Source: Dehalococcoides mccartyi CG5 (GTDB taxonomy: Bacteria > Chloroflexota > Dehalococcoidia > Dehalococcoidales > Dehalococcoidaceae). Taken from it: a DNA stretch of 64,000 bases. Below the pieces are notes generated by a model. That model searched no databases and was not told where the DNA came from. It worked only from the letters and a program-made list of their open reading frames with translations. The DNA lies in assembly GCF_000830885.1 (NCBI RefSeq), contig NZ_CP006951.1, positions 806,001-870,000 of the forward strand. Reading direction: 5' to 3'. Positions 1-64,000 of the stretch are shown here, piece after piece. Position numbers and translations under genes: made by a program. Position 1 is the first letter of the stretch, and each line of letters opens with the position of its first letter.

Positions 1-157
1 AACGAATGCCGGACACCCCACGTGCCCAGCATGCATCTATACTTTACTACCATTTATAGGCATATTCAAATAGTCACTGTTCTTTTATTTCATATATTTC
101 TTATAGTATTATGATAGCTTCATATATTATCCGGGATTTTTTATATACTCCGCCCAT

Positions 158-349
158 GTGCCAAAGGCACTCTTCAGAGTGTTCTTTTGTATACCGGGGA
201 AATTAAGGTCTATTCCTGGCATGTTGCCCAGACCTTCGGAAGCTTCAAACCCTGTGGCAAGGGACACTATAAGGCAGGTGCTTCAGGAGACTCCTGTTGG
301 GGTTAGAAGCCAGCCCGATATGGGGGGCTTAGATGAAGCAAGGGCTTAA
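158..349 (+). CDS. Possible small hypothetical protein (low confidence)
   Basis: A 63-codon frame that can only open with GTG and has no visible ribosome binding site. I do not recognise the product. It holds no membrane segment or metal-binding motif. Its last codons overlap the start of the next frame by 17 bases, so the two could be coupled, or this could be the broken front part of one older gene. It may equally be non-coding. Confidence 0.25.
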   Translation: MPKALFRVFFCIPGKLRSIPGMLPRPSEASNPVARDTIRQVLQETPVGVRSQPDMGGLDEARA

Positions 350-572
350 TGAAATTGCTATTAACAAGATGCTGAAATATCAGGATATGGCCAGCCGTAA
401 AATAGTTTCTAATCTTAAGTCCGATAGGCTTGTTAGCGGCGAGAGACTAAGCAGGGATGAACTACTGCTGGCAAAGAGCATGCTTGGAGTAGAAGACCTT
501 AACGCTCTGCGGGCTGAATTCGGCGCTGAGGCGGTAATCAAATTCTTTTATGGACTTAATCAGTTTGTTTAG
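333..572 (+). CDS. Small hypothetical helical protein
   Basis: Encodes 79 residues that I do not recognise. The ATG is preceded by a run of G (GGGGGG, six bases upstream), which can serve as a ribosome binding site and supports this start. The composition is charged and mostly helix-forming (many Leu, Ala, Glu, Lys) with no Cys, no signal peptide and no membrane segment, so a small cytoplasmic protein is likely. It converges with the membrane protein downstream and the two coding ends overlap by 17 bases. No function can be assigned. Confidence 0.45.
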   Translation: MKQGLNEIAINKMLKYQDMASRKIVSNLKSDRLVSGERLSRDELLLAKSMLGVEDLNALRAEFGAEAVIKFFYGLNQFV

Positions 573-1038
573 GCCAGGTCAAGAGATAGGCTAAACCTGC
601 AAAAAGAGGCCCGAACAATGCAAAGGCGGTAGCCCATGCGACTGCTCGGCGATTATGTCCCAAAGCATGAAAGTACATTCCCCACGCAATGCTTAAGGTC
701 AGTCCGGTAATACTACTTAATAGCAGCACTATATCCCACTGTGGCTCATTCAGATTACTGTCTGACGGGAAAAAGCCTGAAAAAACCAGCATACCAATAA
801 GCATTGAGGCAATAAAAATAAGCACGCCTACGAAAAGACGTGGACGTTTATCAAGATAATTGAGAACTGCATAGAACATTTGAAGTACCAAGATTGCAGT
901 TAGTGTGATAGCCAGTATTACCATTATTGTTTGGGCCATTTTACTTGGGTCTTCAGATTGACTGAATAGTACTAGGCCGATGGAAATAGCACCAAGTGCC
1001 AACATGCTTATAACTAATATCAAATTCATTTTATTCAT
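556..1038 (-). CDS. Small multi-spanning membrane protein, unknown function
   Basis: A 160-residue protein with about five hydrophobic segments (near residues 5-25, 35-55, 65-90, 100-120 and 130-150) joined by short polar loops. It has no catalytic or metal-binding motif that I can see. I chose the ATG at 1038 because GGGAGG lies six bases upstream; a longer open frame reaching 1176 adds a polar stretch without a binding site. It is an integral membrane protein of unknown role. Its neighbours are a hypothetical protein and a decayed iron-sulfur membrane protein, which give no functional clue. Confidence 0.7.
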   Translation of the reverse strand: MNKMNLILVISMLALGAISIGLVLFSQSEDPSKMAQTIMVILAITLTAILVLQMFYAVLNYLDKRPRLFVGVLIFIASMLIGMLVFSGFFPSDSNLNEPQWDIVLLLSSITGLTLSIAWGMYFHALGHNRRAVAWATAFALFGPLFAGLAYLLTWPKQTD

Positions 1039-1096
1039 AAGCATCCTCCCTAGGGGAAAATTATCACATAAATTATTAGATTTCAAGAGGTGAATA

Positions 1097-1751
1097 TGGC
1101 TAATCCCGAATACGGCAATTTGGTACCCTTTTCTGGGGCAGGATATTTTGCGGCTGGGTATACCCAACGGGGACACAGCAGAGTTTTATCTACCCCAAAA
1201 AATGGGCATAAAGGTAAATGAGAAGCTAAATCATTAGCTGGGTTTTATAAAATATATATTTTTTTGTCCTGATAGCCGCAGTGCTGGCAACCGGCACAAC
1301 CGCTTTTGCCCGGATAGATTCTTTTAAGGCCCTGCTAAACATTGACTTCACATGGTTAACCGGCATCAGTTTGGGCATAGTCCTGACTGGGTCTATCTAT
1401 ATATCCGGCTTCTGGTGCCGCTATTTTTGCCCTCTAGCGCATTTTTAGGGCTGGTGAGTAAAATATCGTATCCCAAACTAAGATTTGGCACATTCTGAAA
1501 CACTGCGGCATCTGCCATTAAACATACGGTGATTACGGAGTAATAAACTGCAGCGGCAAAGTGCTTAAACTGGATAATTCCGAATGTGTACACTGGGGAG
1601 AATGTTTAAAACACTGCCCGAAAATGCAGTTGAGATTGACCATATCCAGATTTCAGATATTCCTGTCAGTTCCAAACCACAGGTGGTCATTTCCAGAGGA
1701 GAATTCAGGCCAGATCTTTCAAAAAGCCCTTCATCCGGCTCTGAGCCATAG
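1097..1751 (+). pseudogene. Remnant of a NapH/NosR/RdhC-like 4Fe-4S membrane protein
   Basis: Pieces in shifting frames add up to one decayed gene. From about 1263 to 1430 a frame encodes two membrane segments and then WCRYFCP, the cysteine motif at the end of a membrane helix in NapH/NosR/RdhC-type proteins. A frame change at about 1430 gives SSAFLGLVSKISYPKLRF before a stop. At about 1561-1617 another frame carries the ferredoxin motif CVHWGECLKHCP, and a further shift continues as PENAVEID and on to a stop at 1751. An upstream piece (1097-1237) may be part of the same gene, but I cannot tell which part. The 3' end overlaps the end of the oppositely oriented HPP-family gene. Several frameshifts and stops rule out a full-length product. 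The family call is well supported for the two cysteine motifs; an RdhC origin specifically is inference. Confidence 0.75.
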
Positions 1752-2214
1752 ACAGTACCAGAGCACTGGTAACCACCGCAATAAACACCCCGGGACTAAA
1801 TCCGGTTATGGCCACACCCAGAGCTGTACCTGCAGCCGGAGCATGTTTCAGATTCATAACCACCATCAGGAAAATGCAGAGACCCACTGCCAAAGCATAA
1901 ATAAGGGCATCCGTCAGCATATGGTGGTGAGGTATCAAATTCACCAGACAGCCTATGCCAAAGCCCAGTAGATGCCCCCAGAAAATGCGTCGCGGCACTG
2001 CAGGAGGGGAACTGGGCTGAGTAAAAACGATAAAGGCTGTAGATGCAATGGAAGCAATAACTACTGCATTTTCAATACTAAGGGTCAGAGCTATTATAAA
2101 AAGGACAAGTGTGGCCAGAAAGCTTTGGAAAATATATAATTTCCAATGAATTTTAAGCTCACGCATCTGCTTAAGCAAATAACGGTAGGCTTTACCAAGG
2201 TAACTAAACTGCAT
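1705..2214 (-). CDS. HPP family membrane protein
   Basis: A 169-residue protein with four to five membrane segments after a basic amino-terminal stretch. The segment HAPAAGTALGVAI (about residues 127-139) matches the signature of the HPP family (His-Pro-Pro variant with Ala here), integral membrane proteins of which some members transport nitrite. Start at 2214 is the most upstream ATG; an internal Met at 2166 is possible, because neither has a strong ribosome binding site. The carboxyl end overlaps the tail of the decayed iron-sulfur protein on the opposite strand. The family is fairly sure; the substrate is not known. Confidence 0.65.
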   Translation of the reverse strand: MQFSYLGKAYRYLLKQMRELKIHWKLYIFQSFLATLVLFIIALTLSIENAVVIASIASTAFIVFTQPSSPPAVPRRIFWGHLLGFGIGCLVNLIPHHHMLTDALIYALAVGLCIFLMVVMNLKHAPAAGTALGVAITGFSPGVFIAVVTSALVLSMAQSRMKGFLKDLA

Positions 2215-2254
2215 TTAAATTTTCCCATTACTCCCGGCCACCCCCAGCCTTTTT

Positions 2255-2491
2255 CTAGCCGAAATACATGTCTTTTGCTGAAACTACAAACTCATTGTTA
2301 CAAATGGGACAGTAAAATGCAGCCTTCTCTACTGATTTTTTAGTGGTATCATTTTTCTCCACCCGTGAAACCTGCGCTTCAAACCCGTCTTTAGGGCACT
2401 TGGCACAGATATAGCGCTTGAGACCAGACTTTGTCTCGTTGAAGACTTTGGCATCAGCCAACAGTTCACAAATAAGATCGATATCAGACAT
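2255..2491 (-). CDS. Small zinc-ribbon protein
   Basis: Encodes 78 residues with two CxxC pairs, CAKC near residue 29 and CPIC near residue 61, spaced as in a treble-clef or zinc-ribbon fold. A good ribosome binding site (GGAGG, five bases before ATG) supports the start. The first 25 residues are acidic and helical. It is likely a zinc-binding cytoplasmic protein; the partner, whether nucleic acid or protein, cannot be told. It lies just upstream of the HPP-family gene in the same direction and could share its transcript. Confidence 0.6.
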   Translation of the reverse strand: MSDIDLICELLADAKVFNETKSGLKRYICAKCPKDGFEAQVSRVEKNDTTKKSVEKAAFYCPICNNEFVVSAKDMYFG

Positions 2492-2683
2492 GTAATCCTC
2501 CGGATATTATTATTTTCCATTATACCCTAAAATCATTTTTTTAAAATCCCCGTTTTAAATTATACAGAACAGAACACAGCCAATAACATCTTCTTTTTGC
2601 CTGTTTTTAGCCTTAAAATGCCTTTAAATTAACGTTAGCTTAACGGTCAAAGCAAATGAATATTTGTGGTTTCCCCGAATAAA

Positions 2684-2712
2684 AAACCGGCTCCTTTTGG
2701 GGAGCCGGGTAG
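2684..2712 (-). terminator. Rho-independent terminator hairpin
   Basis: CCGGCTCC and GGGGAGCCGG form a strong GC-rich stem with a short loop. The minus-strand product then enters a T-rich tract, so it ends the transcript of the small coiled-coil gene at 2741-2992. Confidence 0.7.
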
Positions 2713-2740
2713 CTTTCTATTTCAGCTTTGGTTAACCTTG

Positions 2741-2992
2741 TTATTTCTGGGGTTTGGTTTCATGGGTGGCAAGCTCTGTAGTAATGTCTTCCACCATCTT
2801 GTTAAAGACGTTGCGAATCTTCTTCATAACAGCTTCAGCTGCTTCTTCTCCAGCCCTGCGCGCTTCTTCAGCTGCCTGTCTGGCATCTGCGGCGGCCTGT
2901 TCTGCCCGAGTAATACTGCCGTCAATTTCGTCCAGTATTTGGGGCAGGGGCTTGCTTAAGATCTCGTGACTGCCTTTTGTTTGTTGGTTCAC
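2741..2992 (-). CDS. Small alanine/glutamate-rich coiled-coil protein
   Basis: An 83-residue protein starting with GTG behind a strong ribosome binding site (AGGAGG). Residues 25-60 are an almost pure Ala/Glu/Arg helix (many EEA and AEQAA units) that should form a coiled coil; the ends are polar. There is no membrane segment. The composition resembles the much longer coiled-coil protein at 34492-35817, so the two may belong to one class of structural or scaffold proteins, but identity is low and the role unknown. A terminator follows directly, so this is probably a single-gene transcript. Confidence 0.65.
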   Translation of the reverse strand: MNQQTKGSHEILSKPLPQILDEIDGSITRAEQAAADARQAAEEARRAGEEAAEAVMKKIRNVFNKMVEDITTELATHETKPQK

Positions 2993-3129
2993 TGCTTTCC
3001 TCCTCCTCTAGCACATCCTGAGAGTATTATACAATTTATAAATATTTATTATTTAACCTACTCATAGCTGAGGCCAAAATAATTTTTTTTATGTAAATTA
3101 GCTTTCGGATATTATCATCCGCAAAATGA

Positions 3130-3157
3130 ATATCCCGCCGGATGAAGGGCGGGATAT
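3130..3157 (-). terminator. Terminator hairpin after the ACT-domain gene
   Basis: A ten-base-pair perfect stem (ATATCCCGCC with GGCGGGATAT, eight-base loop) lies about 40 bases beyond the stop of the ACT-domain gene and is followed on the minus strand by a T-containing tract. Confidence 0.6.
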
Positions 3158-3193
3158 ATATGTGCTAATGCAATGTATATTTACGTATCAGCT

Positions 3194-3583
3194 TCAGGTT
3201 AAAATAATCTCTGCCTTTTCAGGGTTGCTTACCTTTAGTACAATCCTTGCTGTACCCGGAGTTGAATCCAAAAAGGCGTAAAAATAATCTATATTTATAT
3301 CGGCCTTGCTCAGCGGTTCAACTACGGTTTTCAGCAGTCCGCTGGGGATATCCGGAATTTCAGCGGTAACCATCATATCAGTACGGCTGGTAAATCCGGC
3401 GGTTTTCAAGGCTTCAGCCCCGGCATCAGGGGCATCCAAAATCATACGTACAATCCCAAACTCATCTGTTTCGCTGACTGATAATGCCCGAATATTTATC
3501 TTTGATTTATCCATAGCTTTGAGTATTGCATATAACCGCCCGGGTTTATTTTCCACGAAAACGGATACTTGTTTTATCATCAT
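3194..3583 (-). CDS. Tandem ACT-domain amino-acid-binding protein
   Basis: A 129-residue protein made of two ACT domains (about residues 1-68 and 71-129). The first contains the typical ENKPGRLYAILKAM strand-turn-helix in which ACT domains bind small ligands such as amino acids. There is no catalytic domain, so it is a stand-alone regulatory or ligand-binding protein. It lies 20 bases behind paaK in the same direction and is surely cotranscribed. A stand-alone ACT protein next to a phenylacetate-CoA ligase recurs in anaerobes, which suggests sensing of an aromatic amino acid or its keto acid. The ligand is inference. Confidence 0.8.
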   Translation of the reverse strand: MMIKQVSVFVENKPGRLYAILKAMDKSKINIRALSVSETDEFGIVRMILDAPDAGAEALKTAGFTSRTDMMVTAEIPDIPSGLLKTVVEPLSKADINIDYFYAFLDSTPGTARIVLKVSNPEKAEIILT

Positions 3584-3603
3584 TTTCCTCTTCCTCCTGG
3601 TTA

Positions 3604-4923
3604 CTACCTGTTTTCAGGTAATTCGGAACGGTCAATAATCCTTTTTGCCTTGCCTTCAGTTCTGGCCAGAGTACGCGGTTCAACCAGCTTGATTTTGGCA
3701 CGTATACCCAATACGCTATCCAGTTCGGCCTGAAGCTTCTTCTGAAGGGCATTCAACCGTGACATTTCATCCGAGAAAATGCCTTCAGAAACCTCTACCC
3801 ATATTTCCAGTTCGTCAGAGGCAAAAGCATTGTGCCTGTCTACTATTATCTGGTAATGGGGTTCAATACCTTCTACGGTGAGAAGTACGCTTTCAATCTG
3901 CGAGGGGAACACTGAAACACCTCTAACCCGTATCATGTCATCACTGCGGCCGGTAATTTGGGACATACGTACCATGGTTCTCCCGCAGCCGCATTTTTCA
4001 GGCATCAGGCTGGTAATGTCTTTGGTCCGGAAACGGAGTACCGGCTGAGCCTGTTTGTTTATGGTGGTAATTACCAGTTCTCCTTTTTGGCCGTAAGGAA
4101 GCACTTCGCCTGTTTCAGGGTTTATTATTTCCACCATGAAATTATCTTCCCAGATGTGCAACCCGCATTTCTGGGGACATTCCATAGCTACACCCGGCCC
4201 GGTTATTTCAGTCAGGCCATATATATTGAGGGCAGTGATACCCAGTTTGGCTTCTATCTCCCGGCGCATATTTTCACTCCATGGTTCAGCGCCCATAATG
4301 CCCAGCTTGAGTGAAGAATTATGAAAATCAAGCCCCATTTCCTTGCCGGCTTCATACATTATCAGAGAGTAAGAAGGAGTACAGGTAATCACGGTAGTCC
4401 CCAAATCCTGCAGCAACATCAGCTGGCGTTTAGTATTGCCGGTAGAGGCTGGCACTACCGCCACCCCCATTTTCTCCGCCCCGTAATGAATCCCCAGCCC
4501 GCCGGTAAAAAGCCCGTATCCGTAGGCATTCTGGAGAATATCTTCGGGCACTACCCCGGCACAGCTTAGAGAACGGGCTACCAGTTCCGCCCATGTATCC
4601 ACATCTTTGGCAGTATAGGGGGCAATTACAGGTTTACCGGTAGTACCGGAGGAAGACTGAATACGTGATATTTCTGTTTTAGGCACACAGCATAACCCGA
4701 AAGGGTAATTCTGGCGGAAATCTTCTTTACTGGTGAAAGGAAGCAGGACGAGGTCTTTCAACGTTTTTATATCTGCGGGTTTGATCCCTAGTTTATCCAT
4801 GCTTTGATGGTAAAATGGATTTCTATTATAGACATAGGACACTGTTTCCTGAAGTCTTTTCAGCTGTAACTCTTCAAGCTGCGGTCTGGGAAGGGTTTCA
4901 TATTCGGGGTTACGTATAACCAC
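3604..4923 (-). CDS. paaK: Phenylacetate-CoA ligase family protein
   Basis: A 439-residue ANL-superfamily enzyme that activates an aryl acid (phenylacetate or a relative) with ATP and couples it to coenzyme A. The ATP-binding loop SSSGTTGKP (about residues 90-98), YGLTEITGPG (about 236-245) and the carboxyl-terminal lysine region EGKAKR are all intact, in contrast to the ligase homologue at 19534-21051. Start is GTG with TAGGAGGAG just upstream. The ACT-domain gene follows in the same operon. In anaerobes such pairs often sit with indolepyruvate:ferredoxin oxidoreductase and serve aromatic amino acid metabolism; no such oxidoreductase is in this window. The family is sure; the natural substrate is not. 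Confidence 0.88.
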   Translation of the reverse strand: MVIRNPEYETLPRPQLEELQLKRLQETVSYVYNRNPFYHQSMDKLGIKPADIKTLKDLVLLPFTSKEDFRQNYPFGLCCVPKTEISRIQSSSGTTGKPVIAPYTAKDVDTWAELVARSLSCAGVVPEDILQNAYGYGLFTGGLGIHYGAEKMGVAVVPASTGNTKRQLMLLQDLGTTVITCTPSYSLIMYEAGKEMGLDFHNSSLKLGIMGAEPWSENMRREIEAKLGITALNIYGLTEITGPGVAMECPQKCGLHIWEDNFMVEIINPETGEVLPYGQKGELVITTINKQAQPVLRFRTKDITSLMPEKCGCGRTMVRMSQITGRSDDMIRVRGVSVFPSQIESVLLTVEGIEPHYQIIVDRHNAFASDELEIWVEVSEGIFSDEMSRLNALQKKLQAELDSVLGIRAKIKLVEPRTLARTEGKAKRIIDRSELPENR

Positions 4924-5150
4924 TTGCTCCTCCTAATATAACGGCAACTACTTCAGGGTAACCGGTAGTACCCAAATAAGTATTATTTTTACCAAATTAA
5001 CAGGCAATATTGTACCCCTTTTTTATGAAATGCGGAAATATTTTATAAAATAACCCTGCAATTTTATTGGAATATTATTTGACTAAGCTTCAAATCCGAG
5101 AAACAACAGTAGGTTTAAACTAAACAAAAATACACAGGCAAACTCAGATA

Positions 5151-8100
5151 TCAATTTGCCCGTGAGAGTATGCTATTTAACGTGTTTTTCAAGGTTGCAA
5201 TATTGAAAGGCTTGTTAATACAGGGAATACCTTTGGCAACCATAAGGTTGCTAATAGATGCATCAGATGTATCACCTGTTATAAAAATCACCCGTTTAGC
5301 CATTTGAGGCCATTCGGCGGTTATCTCAGAATAAAGCTCAAGACCACTTACTCCGGGCATGCGTATATCCAGCAGGATAACATCATAATTATTATTTGAA
5401 ATCATATCCATAGCTTTTTGAGGGACATCACACTCATCCACGCGATAGCCATCCTGCGTAAGCACAATCCGTATCAAGGCCCTGATTGCGGCCTCATCAT
5501 CAATCACCAGTACTGATGCTTTTTTAGTCAGACCCTGCACCACCCCGGTCATATCGTTTGCTGCGGGTACTTTGTCAGAGGGTTTTATGGGCAACTCAAT
5601 TGTAAATTCAGCCCCCTCACCGAGTATACTCTCTCCCCGAATTGTACCTTCATGCTCAAGTATAATGCCGTGAGACAGGCTCAGACCCAAACCGGTACCT
5701 TCACCGGGATCTTTGGTAGTGAAAAAAGGCTGGAACAGTTTACCCAATGTTTCAGCCGACATGCCCAGTCCATTGTCCCGAAAAGACATCCTCACCCATT
5801 CCCCTTCTTTTTTAACGCTGATAGTCAGGATACCTTTTTCATGGGCTTTTTTCATGGAATACTCGGCATTTAATATCAAGTTCAAAATCACCTGCTGTAT
5901 TTGGCCGGAGTCAACTGTCAATAACGGTAAATCAGGTTCGTAATGCCTGACTACTTCTATATTTGCAGTTTTAAGTACATAACTGCGTAAATCCAAAGTA
6001 TTATCAATAAGTTCGGTGATATTTACACTGCTTCTCACGGGCTTAGCCTGGCGGGCAAATGTAAGCATACGTTTTACAATTTCCACTACTCTTAGACTGC
6101 CGGAATTAATTATCTGAAGTTCCTCCATCACATCTGCCGGTAAATCCTCCCTCTCTATAAGTATGGAGGCAAAACCAATCACCCCCGTCAGCGGGTTGTT
6201 TATCTCATGGGCAATGCCGGCCGCCATTTCACCTACGGCCGCCAAACGGCTGGACATTTCTGACTGGTAACGCAGTTTCTTCTGCTCTTCCTCCAGTTTT
6301 TTGCGTTCACTTATATCTCTGGCAAGTGTAATAACGGTACGCTTGCCACCAAACTTAAACATACGTGAGTGCAATTCCACCGGAATGGTTTTGCCGGATT
6401 TTGTTTCCATGGCGAACTCAGATACTACTTCAGTATTTTTCTCTATATACCTAATGTTGTCAGCAAATGCACTAACTGGATATTTCCCTTTGGACATAAG
6501 ATCCATGGGGGTTATTTGCAAGAGCTCTTTTCGGCTATATCCCAGCATTGCTAAAGCGGCGTCATTCACTTCGATAAATTTGCCGGCTGAATAATCTGCC
6601 GCCGGCTGATGCACTAAAATAGCATCTGTAACACTATTAAAAAGCACCTGATAATTTTGAAGGCTTTCGTTCAAGGCATTTTCAGCCTGTTTCCGCTCAG
6701 TGGTGTCACGGATAATGTTTATCAGGGTTGTTGTCCCTTCAATATCCGCCCCCCGCGAACTGACCTCCACAGGGAAAACACGCCCGTCTTTACTTTGATG
6801 GAAAGTTTCAAAAAGCATACCACGGATATGGGCCTGATTCAGTTGCCTTGCGGTAAGCACCCTTGCCTGAGGGGCGCGCAGGTTCTGTATTTTCATGGAT
6901 AACAACTGCTCACGGCTATATCCATAAGCTTTTACAGCCGCACTATTGGCTTCCAATAGTTGTCCGGTTTCCTTGTTCATAAACAGTATAATATCCCGGC
7001 TGTCTTCAGCAATCAGTTTATATTTTTGAAGGGCATCTTCAGCTGCTTTACGGGTCGTAATATCTACAATCATGGCTAGATAATAGAGCAAATTACCCGT
7101 TACATCTCTGATACCGGCTACCGACAGATGTGCCCAAAATATGCTGCCGCTCTTTTGAAGATATCTTTTATCCGTTTCATAACGGCTGATTTCCCCGTTT
7201 TTCAGACGATTCAAATGGATAATGTCTTTCGCAAAATCATCTGAGTTGGTGATATCACTGACTTTCAGGCTGGTAAATTCCGAGGCAGAGTATCCCAGCA
7301 TTTGGCAAAATTTTTCATTTACCTGCCAGTATTTAAGATCTAAACCATATATGGCAGCACCTATGGGTGACTGGTCAAAGGTTGAGCGGAATCTGGCTTC
7401 GCTCTCACGGAGTAATTCTTCGGCCTGTTTTCTTTTGGTAATATCCTGGATAGTGCCAAACACCACATTCCGTTTGGAATCAAACTCCGCTATAGAGTGT
7501 ATATATAATATAGCCCCGTCAGTGGGGCGTTTGATTTTAAACTCAATATCATACGGAATATTCTGTTTAATCAGGTTATTCAGTGCTTTATCCATAGCAG
7601 GCCGGTCTTCGGGAACAGGCACCTTCTGGACAAAAGGAATAGTTAATATTTCCGCTTTTAAACCATATATCTCTCTAGCACCATCAGAAGGGTGTACTAA
7701 TCCGTTTGCCAGATCAAATTCCCAGTAACCAAACCCGGCTACCTTTTCGGCTTTTACTAATCTTCTATGGCTTTGCTCCAGTTCGCGGGCGATTTTTTTA
7801 CGGATGGTAATATCATGAGCTAAAGTGAGTACGGCAGGCCGGCCCTGTAAATCAAATATATGAAATGTCATTTCTACTGAAATATTATGCCCGTCTTTAT
7901 GCGGGAGATTGCACTCACGAGTGACCATCTTTTGCGCATAAAGTTCATCTGTTATCTCTTTTAATACAAGACCTGAAGAAGGATGAAAAAACAGATTTCG
8001 GGCAGATACTTTCAGCAGTTCTTCATGGGTATACCCCAGCATATCACAGGCCACTGCGTTCAGTTCAACAAATTCATCCGCCCATTCACGCTTATTGATA

Positions 8101-8939
8101 TGGCAAACAAAAGCCGCCTCACCTATGCTTTCAAAAAGAGCCTGGTACTTACGCTGGCTTTCCCGTATAGCCTCATCAGCCAGATGTCTCTGGGTAATAT
8201 CCTGCAAAGTACAATGTGTTTGTTTAAAGTTACCTTTGGCATCACAGGCAATTTTACCGCTAAACGCCATTAGAACTACCGAGCCATCTTTACGGTTCAT
8301 GTAAAATTCAGTGTCAGCAGTACCTGTAGCTTTGAAAACCGGAAAACGTTTCCTGAAAAGATCCACTTGGTCTGGTTGCAAAAATTCCCCGAACCAATGA
8401 CCAATAACTTCTTCCCGTTTGTATCCCATATCGTCAAGCCAAACCTGATTGACCTCTAAAAAACGGCCTTCGGAATCCAGTGATTGATAACCAATGGGTG
8501 ATTTTTGATAAAACTCCCGATACCGCTCTTCAGTTTTTCGTAACAGTTCTTCTGCCCGTTTGCGGTCAGTAATATCGCGGATATTGCACTGGATGATTTT
8601 TTCATCACCCACCCAGTAAACATTACTGACAAACTCTACCTGCTGAATTTGCCCGCTTTTTGTTTTAAGAGGAAGGTCTTCGTAGCGGATATATTCTTTT
8701 TCCTGCAGGACGGCAAAGGCTTTACGGCTGGAAGCTATGTCTTTAAATATACCAATTTCCCAGAGCTCTTTACCCAGAATTTCCTCCTGAGCATAACCCA
8801 GTATATTCAATAAAAAGGGATTGGCATCAGCAATTTTACCTGTGTTGGCGTCAAGGATAAGAATACCGTCTTGAGCCGTTTCGAAAAGGCGGCGATAACG
8901 AAGTTCTGAAGCTTCTAAACCCAACCCTTTGTTATTCAT
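5151..8939 (-). CDS. Seven-PAS hybrid sensor histidine kinase with receiver
   Basis: A 1262-residue soluble hybrid kinase with no membrane segment. Seven PAS/PAC units follow one another from residue 10 to about 870, each ending in the DITxRK-type PAC signature. Next come a HisKA domain with the phospho-acceptor in AGIAHEINNPL, a HATPase domain (N box NLILNAEYS, G1 DNGLGM, G2 GTGLGLS) and a carboxyl-terminal receiver (from about 1140) with DDE, the phospho-acceptor Asp in LLDIRMPG and Lys in NKPF. It should sense a cytoplasmic signal, perhaps redox or a small molecule through the PAS domains. No separate output regulator is adjacent, so its partner is elsewhere. It stands alone between paaK and the DUF4256 gene. 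Confidence 0.93.
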   Translation of the reverse strand: MNNKGLGLEASELRYRRLFETAQDGILILDANTGKIADANPFLLNILGYAQEEILGKELWEIGIFKDIASSRKAFAVLQEKEYIRYEDLPLKTKSGQIQQVEFVSNVYWVGDEKIIQCNIRDITDRKRAEELLRKTEERYREFYQKSPIGYQSLDSEGRFLEVNQVWLDDMGYKREEVIGHWFGEFLQPDQVDLFRKRFPVFKATGTADTEFYMNRKDGSVVLMAFSGKIACDAKGNFKQTHCTLQDITQRHLADEAIRESQRKYQALFESIGEAAFVCHINKREWADEFVELNAVACDMLGYTHEELLKVSARNLFFHPSSGLVLKEITDELYAQKMVTRECNLPHKDGHNISVEMTFHIFDLQGRPAVLTLAHDITIRKKIARELEQSHRRLVKAEKVAGFGYWEFDLANGLVHPSDGAREIYGLKAEILTIPFVQKVPVPEDRPAMDKALNNLIKQNIPYDIEFKIKRPTDGAILYIHSIAEFDSKRNVVFGTIQDITKRKQAEELLRESEARFRSTFDQSPIGAAIYGLDLKYWQVNEKFCQMLGYSASEFTSLKVSDITNSDDFAKDIIHLNRLKNGEISRYETDKRYLQKSGSIFWAHLSVAGIRDVTGNLLYYLAMIVDITTRKAAEDALQKYKLIAEDSRDIILFMNKETGQLLEANSAAVKAYGYSREQLLSMKIQNLRAPQARVLTARQLNQAHIRGMLFETFHQSKDGRVFPVEVSSRGADIEGTTTLINIIRDTTERKQAENALNESLQNYQVLFNSVTDAILVHQPAADYSAGKFIEVNDAALAMLGYSRKELLQITPMDLMSKGKYPVSAFADNIRYIEKNTEVVSEFAMETKSGKTIPVELHSRMFKFGGKRTVITLARDISERKKLEEEQKKLRYQSEMSSRLAAVGEMAAGIAHEINNPLTGVIGFASILIEREDLPADVMEELQIINSGSLRVVEIVKRMLTFARQAKPVRSSVNITELIDNTLDLRSYVLKTANIEVVRHYEPDLPLLTVDSGQIQQVILNLILNAEYSMKKAHEKGILTISVKKEGEWVRMSFRDNGLGMSAETLGKLFQPFFTTKDPGEGTGLGLSLSHGIILEHEGTIRGESILGEGAEFTIELPIKPSDKVPAANDMTGVVQGLTKKASVLVIDDEAAIRALIRIVLTQDGYRVDECDVPQKAMDMISNNNYDVILLDIRMPGVSGLELYSEITAEWPQMAKRVIFITGDTSDASISNLMVAKGIPCINKPFNIATLKNTLNSILSRAN

Positions 8940-9209
8940 TTATATCCATCCTGATATCAAGAGAGCTGAAAGATTTGATGATATATAATAATTGAACAAA
9001 TAATCCAGCTAGCCTCTCAAGAATATCACCAACTACATAATATTACTTTACCTCGTAATATTGCCATTGTCTATGGGAATCAAATCTTTAGGCATATCCA
9101 GCTATAACACATTTGAAATTAAACTGAGACTTGGATTTCATCTTTGCTGTACAAGCTAGCCGAACCCACGATTCCTTATCATTTCCAGATTTGGCTGTAC
9201 GCGCAAGAT

Positions 9210-9779
9210 TTAAACTTTTAGCAATCCGCGAAATCCTCTGGAGCTATACCAAGAGTGGGCACTGTTATGAAACACAAAGACATGGCCGTAACGCCGGTCA
9301 GCAAAAATGGCGCCACCAAGTTTTCTAATATCGGATGGTGTTTTTATCCAGCTCTCCGTCTTCATATCAAAATTGCCAAGTTTCTGCAAGCCCCTATATT
9401 GTTCTTCGGTTAAAAGCTCAATGCCCATCTCATTTGCCACATCCACAGCGTTACCACCGGGTGCTTCCCGCTTTTTGGCCGCCTCATGGTCATAACACAT
9501 TTTCCTGCGGCCATAAGGGCTTTCAGCTGAGCAATCATAAAAACTATATTTATCCGTCTCGTTATCATGGTCAACCACATCGGGTTCACCGCCGGTTCTT
9601 TCCATTTCATTTAGTGCCCACAGTTTTTCAGTATTATCTGTCAATTTTTCTTGTATTTTAGCCCATTCAAGACCTTTATGTCGGCTCATGTTCTTATCAA
9701 AACGGGCTTTTAATACTCTAAACAGTTCGGCATGTTGTTCCGGTGATAAGTCTTTTTTAATACTGCTATTCTCGATCAT
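9210..9779 (-). CDS. DUF4256 family protein
   Basis: A 189-residue soluble protein that I recognise as DUF4256: it has the conserved block with YDCSAESPYGRR and the carboxyl-terminal block with GGAIFADRRYGHVFVFHNSAHSWY split over two strands. No catalytic function is established for the family. Start is ATG at 9779 with AGAGGT about 12 bases upstream. It follows the 16S/tRNA-Ile unit in the same direction, but a terminator separates them. No operon partner is visible. Confidence 0.75.
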   Translation of the reverse strand: MIENSSIKKDLSPEQHAELFRVLKARFDKNMSRHKGLEWAKIQEKLTDNTEKLWALNEMERTGGEPDVVDHDNETDKYSFYDCSAESPYGRRKMCYDHEAAKKREAPGGNAVDVANEMGIELLTEEQYRGLQKLGNFDMKTESWIKTPSDIRKLGGAIFADRRYGHVFVFHNSAHSWYSSRGFRGLLKV

Positions 9780-10084
9780 ACTTCTATATTACCTCTATCT
9801 TTAAGGTGTTTAAAAGTAAGCATTCAGGTATTTAAAAAGACTTCTCTGTCAATCAAAGCAAGCGGACCGGTATTAGACAACAGGCTCATGAAAATTATAC
9901 CACCGGCAATTGCCCGTAAAAGCATATTTCAATAATATAGAAGCAGGTACAATAGCTAAACCAATGTAAAGATTACATCTGGATATGTTGAAACCCGGAA
10001 TGGTTTTGGGGCAAAACCTGTTTGATCAATTTGGGAAATATTCAATGATATTAAAGCCGCCAGCTCTTCGAGAAAGTTTTCTTC
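9780..10084. other. Intergenic stretch, no firm gene
   Basis: AT-rich spacer between the DUF4256 start and the terminator behind tRNA-Ile. The only coding candidate is a 33-codon minus-strand frame (9824-9925, starting MLLRAIAGG) with a hydrophobic first half but no ribosome binding site. I do not call it. No repeat or RNA motif seen. Confidence 0.5.
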
Positions 10085-10134
10085 TAAAAAACAAACCGGG
10101 GGAATATGAAAATATCACATTCCCCCCGTTGTTA
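10085..10134 (-). terminator. Terminator of the 16S rRNA-tRNA-Ile unit
   Basis: On the minus strand CGGGGGGAAT pairs with ATTCCCCCG around an A/T-rich loop, and the stem is followed by TTTGTTTTTT. It lies 65 bases beyond the tRNA-Ile 3' end, so 16S and tRNA-Ile probably form one transcript that stops here. Confidence 0.8.
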
Positions 10135-10198
10135 TTCGAAACGATTAGAACTCTAGTTTAAAGACCTTCTCAAAAAGAGTTTTACCTTTTGTACAACA

Positions 10199-10276
10199 TG
10201 GTGGGCCATCTTGGTCTCGAACCCAAGGACCTCAGTCTTATCAGGACTGCGCTCTAACCAACTGAGCTAATGGCCC
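10199..10276 (-). tRNA. tRNA-Ile (anticodon GAT), CCA encoded
   Basis: The minus strand folds as a cloverleaf: acceptor GGGCCAT/ATGGCCC with discriminator A and encoded CCA, D arm GCTC/GAGC, anticodon arm CAGTC/GACTG with loop CTGATAA (anticodon GAT). It lies downstream of 16S, where bacterial rRNA operons often hold tRNA-Ile, but no 23S follows. The T arm is one base longer than usual: stem CTTGG/CCAAG encloses an eight-base loop, or a standard loop would need a G-A mismatch. Confidence 0.93.
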
Positions 10277-12084
<1,808 letters not shown>

Positions 12085-12114
12085 CAATATTAATTACTAG
12101 TGTATTGTTTAAAA

Positions 12115-12145
12115 CTTTTCTTTCCGCTATCCAGTTGTTAAGGTG
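12115..12145 (-). repeat. 5' arm of the pre-16S processing stem
   Basis: Partner of 10493-10523, 31 bases upstream of the 16S 5' end. It contains CTTTTCTTTCCGCTATCCAG on the plus strand, the exact complement of the other arm over 20 bases. Confidence 0.9.
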
Positions 12146-12167
12146 CATCAGTTCCAGACAAAGAGAG

Positions 12168-12197
12168 ATAGTATCACATTTGGCTGCTCTCTGTCAA
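12168..12197 (-). promoter_or_regulatory. 16S rRNA promoter
   Basis: On the minus strand a perfect -35 TTGACA (12192-12197) is followed after 18 bases by TACTAT (12168-12173). Initiation near 12160 would give a leader of about 75 bases that includes the processing arm. Confidence 0.75.
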
Positions 12198-12820
12198 GGA
12201 AAACCCCAGCCTGTTAAAGGCTTTTGTGGAGTTGTCTACCGTGTAACCTGTCTTTTAAGGTGGCCGTTTTTTACTCGGCAATCAATTTCAACGTGGGAGA
12301 GTATATCATAGGGTTTAGGGGAAAGCAAATCCCGTTTTAGCTTTGGAGAGGGGTAATTTTCAAAATATCTGGCATATTTTTTGTTATTTTTGCCCATCTG
12401 TCATATAACCTTGCATACATACAGTGGTCACATCATGCACTCGTAGAGTTTTCTTTGGTATGACGTAGCTTGATTATTGACAAAAAGTGTCCAACTATAT
12501 TTTTACTCCCGTCCGAAATAATACCACCAACCATAATTTTGGTTTTAGATTTCTAATGATTCAGATTGGATTTTTTAACCTTGTCAATCCGCCGCATAAC
12601 GCCAAATGAAGGCATATATATTAAACTGGTGCAATCTTGCTAACAGCAGATTTATACCGCCCATTTTACAGCTAGGGAGCGCATAACGCACACAAGCGGC
12701 AAACACGAACTCAAACCAATCTTTAGCAAAATGGTAAAGTACAGCCTTCACTAAATTGCCAACTTTATAAAAAGTTTACACCGACTTACAATATTTTATA
12801 TTAATTTTGTAAGCCCACGA

Positions 12821-12826
12821 TATAAT
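12821..12826 (+). promoter_or_regulatory. -10 element directly before the 12833 start
   Basis: A perfect TATAAT ends seven bases before the ATG at 12833. The -35 region is weak and AT-rich. Initiation would fall at or next to the start codon, which would make the mRNA leaderless. No ribosome binding site is present. Confidence 0.55.
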
Positions 12827-12832
12827 AGATAC

Positions 12833-13432
12833 ATGAAAAGTAATAATGTTTCGAGTCCCAGACTACAGGGTATCTATGAACAATACTATCGTGCTAAACG
12901 ATTATTGCAACTAGCTCGCCGTTCCAAGAAACCCCATACCAAATTTACTAATTTAATTGCTGCGGTATATCCAGCCCGCTCAATAGTTGAATTGATACTC
13001 GAAGCTACTGAAAAACAAGAACTTAAATCTCCTAAAAGCAACGATATTAAAGAAAACAGAAAAAACCTTGAGCTAGAAATCTCTCAAGCTATTCCGTTCT
13101 ATCATCTCTTGGAAAAAATTCGTATTCACGACTTTCATCGATTTGGTTGTCTTCCTCCAACAAAAAACAAGAGGAGATTTTATGGAGGTCCAGTAAAGCT
13201 AATTGCGAACCAAGGTGTTGTCGCATTATTAATAACACGAAATGGACTAAAATGAGTTAAGACAGGAGATTCGGCTATCGAAGGGCAAAGACCTTTATGC
13301 CAAAGTAATGATATGTTTTTCGAGGAGAAGAGTGATAAATTTGTTTCACTTGAAGAAATACTAAACGATTACTTGGAAGCAATTCCGAAAGTCATTTCCA
13401 ATTTTGAGACTTTACTTAATACGACACAATAG
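12833..13432 (+). pseudogene. Hypothetical gene interrupted by an in-frame TGA
   Basis: The first open part (to 13255) gives 140 residues. After the TGA at 13253-13255 the same frame stays open for 58 more codons to a TAG at 13430. The downstream part reads as normal protein (for example GQRPLCQSNDMFFEE and FVSLEEILNDYLEAI), so the original product was about 199 residues. It is mostly helical with no membrane segment; I do not recognise the family. Codon use is AT-rich, unlike the neighbours, which with the adjoining tRNA genes hints at foreign origin. It could be expressed as the 140-residue form, but a nonsense mutation is the simplest reading. Confidence 0.65.
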
Positions 13433-13463
13433 CGTCATACGACTGTATTACACGTTAAATTTT

Positions 13464-13540
13464 TGGTAGCGCATACCGGATTCGAACCGGTGATCTCGTC
13501 CTTGAGAGGGACGCGTCCTGGGCCGCTAGACGAATGCGCC
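13464..13540 (-). tRNA. tRNA-Glu (anticodon CTC), CCA encoded
   Basis: Cloverleaf on the minus strand: acceptor GGCGCAT with ATGCGCT (one G-U pair), discriminator A, encoded CCA, anticodon stem CGTCC/GGACG with loop CTCTCAA (CTC), T arm with GTTCGAATCC. It lies 12 bases from tRNA-Gln in the same direction. Confidence 0.93.
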
Positions 13541-13552
13541 ATAAGAACGAAG

Positions 13553-13626
13553 TGGCTGGGGAAGAAGGATTCGAACCTTCCCATACGGATTCAGAGTCCG
13601 CTGTCCTACCGCTAGACGATTCCCCA
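13553..13626 (-). tRNA. tRNA-Gln (anticodon CTG), CCA encoded
   Basis: Cloverleaf on the minus strand: acceptor TGGGGAA/TTCCCCA, discriminator G, encoded CCA, anticodon stem GCGGA/TCCGT with loop CTCTGAA (CTG), T stem GAAGG/CCTTC. It is upstream of tRNA-Glu and probably cotranscribed with it. Confidence 0.92.
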
Positions 13627-13715
13627 ACATGCACACGGATTATACCAGTAAGCCAAGCTACAAAACAACGCCGCATCAATATTTAAAGGTGCGGCATTGT
13701 CTTGCTATAGCCAAT

Positions 13716-13847
13716 TTATGAAATAGGGGTAATTGCAGGAGGCATATAAAGGAAGCCATAGAAAATAACTAAACTTATGCCAAAGCAGCAAAACAAGAAG
13801 GCTAATATGAAAGCTATAACGCCGGCATTCTCTATCAGTTTACTCAT
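13716..13847 (-). CDS. Small single-span membrane protein (43 residues)
   Basis: A 43-residue protein consisting of a short amino terminus (MSKLIENAG), one long hydrophobic segment (about residues 9-35, rich in Ile, Phe, Leu and with two Cys) and a short Pro-containing tail ending in PITPIS. ATG at 13847 is preceded by GGAGATAGGAAACGG, a plausible ribosome binding site. It is upstream of the tRNA-Gln/Glu pair and divergent from rnc. I do not recognise a family. The clean membrane segment and start signal make it a likely real small protein. Confidence 0.5.
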   Translation of the reverse strand: MSKLIENAGVIAFILAFLFCCFGISLVIFYGFLYMPPAITPIS

Positions 13848-13939
13848 TCCGTTTCCTATCTCCTATATACATTTTTATATCAGAAATATCATAAATGCTT
13901 TTTAATCTTAAGTCAAGAAAACCCTGCATTTACTTCAGC

Positions 13940-13967
13940 TTGACATGTATTTGCCGAATGGCATAAT
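13940..13967 (+). promoter_or_regulatory. Strong promoter abutting the rnc start
   Basis: A perfect -35 TTGACA (13940-13945) and CATAAT (13962-13967, five of six) are 16 bases apart. Initiation would be expected at about 13974, only a few bases before ATG 13978, so the rnc mRNA is probably leaderless. The more upstream ATG at 13945 lies inside this promoter and cannot be the start. Confidence 0.7.
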
Positions 13968-13977
13968 CTTATCTGAA

Positions 13978-14691
13978 ATGTTAGATTTAACTGAACTTGA
14001 AAACTCTCTGGGAGTAAAGTTTGAGCAGCCATCGCTTCTAGAGCAGGCACTTATACATACTTCGTGGGTAAATGAAAACCCTAATCACTCAAGCGGCTCT
14101 AACGAAAGAATGGAATTTCTGGGTGATGCCGTTCTGGGTGTTATCTTTGCAGATCGTCTTTACCATGATTTCCCTGATATTCAGGAAGGTGATTTGACCC
14201 GTTTCCGTTCCCTGCTGGTGCGGCGGGAGAGTCTGGTAAGGGTAGCTTTGGGAATAAACCTTGGCAAGTATCTCTATCTGGGGCGGGGGGAAGACGTATC
14301 CAAGGGGCGTTTCAAACCGGCGAATCTGGCGGGTGCCTTTGAAGCAGTCCTGGCAGCTATATACATAGATAAGGGTATGGATGTAACCCGGGAAGTGATT
14401 TTCCGCCTTTTCAAGACCGAAATGGAGCGGGTACAAACCCTTAGTTCCAATATTGACTACAAATCCCGCCTGCAAGAGCTTATTCAGGCTCAACTGCAGC
14501 TTACACCCCGCTATCGTATTACAAATTTCAGCGGGCCAGAGCACAATCGTTTATTTATAGCAGAGGTTTATGCAGAAGACAGGGTATTTGCGGAAGGTTC
14601 CGGGCGAAGCAAAAAAGAGGCCGAAACCAATGCCGCCAAGGTAGCTCTGCAACAGTTTGAAAACAGCTTTACAGACGAAGATAACATTTGA
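13978..14691 (+). CDS. rnc: Ribonuclease III
   Basis: A 237-residue double-strand-specific endoribonuclease that processes rRNA precursors and structured mRNAs. The catalytic signature NERMEFLGD is at residues 42-50, the second acidic site lies in AGAFEAVLAAIY (Glu near 122), and a double-stranded-RNA-binding domain covers about residues 155-223. I place the start at 13978, not 13945, because a near-consensus promoter occupies the sequence before it and the family normally begins just before the LTELE-like helix. There is no ribosome binding site. A 46-residue protein and acylphosphatase follow in the same direction. Its expected substrate, the 16S stem, is 2 kb away. Confidence 0.93.
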   Translation: MLDLTELENSLGVKFEQPSLLEQALIHTSWVNENPNHSSGSNERMEFLGDAVLGVIFADRLYHDFPDIQEGDLTRFRSLLVRRESLVRVALGINLGKYLYLGRGEDVSKGRFKPANLAGAFEAVLAAIYIDKGMDVTREVIFRLFKTEMERVQTLSSNIDYKSRLQELIQAQLQLTPRYRITNFSGPEHNRLFIAEVYAEDRVFAEGSGRSKKEAETNAAKVALQQFENSFTDEDNI

Positions 14692-14720
14692 TAAACTTCT
14701 AGTATTACAGGAGGATATAT

Positions 14721-14861
14721 ATGGGTGGCAGAGATTTTCAATCACGAGAGAACAAAAAACAGAAGAAGGATTCCAAGAAACCGGGAGTTTCGGGTGAATT
14801 TTTCCAGCCGAATATAGAACCGGAAGTAGTCCGCAAAAAGAAAAAAGGCAAAGACGTATAA
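14721..14861 (+). CDS. Small lysine-rich basic protein (46 residues)
   Basis: A 46-residue protein with a strong ribosome binding site (CAGGAGG, seven bases before ATG) between rnc and acyP. It is very basic in both halves (ENKKQKK near residues 10-16, RKKKKGK near 39-45) around a short central part, EFFQPNIEPE. This composition suggests contact with RNA or ribosomes, which fits the position behind rnc, but I recognise no family. It is likely cotranscribed with rnc. Confidence 0.6.
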   Translation: MGGRDFQSRENKKQKKDSKKPGVSGEFFQPNIEPEVVRKKKKGKDV

Positions 14862-14882
14862 CCCGGAATATGAGGCTTTGGC

Positions 14883-15158
14883 ATGCATTGTCTGAGAGCC
14901 ATTGTCAAAGGGAAGGTACAGGGAGTTTACTTCAGAGACTTCACCCGAACACAGGCAACGCGTCTGGGTCTTTGCGGATACGCCAAAAACCTGGCCAACG
15001 GGGCTGAAGTGGAAGTGGTAGCTGAAGGAGACAAAGACGCACTCCTTGAGTTCTTGGATTTACTCCGTTCAGGTCCTCCCCGTGCCGAGGTTAAAGATGT
15101 GGAAACCAGCTGGGAAACAGCAACCGCCAACTACAGTGATTTCCGCATCAAGCATTAA
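14883..15158 (+). CDS. acyP: Acylphosphatase
   Basis: A 91-residue enzyme that hydrolyses acyl phosphates such as acetyl phosphate or carbamoyl phosphate. The signature GKVQGVYFRDFTR is present with the catalytic Arg at about residue 18 and the catalytic Asn in GYAKNLANG at about residue 36. Length is exactly that of the family. It follows the small basic protein after 21 bases and converges with the DUF362-like gene. Confidence 0.93.
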   Translation: MHCLRAIVKGKVQGVYFRDFTRTQATRLGLCGYAKNLANGAEVEVVAEGDKDALLEFLDLLRSGPPRAEVKDVETSWETATANYSDFRIKH

Positions 15159-15184
15159 CCCGAACTAAACAGGAACAAAGCACT

Positions 15185-15919
15185 TTAAGTCCAGCGTTCA
15201 AGTTCAACGCTGGATGTTTTTATTAACTCCAAATAGTCTGTCTTAATATTCAAGGTACGTGAAACTTCGGTATCCACTTCATAAGGTTCACCGGCAAATA
15301 TCTTGCCCAAATGCTCAATCTCGCCTTTGGTCGGGTCCCCGTGGCTGGTAAATTTCTGGGTAGCTTCTATAATGCCCATATCAAACGGCAAAGTGAAGTA
15401 AAGGTCAGATAAAACCTTTTCAATACCCTGACTGTAAAGTGAATCCCAGCCCGTCTTACCGCTACCGTATTTGCCGGAGGGCAATACCGGCAGCAAATTT
15501 GAGATAGAGAAGTTGCCCTTGCCGTTAATAATCTGCAAGGGAGTGACGCTAATCAGAAAATCACTGGACAAGATAACATTCGGCACCCAAAAGGTGGGAA
15601 CAACCAGAGGCTTGTTCAAAGGGTTATCCACCTCAACCCAGGTGCAATCATTCACATCCAGCAGAACCACTCTTTGAAAGTCGTATGAAAGAGCTTTATA
15701 AATGCTCTTCACAGGGGCTCCTCCGGGTGCGCCTTCAAGTATGATAATATCCGCATCACTTATCCTGCGTATGCCGCTAATAATTTTTTGAATAAGTTCG
15801 CGGCTGGTGCTGACCGGATATTGCACCGGATAACGGGCACATGGCTTTATAAGGACTCTTCTGGCACGGGAAAGTATCTCCGGTGCCTTAAAATTATATT
15901 CGGATGCATTGTATATCAA
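15185..15919 (-). CDS. DUF362-like protein
   Basis: A 244-residue soluble protein. The early VLIKPCARYP block, the following STSRELIQKII helix and the central PLQIINGKGNFSISN region resemble DUF362 proteins, some of which come with an iron-sulfur domain that is absent here. Start is TTG with AGGAG seven bases upstream; the preceding open frame ends on TTGA at the same place, which suggests coupling. A hairpin (CCAGCGTT/AACGCTGG at about 15192-15214) sits inside the last codons and may serve as terminator for the convergent acyP. The family call is tentative and function unknown. Confidence 0.55.
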   Translation of the reverse strand: MIYNASEYNFKAPEILSRARRVLIKPCARYPVQYPVSTSRELIQKIISGIRRISDADIIILEGAPGGAPVKSIYKALSYDFQRVVLLDVNDCTWVEVDNPLNKPLVVPTFWVPNVILSSDFLISVTPLQIINGKGNFSISNLLPVLPSGKYGSGKTGWDSLYSQGIEKVLSDLYFTLPFDMGIIEATQKFTSHGDPTKGEIEHLGKIFAGEPYEVDTEVSRTLNIKTDYLELIKTSSVELERWT

Positions 15920-16239
15920 GAATTTACTCCTGGTTTATCATAATAAGTAATTGGCATGTCAATATTCCGTTGTCTCAGGTCAAACTGCGATTGACATTTT
16001 ACAGGCACAAGGAACAGGTCAAAATGCCCCTGCCTCAAAAACGCCCCCGACTTGCCGGCTTGGTAAGTCACAAATCGGATACCTCTGTTTATCCTGATAT
16101 TAAAGCACAAAACCGATGCCTTTATTCCGGCTAAAAAATACTCCGCCAGAGTTTTTACCCGGTTAAGCATCGGCAGTTGGCTTAGCCATATTGCAGCTTT
16201 TCCCCAGATATTAACACCCGCCTGTGCATTAGGCACCAA
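15916..16239 (-). CDS. Possible upstream ORF coupled to the DUF362-like gene
   Basis: A 107-codon frame starting with GTG. Its TGA stop overlaps the TTG start of the DUF362-like gene (TTGA), and the ribosome binding site of the latter lies inside its last codons, an arrangement typical of translational coupling. I do not recognise the sequence; it is basic and has no membrane segment. No clear ribosome binding site precedes the GTG. It may be real or chance. The rest of the gap up to 16449 shows nothing. Confidence 0.3.
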   Translation of the reverse strand: MVPNAQAGVNIWGKAAIWLSQLPMLNRVKTLAEYFLAGIKASVLCFNIRINRGIRFVTYQAGKSGAFLRQGHFDLFLVPVKCQSQFDLRQRNIDMPITYYDKPGVNS

Positions 16240-16449
16240 ATAACGAATAATACGCCTCCAACCATAAATGCAACTTTGGCAAAACCAAAATTGTAGAAAT
16301 TTGAGGCATACTATTCATCCTGGGCTAAATCCCGGCCGGAAACTTTTCCCTCTATCTAAGGGATTGGCAATCAATTATCTGCAAGAACATCGGCCGCACT
16401 CGCAACCTATTCATTTTAGCACAAAAGTCAAGATTTTCAGCTATATTAT

Positions 16450-17943
16450 TTATAATATTTTTGCAATATTTAATGCCAGACTTATCAGAGTAGGCACAGA
16501 TGCCCCTGAACCACCCTTAACCTGATAACCATTGTCCTTATCCAGATAAGCAGTTCCAGCAATGTCCAAATGAACCCAAGGCCTGTTTTCAACAAACTCC
16601 TCAAGGAACAAAGCCGCCGTACTGGCACCGGCAACCGGACCACCCACGTTTTTAATATCTGCCACGTCACTTTTTATCATTTCTTTATACTCTTCAAAAG
16701 TGGGTAACTGCCAGATGCACTCACCCGACTGTTTGGCAGCAGCTACAACCTTGCTGTAAAACTCGTCATTATTAGTAAAACCACCGCTGCAGGCACTGCC
16801 GAAAATGCGTGAGCAGGCACCGGTAAGGGTAGCTACATCTACCATTTGTTTAGCTCCCTGTTTGCAGGCATAATCAAGGGCATCAGCCAGTATCAGCCGC
16901 CCTTCAGCATCTGTAGAATGGATTTCTACGGTCTTTCCACTGGCCATGCGCAGAATGTCACCCGGCTTGATTGCACAACCGCTGGGCATGTTTTCAGTAG
17001 CTGGAACAATGCCCATAATATTTATCGCCGGCCTTAGTTTGGCAATAGCCCCCATGGCTGTAATCACCGCCGCCCCGCCGGACATGTCAGATTTCATTTC
17101 CCACATTTTATCCCAAGGTTTGAGCGAAATACCACCGGAATCAAAGGTAATAGCCTTACCGACATAAGCCATATCAAGTTCATCACTGTCACGCCCGGTA
17201 TATTTCAGGATAATAAACTTGGGTGCCTGGCATGAGCCCTGCCCTACCCCCAGTATTCCGCCCATTCCTTTTTCAAGCAACTGGCTTTCGTTAAATATTT
17301 CACAGTCAAGACCGGATGATTCGGCCAGACGCCGGGCAAAATCTGCCAGATCAGTTGGTGTCATGTTACTGGATGGTTCATTTACAAGGTCACGGGCAGA
17401 ACATACTGCCTCTGCTACAATCTGCCCCTTTATAAGCCCCTGTGAGGCGCTTGCAAGGTCAGCCTTGTCCCCCAGCACCAGCTTTATCTCGTCAATTATC
17501 CCGTTTTCATTGCCGCTTGTGAAATATTTGCGAAAACGGTAACTCCCCATCAGGACACCCCCAGAGGCGGTTTCCGCCAGCACATCTGCCGCCAGCGGCA
17601 TCTCTCCTAGCCAGATAACTATATTCTTGAAACTTTTCTTTGATAAAGCCCTTGAAAGCTCACCCGCAGATTTTCGGAATTCATCAGCATTAAATTTATC
17701 AGCTTTGCCCAAACCAAATACCGCCAGATAGCGAACCGGAAGGTTGCCCAGAGTATTTACCAGATGAAGTTCACCTGTCTTGCCTTTCAGTTCGGCTTTG
17801 GCCTTCATTTCACCAATACAGCCGCCCAGTTTAGCATCCAGTTCCTTAAGCTCAAAGCTCAAATCCTGTCCTTCAAAAACAGGCATAGCCAAAACATCAG
17901 CCATAATTGACTGCGGTCTTTGTTTTACAATTTTGATTTCCAT
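16450..17943 (-). CDS. pepA: Leucyl aminopeptidase (M17 family)
   Basis: A 497-residue cytosolic metallo-aminopeptidase that removes amino-terminal residues from peptides. The carboxyl-terminal catalytic domain carries KAITFDSGGISLKP (metal ligands Lys and Asp) and the signature STDAEGRLILADAL (metal ligands Asp and Glu, catalytic Arg); family members usually have Asn as first residue of this signature. The amino-terminal domain is the typical macro-like fold. Its ATG overlaps the TAA of the P-loop kinase gene upstream (TAATG), so the two are coupled. It is the last gene of the operon with acyl-CoA ligase homologue, DegV and kinase. Confidence 0.95.
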   Translation of the reverse strand: MEIKIVKQRPQSIMADVLAMPVFEGQDLSFELKELDAKLGGCIGEMKAKAELKGKTGELHLVNTLGNLPVRYLAVFGLGKADKFNADEFRKSAGELSRALSKKSFKNIVIWLGEMPLAADVLAETASGGVLMGSYRFRKYFTSGNENGIIDEIKLVLGDKADLASASQGLIKGQIVAEAVCSARDLVNEPSSNMTPTDLADFARRLAESSGLDCEIFNESQLLEKGMGGILGVGQGSCQAPKFIILKYTGRDSDELDMAYVGKAITFDSGGISLKPWDKMWEMKSDMSGGAAVITAMGAIAKLRPAINIMGIVPATENMPSGCAIKPGDILRMASGKTVEIHSTDAEGRLILADALDYACKQGAKQMVDVATLTGACSRIFGSACSGGFTNNDEFYSKVVAAAKQSGECIWQLPTFEEYKEMIKSDVADIKNVGGPVAGASTAALFLEEFVENRPWVHLDIAGTAYLDKDNGYQVKGGSGASVPTLISLALNIAKIL

Positions 17944-18545
17944 TATCTACACTCCTCCTGCTCTATATAGGTTTTTACGTCTTTTATTACACGTGCCAGC
18001 ACCGGCTGAAAATCAGCCTCGGTCTTTATACGATAACACTCCTCGGAAACAGGCTCAAACATAGGCTTCAGCATCTGATAAATTGTCCAATCCGCATCAG
18101 AGCGGGACGCACCCTGTTGCATCCGCCGTTCCATGCGTTTTTTAACTATCCCCGGCGGCAAATCCATCTCTACAACAAACCATTTTATACCCAGCCCGTC
18201 GGCAATGTTATATAAAGGGCTGCGGTCTTTGGCAGTCATGCTGGTAGCGTCCAACACCAGCGATACACTCTGCCCAAGTAATTTGCCCATCAGTTCATGT
18301 ATTGCCTTAAATACTCTGGTGTGCTCTGAATCGGAATAAACAGGCTGATTTATCAGAGTTTTACGCAGAGCGTCACTTTCCAGTATCACGACCGGAATTT
18401 GTTTTGCAAAACGCCCGGCAAAGGTGCTTTTTCCTGTTCCCGGCAGACCCACCAGTATAAGCAAAAACGGACACTTCTCAGCCGGAGGCAAGTCACCCAG
18501 ACTATCCAGCAGTAATCTTATATCATCTTCAGGTATAAACGGCAT
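17943..18545 (-). CDS. P-loop kinase/ATPase (AAA_33 type)
   Basis: A 200-residue protein with a Walker A motif GLPGTGKS (residues 33-40), a downstream VLDATSMTAKDR segment and an RMERR region typical of small-molecule or polynucleotide kinases of the AAA_33/zeta-like group. It probably phosphorylates a small metabolite. Such proteins are not necessarily toxins, and no antitoxin gene is adjacent. The stop overlaps the pepA start by one base. Substrate unknown. Confidence 0.75.
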   Translation of the reverse strand: MPFIPEDDIRLLLDSLGDLPPAEKCPFLLILVGLPGTGKSTFAGRFAKQIPVVILESDALRKTLINQPVYSDSEHTRVFKAIHELMGKLLGQSVSLVLDATSMTAKDRSPLYNIADGLGIKWFVVEMDLPPGIVKKRMERRMQQGASRSDADWTIYQMLKPMFEPVSEECYRIKTEADFQPVLARVIKDVKTYIEQEECR

Positions 18546-18593
18546 AATAACTAAATATTATATTCCAAAATATCTAAAAAACCCAGACAGTTT

Positions 18594-19451
18594 TTATGTC
18601 TCGTAAAAGGCCACACCAACTACCCCCGGACCGGTATGAACTCCCATAACCGGGGTAAATTCCATAATCAGAATTTCCGCCTCAGGGAATTTTTCTTTTA
18701 TATTTTGCTCCAGCCTGTGTGCCCGTTCCAAAGCATCAGCATGCATTACAGCCACTTTCAGTTTCCCTTTGCCTTTTACGTGCCCCATCATCAGATCCAG
18801 CATATTCTGCAAGGCTTTTTCGGCAGTGCGGGGCAGGGCTACTGTTTGAGCATCGCCGTTACGCAGGGTGAAAACAGGTTTTATCTGAAGCACAGAATCT
18901 GCCAGGGCGGCTATTTTGGGTATACGCCCGCCCCTAATCAGATAGTCAAAAGTATCCAGCGCCGCATACAGATATACCCGCTGCATCAGGGTACTTACTA
19001 TGCCTACCAGATTATCAAGGCTTTTTCCGGCTTCGGCTTGGCGGGCAGCTTCCAAAACTACCAACCCCAAACCGGCAGCGGCAGTTTCGCAGGGGATAAC
19101 TTTTATACGAAGGTTGGAGTATTTTTCCAGCACTTGCATGGCAGCCAGCTGGGCGGCATTGAACATACCCGAAAACCGTACAGGTTCGGTAATACACAAA
19201 ATCTGGTCAGTTTTGGCTGCCAGCCGGGTAAATGCCTCAATATATGGACCCGGCAATGAGCCAACCGTTTTGAGTGTCAGAGGGGATTCCTTGAGTATCC
19301 GGTAGAACTGGCTAAGGTCAAGTTCCGCATCAGGATAAGCTTTGCCGCCGATAACAATTTGTATAGGAATAACTTCTATCTGGTACTTTCTGACAAGTTC
19401 GGCCGGTATACAGGCAGTAGTATCGGTAACTATGGCTACACTGTTCGCCAT
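18594..19451 (-). CDS. DegV family fatty-acid-binding protein
   Basis: A 285-residue protein of the DegV/FakB fold. VAIVTDTTACIPAELVRKY at the amino terminus is the family signature with the ligand-contacting Thr, and GGRIPK near residue 190 is also conserved. In Firmicutes such proteins present fatty acids to the kinase FakA; no FakA-like gene is in the window. I set the start at 19451, where GAGAGGTG precedes ATG, rather than the open frame to 19580 that overlaps the upstream gene. The position directly behind an acyl-CoA ligase homologue supports a link to fatty acids. Confidence 0.88.
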   Translation of the reverse strand: MANSVAIVTDTTACIPAELVRKYQIEVIPIQIVIGGKAYPDAELDLSQFYRILKESPLTLKTVGSLPGPYIEAFTRLAAKTDQILCITEPVRFSGMFNAAQLAAMQVLEKYSNLRIKVIPCETAAAGLGLVVLEAARQAEAGKSLDNLVGIVSTLMQRVYLYAALDTFDYLIRGGRIPKIAALADSVLQIKPVFTLRNGDAQTVALPRTAEKALQNMLDLMMGHVKGKGKLKVAVMHADALERAHRLEQNIKEKFPEAEILIMEFTPVMGVHTGPGVVGVAFYET

Positions 19452-19533
19452 GTCGCACCTCTCATCAGCTAAAGCATTTAAACTTATTATACACATAGAC
19501 GAGAGTTTGGCAACACATCTTGCCCTGTCATTT

Positions 19534-21051
19534 TTACATTTGTTTAAGACTGTCTCTACAGGGCAATCCCAGCAAATCACGGGGTAAATCTTTCAGAATA
19601 TAAATTTCCCGGGGGGTTTTATACTGTGCCAGATTATCCAGACAGTACTTCTTAATACCGGCAGAAGTCTGGGTAACCCCATCCCGAAGTACTACCGCCA
19701 CCCGAACCACCTCACCCCGCATACCATCCGGATCAGGTATCCCCACCGCCAGTACTTCTCTCACCCCCGGGCATGAAAGAAGCAAATCTTCAAGGTCAGA
19801 AAAATATATGTTCTGGCCTTTGGTAATAAGCATAGGTTTGATAAAATATTTTATGTAAACAAATCCGTCATTATCTTTATAGCCGATATCACCGGTATAA
19901 AGCCAGCCGTTACGTAACATCTGGTTGGTTTTTTCAGGCTGGCGGTAAATTCCGTCCATCACAGGCCCACGGATAATTATCTCTCCTGCCTGAGACGGCG
20001 CTAACAGTTTGCCGGCCGAATCCACCACTTCCAGCTCAAACCCGCCAAGCACTTTGCCTACTGAGCAAGGCTTACCGCTTCTATCCAGAGGTTGGCAGGT
20101 TACATGAGAAGTAGATTCAGTAAGGCCGTAAAAATCCACCAGGTCTTTATCCAGTAAAACTCTGTATGACAGCACCAGTTCCGGAGGCAAAGGTGCACCG
20201 GCACTGCCGCACAATCTTAGTGAAGCCAGATTGTATTCAGAGGAATTTTCCCGCAGGTGGCGAACCAGCATGGCATGAATGAAAGGAACACCCAGAAATA
20301 CTGTAATGCTTTCTTTTTCAATAGTCTTTAATAGGCAGTCTACAGAAACACCTGAGAGCATTATGACACTCCCGCCGCTGAATATAGTACCCAGCATAAC
20401 CACCACCAACCCTATTATATGATGCAGAGGCAGAGCAAACAGGATAACCCTGTCTTTGTTGCTTTGCCCAAACCCGCCGGCAGATATTGCTGCCGTCCTG
20501 ACCAGATTTGATTGGCTTATCATCACACCTTGCGGGCGTAACTGGGCTGCCGAGGTATAGGCTATATGGGCAGTCTGAGTTTCTGGCACGTCAAACTCAA
20601 AGGGACTTTCAGGTACATTTGCCAGAAAATTTTTTAATAAAACTATGTCCGGATAACTGCTGTCTTCCAGACTGATATAATGCTGTATAAAACCTAATTC
20701 AGACTGGTGGTGATGCAAAATATTCAGTCCATCTGTTTGACAAACCAATACCTTGGGCTGGCAATCATCAAGCAGGGCTTTAAGCTCCGGCCATTTGTAT
20801 TTTGGGTCAAGCGGCACGGCCACAGCCCCTATTTTGACTATACCAAAATAAAAATATATAAATTCAAGGCAGTTTGGTATCAGGAGTGCCACCCGCTCAC
20901 CCGCAAGTGCCCCCAGACGGGTAAGTGCCCACGCATAACAGTCAGAAATCCTGTCCAGCTCTGCATAGGTAATATTTTTATCTTCAAATTTCAGGGCCAC
21001 AGCCTCAGGACAGGCCGCAACTACTTCTGAAAGCCTATCAGCAAGATTCAA
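19534..21051 (-). CDS. AMP-dependent acyl-CoA ligase homologue with degenerate catalytic motifs
   Basis: A 505-residue ANL-superfamily protein. The overall fold is clear: LIPNCLEFIYFYFG, YGLTEST, and YTGDIGYKDNDG (the A7 motif with its Asp) are present. Two catalytic elements are not. The glycine-rich ATP loop, normally YTSGTTGxPKG, reads YTSAAQLRPQG (residues 165-175), and the A10 lysine, normally in PRTxxGK, is Leu in PRDLLGL (position 496). The protein therefore probably does not adenylate a substrate, or does so poorly. It starts with TTG behind GGTGGTGA. DegV, kinase and pepA follow. It may act as an acyl-binding or regulatory protein. Confidence 0.85.
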   Translation of the reverse strand: MNLADRLSEVVAACPEAVALKFEDKNITYAELDRISDCYAWALTRLGALAGERVALLIPNCLEFIYFYFGIVKIGAVAVPLDPKYKWPELKALLDDCQPKVLVCQTDGLNILHHHQSELGFIQHYISLEDSSYPDIVLLKNFLANVPESPFEFDVPETQTAHIAYTSAAQLRPQGVMISQSNLVRTAAISAGGFGQSNKDRVILFALPLHHIIGLVVVMLGTIFSGGSVIMLSGVSVDCLLKTIEKESITVFLGVPFIHAMLVRHLRENSSEYNLASLRLCGSAGAPLPPELVLSYRVLLDKDLVDFYGLTESTSHVTCQPLDRSGKPCSVGKVLGGFELEVVDSAGKLLAPSQAGEIIIRGPVMDGIYRQPEKTNQMLRNGWLYTGDIGYKDNDGFVYIKYFIKPMLITKGQNIYFSDLEDLLLSCPGVREVLAVGIPDPDGMRGEVVRVAVVLRDGVTQTSAGIKKYCLDNLAQYKTPREIYILKDLPRDLLGLPCRDSLKQM

Positions 21052-21224
21052 ATGTCACCACCGAACATATATTGTTTGAAGCATTTGGATGAGCCAGTGT
21101 ACCAGATTTTATATTTTGTATCAATTTTTTAATATCATTCATTTATTCCAATTAGGCCAAATCAGCTTGACAAGCAGTCTATGAGTGATTAATATTTACC
21201 TAATTGAATATCTAAAGGCTATGA

Positions 21225-21495
21225 ACAAGACTAGTAAATTTCAAGCGAAGCTAAGAGAGCCGGGCAAGGTGTGAGCCGGTGCTGACGCAGGGATTGAATG
21301 GACTTGGGAGCCGCAAACCGAACGGTTTATCCAAGTAGGCTTTGCCGCAGGGGAAGCGTTAAAGTATCCCAAGGTATAAGGGGGTTACCCCAAGTACCTG
21401 TTAAAGATGGCCGGTATTTTATGATTCCGGCTAATTAGGGTGGTACCGCGGAAGTAAACCTTCTGCCCCTTTCAGGGCAGAGGGTTTTTTGTTAT
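21225..21495 (+). promoter_or_regulatory. Tryptophan T-box riboswitch
   Basis: Leader before the trpB-type gene. Stem I sequence with AGAGAGCCGGG is followed by the probable specifier codon TGG (21299-21301) in GAATGGACTTGGGAG; the T-box bulge sequence AGGGTGGTACCGCGG is at 21437-21451; and the terminator CTTCTGCCC/GGGCAGAGG with a T run is at 21461-21492. Uncharged tRNA-Trp should bind and stabilise the antiterminator, so the gene is switched on in tryptophan shortage. Between 21495 and 21605 I see only a short open stretch without a start. Confidence 0.92.
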
Positions 21496-21620
21496 CCCTG
21501 CCCCAAAAACGCCTGATACGGCTAAAGAGGCTTTAGATGAACTGGGGCTGACTGGCACAGGGTAAACAGGTAATTAATCAAGGCTAAACAGGTATTAAAA
21601 TAACGTCAAGGAGAACAGAA

Positions 21621-22985
21621 ATGGTTCAAACCAAGTTCATACTGCAGGAAAAGGATATGCCTCAGGTCTGGTACAATATCCAGCCTGATTTGCCCGTACC
21701 GCTGCCTCCCGTTTTGCATCCGGGCACCGGCAAGCCGGTCACTCCGGCTGATATGGAAGCTATATTCCCTATGAACCTTATCATGCAGGAGTTCAGCCCC
21801 GAAAGGCATATACCCATCCCGGAAGAACTGTTGGAACTATATAAAATCTGGCGGCCAACCCCTCTTTACCGTGCCCACCGGCTGGAAAAGGCTTTGCAGA
21901 CTCCGGCTAAAATCTTTTACAAACTGGAAGATGTCAGCCCGGCCGGTTCACACAAACCCAATACCGCCCTGGCTCAGGCTTATTACAATAAACAAGCCGG
22001 CATAAAGCGGATTTCCACCGAAACCGGCGCCGGACAATGGGGTTCTTCTCTGGCTATGGCTTGCAAATTCTTTGACATAGAGTGCAAGGTCTATATGGTA
22101 AAGGTAAGCTACAATATGAAACCTTACCGCCGCATTATGATGGAAACCTGGGGTGCCTCTGTCGTACCCAGCCCCAGCCCGGATACCCGAATAGGCCGTG
22201 AGATACTGGAACGTGACCCCGAATGCCCCGGCAGTTTGGGTATTGCCATAAGTGAAGCTGTGGAAGATGCTGTAACCCATCCCGGCACCAAGTATGCTCT
22301 GGGTAGTGTACTTAACCATGTACTCCTTCACCAGACTATTATCGGTCAGGAAGCTAAAAAGCAGATGGCCATGGCAGACTGCTACCCTGATATTGTTATT
22401 GGCTGTGTTGGCGGCGGTTCAAACTTTGGCGGTATCGCTATACCCTTTGTGGAAGACAAACTGAACGGTACTCACAAGGATACCCGCATTTTGGCAGTTG
22501 AGCCCGCCAGCTGTCCTTCACTGACCAAGGGTCTGGACGCCTATGACTTCGGAGACGAAGCCGGTATGACCCCTATGATGAAAATGTTTACGCTGGGTCA
22601 CCAGTTTATGCCACCTCCGGTACATGCCGGCGGGTTGCGGTATCACGGCATGTCTCCCCTGCTGTCTCACCTCAGCCGCCTGAAGCTGATTGAGGCTACA
22701 GCGGTTCAGCAGATAGAGACCTTTGAAGCGGGCATGCAGTTTGCCCAGACTGAAGGCTTCATAAGCGCACCTGAAACCAACCATGCCATCAGGGCTACAA
22801 TTGATGAAGCCCTGAAATGCCGCGAAACCGGCGAAGCCAAGACTATTCTCTTCTGCCACAGCGGTCACGGCCACGTGGACATGGCTTCTTACGACCTGTA
22901 CCTGCGGGGCAAGCTCAGTAACTACGAATACCCGGCAGAACTGGTAAAAGAGGCTCAGAAGGGTTTGCCTAAAGTCAACGTCTAG
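21621..22985 (+). CDS. trpB: Tryptophan synthase beta chain, TrpB2 type
   Basis: A 454-residue pyridoxal-phosphate enzyme that makes tryptophan from indole and serine. The cofactor lysine is Lys112 in GSHKPN and the phosphate-binding loop is GGGSNFGG (264-271). The length and the amino-terminal extension ([12 protein letters not shown]) mark the TrpB2 subgroup, usually not paired with TrpA; no trpA is adjacent. Start ATG has AAGGAG seven bases upstream. Expression is controlled by the Trp T-box in front and stopped by the hairpin behind. Confidence 0.93.
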
Positions 22986-23010
22986 GTAAAAACGGCATAC
23001 TATGTCTTTT

Positions 23011-23050
23011 AAGCGGGAGGGGAATATCACCCCTCCCGCTTGTTTATCAA
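23011..23050 (+). terminator. Terminator after trpB
   Basis: AAGCGGGAGGGG and CCCCTCCCGCTT form a 12-base-pair perfect stem with a seven-base loop, followed by a T-containing tract. Confidence 0.85.
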
Positions 23051-23107
23051 TAATTTTTTCACAATTTCCTGCTATAATAAAATCAATACTCCATACAGGA
23101 AGAGGCA

Positions 23108-23923
23108 ATGAAAAAACTTTTCAAAAATTTCTTCGGTCTGTTTATTTCAATCAGTCTGGTTCTGTCCATGTTGCTGGCACAGGGCTGTGACATACTTCAG
23201 GATTTCAGCAATTCCCCTGAAGACAACACTCAAAACCAAACTAATACTCAAAACCTGCCAGACCAAAGTGATGAAATCGGCAGTGTACCAAGTCCTGTCA
23301 ATTTCGTAAATGCGGTAAAGGCCGTAAAACCTTCGGTAGTATCTATAAATGTTGAACTGGTCACCCGTGATATTTTCGGGCGGACAATAGTAGAGCAAGC
23401 CGCCGGCTCAGGCTGGATTATAGATTCAAACGGTATTATCGTAACCAATAACCATGTAGTGGAAGACGCCACCAGCATCACGGTAACGCTGGATGACGGG
23501 CGTACCTTTAATTCGGTAGCTGTACGTACTTACCCTGCCAATGATCTGGCGGTAATAAAGATAAATGCCACCAATTTACCCGCAGTCAAACTGGGAGATG
23601 CCTCCAAACTGGCAGTAGGCGAACCGGTGGCCGCCATCGGCAATGCTCTGGGCATGGGTATTTCCATGACCGGGGGCTGGGTAAGCCGTTTGAATACTAC
23701 CGTTGAGTTCAGTGATACCGAAAGCCTGACCGGACTGATAGAAACTGATGCCGCCATAAATCCGGGTAACTCCGGCGGTCCGCTGGTTAACTATCAGGGT
23801 GAGGTAATAGGCATCACCAGCGCTAAAATACAAGAGGTAGGCGTGGAGGGCATTGGCTATGCTATCAGCCTGTATATAGCTTTGCCCATTATCAATAACC
23901 TTATCTCCCAGTTGCCGGCTTGA
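23108..23923 (+). CDS. HtrA-like serine protease lipoprotein without PDZ domain
   Basis: A 271-residue trypsin-fold protease. A signal peptide ends in LLAQGC with the lipidated Cys at residue 27, and a Ser/Asn/Gln-rich linker follows. The catalytic triad is His116 (TNNHVV), Asp146 (NDLAVI) and Ser222 (NPGNSGGP). The protein stops right after the protease domain, whereas HtrA/DegP proteins have one or two PDZ domains. It should be anchored outside the membrane and act in protein quality control. An extended -10 (TGCTATAAT near 23070-23078) and GGAAGAGG before ATG support start and expression. It is a tandem paralogue of the next gene. Confidence 0.92.
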   Translation: MKKLFKNFFGLFISISLVLSMLLAQGCDILQDFSNSPEDNTQNQTNTQNLPDQSDEIGSVPSPVNFVNAVKAVKPSVVSINVELVTRDIFGRTIVEQAAGSGWIIDSNGIIVTNNHVVEDATSITVTLDDGRTFNSVAVRTYPANDLAVIKINATNLPAVKLGDASKLAVGEPVAAIGNALGMGISMTGGWVSRLNTTVEFSDTESLTGLIETDAAINPGNSGGPLVNYQGEVIGITSAKIQEVGVEGIGYAISLYIALPIINNLISQLPA

Positions 23924-23931
23924 GCAAGACA

Positions 23932-25065
23932 ATGAAAAAGAAACTACATTTATTCAGCCTGTTTCTTTGTATCCTGATTGCCACTGCTGCTTTTAGTGCC
24001 GGTGGCTGTGATTATCTGTCCCAGCCCATAAACACTGATAATTCAGACAATACCCCTAGTACCTCTACCCCACTGGATGAAAACTGGAAATTTCCCTCTC
24101 CTCAGCAGAACCTGCCCGAACTGGCAAACTATGCCATGGTGGTTGCCAGAGTAAAACCGGCAGTGGTAGCGGTAGACGTGGAATATATAACCCAGGATAT
24201 ATTCGGCCGCCAGACTGTGGCCATAGCCTCAGGTTCAGGTTTTATAATAGACCCCAGCGGTTATATCATTACTAATAACCATGTAGTTGAAGGCGGAAGC
24301 ACTGTAACCGTAACCCTCTCAGACAACCGCACCTTTACCGCCAGCCGTGTTGTGACAGATTCGCGTACAGACCTGGCCGTAATCAAGGTGGATACCCTGG
24401 GGGAGGAGTTGCCTTTTGTGTATATAGGTGATTCATCCGCTCTGGAGGTGGGTGAACCGGTAGCGGCCATCGGGAATGCCCTTGGTCTGGGAATAACCAT
24501 GAAAGGCGGCTGGATAAGCCGTCTGGATGCCCAGATAACCGTTGACCAAAGTGTAACCCTGTACGGATTGATAGGTACAGATGCGGCCATAAACGAAGGT
24601 AATTCCGGAGGCCCTCTGGTAAATATGGCCGGTGAAGTTATCGGCATTACTTCTGCCAAAATTGTGGAAGTGGGAGTGGAAGGCGTGGGTTACGCCATAA
24701 ATATAAACTCCGCCCGCACTTTTATTGAAGAACTGGTAAACAAAGGATATATTACCCGTCCCTTCATGGGGGTAATAGGCATACTGACCGTAGATGCGGC
24801 CATCCAGTCTTATTTCAAGCTGGGCATAGATAAAGGCGTGCTGTTACGGGGTATAGCTGAAAACGGACCTGCTGAGAAAGCCGGACTTAAGGCTAATGAC
24901 GTTATCCTGTCAATAAACGGCCAAGCAGTACTTACTGATGAAGAACTGATACTGGCTATTCACGGTAAAAAGGTAGGGGATAAAATAGAAGTCAGCTATT
25001 TCCGGGACGGAGTAACCAGTACCGTAACCCTGATACTGGCTGAAACTCCGCCACCGGAAAGCTAG
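23932..25065 (+). CDS. HtrA/DegP-type serine protease lipoprotein with PDZ domain
   Basis: A 377-residue membrane-anchored protease. The signal peptide ends in FSAGGC (Cys26), then a Ser/Thr/Pro-rich linker, the protease domain with His117, Asp147 and Ser225 (NEGNSGGP), and a carboxyl-terminal PDZ domain (about 275-370, with GPAEKAGLKANDVI). It degrades or refolds damaged exported proteins. I prefer the ATG at 23932; an in-frame TTG at 23920 overlaps the previous stop as TTGA. The two genes are adjacent duplicates that differ by the PDZ domain. It converges with ileS with only 12 bases between stops and no clear terminator. Confidence 0.92.
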   Translation: MKKKLHLFSLFLCILIATAAFSAGGCDYLSQPINTDNSDNTPSTSTPLDENWKFPSPQQNLPELANYAMVVARVKPAVVAVDVEYITQDIFGRQTVAIASGSGFIIDPSGYIITNNHVVEGGSTVTVTLSDNRTFTASRVVTDSRTDLAVIKVDTLGEELPFVYIGDSSALEVGEPVAAIGNALGLGITMKGGWISRLDAQITVDQSVTLYGLIGTDAAINEGNSGGPLVNMAGEVIGITSAKIVEVGVEGVGYAININSARTFIEELVNKGYITRPFMGVIGILTVDAAIQSYFKLGIDKGVLLRGIAENGPAEKAGLKANDVILSINGQAVLTDEELILAIHGKKVGDKIEVSYFRDGVTSTVTLILAETPPPES

Positions 25066-25077
25066 TTTTGTAGTCCT

Positions 25078-28000
25078 TTAGCGTACCACCCACAAACTTA
25101 AGGGGTGACCGTCAATATCCAGACTTTCGGTATACGCTCCTTCAGGGGCGTTTCCGTTTACGATCTGGTTGGAAAGAGTTTCTTTCTTTATGTACTCGGC
25201 ATGCGTCCGGATAACACTTTCCAGATATTCATCCGCCTGATAATGGGTATTTATATAATCTGCAATCTCAAATTCGGCAGATTTCCGCATGGTTTGCAAA
25301 CGGTGGACAATCTCACGGGCAGAACCTTCAGCCAGCAGTTCAGGTGAAAGCCCGGTATAGACCGCTACCGTATATGCCCCTTCGGTACTGGCGACATAAT
25401 TTTCCTGAGGGATAGCTGTACCCGGTTCTTCCGCTACCAGTGCCTTTACATTAAGCTCTTCCAGCACTTGCTCAGCCAGACGCATAAGCCCGGTTCTTTC
25501 CGCAGGTGAAGAAAGAACTACCCGCACTTCTGCCAGCGGTTGGCGTACCTTGAGCGCCGCCTTGCTGCGGGCAGAACGCCCCATACTGGAAACCTTCATT
25601 ACCAGACGGATCTCATTGTCCAGCTGTTCGTCTATAAGAGCCTTATCCGCTACCGGGAAATCCGTAAGGTGTACACTTTCCAAAGCGGACTGGTCTACCA
25701 AAAGCACCAAGTTCTGGTACAGTTCCTCCGCCACAAAGGGTGTAAAGGGAGCCAGCAGTTTGGAAAGGGTAACCAAACAGGTATACAGCGCCTGATAGGC
25801 CGAAAGTTTATCGGCATCATTTTCACTCTTCCAGAAACGGCGGCGGCTGCGGCGTACATACCAGTTGGAAAGATATCCCACAAAATCTTCAATCCGCCGT
25901 CCGGCTTGAGTGGGATCATAATTATCCAGCCCTTTGTCTACGTCCAGTACCAGCTGGTTAAGCTCGGATAAAATCCATCTATCCAGTTCGGGTACTTCAC
26001 CGGCCAGATATTTTTCAGAAGGTGTAAAGTTATCTATATTGGCATAAGTAACAAAAAATGAATATATGTTCCAAAGCATCAGCAGGAACTGGCGGGTTAC
26101 CTCACCTACCAGTTTCTCTGAAAAGCGTCGGGCATTTCCGGGCGGCGCTGCGGTATAGAAATACCAGCGGACAGCATCTGCCCCGTATTTATCCAGCACA
26201 GCAGCGGGCTGGATAACATTATTTTTGGACTTGCTCATTTTCTCGCCGCGTTCGTCCAGTATATGCCCCAGACAGATTACGTTCTGATAACAGGGGCGGC
26301 CGAATATCAGGGTAGAAATGGCATGCAAACTGTAAAACCAGCCCCGTGTTTGGTCTACAGCCTCGCAGATGTAGTCAGCCGGGAAACGCCCGTCACTGGC
26401 AATAGTCCGGCTTTCAGGCTCAAAGGGGTAATGATACTGGGCAACAGGCATAGCGCCGGAGTCATACCAGCAGTCCATAACCTCGGTAACCCTTTTCATG
26501 TTGCCGCCGCATTTGGCGCAATCATAAGTCCATTCATCTGCATACGGGCGGTGGATATCCAGTTTTTCCTGCATGCCTTTAAAATTCGGCTTGGCTTTTA
26601 GTTCGTCAATCCCACCCACACACTCGGTCTGGCCGCACTTCTCGCACCGCCAGATGGGTACAGGCGTTCCCCAGTAACGTTCACGGGAGAAAGCCCAGTC
26701 AATATTATTTTCCAGCCAATCTCCAAAACGACCGTCTTTGATATGTTCGGGATACCAGTTTATCTGCTGGTTGCCCTTTATCAGTTCATCCCTGACTGCG
26801 GTAGTCCGTATGTACCAGCTCTGCTTGGCGTAATAAATAAGCGGAGAATCACACCGCCAGCAAAAGGGGTAGGTATGGTGCATGCGTTCATTACGGAACA
26901 TAAGTCCCCGCTCTTTGAGGTTACGGGAGATATCCTTATCAGCTTCTTTGACAAATTTGCCGGCAAACGGATAGTTACCGGTTATCCTGCCCTGTAAATC
27001 TACGTGGTGGACAAATTTCAGCCCGTATTTAACCCCGGATTCATAGTCCAGTTCGCCATAGGCAGGAGCAGTATGGACTATACCCGTTCCGTCATCCATA
27101 GATACATAACTGGTGGTTATCACAGGGTAAGACAAGGGCTCAAGAGCATCTATTTCAGAGTTATCCTGCATATTTTTTACAGATATGCCGAATTCACGCG
27201 GGTCAAACAGAGGTTTGTAGGTAAGCCCTTTCAGGTCACTGCCCAAACACTCCCCCACTATGGGGTTTTCTGTCAGTTTCAGGCTGGATAAACGGGGCTT
27301 AGCCAGTACCATATAGTAGTCTGCCATATCCAGTATGGCATATTCATCTGTGGCTGATACAGCCAGAGCGGTGTTGGCGGGTAAAGTCCAGGGCGTAGTA
27401 GTCCAAGCCAGCAGATACAGCGGTTTGTCAGACGGGTTAACCCACTTCTGCCCCAAACCTGTCTGTGCCAAACTCTCATGGTTTATTTCAAACTTAACAA
27501 ACACCGAAGGGTCTTCGGTATTATCTTTATATCCTTGAGCCACCTCGTGAGAGCTTAGGGAAGTACCGCAACGCGGGCAATGAGGGGTAACCCGATGTCC
27601 CTGATAAACCAGCCCCTTATCCCACATCTGCTTGAGCGCCCACCAGCCGCTCTCTATATATTTGTTATCCATGGTTATATAGGCATTATCCAAATCCACC
27701 CAGTATGCAATCCGTTCGGTCAGTTTGTTCCATTCGGACACATATTTAAAAACACTGGAACGGCAACGGGTATTAAACTCGGCAATGCCATATTTTTCAA
27801 TATCATTTTTACTGGTAAAACCCAGCTCTTTTTCCACCTCAAGCTCAACCGGCAGGCCATGTGTATCCCAGCCGCCAATCCGCGGTGCATAATAACCCTT
27901 CATAACCTTGTAGCGGGGTATCACATCTTTAAAAACCCGCGAAAGCACATGGTGAATACCAGGACGGCCATTAGCAGTGGGGGGCCCTTCGTACAGAGTA

Positions 28001-28122
28001 AAACGTTTGCCGTCACGGCGGTTTTCAATACTCTTTTTAAAGATGCCCTTATCCTGCCAAATTTTCAGGATTTCTTCCTCCATCTGGGGGAAGTTTTGTC
28101 TGGGATTCACAGCCTTAAACAT
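25078..28122 (-). CDS. ileS: Isoleucyl-tRNA synthetase
   Basis: A 1014-residue class I synthetase that charges tRNA-Ile. The HIGH-type motif is GIHH in PPTANGRPGIHHVLSR (about residue 55), the KMSKS motif is at 628-632, and the editing domain lies between. Two Cys pairs in the middle (RCEKCGQTEC and CAKCGG, about 495-540) form a zinc site in the insert typical of the long bacterial/eukaryote-like IleRS class. The gene lies behind an Ile T-box on the same strand. It is alone in its unit; jag lies upstream of the T-box. Confidence 0.97.
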   Translation of the reverse strand: MFKAVNPRQNFPQMEEEILKIWQDKGIFKKSIENRRDGKRFTLYEGPPTANGRPGIHHVLSRVFKDVIPRYKVMKGYYAPRIGGWDTHGLPVELEVEKELGFTSKNDIEKYGIAEFNTRCRSSVFKYVSEWNKLTERIAYWVDLDNAYITMDNKYIESGWWALKQMWDKGLVYQGHRVTPHCPRCGTSLSSHEVAQGYKDNTEDPSVFVKFEINHESLAQTGLGQKWVNPSDKPLYLLAWTTTPWTLPANTALAVSATDEYAILDMADYYMVLAKPRLSSLKLTENPIVGECLGSDLKGLTYKPLFDPREFGISVKNMQDNSEIDALEPLSYPVITTSYVSMDDGTGIVHTAPAYGELDYESGVKYGLKFVHHVDLQGRITGNYPFAGKFVKEADKDISRNLKERGLMFRNERMHHTYPFCWRCDSPLIYYAKQSWYIRTTAVRDELIKGNQQINWYPEHIKDGRFGDWLENNIDWAFSRERYWGTPVPIWRCEKCGQTECVGGIDELKAKPNFKGMQEKLDIHRPYADEWTYDCAKCGGNMKRVTEVMDCWYDSGAMPVAQYHYPFEPESRTIASDGRFPADYICEAVDQTRGWFYSLHAISTLIFGRPCYQNVICLGHILDERGEKMSKSKNNVIQPAAVLDKYGADAVRWYFYTAAPPGNARRFSEKLVGEVTRQFLLMLWNIYSFFVTYANIDNFTPSEKYLAGEVPELDRWILSELNQLVLDVDKGLDNYDPTQAGRRIEDFVGYLSNWYVRRSRRRFWKSENDADKLSAYQALYTCLVTLSKLLAPFTPFVAEELYQNLVLLVDQSALESVHLTDFPVADKALIDEQLDNEIRLVMKVSSMGRSARSKAALKVRQPLAEVRVVLSSPAERTGLMRLAEQVLEELNVKALVAEEPGTAIPQENYVASTEGAYTVAVYTGLSPELLAEGSAREIVHRLQTMRKSAEFEIADYINTHYQADEYLESVIRTHAEYIKKETLSNQIVNGNAPEGAYTESLDIDGHPLSLWVVR

Positions 28123-28136
28123 TTATCACCTCTTAA

Positions 28137-28415
28137 AAAAGAAAATCCCGTCCTTATCAGGGACGGGACTAAATAAGCCCGCGGTACCACCCCGCTTCCC
28201 CTGCTTTCAAGCAGAGGCTCTCTTGTGGGCACTAACATGCCCCGCCCCTTATAACGGGTGGCGAACCCGGCCAGGTCTACTCAGCCTAAAGGCTTTTTGG
28301 CTGGCGGCTCAGGAGTGATTTTCGGGATACCAGCGGAAAGTTCTGCTTTCACCGTACCAGACTCGCTTCTGCCCCGCAGATAACCTACTCTTCTCCGTCA
28401 CTGCCTTTTGTAAGG
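28137..28415 (-). promoter_or_regulatory. Isoleucine T-box riboswitch
   Basis: Leader of ileS on the minus strand. It contains stem I with GAAGAGTAGG, a probable specifier ATC (complement at 28317-28319, in GAAAATCACTCC), the T-box sequence GGGGTGGTACCGCGGG (complement near 28178-28195) and a terminator CCCGTCC/GGACGGG followed by a T run (28137-28168). Uncharged tRNA-Ile would promote read-through into ileS. Confidence 0.92.
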
Positions 28416-28424
28416 TTTATTGTA

Positions 28425-29105
28425 CTATTCTTTTAAGACTACCACAACTTTTCTGGACTCGCCAAAGCCAACGCTCTGGGTAGTTACTTCTTCGTCTTCA
28501 GCCAAAGCCAGATGAATAATCCGCCGTTCATAGGCAGGCATAGGCTCAAGTGAAAAAGGCATCCGCCGCAGCTTGACCTGTTCGGCAGTTCTCCAAGCCA
28601 AAGTCTGAAGCGAGCTCAAGCGCCTCTGCCGATAACCATTTACGTCAACCACCACCGGCTCAAACCGCCCCAACTGGTGGGAAATCATAAGCCTTACCAC
28701 TTGTTGCAAACTTATCAGGGTTTGACCCTTGCGTCCAATAAGAATGCCCAGGTCTTCGCCTACAATATTCAAAACAGTACTCGGCTGTGACTCCTCATCG
28801 GTAACCATTTTCTCAGGCAGAATATCTACATATGCCTCAATATCCATCTTGTCCAGCAGGGTTTCCAGAATGTTTTGAGCAAGATCACTTGCATCCATCT
28901 GGTTACCCGGTGCTATGTCATCTTCGTATTCAGGTTCAATTAGCCGCAGGCAAACACGGGCATCTTCTCCGCGCAGACCCAGCAAACCATGCCGGCCTTC
29001 AGACAGAACCTCTATCTCAACTTCGTTTCGGCTTACGTTTAGTTGATTTAGACCCAGTTTTATAGCTTCCTCCACTGTCTTGGCGCTCGTCTCGACCTTT
29101 TTCAT
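28425..29105 (-). CDS. jag: Jag (SpoIIIJ-associated) RNA-binding protein
   Basis: A 226-residue protein with the Jag amino-terminal domain (residues 1-50, with KTVEEAIKLGL and GLLGLRGEDA), a KH domain (about 90-165, with GRKGQTLISLQQVV) and an R3H domain (about 170-225, with RRIIHLAL). It binds RNA and is encoded next to yidC in most bacteria. Its first 89 bases overlap the end of yidC in another frame, yet the start is fixed by the conserved amino terminus. Confidence 0.93.
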   Translation of the reverse strand: MKKVETSAKTVEEAIKLGLNQLNVSRNEVEIEVLSEGRHGLLGLRGEDARVCLRLIEPEYEDDIAPGNQMDASDLAQNILETLLDKMDIEAYVDILPEKMVTDEESQPSTVLNIVGEDLGILIGRKGQTLISLQQVVRLMISHQLGRFEPVVVDVNGYRQRRLSSLQTLAWRTAEQVKLRRMPFSLEPMPAYERRIIHLALAEDEEVTTQSVGFGESRKVVVVLKE

Positions 29106-29964
29106 CTATACTACCTTCCATCTGCTTACCTTTGGTCGAAGAATCGGATAACTGACCAGCCGGAGTTGCAGCTTTTTTTTCAGTTTTATATATGCTACCT
29201 GACCGCACCTGGCGGCCACCGCGGAAATAGGATATAACCTTTTCAGCAATAGGCTCAAGCTGACCCCAGCCGGTAATAAAGTATTGCATAATAATACCCA
29301 CTACCGCTGAAACAAACCAGTAGAAAGCCAAACCGCTCGGGAAAGACAAGGAGAAGAAGAAGAACATAAACGGCATCATAAAGCTCAGCATCTGGCTCTG
29401 GGCTGCCTGTTGCTGGTTAATAGCCTTGGGAGTAGACATCTTTTGCTGAACGAACATGCCCAAACCTACCAGCAAAGCCAATACAAAGTCAGAACGGGAA
29501 AGATCCATCCAGAGGAAGTTATTGCTCAAGGGCAAGGTTTCATAAACCACCGGCCAAGAATAAAGGTGATTGGAAAGATTCATAAAGTCTTCCGGGGTAA
29601 CAGCCAACACCCTGACAATAGCCTGATACAAGGCTATCCAGATGGGAAACTGTATAAGCATGGGAACAAGACAACCGGTAGTGGAAACGCCGGATTCTTT
29701 GTAGAGCTTCATTTGCTCTTCGGCCAGTTTCTGGCGGTCATTACCGTGCTTTTTCTTCAGGGCGTCCATATGGACAGTAATTTCCTGCATCTTCTTGGTA
29801 GCAGTAAGTTGTTTACGGTTAAGCGGCCAGAGGGCCAGCCGTATAACAACAGTTAAAACTATAACTGTCAGCCCGAAACTTCCCCATAAATTGTGGGAAA
29901 GCCAGACCATGCCGTTTATCATCGGCGAAAGTATTATTAAATCCCAAATAGCACCAATATCCAA
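29017..29964 (-). CDS. yidC: Membrane protein insertase YidC/Oxa1
   Basis: A 315-residue insertase of the Oxa1/Alb3/YidC family with five membrane segments (the first near residues 10-45, the others between 90 and 235). The cytoplasmic region KKMQEITVHMDALKKKHG and the motif GCLVPMLIQFPIWIALY are conserved. The carboxyl tail is long, basic and low-complexity (Ser, Lys, Gly), and its last 29 codons overlap jag. The start matches the Gram-positive form without a periplasmic domain. It lies in the rpmH-rnpA-yidD-yidC-jag cluster. Confidence 0.94.
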   Translation of the reverse strand: MDIGAIWDLIILSPMINGMVWLSHNLWGSFGLTVIVLTVVIRLALWPLNRKQLTATKKMQEITVHMDALKKKHGNDRQKLAEEQMKLYKESGVSTTGCLVPMLIQFPIWIALYQAIVRVLAVTPEDFMNLSNHLYSWPVVYETLPLSNNFLWMDLSRSDFVLALLVGLGMFVQQKMSTPKAINQQQAAQSQMLSFMMPFMFFFFSLSFPSGLAFYWFVSAVVGIIMQYFITGWGQLEPIAEKVISYFRGGRQVRSGSIYKTEKKAATPAGQLSDSSTKGKQMEGSIDEKGRDERQDSGGSYKTGSKSTKRKPKRS

Positions 29965-29975
29965 CGACTACCTCG

Positions 29976-31091
29976 CTAACTTACTACAAAAGTCCAGATT
30001 ATAGTCCGGCTCTCCGGATTTATAGCATAGACAGTTTCATTTTCCTGGGTATGTATATACACAACTTCACCCGAAACAGTAACCGGCGCAATCACTTTCA
30101 GGGCGAGGTCGGTAACGGCCTTCATCTCAAGTGAATATATATTGATGGAGAAAATCTTGCCCGTTTTGGTGGCCACAATTACATTATCACCCAGCAGGGC
30201 CGGCGAAGAAGCCACACCATCAGTCATATTAATTACTTTAAGCTGAGTGCCGGTCAAGGCGTCCAGAATATATGTATTGCCATCCAGATTGGGGGCGAAT
30301 ACTTTGCCGTCAGCAATAACAGGGCTTGCCCAGAACCAGTTTGGTGAAGCAAAAACCCATTTCTGGCTGCCGTCAGTAAGATCCAGTGCATACATATTGC
30401 GGTCAAAACAGCCCACATAAACAGTGCCGTTATCTACCACAGGGGCGCTTGCAAAGGGGCTCTTGGCTTCAAACGTCCACACGGGGTTACCGGTATTGAT
30501 ATCCAGAGCATATACCTTTTTATCAAAACCGGGCACAATTACCAAATCACCTGAAACAACCGGAGAAGCCCAAATTTTGGCACCTGTCGGGTATTCCCAG
30601 ACCTTTTGTCCGTCAGCCTTGCTCAGGGCATAAACAACGCCATTGGTATCTGCAAAGAAAATTTTGTCTCCGTTGGGAGCAATACCGCTGACAATGGCAG
30701 GCAAGGCATCGGTTACAGGATAAACCCACTTCAGATCACCCTGATCCTGATTGTAAGCATAAATCTTGCCGCCATAGGTAGAAATATAGATGACACCGTC
30801 TGATATTACCGGTGTACCGTATATGCCAACGGTAGTAACGGCACCGGCACAACCGCCGCCACTTGTAGTAGTCTCAAGCGGTACCTGATAACGAGGAGTG
30901 CTGGCATCTTTGTTAAGGGCTATAAGTTTACCGGTCATAGAGCCGAATATAGCGTCATTATCAGAGACAACAACACCAGACCAGCCTAAAGGTTTCTGTC
31001 CAGTACCCATACAACCGCTTAAAACAGCTAAAACGCCAATAAGGCTAAGCAGCAAAATAAGTTTTTTAGATATGCGATTGGTTTTGAACAA
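29976..31091 (-). CDS. PQQ-repeat beta-propeller lipoprotein (BamB-like)
   Basis: A 371-residue exported protein. The signal peptide ends in LAVLSGC, so the Cys near residue 27 is lipidated. The rest is a run of PQQ-type propeller repeats, each with an Ala/Gly-rich blade and Trp at a fixed place (GDLKWVYP, GQKVWEYP, GNPVWTFE, GSQKWVFA, TIIWTFV). There are no calcium/PQQ catalytic residues that I can point to, so it is more like BamB or a scaffold than a dehydrogenase. It sits between yidD and yidC, 12 bases before yidC, so it is transcribed with the insertase genes. A part in handling exported proteins is inference. Confidence 0.85.
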   Translation of the reverse strand: MFKTNRISKKLILLLSLIGVLAVLSGCMGTGQKPLGWSGVVVSDNDAIFGSMTGKLIALNKDASTPRYQVPLETTTSGGGCAGAVTTVGIYGTPVISDGVIYISTYGGKIYAYNQDQGDLKWVYPVTDALPAIVSGIAPNGDKIFFADTNGVVYALSKADGQKVWEYPTGAKIWASPVVSGDLVIVPGFDKKVYALDINTGNPVWTFEAKSPFASAPVVDNGTVYVGCFDRNMYALDLTDGSQKWVFASPNWFWASPVIADGKVFAPNLDGNTYILDALTGTQLKVINMTDGVASSPALLGDNVIVATKTGKIFSINIYSLEMKAVTDLALKVIAPVTVSGEVVYIHTQENETVYAINPESRTIIWTFVVS

Positions 31092-31100
31092 TTTTCCGTC

Positions 31101-31313
31101 CTATTCTGGCACTGGGTCGTAGCCACCCTTGTTCAAAGGGTGACAACGGCTAAGCCGTTTCACACCCAACCAAATTCCCTTAAAAATTCCAAATCTTTCA
31201 ATAGCTTCGTAGGTGTACTGTGAGCAAGTGGGAATAAACCTGCATGAGGAGGGTGCAGTTTTAGAGTAGGTATTTTGGTATAATCTAATCAGTTTTAAAG
31301 CTAGTTTTTTCAT
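31101..31313 (-). CDS. yidD: YidD membrane insertion efficiency factor
   Basis: A 70-residue member of the YidD family, which helps YidC-dependent insertion. The signature [21 protein letters not shown], split by its Cys pair, and the following [11 protein letters not shown] with a third Cys are complete. I start it at ATG 31313 ([12 protein letters not shown]), where the family begins; a longer open frame runs to 31343. The gene overlaps the end of rnpA by 29 bases and has no ribosome binding site of its own, so translation is probably coupled. Confidence 0.92.
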
Positions 31314-31647
31314 CTGTTTTTGATAGTATCTGCGCCTTGCCAAGCAAGTGCTTAACTACCCTCTCCATTTCGGCACATTTTACTGTAGCCGCTTTTGCCC
31401 TAGCTATAAATACTATATCCCAGCCCTGTTTCAGACCGGTAGTCCGCAGGCTTTCCCTTAATATTCTCTTTGCCCGGTTACGCTCTACAGCCCCGCCTAC
31501 TTTTTTACTGACTATGAAACCGACACGGCTCAGTTCAAGACTGTTAGGCAACGTCTTCATTATGGCCAGCGGCCCTATATAGGTACCGCCGCGGGCAAGC
31601 ACCTGGGAATATTCTTCCCGTTTGGTTAGCCTGTTAGCCTGTTTCAT
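31285..31647 (-). CDS. rnpA: Ribonuclease P protein component
   Basis: A 120-residue protein subunit of RNase P, which matures tRNA 5' ends. The conserved RNA-binding signature [16 protein letters not shown] is at about residues 53-68. ATG at 31647 ([12 protein letters not shown]) matches the usual start of the family; the frame remains open to 31665. It follows rpmH in the classic rpmH-rnpA-yidD order. No RNase P RNA gene was found in the window. Confidence 0.93.
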
Positions 31648-31705
31648 TGTAAATAGTGTAACCATACTCCGGATGGATAATCAACCGGAGCACAGCCAAA
31701 ACACT

Positions 31706-31846
31706 CTAGACTACAATCAGTCTCTTGCGGCCTTTAGCCCTGCGGGTACTGAGCACACCACGTCCACCCCGGGTACTCATCCGGGACAGGAAACCATGAA
31801 CCCTCATACGGGGAATACGCTTCGGTTGATATGTCCTCTTAGGCAC
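31706..31846 (-). CDS. rpmH: Ribosomal protein L34
   Basis: A 46-residue basic ribosomal protein. The sequence [14 protein letters not shown] then [19 protein letters not shown] and KGRKRL follows the L34 pattern throughout. Start is GTG, with AAGGAG five bases upstream. It heads the rpmH-rnpA-yidD-(propeller)-yidC-jag cluster. In many bacteria this cluster adjoins dnaA and the replication origin; here rpsR, ssb and rpsF are upstream instead. Confidence 0.95.
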
Positions 31847-31881
31847 ATTAACTCCTTAAATGGAAAGCAATAATTTACTAT

Positions 31882-32325
31882 TTATGCAGATTCAGCAGGT
31901 TTAGAAGCCTCTGCCGCAGGTTTAACCTCTGCTTTTACTTCGGGTACCGCAACTTCGGCCTTGACTTCTACTTTAGGCTCAATCTTGGCTTCGGCAATTT
32001 TGGGTTCAGGCCTAAGCTCACGAATAGGCGAAAAAGTAGCCACATTGCCTTGGCGGCGAACATGTTCGGATACAAAGGGCATCAAGGCAATAAAACGAGC
32101 CCGCTTAATGGCATTAGCCAAAGCCCTCTGGTGCCGGGCACAGGTTCCGGTGCGGCGGCGGGGTTCTATTTTGCCACGGTCAGATATGTATCTGGCCAGT
32201 TTAGCCGAATCCTTGTAATCAATACGGCTAACCTTTTCAGCGCAGAAAGAACATATCTTGCGCTTCGGGGTATAGCGGCCACGCCCACCCCTGGCTGGTC
32301 TGTTAGGTCTATCCTGGATACTCAC
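31882..32325 (-). CDS. rpsR: Ribosomal protein S18 with long carboxyl-terminal tail
   Basis: A 147-residue S18. Residues 1-100 are the normal protein, with CSFC (26-29) and a third Cys in [25 protein letters not shown]. The last 45 residues are an unusual Lys/Glu/Ala/Val/Pro-rich tail built from imperfect units ([29 protein letters not shown]). Typical S18 has 75-90 residues. Start is GTG with AGGAG nine bases upstream. It is third in the rpsF-ssb-rpsR operon. Confidence 0.94.
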
Positions 32326-32359
32326 TCAATCAAACTCCTATCAAGAGATTTAATATTCA

Positions 32360-32767
32360 CTAAAACGGAATGTCTTCCGGTTCTAATTCACCGCCGCCAT
32401 TGTCATCTTCACGGGCATCTATACCAGTGCCCACATTAGCTTTCTCAAGGAAGGTAACCCTTGAAGCAATCACCTCGGTACGGTAATGCTTCAGGTTATC
32501 CTGCCCTTCCCAGCTACGGGTGCGAAGCCGTCCTTCCACATACACCAGCCGTCCTTTGGAAAGGAACTGGTTGCACTGTTCGGCCAGCTTGTTCCAAGCC
32601 ACCACCGTAAACCATTCGGTTTCCTGCTTGCGCTCACCCTCAGGGGTATTATAAACCCAGTTGGTAGCAACTTTAAAGGAGGTAACGGGATGCCCGCTGG
32701 GGGTATACCGCATCTCCGGCTCACCGCCAACATTGCCAATTATCATAACCTTGTTCAAACTCACCAT
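32360..32767 (-). CDS. ssb: Single-stranded DNA-binding protein
   Basis: A 135-residue SSB with the OB fold in residues 1-105 (NKVMIIGNVGGEPEMRYTPSG, WFTVVAWNKLAEQC, KGRLVYVEGRL). The tail is short and ends in acidic GELEPEDIPF, the conserved tip that binds partner proteins. It is transcribed between rpsF and rpsR as in many bacteria. ATG has AGGAG about ten bases upstream. Confidence 0.97.
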   Translation of the reverse strand: MVSLNKVMIIGNVGGEPEMRYTPSGHPVTSFKVATNWVYNTPEGERKQETEWFTVVAWNKLAEQCNQFLSKGRLVYVEGRLRTRSWEGQDNLKHYRTEVIASRVTFLEKANVGTGIDAREDDNGGGELEPEDIPF

Positions 32768-32817
32768 CTCTCGTGTCTCCTCTCTGGCAAAATCCTCTAG
32801 CGGTAATCAGTCAGATA

Positions 32818-33147
32818 TTATTCTTCGTCCATATTAATGGCCATATGCCGAATAACCTGCTCTGAAATGCGCAGGTCAGTGCTTATCTTGCGTATGGAAG
32901 AAGGCTTGGCCTTCATCTTGATAAACACGTAATAACCCTCAACATACCTACCTATAAGGTAGGCCAATTTACGCTTACCCCAGTGGTTTACTTCGGTAAA
33001 GCTGCCTTCTTTTTCAGCTATGGTCTTGCTAATGCCTTCCAGAATGGCCTCAACCTTTTCCTTCGGGGTGTCAGTGGTTAAGATAACCACCAGTTCGTAA
33101 TCACGCAGGTTTTCAACTCTGGATTTAAGTAGTTCGCTTGCGGCCAT
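32818..33147 (-). CDS. rpsF: Ribosomal protein S6
   Basis: A 109-residue S6 that binds S18 on the 30S platform. LRDYELVVILTTD (residues 14-26), HWGKRKLAYLI and GYYVFIKMKA are the family motifs. It has about 13 residues before the usual start, but the ATG at 33147 is well placed behind AGAGAGGAAA. First gene of the rpsF-ssb-rpsR operon. Confidence 0.95.
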   Translation of the reverse strand: MAASELLKSRVENLRDYELVVILTTDTPKEKVEAILEGISKTIAEKEGSFTEVNHWGKRKLAYLIGRYVEGYYVFIKMKAKPSSIRKISTDLRISEQVIRHMAINMDEE

Positions 33148-33309
33148 GTTTTCCTCTCTAAGTTAAAGGCAATATATTCCCTTAAAAAATCTGACGGTCA
33201 TTATAGCATATAGCGAAGAAGCAAACAATATTAGGCAGAATGAACCTGCCTACCCCCAAATCATATTTGACAGATTGCGTCAAATACTCTAAACTGTTTT
33301 CCGCTTCTA

Positions 33310-33386
33310 GGCCCCATGGTGTAGCGGTCTAACATGCCACCCTGTCACGGTGGAGATCGGGGGTTCGAATCCCCCTGGGGTCGCCA
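33310..33386 (+). tRNA. tRNA-Asp (anticodon GTC), CCA encoded
   Basis: Cloverleaf: acceptor GGCCCCA/TGGGGTC, discriminator G, encoded CCA, anticodon stem CCACC/GGTGG with loop CTGTCAC (GTC), T arm GGGGG/CCCCC around TTCGAAT. The gene is alone. Confidence 0.95.
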
Positions 33387-33668
33387 TTGAGCTTCTTTTT
33401 GCTTTCAACTACCAGAGTATACCACATTGCCGGTCAAACTTTCTTTCCTTCTTGTTACAACCGGGATTTGCCCCACTGCCTGAAAAACATTACCTATCCC
33501 TGAGCATTATTTTTACTTTTCTATTACTGCCGCATATTTCAAAAAATGCTTTTCCCGGTGACATATTCAAATATATATACACTGCCTCAATAATAAATTT
33601 GCCGCAAGGCTTTCTTATTAAGCAAAGATAGTTTAGAATATTCCCAGAGTACTCTTAAGGAGCTACCA

Positions 33669-33911
33669 GTGGAAACTGAAAAATTTGAAATTGTGATTAC
33701 CAGCCCTAATGCCAAAGACATAAAAACCATAACCATGGAAGGCACTCTTGATGAAGTCAAGGTCAAAACCGACCATATTGCCAGAGAAAACATCGGCAGC
33801 ATTGTCTCCGCTTTCGCCACCAACGGCTTCAAGTCGGTTTACCAGAAGCACTATCTGTCGGCTATCAAATGCCCTAAGTGCGGGGAGATTATCCCCATAG
33901 AACATCTTTAG
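33669..33911 (+). CDS. Small zinc-finger-like hypothetical protein
   Basis: An 80-residue protein starting with GTG behind AAGGAGC. The first 60 residues look like a small alpha/beta domain; the end has a single CPKCGEIIP knuckle (about residues 68-76) that could bind zinc in a dimer. I do not recognise a family. The gene is followed by a strong bidirectional terminator, so it is a single-gene transcript. Confidence 0.65.
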   Translation: METEKFEIVITSPNAKDIKTITMEGTLDEVKVKTDHIARENIGSIVSAFATNGFKSVYQKHYLSAIKCPKCGEIIPIEHL

Positions 33912-33934
33912 CCCAATAAATGTTTTCAAATAAT

Positions 33935-33967
33935 AAAGCCGCTCACAACTGAAATGTGAGCGGCTTT
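33935..33967. terminator. Bidirectional terminator
   Basis: AAAGCCGCTCACA and TGTGAGCGGCTTT form a 13-base-pair perfect stem with a seven-base loop and T or A runs on both sides. It lies between two convergent genes. Confidence 0.9.
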
Positions 33968-33983
33968 GTGCTTTAGGGTGTAA

Positions 33984-34361
33984 TTATGCTTCCGGTAAAT
34001 AGGCTACCGCCTCTATTTCTACCATTATTTCAGGGAACACCATGCCGGCAATGACCGTGGAACGGGCAGGTTTTGCACCGCTGAAAAATATAGTGTAAAC
34101 ACCGTTCATTTTGGTAAAGTCTTCCTGATTCTTCAAAAATACGGTAGTCTTTACCACATCATCAAAAGAAGCACCTGCCGTCTTAAGAAGATCGGCCATT
34201 TTTTCCAGACAACGTTTGGTCTGAGTCTCAACACTAGCCAAAGGCCGACCGTCTGCGTCAGTGTGGCCTATCTGTCCGGAAATATACAGGTAATCGCCTG
34301 CTTTAACCGCCAGTGAATACGGCCCTTGTGCTCCAGGTGCTGAAAAATACTTCTTGCTCAT
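33984..34361 (-). CDS. RidA/YjgF family enamine/imine deaminase
   Basis: A 125-residue RidA-family protein that hydrolyses reactive enamines/imines formed by pyridoxal-phosphate enzymes. The signature GAKPARSTVIAGMVFPEIMVEIEAVA near the end contains the active-site Arg (about residue 104) and Glu; AGDYLYISGQIG is also typical. Length is normal. It diverges from the coiled-coil gene. Confidence 0.93.
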   Translation of the reverse strand: MSKKYFSAPGAQGPYSLAVKAGDYLYISGQIGHTDADGRPLASVETQTKRCLEKMADLLKTAGASFDDVVKTTVFLKNQEDFTKMNGVYTIFFSGAKPARSTVIAGMVFPEIMVEIEAVAYLPEA

Positions 34362-34491
34362 TTATCATTCTTTCTTCATTATTTATTCGCCAATTGCCTG
34401 CCGTTCAGAACAACATTTTAAAGCGTTGCTATGGCGGATTTTTAATTGTAGAATAACTTGTCTAAAATTACCAAATTATATGAGGTGGAAA

Positions 34492-35817
34492 ATGACCGAA
34501 GAAACCGGCAAATCAGCCAAAGAATCTGCTGAAGAATATTTAAAAGTTACCCGCATAGCCCTTAAACAGGCTGAAGACCAAGCCAAAGCCGCTAAGAAAG
34601 CAGCCGAAGCTGCTGCCAGAGACTCTCAAACGGCCATAGACAAGGCTGATACTACGGCCAAACAGTATCAGGACAGCATGGATAAATATACCGCCCTTTA
34701 TACCCAAAAAGCTGAGGAAGCCAGCCGCCGGTCTGAGGAGATGCTAGCTAAATATACAGACCTGTTTGAAAAAGCTGTAAAACGGGCAGATGACACCAGC
34801 CGCTGGGCTAAGGACAACTGCGAAGCGGCAGTGGGCCAGACTAAGGAAGCCATGCTCCGCATAGAGGACGCCACCCGTTCTGCCAAGCAAGCTGCTCAGG
34901 ACAGCATCCGTACCGCCAAGGAAATGAGTGACGAGTGCATAAGAGCCTCGCGCGATGCTGTTTCCCAATCTGACGAAACCATAGATATGCTGAAAAAGAC
35001 CGCGGATGTTTCCGTAAGGGCTTCTGAATCTGCCCTGCTCAAGATGCAAGAAAACGGCGCCCGCATACGCGAAAATGTAGATACAAATGTTAAAAATTCC
35101 ACTAAAGCTATAGCTGAAATGAACCAGCTCAGCCAGAACTCTTCGGCAGAAATTTCAGAGCTTATAAACAAGCTTCAAAATGAAATCTGCAAAGCGGAAG
35201 CCATGAATGCCCAAATGAAGCATCTGGTAGATTCTTCCAATGCCCACCTTAAAGAAACTGTATCCAGGGTTGAAGAAGTCCAGCAGAATACAGTACAGGC
35301 AGTGAAACAGATACAGGAAACCTCCCACAAGGCTGCTGATGATGCCAAGGCTGCTTCCGCCAAAGCTGTTGAGGCCAGCCGTAAAGCCGCTCAGGAAGTA
35401 TCTCAGACTTGGGTCGGGGTATTTAAAGAACTTATCAGCAGTGTAGATACCTCAAAACAGATTATAGCCGCTGTTACCAAACAGACCGCTGAAAAACTGG
35501 AAGCTGCGGCAAGTGAACCGCCTGTCACCCGCCCGGCAATCTCGCCCCGCCCTGCCCACCAGCCGCAGGTCGTAACGCCTGAAGCTATTCAAGCAGACGC
35601 AGCGGCAGATAATACTCAGGAAGAGACCGAAGCAGTTTCCGAAGAAAATCCCTATTACTCCGAGCCTGAAGAAAAGAACAACAGGGTAGACTTCCCTGCC
35701 AAAGAGGTAAATGAAGTTACCCAAAACCGTCTGGAGTATCTGGCTAAAATGTATGCCGCTAATAAAGCCAGACGTCAGAATGAACCCGGTGCCAAAGAAA
35801 CTGACGAGGACGAATAA
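34492..35817 (+). CDS. Long alanine-rich coiled-coil protein
   Basis: A 441-residue protein. ATG 34492 is preceded by GAGGTGG; the frame stays open upstream to 34354, but without signal. Residues 10-345 form one nearly continuous Ala/Lys/Glu/Ser-rich helix with regular hydrophobic spacing (units such as KAAKKAAEAAARDS, EEMLAKYTDLFEKAVKRA, SAKAVEASRKAAQEV). The carboxyl part is Pro/Glu-rich and disordered, ending with a short conserved-looking helix (TQNRLEYLAKMYAANKARR). No membrane segment or signal peptide. It should be a cytoplasmic rod. It is convergent with a tubulin-family GTPase gene. Structural role is inference. Confidence 0.8.
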   Translation: MTEETGKSAKESAEEYLKVTRIALKQAEDQAKAAKKAAEAAARDSQTAIDKADTTAKQYQDSMDKYTALYTQKAEEASRRSEEMLAKYTDLFEKAVKRADDTSRWAKDNCEAAVGQTKEAMLRIEDATRSAKQAAQDSIRTAKEMSDECIRASRDAVSQSDETIDMLKKTADVSVRASESALLKMQENGARIRENVDTNVKNSTKAIAEMNQLSQNSSAEISELINKLQNEICKAEAMNAQMKHLVDSSNAHLKETVSRVEEVQQNTVQAVKQIQETSHKAADDAKAASAKAVEASRKAAQEVSQTWVGVFKELISSVDTSKQIIAAVTKQTAEKLEAAASEPPVTRPAISPRPAHQPQVVTPEAIQADAAADNTQEETEAVSEENPYYSEPEEKNNRVDFPAKEVNEVTQNRLEYLAKMYAANKARRQNEPGAKETDEDE

Positions 35818-35848
35818 TAATAGCCCCGTAAAATAAAGCTAAATGCCA

Positions 35849-35880
35849 AGAGCCGCACCACAAGGTACGGCTCTTTTTTA
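35849..35880 (+). terminator. Terminator after the coiled-coil gene
   Basis: AGAGCCG and CGGCTCT form a seven-base-pair stem around a 12-base loop, followed by TTTTTT. Confidence 0.8.
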
Positions 35881-35905
35881 TCAGTTATAAATAACAGCCC
35901 GCTTA

Positions 35906-37054
35906 TTAGTCCAGCAGAGAGGGTATACTTCCGAAAGCATCTTCCATGTTGAACCCCTGTGACAAACGCTTATCCAGCGAGATAAAGCGAATGGTGCGGT
36001 CAAAATAATCCATAACTTTTTTGGGGCTGGAAATCTCAGACATAATGACAGTCACACCCATATTGTCACCACGGGGGTAATCACCGCTGCGGATAATGGC
36101 ATGTTTGGCATTGTCCCTCAAGGTAGATGACAACTCTTTAATGATATCTATGCTCATTTTGTTGGGATGAGCAGACAGCAGATAAAGAGCCCGTCTGGCG
36201 TCTTCAGGGCGGCATTTCAAAGAAAGCTCGGAAATGGCGTCTTCCATAGCCTGTGCGCCTTTTTGGGTTTCGGCATGCTTGCCTCTGAAATCCAGCTTGA
36301 AAGGCAAAAATGAATTCGCGATCTTGCTGTGTCCGATAACCGTCCAGCCGGATAGGGTCTGTATAATATCGCCCGCGTCCAGCACCTTTGAGCCGATATA
36401 ACGGGGGGTGGTTTCCTCACCGGCAGAAAGTATGTTGTAAAAAGGCTCTACAAAACGGTAATTTATTTTACTGAAATTGTCACTTATAGAAGAGGAATCA
36501 CGTACATAACGCTGGTTATCAGCCAGTATCACGGCATCAGCCACACCGTAAGCAGATTTCAGACAAGTACCTACGTTATAAATAGTCCGCTCTTCAGTGA
36601 CTTCTTCATAGTTAAAGGGCAGAACAATCATATTGTAAACCGGTTTATCTACAAACCGTTCTTTTATCATCTTGGTCAGTACCGCAATAGCTCCTGAGCC
36701 GGTACCGCCGGATGCCCCTGCTACCAGCAAAAAAGCATCGGTATCCTGAAGGAGGCGGGTTTCGCGGATACTGTCTAATATTTTATCACCGTCTTCACGT
36801 GCCAGCTGGGCTCCAAGCTCATTAAGTTTACCCACACCATGCCCGGCGGTTTTACGGCTGCCGATAAGAATACGGTGTTTATAATCCGGCTTCACATGCA
36901 CCAGACCGGATAGATCTGCAATATCGGTATTTATCGCCAAAACATTTGACACTATGCTGATGCCGCGCTGACGCTTGGCATTTTTACCTAACAGGGCAAA
37001 CTGGTCTGCAATGCGCCCGCCGCATTGGCCACAGCCTATGACCATTAATTTCAC
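35906..37054 (-). CDS. Tubulin/FtsZ-superfamily GTPase (CetZ-like, not canonical FtsZ)
   Basis: A 382-residue GTPase of the tubulin superfamily. The T1 loop is GCGQCGGRI (residues 7-15), the phosphate-binding T4 signature is GASGGTGSG (113-121), nucleotide contact is likely at DNQRY (179-183), and the T7 catalytic loop has two acidic residues (LDAGDI, 225-230) as in FtsZ NLDFADV. The domain order is right but the sequence departs widely from FtsZ: for example PFNYEEVTEERTIYN replaces PFxxEGxxR, and there is no carboxyl-terminal FtsA/ZipA-binding tail. It is more like CetZ or other shape-related paralogues. It should polymerise with GTP. It is convergent with the coiled-coil gene and divergent from recN. 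Confidence 0.85.
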   Translation of the reverse strand: MKLMVIGCGQCGGRIADQFALLGKNAKRQRGISIVSNVLAINTDIADLSGLVHVKPDYKHRILIGSRKTAGHGVGKLNELGAQLAREDGDKILDSIRETRLLQDTDAFLLVAGASGGTGSGAIAVLTKMIKERFVDKPVYNMIVLPFNYEEVTEERTIYNVGTCLKSAYGVADAVILADNQRYVRDSSSISDNFSKINYRFVEPFYNILSAGEETTPRYIGSKVLDAGDIIQTLSGWTVIGHSKIANSFLPFKLDFRGKHAETQKGAQAMEDAISELSLKCRPEDARRALYLLSAHPNKMSIDIIKELSSTLRDNAKHAIIRSGDYPRGDNMGVTVIMSEISSPKKVMDYFDRTIRFISLDKRLSQGFNMEDAFGSIPSLLD

Positions 37055-37228
37055 TTTTTCACCCGCTTTTCAGCAAAATATCTAAAAACCTTTAAAAGTT
37101 TAACTGCTAAGGTAGCAATAGTCAATCAGAAGCTCCCAATTTGATATCTCACAACCTGTTTTCTTGATTTTTCGGCCTTAAAACCAGATAATGGTTTTAA
37201 ATATAAAAAACGGGTTTGGCGCGGTGTT

Positions 37229-38995
37229 ATGCTAGTTGAACTTCGGGTAAAAAATTTTGGCATTATTGAAGATATCACCTGGTCACCGGGTGAAGGCCTT
37301 AATGTCATTACCGGTGAAACCGGAGCCGGAAAATCACTGGTCATAGATGCGGTGGAAAGCCTACTTTCCGGGCGTATCGGTGACGAACAAATCCGCCACC
37401 AGACCAACGAGGCTACTCTGGAAGGAATCTTCTATTTAAACCCCGCCAGCCGCCTTAAAATAGCCGCTCTGCTGGCAGAAAATGGGCAGGAACTGGAAGA
37501 TGATACCCTTATTATCCGCCTTGAGTCCAAACTGGCTGGACGCAGTGTTCTAAGGTTAAACGGCAGTGCCATAAGCCGTTCTGTCCTAAGCCGCCTCTGC
37601 CCGTATCTTATTGATATACACGGCCAGAGCGAACACCTGTCCCTGCTGAACAAGTCTTTCCATCTGGATATGCTGGACGGTTATGCCCATACCACTATCC
37701 AGCGCACTGAATTTGCCCGTCTGGCAAATGAACTAACCAGTCTGCAAAGGCAACTGTCTGAGCAGGAAAAAATAAACCGTGAAGCTGTCCGCCAGCAGGA
37801 ATTTCTGCGTTTTCAGGCAGATGAAATAGAGGCGGCTAACCTTGCCGAAGGAGAAGAGGAAAGCCTGCTTTCCAAACGGCAGGTTATGGCTTCCACCGAA
37901 AAATTAAAAACACTGGTTCACCGGTCACTGGAACATCTCTGTAGCGGGCAAAACGGTGGCGCACTGGCAGATTTAAACCAAGCCATGCAGTCTATAAGAA
38001 AAATAGCCGAAATAGACCCCGCCCTAAAAAACACGGCAGATGAAGTTGAGGATACCTACTTCATCCTTGAGGAAAGCATCCGCTTGGTGCAAAGCTATAA
38101 CCGTGGGCTGGATTTTAACCCTTCGGAACTGGAAGATATTGAAAACCGTCTGGCACTTATCCACAGTCTGGAAAGGAAATACGGGCGGGATATTCCCCAG
38201 ATACTGGCCTTTCTGGCTAAAACCAAAACCGAACTGGATAATATAGGCCACTTTGCCCAAAATATAGATAGACTAGGAGGTGCTATAACAGACTTAAAAA
38301 GCCGCCTTGGAGATATGGCTTCTTCACTAAGTGCACTTCGCAAAGAAGCCGCCCAGAAACTGGAAAAAGCCGTTCAAACCGAACTCTCAGACCTTAATAT
38401 GGGTCAGGTAATATTTAAAGTAAATTTCCAGACCCAAGCGGATGAAAATGGTTTGCCGGTAGACGGACAAATACTTGGTTTCTCATCCAGCGGTACAGAC
38501 CTGGTGGAGTTTTTTGTAAGCACCAATCCCGGTGAACCTCTCCGCCCTCTTAACAAAATAGCTTCTACCGGTGAAATATCACGCATTACTCTGGCGTTAA
38601 AGAGTGCTGCTTCTCGTTTGGATGATATACCGGTAATGATATTTGATGAAATTGATATAGGCGTAGGCGGACGCTCCGGAGATATGCTGGGGCGAAAACT
38701 CTGGAAGCTGTCACAGGGGCATCAGCTGATAAGCGTTTCTCACCTGCCCCAGATAGCTGCTTACGCAGACCACCACTTTTATGTTTCCAAAACCGAGTTT
38801 AACGGCAGAATAAACAGCCATATTGAACACTTAAATACTGAAGGACACCTTGCCGAACTTTCAGTAATGCTGTCAGGCAACCAAACGGGCGAGAAATCGC
38901 TGGAAAACGCCCGTGAACTCTTAAAAAAGGCATCTATATTTAAGGAGACCAGCCCCGAACAGCCCGAACTGAACATACCCCTAAGCGGTAGATAG
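37229..38995 (+). CDS. recN: DNA repair protein RecN
   Basis: A 588-residue SMC-like ATPase for double-strand break repair. Walker A is GETGAGKS (29-36), the middle is coiled coil (about 150-390), and the carboxyl part has the ABC signature ([13 protein letters not shown]), Walker B ([13 protein letters not shown]) and the His-switch region [16 protein letters not shown]. Full length and intact. ATG has no good ribosome binding site. The DMT transporter follows with three bases between. Confidence 0.96.
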
Positions 38996-38997
38996 CC

Positions 38998-39861
38998 ATG
39001 CCAAGACATATTTTAATAGCCCTTGTCTTTACTACTTTATTCTGGGCATCCGCCTTTGCCGCCATACGGGTGGGTCTGGAAGACTACAGCCCGTCCCATA
39101 TGGCACTCCTGCGTTTTTTGGTGGCTTCGGTGGCTCTGGTTATATACGCCCTGATAACCCGCATGCGCCTGCCGGACAAACGGGATTTGCCGGCCATATT
39201 TCTGCTGGGGCTGGTGGGTATAAGCCTGTATCACTCCGCCCTCAATTATGGTGAAAAAACAGTCACCGCCGGCGCTGCCAGTCTTATCATTGCGGCCGCC
39301 CCCATATTCAGCGTTTTGCTGGCCAGATTTTTCTACAAGGATAAACTCACTCCGGCCGGCTGGCTGGGCATACTTCTCAGCTTCGGGGGAATTGTTATAA
39401 TCACTCTGGGCGAAGGCCAAACCCTCAGCTTTGAGCCCCATGCCTTTTTTGTGTTGCTAGCCGCTATCTGTACCAGCCTATATATAGTATTCCAAAAACC
39501 CCTGCTCAAAAAATACAGCGGATTTGAGTTTTCCACCTATGCCATCTGGGCAGGAACTTTACTGCTCATGGTATTTGCACCCGGCCTTTTCAAAGAAATA
39601 TCTGAAGCCCCTCCGTCATCTACCTGGGCGGTGGTTTATCTGGGCATATTCCCTACTGCCATATCCTATCTCTTGTACAGCTATGCTTTGTCCAAAGCCC
39701 GCACCTCACAGGTAATCAGCTTTCTGTATCTGAACCCGGTTTTTGCCATAGTCATAGCCTTCTTCTGGCTGGGTGAAATACCGGCCGTAATCAGCCTGCT
39801 GGGCGGCTTTTTGGCACTGCTGGGGGTCATACTGGTAAACCGTTACGGCCACAGCCGCTGA
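38998..39861 (+). CDS. EamA/DMT family transporter
   Basis: A 287-residue membrane protein with ten segments in two EamA repeats (about 1-140 and 150-285). The sequence [18 protein letters not shown] at the start of the first repeat and [22 protein letters not shown] in the second are typical of drug/metabolite exporters. It is translationally close to recN. Substrate unknown. Confidence 0.92.
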
Positions 39862-39880
39862 TAATCTGCTTGAACCAATT

Positions 39881-39902
39881 TTGACATACCATTTACATAC
39901 CT
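39881..39902 (+). promoter_or_regulatory. 11-bp tandem direct repeat, probable regulator site
   Basis: TTGACATACCA is followed immediately by TTTACATACCT (nine of 11 identical), giving ACATACC on the same helix face twice. Head-to-tail repeats with 11-bp spacing are the usual operators of OmpR-family regulators. It lies 67-88 bases before the Gly-rich secreted protein, and an OmpR-type regulator gene follows that protein. Confidence 0.6.
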
Positions 39903-39967
39903 CCTCCATAATATCTCCACACACGCCTTGTATAGTTATTGCATAACAACCTGAGGAGGTTACAGAA

Positions 39968-40492
39968 ATGAAAAAGGGTCTAAAAGTTTTTACCATCGTG
40001 GGGGTAGTGGCTGCCCTCTCTGCCCTATTCCTGTTTTCCACTGTCTCAGCTGCCGGTCAAACCCGCAGTTTTGCCGGGGAATGTGACGGAACAGTACTGA
40101 CTTTGCTCAATATGACTCAGGCAGAAATTCAGGCTGAACGCCAGAGCGGTAAAACTCTGGCCGAAATTGCAGCCGAACAGGGTGTCACTGCTGAAGCTCT
40201 GGTAAATGCCCTTATGGAACAGCATAGAGCCGCAGTACAGGCTATGGTAACTGCCGGCCAGATTACCGGGGAGCAGGGTACTTACCGCCTGCAGATAATG
40301 GAACAGAACGTTATCCGCATGGTCAACCAGATTTCCGGTACGGGTAACGAGTCAGGTGCCGGAAATGGCGTCTGTGACGGAACCGGGCCTATCAGTGGTG
40401 CCGGTGATGGCACAGGAATTGGCGCCGGCAATAGTAGTGGCAGCGGTGTCTGCGACGGCAGCGGTGCCGGACAAAGGGGCAGCGGAAGATAA
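39968..40492 (+). CDS. Secreted protein with Gly-rich Cys-containing tail
   Basis: A 174-residue exported protein. The signal peptide (residues 1-28) ends in VSAAG without a lipobox. Residues 40-115 form a helical domain (LLNMTQAEIQAERQSGKTLAEIAAEQGV and a later TAGQITGEQG), a pattern seen in small secreted proteins of Chloroflexota and Firmicutes. The tail from about 120 is Gly/Ser/Asp-rich with two VCDG units and an earlier ECDG after the signal peptide. It could bind metal or envelope material. GAGGAGG lies nine bases before ATG. The neighbouring two-component system suggests it is a regulated envelope protein. Function unknown. Confidence 0.7.
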   Translation: MKKGLKVFTIVGVVAALSALFLFSTVSAAGQTRSFAGECDGTVLTLLNMTQAEIQAERQSGKTLAEIAAEQGVTAEALVNALMEQHRAAVQAMVTAGQITGEQGTYRLQIMEQNVIRMVNQISGTGNESGAGNGVCDGTGPISGAGDGTGIGAGNSSGSGVCDGSGAGQRGSGR

Positions 40493-40529
40493 TCCTCCCA
40501 ATCCTGCTAAGCGCTTATAGCTGATATCA

Positions 40530-40558
40530 AAGGGGCAGGTCTCAAAAGCCTGCCCCTT
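40530..40558 (+). terminator. Hairpin after the Gly-rich gene
   Basis: AAGGGGCAGG and CCTGCCCCTT form a ten-base-pair perfect stem with a nine-base loop. There is no strong T run, so it may be a terminator or an RNA stabiliser. Confidence 0.6.
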
Positions 40559-40577
40559 GCCGTTTGGCAGTTGACAT

Positions 40578-40583
40578 TATAAT
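40578..40583 (+). promoter_or_regulatory. -10 element 11 bases before the regulator start
   Basis: Perfect TATAAT ends 11 bases before ATG 40595, with TTGCCG 15 bases upstream as possible -35. Initiation near 40590 leaves no room for a ribosome binding site; AGAAGGA is too close to ATG to work normally. Confidence 0.5.
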
Positions 40584-40594
40584 ATGAGAAGGAC

Positions 40595-41278
40595 ATGTCC
40601 AAGAAAATACTGATAGCTGATGATGAAAAAAGGATAGCGGAAATCCTGCAAGCCTATTTGGAACGTGAAGGCTTCAGGGTGATAGCTACTTATGACGGCA
40701 AGACAGCCTTAGCCAAATTTCACGAAGAAAACCCTGACCTGATAATACTTGACCTGATGCTGCCTGAAATATCCGGCTGGGATGTCTGCCGCGAAATCCG
40801 CAAGGAAAGCCATGTACCTATAATAATGCTTACCGCCCGTGACGAACTCACCGACAAGCTTATAGGACTGGAAATTGGGGCGGATGATTATATGACCAAG
40901 CCCTTTGAGTCCAAGGAACTGGTAGCCCGCGTCAAAGTCCAGCTCAGACGGTCTGAATACCCCCCCAGCCCTGATTCAGCACTGGTTATTGACCAACTGG
41001 AGATAGATCAGGAACGGCGTCTGGTCAAGATTGATGGCAAAACTGTAGACCTGACCGCCACCGAATTTGATATATTGATAAGCCTGGCCGTAAGTCCGGG
41101 CCGGGTTTTTTCCCGTATGCAGATATTGGACAAGCTGGGCGAAGCTTACGAAGGATATGAACGCACCATAGACAGCCATATTAAAAATCTGCGAAAAAAA
41201 ATAGAGCCTAACCTCGAATCCCCTACCTATATCCTGACCGTACACGGGGTGGGCTACAAGATGAAAGACAGAGGATAA
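40595..41278 (+). CDS. OmpR/PhoB-family response regulator
   Basis: A 227-residue regulator. The receiver (1-115) has acidic pocket ADDEKR, phospho-acceptor Asp in LIILDLMLPE, and Lys in TKPFE; the winged-helix output domain (about 130-225) is complete with the TIDSHIKNLRKKI recognition helix. It is paired with the sensor kinase seven bases downstream. Likely targets include the 11-bp direct repeat at 39881. Confidence 0.95.
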   Translation: MSKKILIADDEKRIAEILQAYLEREGFRVIATYDGKTALAKFHEENPDLIILDLMLPEISGWDVCREIRKESHVPIIMLTARDELTDKLIGLEIGADDYMTKPFESKELVARVKVQLRRSEYPPSPDSALVIDQLEIDQERRLVKIDGKTVDLTATEFDILISLAVSPGRVFSRMQILDKLGEAYEGYERTIDSHIKNLRKKIEPNLESPTYILTVHGVGYKMKDRG

Positions 41279-41285
41279 AAATACG

Positions 41286-42707
41286 ATGTCCCGCCTGAGT
41301 TATAAAATATTTGGCGCTCTTCTGCTTACGGTTTTACTTTCGGTAGGCCTCACTTCTTTTGCCGCCAACCAGCTGACCGCCAGCCAGTTTCGCCAGTATA
41401 TTATCAGGGGAAACAACGAATTTATAACCAGCGTGGAAAGTACTCTGGGTACATATTATGCCCAGTACCAGAGCTGGAATAACGTGGATAACATACTTGT
41501 CCAGTTGCTGGGCAGTAACGGCGGGCGTCTGGTTTTAAGTAATGCCGGCGGACTGATATTAGCTGATACCGAGAACAAATGGGTAGGACACTTAACAGAC
41601 GAATACAACCTATCAGACGGCAATACGGTAAGCGTTTCCGGTACGGCAGCGGGTTACTTTTACTGGCTTGGCAGTGACATCAGTGCCTCCGGCAGCGGTT
41701 ATGGCAAGGGTATGCACAACGGTCAAAACAGCACCGGCAATTCCGCCGTTACCATCATTACCGAACCCCAACAGCAGCTTTTAGACGAGATGAACAGGTC
41801 TATCTGGATATCCGGTGCACTGGCTGGGCTGGCCGCACTGGGGCTGGGACTACTGCTGGCTAATCAGATTATCCGCCCCATAAATATCCTTAACCGCAGT
41901 GCCAGACAAATTGCAAGCGGAAAACTCTCCCAGCGGGTAAAAGTGAATTCCCGTGACGAACTGGGGGAACTGGCTGAAAGTTTCAATCACATGGCAAAAA
42001 ACCTTGAGAACAACGAACAGTCTCGTCAGAGGCTACTGGCGGATATTGCCCATGAACTGCGTACCCCGCTTACAGTTATTGAGGGCACTGTAGACGGTAT
42101 GCTGGATGGGGTATTCGCGGCGGATACCCATCACCTTACCACCATTAAAGAAGAGTCAGCCACTCTTACCCGCCTTATCAAGGACCTGCGGGATATATCT
42201 CTGGCTGAATCAGGCAAGCTAAAACTGGAAATGGCCCAGGTGGATATAGCAGATATTGTTCAGCGTCAGGCCAGGCAGGCATCAATACTAGCCAAAGACA
42301 AGTCCATTTCCCTTATAACAGATATCTCAAGCGGTTCATCTGCCATTACTGGTGACGCCATCCGCTTAAACCAGATAACCTCCAACTTGCTCAGTAACGC
42401 CCTGCGACACACGCCTACAGGGGGGCAGATTACCCTTAGCCTGAAGAACATGCTTTATCAGGGCAAACCCGGGGTAATGGTATCAGTAGCTGACACCGGA
42501 GAAGGTATACCCCCGGCAGATTTACCCCATATCTTTGACCGTTTTTACAGGGTAACCACTTCCAGAGCCCGAAGCGAAGGCGGAAGCGGACTGGGTCTGG
42601 CTATTGTAAAAGAGATGACAGAAGCCCACGGCGGTTATGTCTGGGCAGAAAGCACACTTGGAAAAGGCAGCACCTTTAATTACTGGTTGCCTGTCAGCCG
42701 CGGCTAA
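41286..42707 (+). CDS. Membrane sensor histidine kinase (HAMP, HisKA, HATPase)
   Basis: A 473-residue kinase with membrane segments near residues 8-28 and 170-195 enclosing an extracytoplasmic sensor domain of about 140 residues that has a Gly/Ser/Asn-rich loop. Then come HAMP, HisKA (phospho-acceptor in DIAHELRTPL) and HATPase (SNLLSNALRHT, DTGEGIPP, GSGLGLAI). It should phosphorylate the regulator encoded just upstream. The signal is unknown, but the position next to a secreted protein points to envelope or metal stress. Confidence 0.94.
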   Translation: MSRLSYKIFGALLLTVLLSVGLTSFAANQLTASQFRQYIIRGNNEFITSVESTLGTYYAQYQSWNNVDNILVQLLGSNGGRLVLSNAGGLILADTENKWVGHLTDEYNLSDGNTVSVSGTAAGYFYWLGSDISASGSGYGKGMHNGQNSTGNSAVTIITEPQQQLLDEMNRSIWISGALAGLAALGLGLLLANQIIRPINILNRSARQIASGKLSQRVKVNSRDELGELAESFNHMAKNLENNEQSRQRLLADIAHELRTPLTVIEGTVDGMLDGVFAADTHHLTTIKEESATLTRLIKDLRDISLAESGKLKLEMAQVDIADIVQRQARQASILAKDKSISLITDISSGSSAITGDAIRLNQITSNLLSNALRHTPTGGQITLSLKNMLYQGKPGVMVSVADTGEGIPPADLPHIFDRFYRVTTSRARSEGGSGLGLAIVKEMTEAHGGYVWAESTLGKGSTFNYWLPVSRG

Positions 42708-42731
42708 TCTATAGCTGTTAAACCAAACCTT

Positions 42732-43721
42732 TTAAGGCCAGCATTCTTTATAAAGCAAACAAGCCACGTGATGACCGGGCGAAGTCTCTCCCATTACCGG
42801 CACCACTTTAGGGCAATCTTCAAAGGCTTTGAAACAACGCGGGTGAAATACGCAGCCGGTGGGCGGATTCAAGGGGCTGGGCACTTCACCCTTCAGAATA
42901 ATAACTTTGCGCTCAGCCTCAACCGCCGGGTCAGGTATAGGCACGGCTGAAAGCAGTGCCTGAGTATAAGGGTGCAAAGGTTTTTCATACATACTGTCAC
43001 GGTCTGCCACTTCCATCAGTTTGCCCAGATACATTACCATTACCCTATCTGAAATATGTCTGACCACAGACAGGTCATGTGAAATAAACAAGTATGAAAG
43101 ACCAAATTTATTCTTCAGGTCATCCAGCAGATTTATTATTTGGGCCTGAATAGATACATCCAAAGCCGAAAGTGGTTCATCACAAACTATAAATTCAGGC
43201 TGGAGGGCCAAAGCTCTGGCCACCCCAAGACGCTGGCGCTGACCGCCGCTGAATTCATGGGGATAACGCTCTGCCATATATGGAGACAAACCCACCAGCT
43301 TTAAAAGTTCGGCTATGCGTTTATTGTATTCTCCGCCTTTTACTTTATGTAACCTTAAAGGTTCACCAATAATGTCTGCGGCTGTAAAACGCGGGTCAAG
43401 CGATTCATACGGGTCTTGAAAAACCACCTGCAGTTTCTGGCGGTAAGGACGAAGTTCTTTGTTGCTCAAACTGGCCAGATCTTTATTTTTAAACCAGATT
43501 TCACCCGAAGTGGGACGCTGAAGCTGAAGTATGTTTTTGCCGACAGTAGTCTTGCCGCTCCCGCTTTCACCTACCAATCCCAATGTTTCTCCTTTGTGAA
43601 TAGCAAAACTTACCCCATCTACCGCTTTGACTTCGGCCAGCTTTTTGCGGCCAAAAAATCCGCCGGTAACAGGAAAATATTTTGTCAGATTGGTTACTTC
43701 AAGGATAATATCTTTTTCCAT
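42732..43721 (-). CDS. Oligopeptide ABC transporter ATP-binding protein (OppF/DppF type)
   Basis: A 329-residue ATPase. Walker A GESGSGKT (about residue 50), signature [14 protein letters not shown] and Walker [13 protein letters not shown] are intact, and the carboxyl-terminal oligopeptide extension with [15 protein letters not shown] is present. ATG 43721 overlaps the end of the OppD-type gene by 28 bases, with AGGAAGGGG upstream. Last gene of a five-gene peptide-type importer. Confidence 0.94.
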
Positions 43722-44701
43722 GGCAACGCCCCTTCCTGGGCAACCAGACAAGCTGTAAAATGGCCCGGATTTATTTCTACCAGCGGAAGCCGTTTGAGTT
43801 TGCATTCCGGCTTAACGTATACACAGCGCGGGGCGAACGGGCAACCCTGCGGCGGTGCAATCAGATCTGGGGGCTGGCCATCTATAGGCTGCAAACGGGT
43901 GCGTCTGGGTTCGTCCAGCCGGGGTACAGAACCAAGAAGTCCGGCCGTATACGGGTGGAGAGGGTTATGATAAACATCTATAGCAGTACCCTGTTCCATA
44001 ATTTGCCCGGCATACATCACATACACCCGTTGGGCATATCTGGCTACCACACCAAGATTGTGGGTGATGATAATCAGAGCTGTATTCAAACGTAAGGTCA
44101 GGTTGCGTATCAGGTCAAGCAGTTGAGCCTGAATAGTTACGTCTACAGCAGTGGTAGGTTCATCTGCGATAACAAGCTGAGGTTCACAAGCCAAAGCCAT
44201 AGCTATCATAACCCGCTGACGCATACCACCGCTGAAGTGATGGGGATAATCGTTTAGCCGCCCTTCAGCATGTGGAATACCCACTGACTTCAGGAGTTCC
44301 ACCGCCTGGCGGGTAGCTTCTTTCTTGTCCAGCTTGAGATGGAATTGAAGCCCTTCGGTCAGTTGCCGCCCTATGGTCAATACCGGATTTAGCGAAGTCA
44401 TAGGCTCTTGAAATATCATGGAAATACGCGAACCGCGTATTTTTTGCATCTCTTCTTTGCTCTTTTTGAGCAAGTCCATGCCGGCAAATATTACCTTGCC
44501 ATCTACTATCTTGCCCGGGGGCTGAGGTATCAACTGGAGTACGGACAGAGAACTCACGGTTTTACCGCAGCCGCTCTCTCCCACCAAGGCCACAATTTCA
44601 CCTTGATTAACCTCAAAGGAAACCCCGTTGACTGCCTGAACTATACCGTCCTGAGTCACAAAATGGGTTACCAGATTTTTTACTTCAAGCAATTTAGTCA
44701 T
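43694..44701 (-). CDS. Oligopeptide ABC transporter ATP-binding protein (OppD/DppD type)
   Basis: A 335-residue ATPase with Walker A GESGCGKT (about 40-47), signature [16 protein letters not shown], Walker [13 protein letters not shown] and the typical tail with [14 protein letters not shown]. It forms the nucleotide-binding pair with the OppF-type protein. It starts right behind the OppC-type gene (one base between). Confidence 0.94.
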
Positions 44702-44702
44702 T

Positions 44703-45608
44703 TTATCTTCTCAATCTCGGGTCAAGGGCATCTCTCAGGCCGTCTCCCAGGAAAGTGAATGAAAGCATAAGTATAGCTATGGCAATAGCCGGGAAAATAA
44801 CCAGATAAGGTGCGGCATAGATAACATTATTGCCATCGGCTATCATAGTACCCCAGCTGGGAGTGGGGGGACGGACACCAATACCAATATAACTAAGAGC
44901 GGCTTCAGCAAAAATAGCTCTGGGTATGTTAAACGTTATGGCAACTATAATGGGACCAAGTGAATTTGGCAGCAAATGGCGAAGGGTTACATAGGCACCG
45001 CTTCCGCCCATGGCTCTGGCCGCAGCCACAAAATCCCGCTGTTTGACTGACAGTATCTGCCCACGTACCAAGCGGGCAATACCCACCCAAGCTACAAGCC
45101 CTATGGCCAAAAATATCATAAATATACTGCCGCCGAAAATGGCACGCAGCAGAATTATCAAAAGGATATCAGGGAATGCATACATTATGTCTACGAACCT
45201 CATCAGTAGGTTATCTACCCTGCCGCCTGCCGCGGCTGCAATAGCCCCTATGGGCAGACCAACCATAAGCACTACCAGCTGGGTAAACAAACCTACCGCC
45301 AGTGAAGTGCGGGCACCGTAAATAAGGCGGGAAAACACATCCCTACCCAGTTCGTCAGTACCCAGCAAATGTTCAGTTGAAGGCCCTACCAAAATAGCAT
45401 CGTAATTCTGGGTGGCAAAATCATACTTCAGGTACAGCGGCGCAAATATAGCGGCCAGCGCCAAAAGCAGGATAATAGACCCCCCGAGAACCGCCAGTTT
45501 ATTACGCCGCAACCTTACCCAGGCATCACCCCAAAGCGTATGATGCTGCCGGGAAGATGTTTCCGATTCAGTAACCTCTTTTTTTGCCCGATAAAACAGG
45601 TTAAACAT
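44703..45608 (-). CDS. Oligopeptide ABC transporter permease (OppC/DppC type)
   Basis: A 301-residue permease with six membrane segments and the coupling motif region AARAMGGSGAYVTLRHLLPNSLGP (about residues 195-220) that docks on the ATPases. The GTDELGRDVFSRLIYGARTSL segment is a hallmark of the OppC branch. Transcribed between the OppB- and OppD-type genes. Confidence 0.94.
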   Translation of the reverse strand: MFNLFYRAKKEVTESETSSRQHHTLWGDAWVRLRRNKLAVLGGSIILLLALAAIFAPLYLKYDFATQNYDAILVGPSTEHLLGTDELGRDVFSRLIYGARTSLAVGLFTQLVVLMVGLPIGAIAAAAGGRVDNLLMRFVDIMYAFPDILLIILLRAIFGGSIFMIFLAIGLVAWVGIARLVRGQILSVKQRDFVAAARAMGGSGAYVTLRHLLPNSLGPIIVAITFNIPRAIFAEAALSYIGIGVRPPTPSWGTMIADGNNVIYAAPYLVIFPAIAIAILMLSFTFLGDGLRDALDPRLRR

Positions 45609-45615
45609 ATCTCAC

Positions 45616-46533
45616 CTAATCATAACGGATACGCGGATCTATCCAGCCGTACATTATGTCTACTATCAGGTTTATAATAGCCACCGCAAAGGCATAAAAA
45701 AGAATCGTCCCCATAATAAGCCCGTAATCCCGGGCAAATACCCCCTGAACAAACAGACGTCCCACACCGGGTATGGAGAATATGTTTTCAATTATAAATG
45801 AACCGGCAATCAGAAATGCCAGTTCAGGTCCGGCCACAGTGACAACCGGGATAAGAGCATTCCGCAGGGTATGCCGGGAAAGAATAATCCGTTCACTCAA
45901 ACCTTTGGCTCTGGCAGTACGTATGTAATCCTGTCTGACTACCTCCAGCATGGAGGCACGCGTAATGCGGGCGGTATAGGCTGCCGGCAGTGCCGCCAGA
46001 GAAAAGGCAGGCATGATAATCTGCCGCCAGTCTCCCCAACCACTGGTAGGCAACCAATGCAACCAGACAGAAAAAATAATAACCAGTAAAATACCTAAGA
46101 CAAAGCCAGGGATACTGGCAAACACCGTTGAAAAAACTACTGCCACATAATCTATAACCGAGTTTTGCTTGAGAGCCGCCGCCATGCCTAATGGAATGCC
46201 TATAACCAGTGCCAATATAAAGGCAATTACCCCCAGAGTAGCCGTTATGGGAAGACCTGTACCGATAATCTCGGTCACACTGCGGTCCTGATACTTATAA
46301 GAAACACCCAAATCCCCATGCAGAGCATTCCAGACATAGTTTATATACTGCTCATAAAAGGGTTTATCCAAACCGTATTTTATGTTCAGATTTTCTACAA
46401 TCTGGGGAGCAAGCTCTTTTTCCCGGTCCCAAGGCCCCCCCGGAACCAGATGCATGAGACTGAAGGTGATAAAGGACACCGCCAGAAGTACCAGCCCCAG
46501 CCAGAGTATTCGTCTGAGAATATACTTTCCCAT
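45616..46533 (-). CDS. Oligopeptide ABC transporter permease (OppB/DppB type)
   Basis: A 305-residue permease with six membrane segments; it begins with the MGKYILRRILW motif and carries the coupling region YIRTARAKGLSERIILSRHTLRNALIPV. It pairs with the OppC-type permease seven bases downstream. Nickel or dipeptide transporters have the same structure, so the substrate is open. Confidence 0.94.
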   Translation of the reverse strand: MGKYILRRILWLGLVLLAVSFITFSLMHLVPGGPWDREKELAPQIVENLNIKYGLDKPFYEQYINYVWNALHGDLGVSYKYQDRSVTEIIGTGLPITATLGVIAFILALVIGIPLGMAAALKQNSVIDYVAVVFSTVFASIPGFVLGILLVIIFSVWLHWLPTSGWGDWRQIIMPAFSLAALPAAYTARITRASMLEVVRQDYIRTARAKGLSERIILSRHTLRNALIPVVTVAGPELAFLIAGSFIIENIFSIPGVGRLFVQGVFARDYGLIMGTILFYAFAVAIINLIVDIMYGWIDPRIRYD

Positions 46534-46609
46534 AGCTACCCTTTAATATACGCAGGGCCCGACGGGTTTATGTTTGTTGCCGAGCCCTGCATATTGACTA
46601 TAAGACTTA

Positions 46610-48286
46610 CTACTTCACAATAGAGACATTGACCAATGAAGTATCACCCATTATGCCGCCATCCATACCGGTTGGTTCCAGCCCTTTAACATACGGCTGT
46701 ACAACATAGAACCGTTCACGGTAGAACATGGTTACAATGGGCATATCTGCCATAACAATTTCCTGAGCCTGAGCCCACATTTGAAGGCGCAGAGTATTAT
46801 CAAGTTCCATCATGGCTTGTCTGGCCAGCGTATCAAAAGCGGGATTTGAATATCCGGTATGGTTGTTGCCACCACCGGTTCCGAACAGGTCAGGTAGCCA
46901 GTTGTCCGGATCAGGATAGTCAGCACCCCAGCCAAACCAGGCCCAAGTATGCTGTTCGCTGTTCACAAAGGCACTAAAGGCTGCCGGTTCCATAGGCTCA
47001 AGGGTAAGATCAAGATTTAAATTGGTCTTTAGCTGAGCCTGCAGGAACTGGGCAATAGTTCGGTTGCTCGCTGTATCTGCATACTGGAATTTGAGTTCGG
47101 GCATGCCAACCCCATTAGGATAGCCGGCATCAGCCAAAAGCTGTTTGGCCTTGGTGACATTAAAAGCAAAATCTTTGCCCAAATCAGCATCGTAACCAGG
47201 CATGCCGGGCGGAATCCACGAATAAGCCGGAGTACCTACCCCGCCTCTAACCTGCTCCACAAAGGCCACCCGGTCAATGGCACAGGACATAGCCTCGCGT
47301 ACCAGCAGATTATCAAAGGGGGCTTTATTAACATTGAACTGGAAAGCAAAAGTAGTAAGGTCATTGTTCCGTACCACTTGCTTACCGTAAACCGGATCAG
47401 CCAAAGTAGCTGTTTCCGTGCCTACCGGGACTCTGGCCATATCAAGCTCACCATTCTTGTAAGCCGATAATTCCTGGGTTGCATCCAGAATCATCAGGTA
47501 CTTAATCTCAGTCAGGGTGGGCTTGGTATCCCAATAATTGGTATTGAGAGTGAACGTCATGTGGTCCTGATGCACCCATTCTTTCAGGGTATACGGCCCG
47601 TTACCTATAAGGTTGCCGGCTTCAGTCCACAAATTACCCTTGGCGGTAATAACGCTTTCCTTTACCGGTGAGGTAGGCCAAAGAGCCATAATAGACAGGA
47701 AGGTGGGGCGGGTCTGAGCCAAGGTAATGCGCAGACTGGTATCGTCTACCGCTGTCACCCCCACAGCATTCCGCAGGGCAGTCTTGGTAGCTGCATCAGC
47801 ACTGGCCGCAGCATTAAATGCCGCCGCACCTACAATATCAAAGTAGAAAGATGCATATTCTGCAGCTGTGTCGGGATCCAGCATTCTCTTGATGCTATAC
47901 TCAAAGTCATGGGCGGTAACCTTTGAGCCATCGCTCCAGGTCACGTTTGATTTGACTTTGAAGGTATAGGTCAAACCATCTGCTGAAATACCCCCGTTAG
48001 CCACGGTGGGAATTTCCTGGGCACACGCTGCCTTTAGGGACAGGTCTGAGTTAAAGTCCAGCAGACCTACAAAGAGTAGCATGATTACAGATCTCTCCGT
48101 AGCCCAAGAAGCCTTGTTGGGATCTATGGTGTTGGGTTCACCTGCCAGATTGACACGGAATACCTGAGGAGTGGTGACAGTTCCGTCATCCCCGTCGTCA
48201 TCGTTGTCGTCACTGGTACAACCGCTAAACACTATTGGCACAATGATTAACAGGGCTGCCAGCAGGTATAATAACTTCCCTTTCAT
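46610..48286 (-). CDS. Peptide-type solute-binding lipoprotein (SBP family 5)
   Basis: A 558-residue extracellular binding protein. Signal peptide ends in IVFSGC (lipid Cys near residue 23), followed by a strongly acidic linker of Asp repeats. The family-5 motifs are present: EPNTIDPNKA, SDGSKVTAHDFEYSIKRM, NGPYTLKEW, and VREAMSCAIDR. First gene of the importer operon, with a 76-base gap before the OppB-type gene. The substrate could be peptides or another small solute such as nickel or a corrinoid-related compound; the sequence alone does not tell. Confidence 0.93.
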   Translation of the reverse strand: MKGKLLYLLAALLIIVPIVFSGCTSDDNDDDGDDGTVTTPQVFRVNLAGEPNTIDPNKASWATERSVIMLLFVGLLDFNSDLSLKAACAQEIPTVANGGISADGLTYTFKVKSNVTWSDGSKVTAHDFEYSIKRMLDPDTAAEYASFYFDIVGAAAFNAAASADAATKTALRNAVGVTAVDDTSLRITLAQTRPTFLSIMALWPTSPVKESVITAKGNLWTEAGNLIGNGPYTLKEWVHQDHMTFTLNTNYWDTKPTLTEIKYLMILDATQELSAYKNGELDMARVPVGTETATLADPVYGKQVVRNNDLTTFAFQFNVNKAPFDNLLVREAMSCAIDRVAFVEQVRGGVGTPAYSWIPPGMPGYDADLGKDFAFNVTKAKQLLADAGYPNGVGMPELKFQYADTASNRTIAQFLQAQLKTNLNLDLTLEPMEPAAFSAFVNSEQHTWAWFGWGADYPDPDNWLPDLFGTGGGNNHTGYSNPAFDTLARQAMMELDNTLRLQMWAQAQEIVMADMPIVTMFYRERFYVVQPYVKGLEPTGMDGGIMGDTSLVNVSIVK

Positions 48287-48544
48287 ACAACCTCCTTTCT
48301 GGTATTGTTTTATAAGTTTATTATACTCATGTATTATTATTTGTCTATAGGCTTTTATTTGTTTGTTATCATTACATTCTTATAGTGTTATTGGTTTTTA
48401 TATATTATTGTCCTGTATAATGAAATATCTCCTTAGCTGCTAATATTTATCTAACTTTTTATATATATGTCCAGATGCATACTACTATTTACCGCAAAAT
48501 ACTGAAATGTTAAGGTATAATAGGAAAGCAGAGGGTGCATATAT

Positions 48545-49951
48545 GTGAGTATAAAAATACAGTTTCTGGGGGCTGCCCAAAATGTTACCGGTTCAAGATA
48601 CCTGCTACAGACAGACCGCACCCATCTGCTGGTGGACTGTGGACTCTACCAAGAACGGCGTCTGCAAAACCGAAACTGGCAACCCTTTGATGTACCGCCT
48701 GAAAGCCTGAATGCCGTACTTGTCAGTCATGCCCATATTGACCATTGCGGTCTGTTGCCAAAGCTGGTAAAGGACGGGTATAAAGGGCCGGTTTATTTAA
48801 CAGCAGCCACAGCAGAAATTGCCCGTATATCTCTGGCAGACGCAGGCAAGATTCAGGAAGAAGATGCTGCTTTTAAAAAGACCCGTCATGAACGAGAAGG
48901 CCGAAAAACCCAATATCCCGAAATACCCCTTTATACGGCAGAAGATGCACGAGCCGTATTCCCCCTGTTTAAAACGGTGGCATACAACCGGGAAATAACT
49001 ATCTCCCCTGACATAATCGCCACCTTTCATAATGCCGGGCATGTTTTCGGTTCAGCTAGTATAGAACTCAAAATAACGGAAAATAATCATCAAAAAGTAA
49101 TAGCCTTTTCAGGTGACTTGGGTAACTGGGACAGACCCATTCTGAAAAATCCGGACCTGATAAATCAGGCAGATTACATTGTGATAGAGTCTACTTACGG
49201 TGACCGCACCCATGAAGATATAAATGAGGCTTTGCTGAAACTGGCAGACATAATAAACCAGACTGTTAAACTGGGAGGGAATGTTGTTATTCCCAGTTTT
49301 GCTTTGGAACGCACTCAGGATTTGTTGTTTTTTCTGAACCGGCTTATATCAGAGAGCAAAATACCCCGTTTAAAAGTCTTTGTAGATAGCCCTATGGCTA
49401 TCAGCATTACCAAAATATTCAAAGAACACCCTGAGCTATATGACCGTGAGACCACTGGCTGGGTAAAAAACGGCAGTTCGCCATTTGAATTTGAAGGGCT
49501 TCACTTTACCAATAAGGCAGCGGACTCCGAAGCTATTCTGGCAGAAAAAGACTCTTGCATAATAATAGCCGGCTCAGGTATGTGTACCGGAGGACGGATA
49601 AAACGCCATCTTGCAAGCAATATCAGCCGCCCCGAATCAACTATTCTGTTTGTGGGTTTCCAGGCAACCGGCACACTAGGCAGACTGATAACTGATGGAG
49701 TAAAAGAAGTTCGGATACTGGGGCAATACTATCCGGTGCATGCCCGCATAGAGGAGCTAAGGGCTTTTTCAGCTCATGCAGACCAGCCCACCCTGCTTCG
49801 CTGGTTAAAGGGTTTTAAAAACAGACCTGAGCAGGTATTTGTAACCCATGGCGAACCAAAAAGCAACCAGATGCTGATAAACGCCATCACAGACACTTTT
49901 GGCTGGGAAACAATCGCACCGGCATATCAAGATGAATGCCAACTGGATTAA
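48545..49951 (+). CDS. MBL-fold beta-CASP RNA metallo-hydrolase
   Basis: A 468-residue nuclease of the CPSF73/Ysh1-like group. The metal site is HAHIDHCGLLP (about residues 60-70), and further ligands lie in FHNAGHVFGSASIEL and FSGDLG. The beta-CASP domain (about 225-350) and a carboxyl-terminal RMMBL-type segment with FSAHADQPTLLRWL and VTHGEP follow. It probably cleaves RNA. GTG start has GAGGGTG upstream, and TATAAT is at 48516-48521. The gene stands alone. Confidence 0.92.
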   Translation: MSIKIQFLGAAQNVTGSRYLLQTDRTHLLVDCGLYQERRLQNRNWQPFDVPPESLNAVLVSHAHIDHCGLLPKLVKDGYKGPVYLTAATAEIARISLADAGKIQEEDAAFKKTRHEREGRKTQYPEIPLYTAEDARAVFPLFKTVAYNREITISPDIIATFHNAGHVFGSASIELKITENNHQKVIAFSGDLGNWDRPILKNPDLINQADYIVIESTYGDRTHEDINEALLKLADIINQTVKLGGNVVIPSFALERTQDLLFFLNRLISESKIPRLKVFVDSPMAISITKIFKEHPELYDRETTGWVKNGSSPFEFEGLHFTNKAADSEAILAEKDSCIIIAGSGMCTGGRIKRHLASNISRPESTILFVGFQATGTLGRLITDGVKEVRILGQYYPVHARIEELRAFSAHADQPTLLRWLKGFKNRPEQVFVTHGEPKSNQMLINAITDTFGWETIAPAYQDECQLD

Positions 49952-50319
49952 AGACAAATAAAAAACCGCTTAAACAGCGGCAAATTTTGATACACAATCT
50001 TAATTACCCAAGCTTAGCAACCATCTTTAGCCTAATGCTCTTTTAGCATCTCATGATTACCAATACTAAGTATAAGGGCTACTAATATGAGCCATAAACC
50101 CAGCGCAGACATAACAAACCCCAGTAAATATTTGGCAGATCCTTCCGATAACCGATTACACCTAGGGCTCAGCACACGGCAGGGGACCTGGATGAAATTT
50201 AAGCTTTAGCTGCCTCTAACTAAAGCACCCTAGTTTCCCCCGAAAGGATCCGCCCGCAGTTAATATAAACCATAACTATTCTAATATATATACGTATGTT
50301 TACGTAATTAAGGGACGAA
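49952..50319. other. Intergenic region with weak terminator
   Basis: A 368-base gap. Right after the nuclease gene CCGCT/AGCGG (49967-49981) can form a short terminator-like stem. A possible 47-residue membrane protein is described separately. The remaining 50176-50319 shows no gene. Confidence 0.5.
50032..50175 (-). CDS. Possible 47-residue membrane protein
   Basis: A minus-strand frame from GTG 50175 to TAG, encoding about 15 polar residues, one clear hydrophobic segment (about residues 17-38, LLGFVMSALGLWLILVALIL split around Trp) and a charged tail ending in MLKEH. No ribosome binding site precedes the GTG, so the true start may differ. The amphipathic pattern is protein-like. It is downstream of the NarX-type kinase and regulator genes in the same direction. 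Confidence 0.35.
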   Translation of the reverse strand: MLSPRCNRLSEGSAKYLLGFVMSALGLWLILVALILSIGNHEMLKEH

Positions 50320-51018
50320 TTATCCCGTAGTTTCCTCAGGCATATTTTTTTCAGACATTTCATACTTGTTTTCAGGGGGGATTATGCCCCTCTGCAAAGC
50401 ATACCGTAACAGCTGTGTCTGGTTACGTAAATCCAGTTTACGCATCATATTGGCACGGTGGACTTCGACTGTGCGGGGTGATATAAACAGCTTTTCGGCT
50501 ATTTCAGCGCAGGTGTACCCTTGGGATACCAAATGCAGTACTTCCCTTTCCCGTATGGTCAAAGTCTCATACGGGTCAAGCGATGTAGCTTCAGCCGTCT
50601 TTTCCATATAGGCTTCAATGGCTTTTTCAGATAACGGCGGGCTGAGATAACGATGCCCCTGCATAGCTTCTCTAACTGCTCTTACCAGTTCCTCAGAGGT
50701 GGAGTCTTTAAGTACATAAGCCCATGCCCCTGCCCGAAGAGCTTCATGCACATAGGCCTCATTACCATACATAGACAGGATAACCACCGCCGTTTTGGGG
50801 GAACGCTTGACTACCTGATAAGTGACCTCTATGCCGCTCATACCACCCATCATCAAGTCGGTTACCAGCACATTTGGTTGCAGGTTTTGAGCTAGATTTA
50901 CCGCTTCAATACCATCCGAAGCTTCACCCACCACATTAAAATCAGCTTCGGCCTCAAGCAACGCTTTCAGACCATGGCGTACAATGTGATGATCATCTGC
51001 AAGTACAATACTAATCAT
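50320..51018 (-). CDS. LuxR/NarL-family response regulator
   Basis: A 232-residue regulator. Receiver with ADDH at 7-10, phospho-acceptor Asp54 (LVTDLMMGG) and Lys in VLKDST; the LuxR helix-turn-helix domain (about 150-212, LTIREREVLHLVSQGYTCAEIAEKL broken by its turn) is intact. Its ATG overlaps the kinase stop by four bases (ATGA), so it is the output partner of that kinase. Confidence 0.95.
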   Translation of the reverse strand: MISIVLADDHHIVRHGLKALLEAEADFNVVGEASDGIEAVNLAQNLQPNVLVTDLMMGGMSGIEVTYQVVKRSPKTAVVILSMYGNEAYVHEALRAGAWAYVLKDSTSEELVRAVREAMQGHRYLSPPLSEKAIEAYMEKTAEATSLDPYETLTIREREVLHLVSQGYTCAEIAEKLFISPRTVEVHRANMMRKLDLRNQTQLLRYALQRGIIPPENKYEMSEKNMPEETTG

Positions 51019-54000
51019 GGCTTGCCTCCGTTTATCCTGCCCATTTCTTCATTCAAAGGAAGTTCAACTATAATATGAGTACCCTCGCCCGGTTTGGATT
51101 CTATATCCAGTTTACCACCAAGGAATCGTACCCTTTCTTTCATACCCTTCAAGCCGCTTGACATGCCAGTAGCACGCTGGGCCGGGTTAAAACCTTTGCC
51201 GCTATCCTGAATAACTAGTGCCAGCTGGTTTTTGTCTGCCCTTGCCCTGACCAGCACATGGTCAACTCCTGCGTAACGTACCACATTAGTCAAGGCTTCC
51301 TGAATAATACGATACACAGCAGTGCCCAGCTGGGGAGAAAACTTGCGTTTAAGACCGGCATGCTGGAAATTTACATTTATACCAGTCTGGCTTGAAAAAC
51401 GGTCAAAATACCAGAGCAAAGCCGGCAGGAGACCCAGATCATCCAACATGCGGGGGCGTAAATCAAGGGACATATTTCTGACACTGCTAATAAGCTCACT
51501 AACCAGAGGCTGGGCTTCGGCCAGCAACTTCTCTGACCTATCTGGAAGACTATCTTTAGCTTTATCCAGCATCAATTTCAAAACTGTGAGTGACTGTCCC
51601 ACCTGGTCATGCAATTCACGGGCAATTGTGGCGCGCTCTTCTTCCTGAAGCTCAACCAGCCGCTGGGAAAGGGTGTGCAATTCGTATTCCGCAGCCTTTC
51701 GTTCACTTATATCACGCGAAGCCCCAAGTATACCCAAAAAATGATGGTTTTCATCATACAGGGGACGCATCAGTGTATCTGTTATTATAACTTTGCCATC
51801 CTGTCGCTTAACCTCCAGTTCAAGCGGGTTCACAATAAGCTCAGAACCGGTTTTACGTACCTGTTGGTAGACATCCAGCAGTTTTTCGTAAGATTCGGAG
51901 GTGAATATCATGGAAATATGTTTACCAAGTATATCCTCAGGGTAGTAGTTGAGCAGGTGGATAATTGACGGAGACAAATAACTGGTGTTCAAGTGTTCAT
52001 CAATAGTCCAGATGAATGCCACCATGTTATCCGCCAGCAGGCGATACCGTCTTTCACTATCCCTAAGGGCTTCTTCGGCCAATTTACGTTCAGTAACATC
52101 CTGAACAGTGCCCAGTACCCTCAGCGGAACACCGGTATCGCTTAAGATTATTTCTGCCTGATCATGGACATAACGCAAATGTCCGTCAGGCCGTATTATC
52201 CGGTGTTCTATATTTATCTTTGAGCCGGATACCATAGCTTTTTGAGCTTCAACCCGAACCATATCCCGATCTTCAGTGTGGAAAATTTCCATAATCTGTT
52301 TAATATTTGGAATCCCGTTTGCAGGAGATAAACCTAGTATATTGTAAGTCTCATCTGACAGCAGAAGACTATGCCCTAAAAGGTCATAATCCCAGTTGCC
52401 GATGTGGGCAATCCTTTCCGCCTGAGCCAGTAAACCGGCCTGATATCGTAAAATAATCTGTTCCATCTGACTTCGCTCGGTAACATCGTGGAAAAGGGTC
52501 AGTTTGGAAGTAGTGCCGTCAGGATTTTTGACAGGGGTCGCCATAAGCTCATAATCCCGCTGGTTGTAGGGAGAATGCCATTCCCAGCGAACTGTCTGCC
52601 CGCTTAAAACTTCTTTATTCTTGCAGTATTCACAGGGAATGTTGCTATGATGGAAATAGTCATAACACTTCTTGCCTTCGATAGCCCCAAACTGGGACAT
52701 AAGAGGAGGATTAACATATTCTATTTCGTAGTCTGCATTTACAATATAAACCCCGTCTTCCATAGCATCCAGTATACCCAGCAGTTTATCTCTTTCCATT
52801 TTCAGAGCGGCATCGGCCTTTTTACGTTCGGTAATATCCCGGGCTACCGAAATGACCATAAGCTTCCCGCCCAGCTCAAACTGCTGAATATTAAGTTCAA
52901 CCGGTATAAATGTACCATCACGGCAAAGATGCCTCTGCTCTGTAATAACCCGCCCTTCTTCCTTTAGTTTCCTGCCGACTTCAGCTGATAAACCAGTAAA
53001 CGCAGGATCATCTATCTGGCAGGGCGACATATTTAACAATTCCTGACGGCTGTATCCAAGGCGTTGGCACGCTACCTCGTTAACTTCAATAAAGTTGCTG
53101 GTTTTACCGTCTGGAGTTATGTAATGTACAAAAACCGCATCACCTGAACCATTAAATAAAAACCGATAGCGTTTTTCACTCTCCTCCAGCATTTGGCGAG
53201 TCCTGTTACTCTTGAAAGCAATGGCCGCCAGAGCACCGAAAGAAGAAGCCACCCTGATATCGGATGCTCCAAACCCACCCGCTTTATTAAAAAGAGCCAG
53301 CAAGCCCACACTTCGCCCGCCAAGACGTACCGGGGCAAAAAGGGCATTTTCTGCTTTTAAGTAATTAGCCGGCAAAAACGCATAATAATCATCAGCCTTG
53401 AAATCATTTTCCAGTACAGTTTTTCCGCCTTGACTGGCCTGCAAAGCCAAACCTGCCAGAGGTATGGAAAGGGGAAGTTCCGGCTGTCCTTTAGTACTGT
53501 CAAAGTAAATGATACGGCAAACACCGCCTTCTACATGCCCCACAAAACCACTCTGGCAAGAGGTGATTTTCTTGCAGGAAGAATACACAGCCATAGCAGC
53601 TTCTTTAAAACCGGAATGTTCCAGTATGGCACGTGATGCATCCAGCAATGCCGCTGTTTCACGGGTACGCCGGCGGGTTTCTTCCAGCGAAAATTTCAGG
53701 GCTATTTCCATTTGCTTGCGAACAGTGGTTTCTATAAGGGAAAATACCAGCCCCTGTACTCTTCCTCGGGAATTTTTAATGGGTACCAGACTCCAATCCC
53801 AGTAGGTAATACCTCTCCAAGGTTGGTCAGGGTACTCAAAGGGTTTGTCACAAAATTCCACTGGCTTGCCTGTTTTGATCACCCGTCTAAAAATAGCTTC
53901 ATTTTCAGCACTGGGGAAAAGGGCAAAATGATTTGCACCTATCAATTCAGCTTCAGTATGACCGCAATTTTTCATATAAGCCTGGTTAACTTTTATGAAG

Positions 54001-54704
54001 TTGAAATCTCTATCCAAAAAAGCCAGCTGGGTGGTTGTATTATCCATAATAGATTGAAAAGACTGCTTGTCACGTTCCAGGGTGCTGACCATTTCGGCTA
54101 TTTTTTTATCATGCAGAGCAGCCTGCTTAAACAGTTTTTTGCGTTCGCTGATACCATTTTTATACTTGCTTATATCTGTAACCGTAGCTAATATACCGTT
54201 AAACTCTGTATCCTGCCCAAATGGCACCGAAACACTGAAAACCACCCATACCAGCCGCCCGTTACTCTTTTTCAGCTGGAGTTCATACCGGGCTGAAGTA
54301 CCTTTTTTATGTTTTTCCCACTGGGCAAGTGCAGTTGCCAAATGGGCTTTACTGACCATCTCAAATATCGTTTTCCCATGGAGCACCTCAGAGGAATAGC
54401 CAGTTATCTGGCTGACACAGGGATTGACCAGTGTTATCCGGCCGTTGGCATCGGTGAGTATCACACCCTCATAGGCAGTTTCTATAATACGTCGGCAAAT
54501 TTCTTTGGCATCTGGTGTATTTTGTTGACGAATCTCATCAGAAGCTGCTTCGGGAGCATTTTTTAAAATCTGAGAAGGCGCAAACGGAGATGCCCTTCCG
54601 GAAAAATGAAGAGCGGTTTGGTTTAAAAGCAATTTATCGTAGTTACCTTGCAGGTCTTCAAGTTCTGCATCCAGCCTGGCATTGGTTTTGCGAATTTTAC
54701 GCAT
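51015..54704 (-). CDS. Six-PAS/GAF sensor kinase of the NarX/DegS class
   Basis: A 1229-residue soluble kinase. In order: a short coiled coil (1-25), PAS1 (about 68-185), PAS2 (about 215-335), a GAF domain (about 355-505), PAS3 (about 510-635), PAS4 (about 640-760), PAS5 (about 770-885), PAS6 (about 890-1010), a HisKA_3 dimerisation domain with phospho-acceptor in ARELHDQVGQSL, and a HATPase domain (IIQEALTNVVRYA, DSGKGFNP, GLKGMKERV). PAS4 holds CEYC, a possible iron or redox site. No membrane segment, so it senses a cytoplasmic signal. GGGGGG before ATG supports the start. It is coupled to the LuxR-type regulator. Confidence 0.94.
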   Translation of the reverse strand: MRKIRKTNARLDAELEDLQGNYDKLLLNQTALHFSGRASPFAPSQILKNAPEAASDEIRQQNTPDAKEICRRIIETAYEGVILTDANGRITLVNPCVSQITGYSSEVLHGKTIFEMVSKAHLATALAQWEKHKKGTSARYELQLKKSNGRLVWVVFSVSVPFGQDTEFNGILATVTDISKYKNGISERKKLFKQAALHDKKIAEMVSTLERDKQSFQSIMDNTTTQLAFLDRDFNFIKVNQAYMKNCGHTEAELIGANHFALFPSAENEAIFRRVIKTGKPVEFCDKPFEYPDQPWRGITYWDWSLVPIKNSRGRVQGLVFSLIETTVRKQMEIALKFSLEETRRRTRETAALLDASRAILEHSGFKEAAMAVYSSCKKITSCQSGFVGHVEGGVCRIIYFDSTKGQPELPLSIPLAGLALQASQGGKTVLENDFKADDYYAFLPANYLKAENALFAPVRLGGRSVGLLALFNKAGGFGASDIRVASSFGALAAIAFKSNRTRQMLEESEKRYRFLFNGSGDAVFVHYITPDGKTSNFIEVNEVACQRLGYSRQELLNMSPCQIDDPAFTGLSAEVGRKLKEEGRVITEQRHLCRDGTFIPVELNIQQFELGGKLMVISVARDITERKKADAALKMERDKLLGILDAMEDGVYIVNADYEIEYVNPPLMSQFGAIEGKKCYDYFHHSNIPCEYCKNKEVLSGQTVRWEWHSPYNQRDYELMATPVKNPDGTTSKLTLFHDVTERSQMEQIILRYQAGLLAQAERIAHIGNWDYDLLGHSLLLSDETYNILGLSPANGIPNIKQIMEIFHTEDRDMVRVEAQKAMVSGSKINIEHRIIRPDGHLRYVHDQAEIILSDTGVPLRVLGTVQDVTERKLAEEALRDSERRYRLLADNMVAFIWTIDEHLNTSYLSPSIIHLLNYYPEDILGKHISMIFTSESYEKLLDVYQQVRKTGSELIVNPLELEVKRQDGKVIITDTLMRPLYDENHHFLGILGASRDISERKAAEYELHTLSQRLVELQEEERATIARELHDQVGQSLTVLKLMLDKAKDSLPDRSEKLLAEAQPLVSELISSVRNMSLDLRPRMLDDLGLLPALLWYFDRFSSQTGINVNFQHAGLKRKFSPQLGTAVYRIIQEALTNVVRYAGVDHVLVRARADKNQLALVIQDSGKGFNPAQRATGMSSGLKGMKERVRFLGGKLDIESKPGEGTHIIVELPLNEEMGRINGGKP

Positions 54705-54817
54705 AATCCCCCCGGAGAACCAATTGTCTTAATTTTAGGCTATAAGTAAACTGGTAACAAGACATATTTTTAACCCAAGCTATATCCTGTCAAAATTAAA
54801 CGCAAAACCTATATTTA

Positions 54818-54826
54818 TGCTACAAT
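54818..54826 (+). promoter_or_regulatory. Extended -10 just before the methyltransferase start
   Basis: TGC-TACAAT is an extended -10 ending 12 bases before ATG 54838. Initiation near 54833 would leave almost no leader, and it excludes the ATG at 54817 as start. Confidence 0.5.
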
Positions 54827-54837
54827 GCCCCCTGCAT

Positions 54838-56019
54838 ATGAACGAAACTGCACCTGAGATAATTGAAAATGTCCGTCTTGAAGAAGGCCTGAACTTCGGA
54901 CTTACTTCAGCCAGTCTGCCAAACCGTACCCTTGAAGTTTTTGGAGGTATTCAAGGTGAAACAGTGGATATCCGTCTTTTCGCACACAAGGCCGGGCGGG
55001 GTTATGCCCAAGTAATAAAAGCGCACACCCCTTCAAGCGAAAGGGTCATTCCTTCCTGCCCGTATTTCGGTGATTGCACCGGCTGTACTTTCCAGCATAT
55101 AAACTATATTCACCAGCTACAGCTAAAACACAGAATAGTAACCGCCGAATTCGAAAAAGCCGAGCTTTTCGGCATTGATATATCACCGGTAGTCCCTTCG
55201 GACGAGGAAAGCGGCTACCGCAATCATGCCCGCCTTTCCATTTACCATGCCAATCTGGGCTTTGTAAACCGCTTTTCACGCCGCCATATACAAATAGACC
55301 ATTGCCGGATAATGAACCCCGGCATAAACAAGGTACTGGCCGGACTGCAAGGCAAATGCGGGGAAACCCGCCAGATTTCCATCCGCTACGGAAGCAATAA
55401 AGACAGCTACCTTATCCAACCAAAGCTGGTAAAAGCCAATGTAGATATTGAAAGCGGACAAAAAGAATACCATGATATTTTGCTGGGACATAATTTCTGC
55501 ATATCTGCCGCTTCGTTTTTTCAGGTAAACAACCCTCAGGCTGAAAAAATGGCCAACCTCATAAAAAACCATCTGAATCTTAGCGGCAGTGAAACGCTGG
55601 TAGATGCCTATGCCGGAGTGGGTACATTTGCGGTACTTCTCAGCCCGGACTGCAAACGGGTGATAGCCATTGAGGAATCTGCCGCCGCCGTCAAGGATGC
55701 CTGTTTGAATATTTCGGGCATAGACAATATTGAACTCATCCAGTCCAAGACAGAGGACGTTATAAACCAGTTTGAAGGGCAAATGGACGCACTCATACTT
55801 GACCCGTCGCGCAGTGGCGCCCACCCGTCTGTCTTAGCCACTATATGCCAAAATCCACCCAGAAATCTGGTGTATGTGGCTTGTGACCCATCTTCTCTGG
55901 CCAGAGACCTTAAAATCCTGCTTGCCGGCCCGTTTGAACTCTCAAGTGTAATACCGGTAGATATGTTCCCTCAAACTTACCACGTTGAGACACTAGCTTT
56001 ATTAAAATGCAAACTTTAG
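54838..56019 (+). CDS. TrmA/RumA-family RNA 5-methyluridine methyltransferase
   Basis: A 393-residue enzyme using SAM to methylate a uridine in rRNA or tRNA. An amino-terminal TRAM-like domain is followed by a probable 4Fe-4S cluster (CPYFGDCTGC plus a later HCRIM), the SAM site DAYAGVGTFAVLL (about 260-272), the motif LDPSRSGAHPSVL and the catalytic region YVACDPSSLARD with the nucleophile Cys. The exact target (rRNA U747/U1939 or other) cannot be told. I start at 54838 because a -10 element sits over the earlier ATG. Divergent from the NarX-type kinase. Confidence 0.92.
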   Translation: MNETAPEIIENVRLEEGLNFGLTSASLPNRTLEVFGGIQGETVDIRLFAHKAGRGYAQVIKAHTPSSERVIPSCPYFGDCTGCTFQHINYIHQLQLKHRIVTAEFEKAELFGIDISPVVPSDEESGYRNHARLSIYHANLGFVNRFSRRHIQIDHCRIMNPGINKVLAGLQGKCGETRQISIRYGSNKDSYLIQPKLVKANVDIESGQKEYHDILLGHNFCISAASFFQVNNPQAEKMANLIKNHLNLSGSETLVDAYAGVGTFAVLLSPDCKRVIAIEESAAAVKDACLNISGIDNIELIQSKTEDVINQFEGQMDALILDPSRSGAHPSVLATICQNPPRNLVYVACDPSSLARDLKILLAGPFELSSVIPVDMFPQTYHVETLALLKCKL

Positions 56020-56054
56020 CTTTTCACCGTTAATCAACCGTAAGGTGGGCTTTT

Positions 56055-56591
56055 ATGAAAATTGTAAAAATAACTGATGCCAGCCAGATACCGTCTGAAT
56101 GCACCGACACCCCTATTGCCGAACTGATAGAGTATCAGAATCTGGGCAAGGAATTACATACCTGCCATTCTGCCCACCTTCTAATAGGTATGTGCATGGA
56201 TAACCGAAAACAGCTGCGCATACCTGAAAACTTTGCCTATATACTCCGAACCGGCGGAGCAAACTTGCGAAACAGCGAATTCAAGGTCTCGTATGCAATA
56301 GCTATCGGCGAAGTCAAACATATAGCCCTTATCGCCCATAATAACTGTGGTATGATAAATTTAGCTTCAAAGAAAGCCCAGTTTATACAGGGGCTTTGCA
56401 AAAATGCCGGCTGGAGCAGGGAAAGAGCTGAAGAGCATTTCATGAACTACGCCCCGATGTTTGAAATTGACAATGAAGCTGAGTTTGTGGTTGCAGAGGC
56501 CAAACGCCTGGCGGATAAATACCCCGGTATAATGGTTGTGCCACTCTATTATAGTCTTGATGATAACCTGCTCAGCCTGATTTTAGATTAA
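56055..56591 (+). CDS. Beta-carbonic-anhydrase-like zinc protein
   Basis: A 178-residue protein with the beta-carbonic-anhydrase zinc site: Cys47 in CMDNR with the Asp49-Arg51 dyad, and His95 and Cys98 in HNNCGM. The start is KAGGTGG-type (TAAGGTGG) before ATG. The overall sequence is divergent from known beta-CAs, so either a carbonic anhydrase that interconverts CO2 and bicarbonate or a related hydrolase. It lies between the methyltransferase and maf genes. Confidence 0.75.
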   Translation: MKIVKITDASQIPSECTDTPIAELIEYQNLGKELHTCHSAHLLIGMCMDNRKQLRIPENFAYILRTGGANLRNSEFKVSYAIAIGEVKHIALIAHNNCGMINLASKKAQFIQGLCKNAGWSRERAEEHFMNYAPMFEIDNEAEFVVAEAKRLADKYPGIMVVPLYYSLDDNLLSLILD

Positions 56592-56619
56592 AATACCCTG
56601 TACGAAAGCAAACAGATTT

Positions 56620-57294
56620 ATGCCTGATAATCCAACTGGCACACTACCTGAAATAATACTGGCTTCAGCCTCACCCCGCCGACGCCAGATACTAAGTGAG
56701 ATGGGCTTTGTGTTTTCAGTCTGCCCCTCACAGGCTGAATTATACCCTGACGGTTCGGTTGCACCAGCCGAATTTGCCGTTTTAAATGCTCAAATCAAAG
56801 CCAGAGATATTGCCAGCAAATATAGCAACGGGCTGATAATAGCCGCAGATACCATAGTAGTAGATGATTTCGGCATACTGGGCAAGCCCTCTTCCAAAAA
56901 AGTAGCCTTAAACTATCTGTCAAGGCTGGGCGGCAAACCCCATACGGTTATAAGCAGTGTTTGTTTACTAAATGCCGAAAACGGCCAGATTCGCTCTGCC
57001 ACCTGCCAAAGCACCTTGACTATGCGCCCATATACTCAGGCAGAAGCTCAAAGATATGTAGACAGCGGCCTTCCCATGGACAAAGCCGGTGCATACGGAA
57101 TACAGGACAAGGAATTTAATCCGGCGGAGAATATACAAGGGTGCTACCTGAACGTAGTCGGTTTGCCGGCCTGTACTTTAGTGCGGTTGATAAACGAAAT
57201 GGGTTTCAACCCAAAGCTTGCCCGCAACTGGAAACCTGAGGGGGATTGCACCCTCTGCCGTATATATCGCACCGAAATATCCCGTTTACGTTAG
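56620..57294 (+). CDS. maf: Maf-family nucleotide pyrophosphatase
   Basis: A 224-residue Maf/YceF-family protein that hydrolyses non-canonical nucleoside triphosphates. ASASPRRRQILSEMG (residues 12-26), ADTIVV (about 76-81) and KAGAYGIQD (about 150-158) are the family motifs. It is 20-30 residues longer than usual with a Cys-pair tail (CTLC near 210). ATG has no good binding site. Confidence 0.92.
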   Translation: MPDNPTGTLPEIILASASPRRRQILSEMGFVFSVCPSQAELYPDGSVAPAEFAVLNAQIKARDIASKYSNGLIIAADTIVVDDFGILGKPSSKKVALNYLSRLGGKPHTVISSVCLLNAENGQIRSATCQSTLTMRPYTQAEAQRYVDSGLPMDKAGAYGIQDKEFNPAENIQGCYLNVVGLPACTLVRLINEMGFNPKLARNWKPEGDCTLCRIYRTEISRLR

Positions 57295-57338
57295 CCTGCC
57301 AGCCTTTCCTGCGGCTAAACCCCATAGCATACAGCCGA

Positions 57339-57764
57339 CTAGACAGGGTGATTTATCGGGTATGTTTTAAGGCAACTGCTACAGGTGCGGTTATGAAGGC
57401 AAACTATCCCTTCACATTCGGGGCAGGTCCAGCGTTCCTTTTCTCTGGCTGAAAAAACCTCAAAACCGTTCTGCTTTAAAAACAGCTCGTTTTCAATCAG
57501 ACTCAGCCCGTAACGCAGTCTGTATCTTTTATCTATATGGCCAATCAGGGGGCAGGGAAATGCCCCGCACTCGGCACAGGCATTCACCCCATGTTCTGTG
57601 GCACATGCCTTTATCCGGCAATTCCGGCAGCTTTCTGATTTGGTGATACTATCGGTAAAACATCCCGGACAGACTTTCTTTTGCATAAGGTGAGCCCGAC
57701 ACGCCAGACAGTTTATGCCGCAGGGGGCAAGCATTTGGGGATTGAGTGTTTCCGGCATTTTCAT
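57339..57764 (-). CDS. DUF3795 cysteine-rich protein
   Basis: A 141-residue protein with many cysteines: CGINCLACRAH near the start, CPGC, CRNCRIKAC, CAECGAFPC and, at the end, CPECEGIVC and CSSC. This is the DUF3795 pattern, a probable zinc or iron-sulfur binding protein of unknown role. It lies 27 bases behind nadE in the same direction. Confidence 0.8.
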   Translation of the reverse strand: MKMPETLNPQMLAPCGINCLACRAHLMQKKVCPGCFTDSITKSESCRNCRIKACATEHGVNACAECGAFPCPLIGHIDKRYRLRYGLSLIENELFLKQNGFEVFSAREKERWTCPECEGIVCLHNRTCSSCLKTYPINHPV

Positions 57765-57791
57765 ATTATTTACCCCACCCCAATTATCTGT

Positions 57792-59492
57792 TTAGTTTGC
57801 GTGATTATAGCGGTTGGTGATAGGCAGGCGACGGTCACGCCCAAAAGCTTTGGGGGTAATTTTTATACCCGGAGGCGCCTGACGGCGTTTATACTCACTG
57901 CGGTCTACCATTTTGACCACCCGCTTTACAATATCCGCTGCAAACCCCAATGCCACAATCTGGTCTATGCTTTTATCCTGCTCCACATAAGCTTCCAGAA
58001 TAGGATCAAGCACCTCATAAGGGGGCAAGGAATCGGTATCAAGCTGGTTAGGTTTGAGTTCGGCAGACGGAGGTTTGGCCAGTACATTGTTCGGTATCAA
58101 GTCAAAACCGGCCAATTTGTTGCGATTGTGAACCAGACGGTAAACCAGCACCTTGGGAACATCTTTGATAATGGCAAAACCGCCTGCCATGTCGCCATAA
58201 AGGGTGCTGTAGCCTATAGCCGTCTCGCTTTTATTACTGGTATTAAGCACCAGCCAGTGGAATTTGTTTGACAGCGCCATAAGCAGATTACCCCGAATGC
58301 GTGCCTGAATATTTTCTTCGGTGGTATTAGCTTCAGTTCCGGCAAATACATCGGAAAGTGTATTTAGAAATGACTGAAAAAGCGGGTCTATGGGAATCTG
58401 AAGGGTTTTTATGCCCAGATTTCCCGCCAGATGCAGGCTGTCTGAAATACTGCCCTCTGAGGAATAACGGGAAGGCATGATAACCCCCACCACATTCTCA
58501 GGGCCTAATGCATCAGCGGCAATAGTAGCCACCAAACTGGAATCTATTCCGCCGGAAAGGCCGATGACCACTTTCTTAAAACCGTTTTTATTTATGTAAT
58601 CTCTGGTACCCAGTAACAGTGCCTGATATACCTCTGCATCTGCTTCCAAAGGGGTAAAGGCAATATTTTCAATAGGCGGCTTGGGGGTTTCAAACCCGGC
58701 AGACGAAACAAAAATAGAGTCCGGGACATTCGCATTTGTATCCGCCTGTCTGGGCAAGACCGGTATATCCAGATCCAGTACCACCAGGTCTTCCTGAAAC
58801 TGCTTGCCTCTGATTAGCAGGTTGCCGTTATAATCAAATACATCACTGGCACCGTCAAATACCAGCTCATCCTGACCACCCACCATATTGGTATAGGCAA
58901 TATACACCCGGTTTTCCCGGGCACGGTCAGACAACATTTTTTCACGCTGGTTTCTCTTGCCGAAATGATACGGTGAAGCACTTATATTGATAATCAGTTC
59001 CGCCCCTTTATTTGCCTGAGCGGTAGACGGGCCTGAGGTAAACCAAATATCTTCACAAATATTCACCCCCACCTGAAGCCCGCAGATAGTATAAACGGGA
59101 CAGCGGTTACCCGGCAGAAAATAGCGGTTTTCATCAAAAACGCCATAATTAGGTAAAAATATCTTGTGATAGCTATCAATCAGACTGCCATTATGGATAA
59201 TGGCGGCAGCGTTACGAAGGCCGTCATGGGAATCTACATAACCCACAATCACCGTGATGCCTTGTGATGCTTTTATTACAGCATCCAGCGCCTGCAAGTT
59301 TTCTTCAACAAAACGGGGCTTATGCAGTAAATCTTCAGGTGGATAACCACAGATAGCCAATTCGGGAAAGGCTATAACATCTGCTCCAAGTGAACGGGCT
59401 TTTTGAACATGACTGACAATGCAGGCGGTGTTACCTGCCAAGTCACCCACCACACTATCAATTTGCGCCATGGCTAAACGCAGTTTTCCCAT
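57792..59492 (-). CDS. nadE: Glutamine-dependent NAD+ synthetase
   Basis: A 566-residue two-domain enzyme making NAD from deamido-NAD with glutamine as nitrogen donor. The amino-terminal nitrilase domain has the Glu44/Lys110/Cys146 triad (AFPELAI, YHKIFLP, NICEDIW); the carboxyl synthetase domain has the SGGIDSS ATP-PPase loop near residue 308. ATG has GAGGGC upstream. A terminator lies between it and glnA, so it is probably its own unit, but it fits the nitrogen module because it uses glutamine. Confidence 0.95.
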   Translation of the reverse strand: MGKLRLAMAQIDSVVGDLAGNTACIVSHVQKARSLGADVIAFPELAICGYPPEDLLHKPRFVEENLQALDAVIKASQGITVIVGYVDSHDGLRNAAAIIHNGSLIDSYHKIFLPNYGVFDENRYFLPGNRCPVYTICGLQVGVNICEDIWFTSGPSTAQANKGAELIINISASPYHFGKRNQREKMLSDRARENRVYIAYTNMVGGQDELVFDGASDVFDYNGNLLIRGKQFQEDLVVLDLDIPVLPRQADTNANVPDSIFVSSAGFETPKPPIENIAFTPLEADAEVYQALLLGTRDYINKNGFKKVVIGLSGGIDSSLVATIAADALGPENVVGVIMPSRYSSEGSISDSLHLAGNLGIKTLQIPIDPLFQSFLNTLSDVFAGTEANTTEENIQARIRGNLLMALSNKFHWLVLNTSNKSETAIGYSTLYGDMAGGFAIIKDVPKVLVYRLVHNRNKLAGFDLIPNNVLAKPPSAELKPNQLDTDSLPPYEVLDPILEAYVEQDKSIDQIVALGFAADIVKRVVKMVDRSEYKRRQAPPGIKITPKAFGRDRRLPITNRYNHAN

Positions 59493-59506
59493 ATTGCCCT
59501 CATATA

Positions 59507-59555
59507 TAAAAACAGGGTCTGGTATAGGCTATTGTAACCTATTTGCCAGACCCTG
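59507..59555 (-). terminator. Terminator after glnA
   Basis: On the minus strand CAGGGTCTGG and CCAGACCCTG form a ten-base-pair stem, with an inner AT-rich stem, followed by TTTTTATAT. Confidence 0.85.
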
Positions 59556-59576
59556 CGCCAATTTATTCAGTAAAGG

Positions 59577-60908
59577 TTATAGAACGGGCAGATATCTCTT
59601 AAGTTCCCAGTCAGTAACAGCTATGCTGTACTGGCTCCATTCTATTTTCTTGTTAGCCACAAATGCATCAAAAACATGGTCACCCAGAGCTTCACGCACC
59701 AGTGAACTGCCTTCAGTCAGCTTCAGGGCTTCCAGCAAACTGCCGGGCAAAGTCCCGATACCGCGCTTGGCACGTTCAACTTCGTTCATTTCGTAAACAT
59801 TCTCTTCTATAGGAGCAGGAGGTGTCAGTTTTTCCTCGATACCCTTGAGACCGGCGGCCAGCATAACGCTGAAAGCCAAGTAGGGGTTACAGCCCGGATC
59901 AGCAGAGCGAAGCTCAATACGGGTGGACTTTTCATGTCCCGGTTTGTACTCAGGAACTCTTACCAGGTCAGCCCGGTTACGGCGAGCCCAAGAAAGATAT
60001 ACAGGGGCTTCAAAACCGGGTACAAGACGCTTGTATGAGTTTATCCACTGATTGGTAACTGAAGTAAATTCGGGAGCATATTTGAGTATGCCTGCAATAT
60101 ATTGCTTGGCCATGGTGGACAGGTAATATGAATCTTTGGCATCAAAGAAAGCGTTCCTGTCACCCTTGAAAAGGCTCTGATGGGTATGCATGCCGGAACC
60201 ATTTACGGAACCGACGGGCTTGGGCATAAAGCTAGCATGCAGACCATGCCGCATGGCCACTTCTTTAACCAGCAAGCGATAGGTCATAACATTGTCCGCC
60301 ATGGTCAGAGCATCAGTATAGCGGATATCTATTTCATGTTGGCTGGGAGCAACTTCATGGTGAGCATATTCAACGATGATGCCCATATCTTGCAAAGCCA
60401 CAATGGTTTCACGCCGAAGGTCAGTAGCCAAATCACGGGGAGTCAGGTCAAAGTAGCCGCCTTCATCCAGAAATTCGGTTGAATGGTCATTTTTGAAATA
60501 AAAATACTCCAGTTCAGGACCAATATAGAAGGTAAAACCCATCTCAGCCGCTTTTTTAAGATTGCGCTTAAGGACATAGCGGGGGTCACCCTCAAACTGT
60601 TCGCCTGACGGCTTCTTGATATCGCAAAACATGCGCCCAACCTGATAATCACCATTGGACCAAGGTATAATCTTGAAGGTATCCGGATCGGGCAAGGCTA
60701 CCATATCGGATTCGTCTATGCGGGCATAACCTTCGATAGATGAACCATCAAAACCCATACCGTCTTCCAACGCTCTTTCAAGCTCGTTATAAGCAATGGA
60801 AAAACTTTTCAGTGAACCCAAAATGTCAGTAAACCATAGGCGAATAAACCGAACATTATGATCTTTGGCCGTTTTAAGAACGTACTCTACGGATTCTGCT
60901 CTCGTCAT
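59577..60908 (-). CDS. glnA: Glutamine synthetase type I (alpha)
   Basis: A 443-residue enzyme forming glutamine from glutamate, ammonia and ATP. Motifs: WFTDILGSLKSF near the start, DGSSIEGYARIDESD, GPELEYFYFK, HHEVAPSQHEID, GSGMHTHQSLF and RIELRSADPGCNPYLAF. The size and lack of the GSI-beta insertion and of the adenylylation Tyr loop put it in the alpha class, normally controlled by feedback rather than adenylylation. AAGGAG is present upstream of ATG. A four-half-site GlnR-type operator lies at 60981-61018. Confidence 0.96.
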   Translation of the reverse strand: MTRAESVEYVLKTAKDHNVRFIRLWFTDILGSLKSFSIAYNELERALEDGMGFDGSSIEGYARIDESDMVALPDPDTFKIIPWSNGDYQVGRMFCDIKKPSGEQFEGDPRYVLKRNLKKAAEMGFTFYIGPELEYFYFKNDHSTEFLDEGGYFDLTPRDLATDLRRETIVALQDMGIIVEYAHHEVAPSQHEIDIRYTDALTMADNVMTYRLLVKEVAMRHGLHASFMPKPVGSVNGSGMHTHQSLFKGDRNAFFDAKDSYYLSTMAKQYIAGILKYAPEFTSVTNQWINSYKRLVPGFEAPVYLSWARRNRADLVRVPEYKPGHEKSTRIELRSADPGCNPYLAFSVMLAAGLKGIEEKLTPPAPIEENVYEMNEVERAKRGIGTLPGSLLEALKLTEGSSLVREALGDHVFDAFVANKKIEWSQYSIAVTDWELKRYLPVL

Positions 60909-60980
60909 TTCTAACGTTTCTCCTTTTTATTGCTGGGGAAATATCTTTCCCTATTTTAGTTAACAGTTTACCATTTATTT

Positions 60981-61018
60981 GTTTCGCTTTTATTTCGCAA
61001 TTGTTTCCGATATGTTAC
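60981..61018 (-). promoter_or_regulatory. GlnR-type operator before glnA, four half-sites
   Basis: Read toward glnA on the minus strand: GTAAC (61014-61018), six bases, GAAAC (61003-61007), six bases, GAAAT (60992-60996), six bases, GAAAC (60981-60985). This equals the actinobacterial GlnR box GTnAC-N6-GaAAC in two tandem copies with one weak half-site. It ends 22 bases before a probable -10 TAAAAT (60953-60958), the position of an activator site. Confidence 0.7.
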
Positions 61019-61034
61019 GGCAACCGCCATAGCC

Positions 61035-61373
61035 CTAAACTGCATCGTTTCCTGTTTCACCGGTACGAATCCGTATAACTTGTTCAACCGGCAGGATGAA
61101 TATCTTGCCATCACCTATACGCCCGGTCCGGGCAGCTTTGATAATGGCATCAACTGCAATCTGGCAGTCATCGTCGTGGCAAATAACCTCCAATTTGAGT
61201 TTGGGTAAAAATTCAACCCTATATTCACCCACTCTCCATTGTAAAGGAACACCCTTTTGTTTTCCGCGTCCGCTAACCTCTGAGACAGTCAGCCCTGCAA
61301 AACCCACCAGTTCCAATGCTTTTCTTACAGGTTCTAATCTTTCTTCACGGATAATAGCTTCTATCTTTTTCAT
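61035..61373 (-). CDS. glnB: PII nitrogen regulatory protein
   Basis: A 112-residue PII protein that reports 2-oxoglutarate and ATP/ADP to targets such as Amt. The T-loop has Tyr51 in GEYRVEFLPK, the site modified in some bacteria; the B-loop TGRIGDGKIFILP and the C-loop VIRIRTGETG are intact. Its ATG overlaps the amt stop by four bases (ATGA). This coupling to amt marks it as the GlnK-like partner of the transporter. Confidence 0.96.
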   Translation of the reverse strand: MKKIEAIIREERLEPVRKALELVGFAGLTVSEVSGRGKQKGVPLQWRVGEYRVEFLPKLKLEVICHDDDCQIAVDAIIKAARTGRIGDGKIFILPVEQVIRIRTGETGNDAV

Positions 61374-62596
61374 CTGACACTCCCCCCGTAAGCCCGTTCA
61401 GCGTGTTGGGCAATATCAAGACCTATGAGTTCTTCGGGTTCTTTCACCCTCAGTCCGACCAGCTTATCTACAACTTTGGCTATTATGAAGCTGCCTCCAA
61501 AGGCAAACCCTGCAGTAACAGCCACACCCAGGGCTTGCTTAAGGAATAATTCCACATTTCCGGAAAGAAGTCCGTCTGCACCGGCAGAGTTGACCGCCAG
61601 ACTGGCGAAGATACCTGTTGCCAAAGCACCCCAGATACCGCCTACACCGTGTACCGCCATAACATCCAGTGAATCGTCAAATCCGCGTTTCATCTTGAAT
61701 ATCATAGCAGCGTAGCAAACCAGAGCCGCCACTGCACCGATGGCAATAGCCGCCATAGGTGTTACAAAACCAGCCGCAGGAGTAATAGCTACCAGTCCGG
61801 CAACCGCACCGGTAACTGCACCCAGCAAGGACGGCCGGCGATGCCGCCAACTAAGGAATATCCAGCAAAGAGCTGCACTGGCAGCCGCAGTGTTGGTAGT
61901 AACGAAAGCGTTTGAAGCTAAACCACCGGCGGTCAAGGCACTGCCGCCGTTGAAACCGAACCAACCAAACCAGAGTAAAGCCGCACCCAGCATAACCATG
62001 GGCAGGTTGTTGGGCTCCATCTGTTCTTTAAGGAAACCGCGTCGGGCACCAAGTGCCAAAACCAGAGCCATAGCAGAAACACCGGCATTGATATGCACAA
62101 CCGTACCACCGGCAAAGTCCAGAACACCCAGATTAAAAAGCCAACCACCATCGCCCCAAACCCAGTGGGCAATAGGTGAATATATAAGGCAAAGCCAGAG
62201 TGCTCCAAACATGAGCAAAGCGCTAAAACGGATTCTCTCTACTACTGCACCGGTAATAAGTGCCAGAGAGATAATAGCAAACATACCCTGGAACATCATG
62301 AAGGCCAGATGAGGTACTGTGGTGGCATAAGTATCAGACGGATCCTGCCCCACACCACTTAAGCCAAAGAAGTTCAGACCGCCTACCAACCCGTTGATGT
62401 CGTTGCCGAAACCAAGGCTGTAACCGATCAAGACCCAGAGTACACCACCCAGAGCCATTGCCCCAAAGCTCATCATAAGAGTGGAAACCAGATTTTTGCG
62501 CCGAACCATGCCTCCATAAAACAGAGCCACGCCCGGGGTCATTAGCATGACCAAAGCGGTGGAGACAAGTAACCAAGTCGTATCGCCGCTGTCCAT
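61370..62596 (-). CDS. amt: Ammonium transporter
   Basis: A 408-residue Amt/MEP/Rh-family channel with 11 membrane segments. Motifs include ALMLMTPGVALFYGGMVRRKN-type start (split by variation), FAGGTVVHINAGVSAMALVL with a pore His, and DVMAVHGVGGIWGALATGIFA with the second pore His. No cleavable signal peptide is obvious. ATG has AGGAGGG upstream. A GlnR-type box lies at 62690-62705. glnB is translationally coupled behind it. Confidence 0.96.
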   Translation of the reverse strand: MDSGDTTWLLVSTALVMLMTPGVALFYGGMVRRKNLVSTLMMSFGAMALGGVLWVLIGYSLGFGNDINGLVGGLNFFGLSGVGQDPSDTYATTVPHLAFMMFQGMFAIISLALITGAVVERIRFSALLMFGALWLCLIYSPIAHWVWGDGGWLFNLGVLDFAGGTVVHINAGVSAMALVLALGARRGFLKEQMEPNNLPMVMLGAALLWFGWFGFNGGSALTAGGLASNAFVTTNTAAASAALCWIFLSWRHRRPSLLGAVTGAVAGLVAITPAAGFVTPMAAIAIGAVAALVCYAAMIFKMKRGFDDSLDVMAVHGVGGIWGALATGIFASLAVNSAGADGLLSGNVELFLKQALGVAVTAGFAFGGSFIIAKVVDKLVGLRVKEPEELIGLDIAQHAERAYGGSVR

Positions 62597-62689
62597 AACT
62601 AAACCCTCCTTCTGTATCTTTATATATACAGTTTAGCTATGGCAGGTTAAAAACAGATTAAGCCTGTATTGCAATCAAATTAATTTTAA

Positions 62690-62705
62690 GTTTCGGGGAT
62701 GTTAC
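62690..62705 (-). promoter_or_regulatory. GlnR-type operator before amt
   Basis: On the minus strand GTAAC (62701-62705), six bases, then GAAAC (62690-62694). It matches the same consensus as the glnA operator, 94-109 bases before the amt start. Confidence 0.65.
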
Positions 62706-62734
62706 AGCGGAAAGAAAACCGGAATTGAAAAACG

Positions 62735-63406
62735 CTAAAAACGGCGTTTAAAGCGGTAGCCAATGTTACGTACCGTCTCAACAAATGTATGAGTTGAATC
62801 CTCTATTTTGCCACGCAAACGGGTAATGTGGACATCTACAGTGCGGTCACCGCCGTAATAGTCATATCCCCACACCTTGTTAAGCAAAGCCTCGCGTGAA
62901 AAAACCCGTCCCCTGTTTTGGGCTAAAAATTTTAAAAGCTCAAATTCACGGAATGTCAGCTCAAGCAATTGCCCTGCCAGAGTAACCTCGCAACCAAGGG
63001 TATCTATTATAAGGTCACCGGCCTTAATAATACCCGGCTCACCCATGCCCCATTTTTCAGCCAAACGCGCCAAGCGGACTTTGAGTTCATTTACCGAACC
63101 GGGCCAGCGGATAAAATCATCCAGCCCCGGTTTAAGGGCTATATCTTCATAATCATCAGCCGGTAATAAACCCATAACCAGAGGGTTTTTGTCCAACTGA
63201 ATATCTTCCGGTATTTCCCATTCGGATTGTTCCGCTTTAAGACTAAGAAAGTCCAGCAGAATAATGTCAGGAGCAAATTCGAACAAAGAGGGATAGGCTA
63301 AAACACAAGAGACCGCCTGTTTTATCTCAAACCGGTCAGCCTCCAGTTCCTTCAGCAAATTACCATTTTTTTTAGCATCAGCAGTGACAATAAACAGTTT
63401 TAACAA
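62735..63406 (-). CDS. Orphan OmpR-family regulator with degenerate receiver, GlnR-like
   Basis: A 223-residue regulator. The amino-terminal receiver fold has an Asp at the phosphorylation position (Asp52, ILLDFLS), but the acidic pair at the start is altered (VTADAKK), and the switch Lys is gone (FIRWPGS in place of xTKPF). The carboxyl winged-helix domain (about 128-222) is complete with LTFREFELLKFLAQNRGRVFSREALL-type sequence (with natural breaks) and DVHITRLRGKIED. No kinase gene is near. Actinobacterial GlnR has the same design. The gene lies between a glutamate synthase gene and amt, and GlnR-type boxes precede amt and glnA. I infer it is a nitrogen regulator. Confidence 0.8.
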   Translation of the reverse strand: MLKLFIVTADAKKNGNLLKELEADRFEIKQAVSCVLAYPSLFEFAPDIILLDFLSLKAEQSEWEIPEDIQLDKNPLVMGLLPADDYEDIALKPGLDDFIRWPGSVNELKVRLARLAEKWGMGEPGIIKAGDLIIDTLGCEVTLAGQLLELTFREFELLKFLAQNRGRVFSREALLNKVWGYDYYGGDRTVDVHITRLRGKIEDSTHTFVETVRNIGYRFKRRF

Positions 63407-63427
63407 CTGACCCGCCTTAAGTATTTC

Positions 63428-64000
63428 CTAATAAGCGTACAGCCTGCCATAAGGCCTGAGATACTTAGGATAGAGCTTGTAGAAAGGCCTAGCAGCTATC
63501 TCCTCTGCATTATAACCAAAGTGCAGGGCAAATTCATCAATTAAGGGGCGCAATACTTGCCAGTCCGATTCATCCAACTCGGCCTTAGCCACTTCTTTGC
63601 CCAGCTGGTGGTCTTCTACCTTGCCGCTCATATATATTACACCGCCATGCATGCCTGTGCCTATAAAATTGGCCTTGTGGGTTTCATTTTCTTCAAGACC
63701 CAAACCCAGCACAACCAGCACGCCTCCGGCCATGTACTCACCCAAAAAGTCCTGAGCGGTACTGCCTATAACCAGTGAGGGTTTTTTATCCTGATAGGCT
63801 TTCATATGTATACCGGCCCGGTAACCCACATAATCACGCACAAAGAGTTTGCCGCCGCGGGCAGACATGCCAAATATATCCCCTCCATGCCCGTGCACCA
63901 CTATACGTCCGTTATTTAGAGTATTGCCGCAGCAATCCTGTACATTTCCGTTAACAGTTATGCTTGGGCCATCCATAAAAGCCCCCAGGTCATTACCGGG
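63428..64000 (-). CDS. Glutamate synthase GXGXG domain protein (5' end outside window)
   Basis: The carboxyl 190 residues of a gene that continues beyond the window; the frame is open to the edge, so the Met at 63976 need not be the start. The Gly-rich beta-helix repeats (VHGHGGDIFGMSARGGKLFVRDYVGYR split by variation, GVLVVLGLG, GTGMHGGVIYMSG) identify the GXGXG domain found in the large glutamate synthase subunit or as a separate archaeal-type subunit. It ends 21 bases before the GlnR-like regulator gene in the same direction, so both may be cotranscribed. Confidence 0.85.
   Translation of the reverse strand, partial: PGNDLGAFMDGPSITVNGNVQDCCGNTLNNGRIVVHGHGGDIFGMSARGGKLFVRDYVGYRAGIHMKAYQDKKPSLVIGSTAQDFLGEYMAGGVLVVLGLGLEENETHKANFIGTGMHGGVIYMSGKVEDHQLGKEVAKAELDESDWQVLRPLIDEFALHFGYNAEEIAARPFYKLYPKYLRPYGRLYAY

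Follow-up and report, generated by a model that had tools for sequence, protein, structure and literature searches.

How glnA, the glutamine synthetase gene, is controlled in Dehalococcoides mccartyi CG5 is a question raised by its leader, which resembles the operators bound by GlnR in actinobacteria. In the window, that is, the whole stretch of 64,000 nucleotides analysed here, the minus strand from 61018 to 60981 reads GTAAC-N6-GAAAC-N6-GAAAT-N6-GAAAC, and this array sits between the P-II gene and glnA. The sequence, strand, spacing and coordinates reported in the sequence-only reading were all found to be correct on re-reading, with four half-sites placed 11 bp apart. The GlnR consensus of S. 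coelicolor is gTnAc-n6-GaAAc-n6-GtnAC-n6-GAAAc (PMC10704036). Against this a-b-a-b arrangement the glnA array has two mismatches among the 18 specified bases, and both are confined to half-site 3 (GAAAT), in line with the earlier claim that three of the four half-sites match fully. Apart from that half-site, the GTnAC-n6-GaAAC alternation with its 11-bp period is present at both glnA and amtB.

Such sites are rare. The glnA array is the only one in the window within three mismatches of the GlnR consensus (shuffle mean 0.02), and a pattern fitted to it has a single match in the 1.36-Mb genome, namely the array itself; chance, judged unlikely beforehand, is hence far exceeded. The genome (1,362,151 bp) contains three exact copies of the pair GTAAC-N6-GAAAC: at glnA, upstream of amtB, and at position 599774 within a coding ORF.

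The position of the array relative to the promoter has to be revised, however. It had been placed just before a -35 region, but no consensus -35 lies downstream of it. A scan of the glnA and amtB leaders found neither a sigma-70 hexamer pair nor a consensus -35, on which a conventional sigma-70 -35 was rejected for both genes, and since the last half-site ends 10 bp before the -10, it is the array that occupies the -35 position, with half-sites 3 and 4 in its place. A second array, absent from the sequence-only reading, precedes amtB (62705-62646), and all six of its half-sites keep one register in the leader (62705-62630). The gap between the last half-site and TAAACT, which fits the -10 form TANANT, is exactly 10 bp in both leaders. 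When the pattern KNAAY (four times, 11-bp period)-N10-TANANT is searched without mismatch, the only genome matches are those at glnA and amtB, compared with 0.0015 expected from composition. An RNA leader element was rejected for lack of any Rfam match across 60800-62800. The glnA leader also carries an inverted repeat, GGGAAA-GATA-TTTCCC (60935-60953), which is largely kept in three species and has no Rfam match.

Table 1. Features of the nitrogen locus in the window, with the second regulator of a relative (genome G001) in the last line.
Feature	Position	Strand	Remarks
glnA, type I glutamine synthetase	59577..60908	-	Pfam and NCBIfam GlnA above cut-off
Predicted -10 of glnA promoter, TAAACT	60965..60970	-	10 bp past last half-site; no consensus -35
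glnA operator (predicted)	60981..61018	-	four half-sites, 11-bp period; kept in three Dehalococcoides species
glnA half-sites	GTAAC 61018-61014; GAAAC 61007-61003; GAAAT 60996-60992; GAAAC 60985-60981	-	
glnK/glnB, P-II nitrogen regulator	61035..61373	-	overlaps amtB end
amtB, ammonium transporter	61370..62596	-	
Predicted -10 of amtB promoter, TAAACT	62630..62635	-	10 bp past last half-site
amtB operator (predicted), six half-sites GTAAC-GAAAC-TTAAT-GCAAT-TTAAT-TTAAC	62646..62705	-	11-bp period; kept in three species
GlnR-like OmpR-family regulator, atypical receiver	62735..63406	-	candidate binder
GXGXG-domain gene, last of split glutamate-synthase operon	63428..64000	-	directly upstream of regulator; extends beyond window
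Second GlnR-like regulator, beside modABC-nif	G001:1053001-1068000, local 10641-11360	-	GTAAT x3 before own start

The candidate binder is encoded at 62735-63406 by an orphan gene, with no adjoining histidine-kinase gene and with amtB and glutamate-synthase genes as neighbours. The split glutamate-synthase operon (G000:868500-882500 of this genome, local 929-7539, minus strand) consists of ferredoxin, GATase_2, FMN-domain, GXGXG and FAD oxidoreductase genes, among which hisH and hisF are interleaved. Before this operon GTAAT-N6-GAAAT-N6-GAAAT is kept in three species, while an N10-spaced -10 is not, and the GTAAT-type array is followed by a TTGACA-N17-TAATTT promoter.

The 62735-63406 product belongs to the OmpR family, although Pfam recognises its DNA-binding half only. 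Its best PDB matches are the GlnR structures 8hig, 8hml and 8hih from Saccharopolyspora and M. tuberculosis. Searched against six actinobacterial genomes, it had the GlnR locus as its top match in all six, and Streptomyces GlnR in turn retrieved it first from the present genome (9.7e-33, with the next protein at 4.5e-26), meaning that the two are mutual best matches among the sampled genomes. In a tree of 100 sequences, drawn from Actinomycetota and Dehalococcoidia only and repeated with thinning, the Dehalococcoidia regulators and GlnR were split from all other sampled OmpR regulators, with SH-aLRT support of 100 for the full length and 87 for the DNA-binding domain. The motif TVRN is common to the regulator and GlnR, with G there in all 37 paralogues. 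As in GlnR, the receiver retains the Asp and lacks the other usual phosphorylation residues, that is, the acidic pair, Thr and Lys; at the five receiver sites the regulator has A, D, D, L and W, compared with D, D/E, D, T and K in the paralogues. The Arg beside the receiver Asp, part of the D50/R52/T9 network of GlnR, is absent, with D52 and T8 kept; this network is a detail of the Amycolatopsis receiver and does not define the operator. In a modest AlphaFold model (pLDDT 73), beta strands and alpha helices alternate in the N-terminal domain; the model also has a winged helix, which superposes on GlnR DNA-binding domains to within 1.5 A. From these comparisons, the Dehalococcoidia regulators and GlnR likely have a common ancestor not shared by the other sampled OmpR regulators, a conclusion that is not formally closed because an alternative tree, joining these regulators with their own paralogues and leaving GlnR outside, was not formally rejected by the AU test (p = 0.086).

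Conservation of the half-sites in relatives had been suggested as a check on the operator, and they passed it: in three Dehalococcoides species, 19/20 half-site bases of the glnA array are identical versus 8/18 spacer bases (Fisher p = 7.5e-4). Upstream of the array 11/35 bases are identical, and the amtB array is conserved to a similar degree. Across the order (61 genomes), the composite pattern of array, N10 and -10, shortened to three units, gave 28 exact matches versus one for the reversed control. These correspond to 27 promoters (17 amtB/amt, six glutamine synthetase, one P-II, two nif, namely nifB and nifH, and one at a contig end), 26 of which stand before amtB, glnA, PII or nif genes. 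Matches were present in 20/32 genomes with the regulator versus 1/29 without it (Fisher p = 5e-7, a guide only, as the genomes are related), and an exact match was absent from 12 of those 32. In the class beyond the order, nearly all matches again lie ahead of amtB or P-II. In a simple scan for the best box within 350 bp upstream, many distant glnA genes scored weakly; in several genomes glnA is close behind glnK or amtB, and may share their promoter. In one genome (G035:C96 ~2792), what looks like a remnant of amtB is joined in frame to a P-II gene behind an array, which suggests that amtB was deleted and its promoter retained.

At E <= 1e-38 the regulator was found in 30/251 genomes, all of them in Dehalococcoidia, and a search of viral contigs retrieved no relative. 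Composite matches in other Chloroflexota classes were treated as due to chance, since they precede unrelated genes and no close regulator occurs there at this threshold. With even actinobacterial GlnR reaching no better than about 1e-32, a divergent GlnR in these classes could escape the cut-off, and one may exist there. Taken together, the recurrence of the array at nitrogen genes in the order and class and the kinship of the regulator with GlnR support the earlier GlnR-type reading of the operator.

Other explanations need to be weighed against it. That the array is a chance or compositional set of A-rich repeats in the leader, serving no regulator, would fit half-sites that are A-rich and just 5 bp each; yet the shuffle and reversed-pattern controls rule this out, the half-sites are kept over the spacers and the nitrogen-gene specificity speaks against it as well, making it exceedingly improbable. 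It is also very unlikely, though less so, that the regulator binds the arrays but descends from an OmpR paralogue of the Chloroflexota, with convergence on GlnR-like targets and an independent loss of the phosphorylation site. The AU result quoted above is compatible with such a history, as is the identity of the DNA-binding domain to one Dehalococcoidia paralogue (58%), as high as that to GlnR (57%), but they are opposed by the mutual best matches of the regulator and GlnR, by the fully supported split with every paralogue on the other side, and by the TVRN and GG signature common to the two proteins.

The main rival binder is the PhoB/PhoP-like OmpR regulator (G000:127054-127731), because a gene next to its locus has a TTAAC-type array of matching geometry in front of it; were this regulator to bind the nitrogen arrays, glnA and amtB would lie in, or share, the phosphate regulon. 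That array, with equal 11-bp period and N10-to--10 geometry, stands before methylglyoxal synthase and a PstS-like gene, and in Streptomyces amtB is cross-regulated by PhoP and GlnR (PMC10704036). The PhoB-like paralogue probably uses TTAAC-type arrays of matching geometry, so that cross-binding is possible. We nevertheless hold it to be very unlikely as the binder at glnA and amtB, since the first base of most half-sites is G at nitrogen genes and T in the phosphate-type array, array matches track the GlnR-like gene across genomes, and the matches in relatives lie at nitrogen genes, not phosphate genes. At glnA itself, all half-sites start with G in a nitrogen context, unlike a Pho box with its TTAAC/T-type repeats before phosphate genes. 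The proposed discriminator between the GlnR-like and PhoB-like regulators is the G with which most half-sites begin. Two methylglyoxal-synthase genes of this genome lie behind T-type (TTAAY) 11-bp arrays, 10 bp ahead of the -10 (G000:1309436-1309489 and 129586-129639), the former being kept in G001 (L359 ~14346). One paper (PMC4340931) reports higher levels of the mgs gene DET1576 when nitrogen is limiting, and of DET0137 when solvents cause stress.

We therefore favour a GlnR-type operator, and the 62735-63406 protein very probably binds the glnA and amtB-glnK arrays, activating the -35-less promoters under nitrogen limitation. Binding, activation and the nitrogen signal are what we infer; the arrays, their spacing and conservation, the gene context and the kinship of the regulator are read directly from the DNA. 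Dimers of the orphan GlnR-group regulator would sit head-to-tail on the 11-bp repeats, on four half-sites at glnA and six at amtB-glnK, with the promoter-proximal ones at the -35 place and the -10 a further 10 bp away. Without a usable -35, both promoters would need the bound regulator for recruiting RNA polymerase, and are most likely GlnR-type, activator-dependent and on under nitrogen limitation. Ammonium uptake, PII and glutamine synthetase would then increase when nitrogen is limiting. The neighbouring P-II protein may be what carries the nitrogen signal to the regulator.

In nif-bearing relatives, the regulator may also drive nifH, nifB and molybdate uptake. One such genome, G001 (1,469,720 bp), contains the cluster GlnR-like regulator 2 - modABC - nifH - two P-II - nifDKEN, with nifB further on, and arrays at N10 before a -10 lie ahead of regulator 2, modA, nifH and nifB; that of nifH has six units and a -10 of TAAAGT. 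This nif block fits DET1151-1158 (PMC13390414), and the genome is probably that of D. mccartyi strain 195. In another relative, G003, nifH of a nifH-PII-PII-nifDKE cluster is also preceded by an array. A review (PMC3462421) reports a response to nitrogen status in strain 195, naming no regulator, for the genes of nif, the ammonium transporter, P-II and methylglyoxal synthase. Whether the GlnR-type regulon is an ancient trait common to Actinomycetota and Dehalococcoidia, with a second, nif-linked GlnR paralogue controlling molybdate uptake and nitrogenase via 11-bp arrays in diazotrophic Dehalococcoides, is in our judgement evenly balanced. If true, this would be the transcriptional regulator of nitrogen fixation that has been missing for organohalide-respiring bacteria.

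A search of the open literature turned up no GlnR for either Dehalococcoides or Chloroflexota, in agreement with the earlier remark that Dehalococcoides had no known regulon of this kind, and reviews treat GlnR of this type as an actinomycete regulator. The regulator, operator and targets across Dehalococcoidia would extend it to another phylum; as far as sequence can tell, a regulon of known type in a phylum new to it is well supported. A candidate regulator can also be named for how bacteria used in chlorinated-solvent clean-up, where ammonium supply is a practical concern, respond to nitrogen and, in some strains, fix it. The fixed N10 spacing offers a simple rule for regulon prediction, and the G-type and T-type half-sites a testable code setting the nitrogen regulator apart from the phosphate regulator.

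Among known systems, the closest is actinobacterial GlnR (Streptomyces, Mycobacterium, Amycolatopsis, Saccharopolyspora), likewise an OmpR-family orphan with an atypical receiver, acting on GTnAC-n6-GaAAC direct repeats of 11-bp period, with glnA and amtB-glnK as targets and two boxes at glnA. The amtB gene of S. coelicolor has six GlnR sites (PMC5826061), as at amtB here. The Dehalococcoides system differs in its phylum, in the regulator gene standing beside amtB-glnK-glnA and behind the glutamate-synthase operon, in the lack of a long C-terminal tail on the regulator, in half-sites degenerate to KNAAY in a continuous register, and in the nif targets of relatives. GlnR of Bacillus and Paenibacillus, a MerR-family protein with an inverted-repeat operator, has the name and the nitrogen role in common, but is an unrelated protein. 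PhoB/PhoP boxes are direct repeats of 11 bp that take the place of the -35, with the -10 following after about 10 bp, a geometry shared with the arrays described here; they differ in their T-type half-sites (TTAAC), their phosphate genes and the canonical phosphorylated receiver of their regulators.
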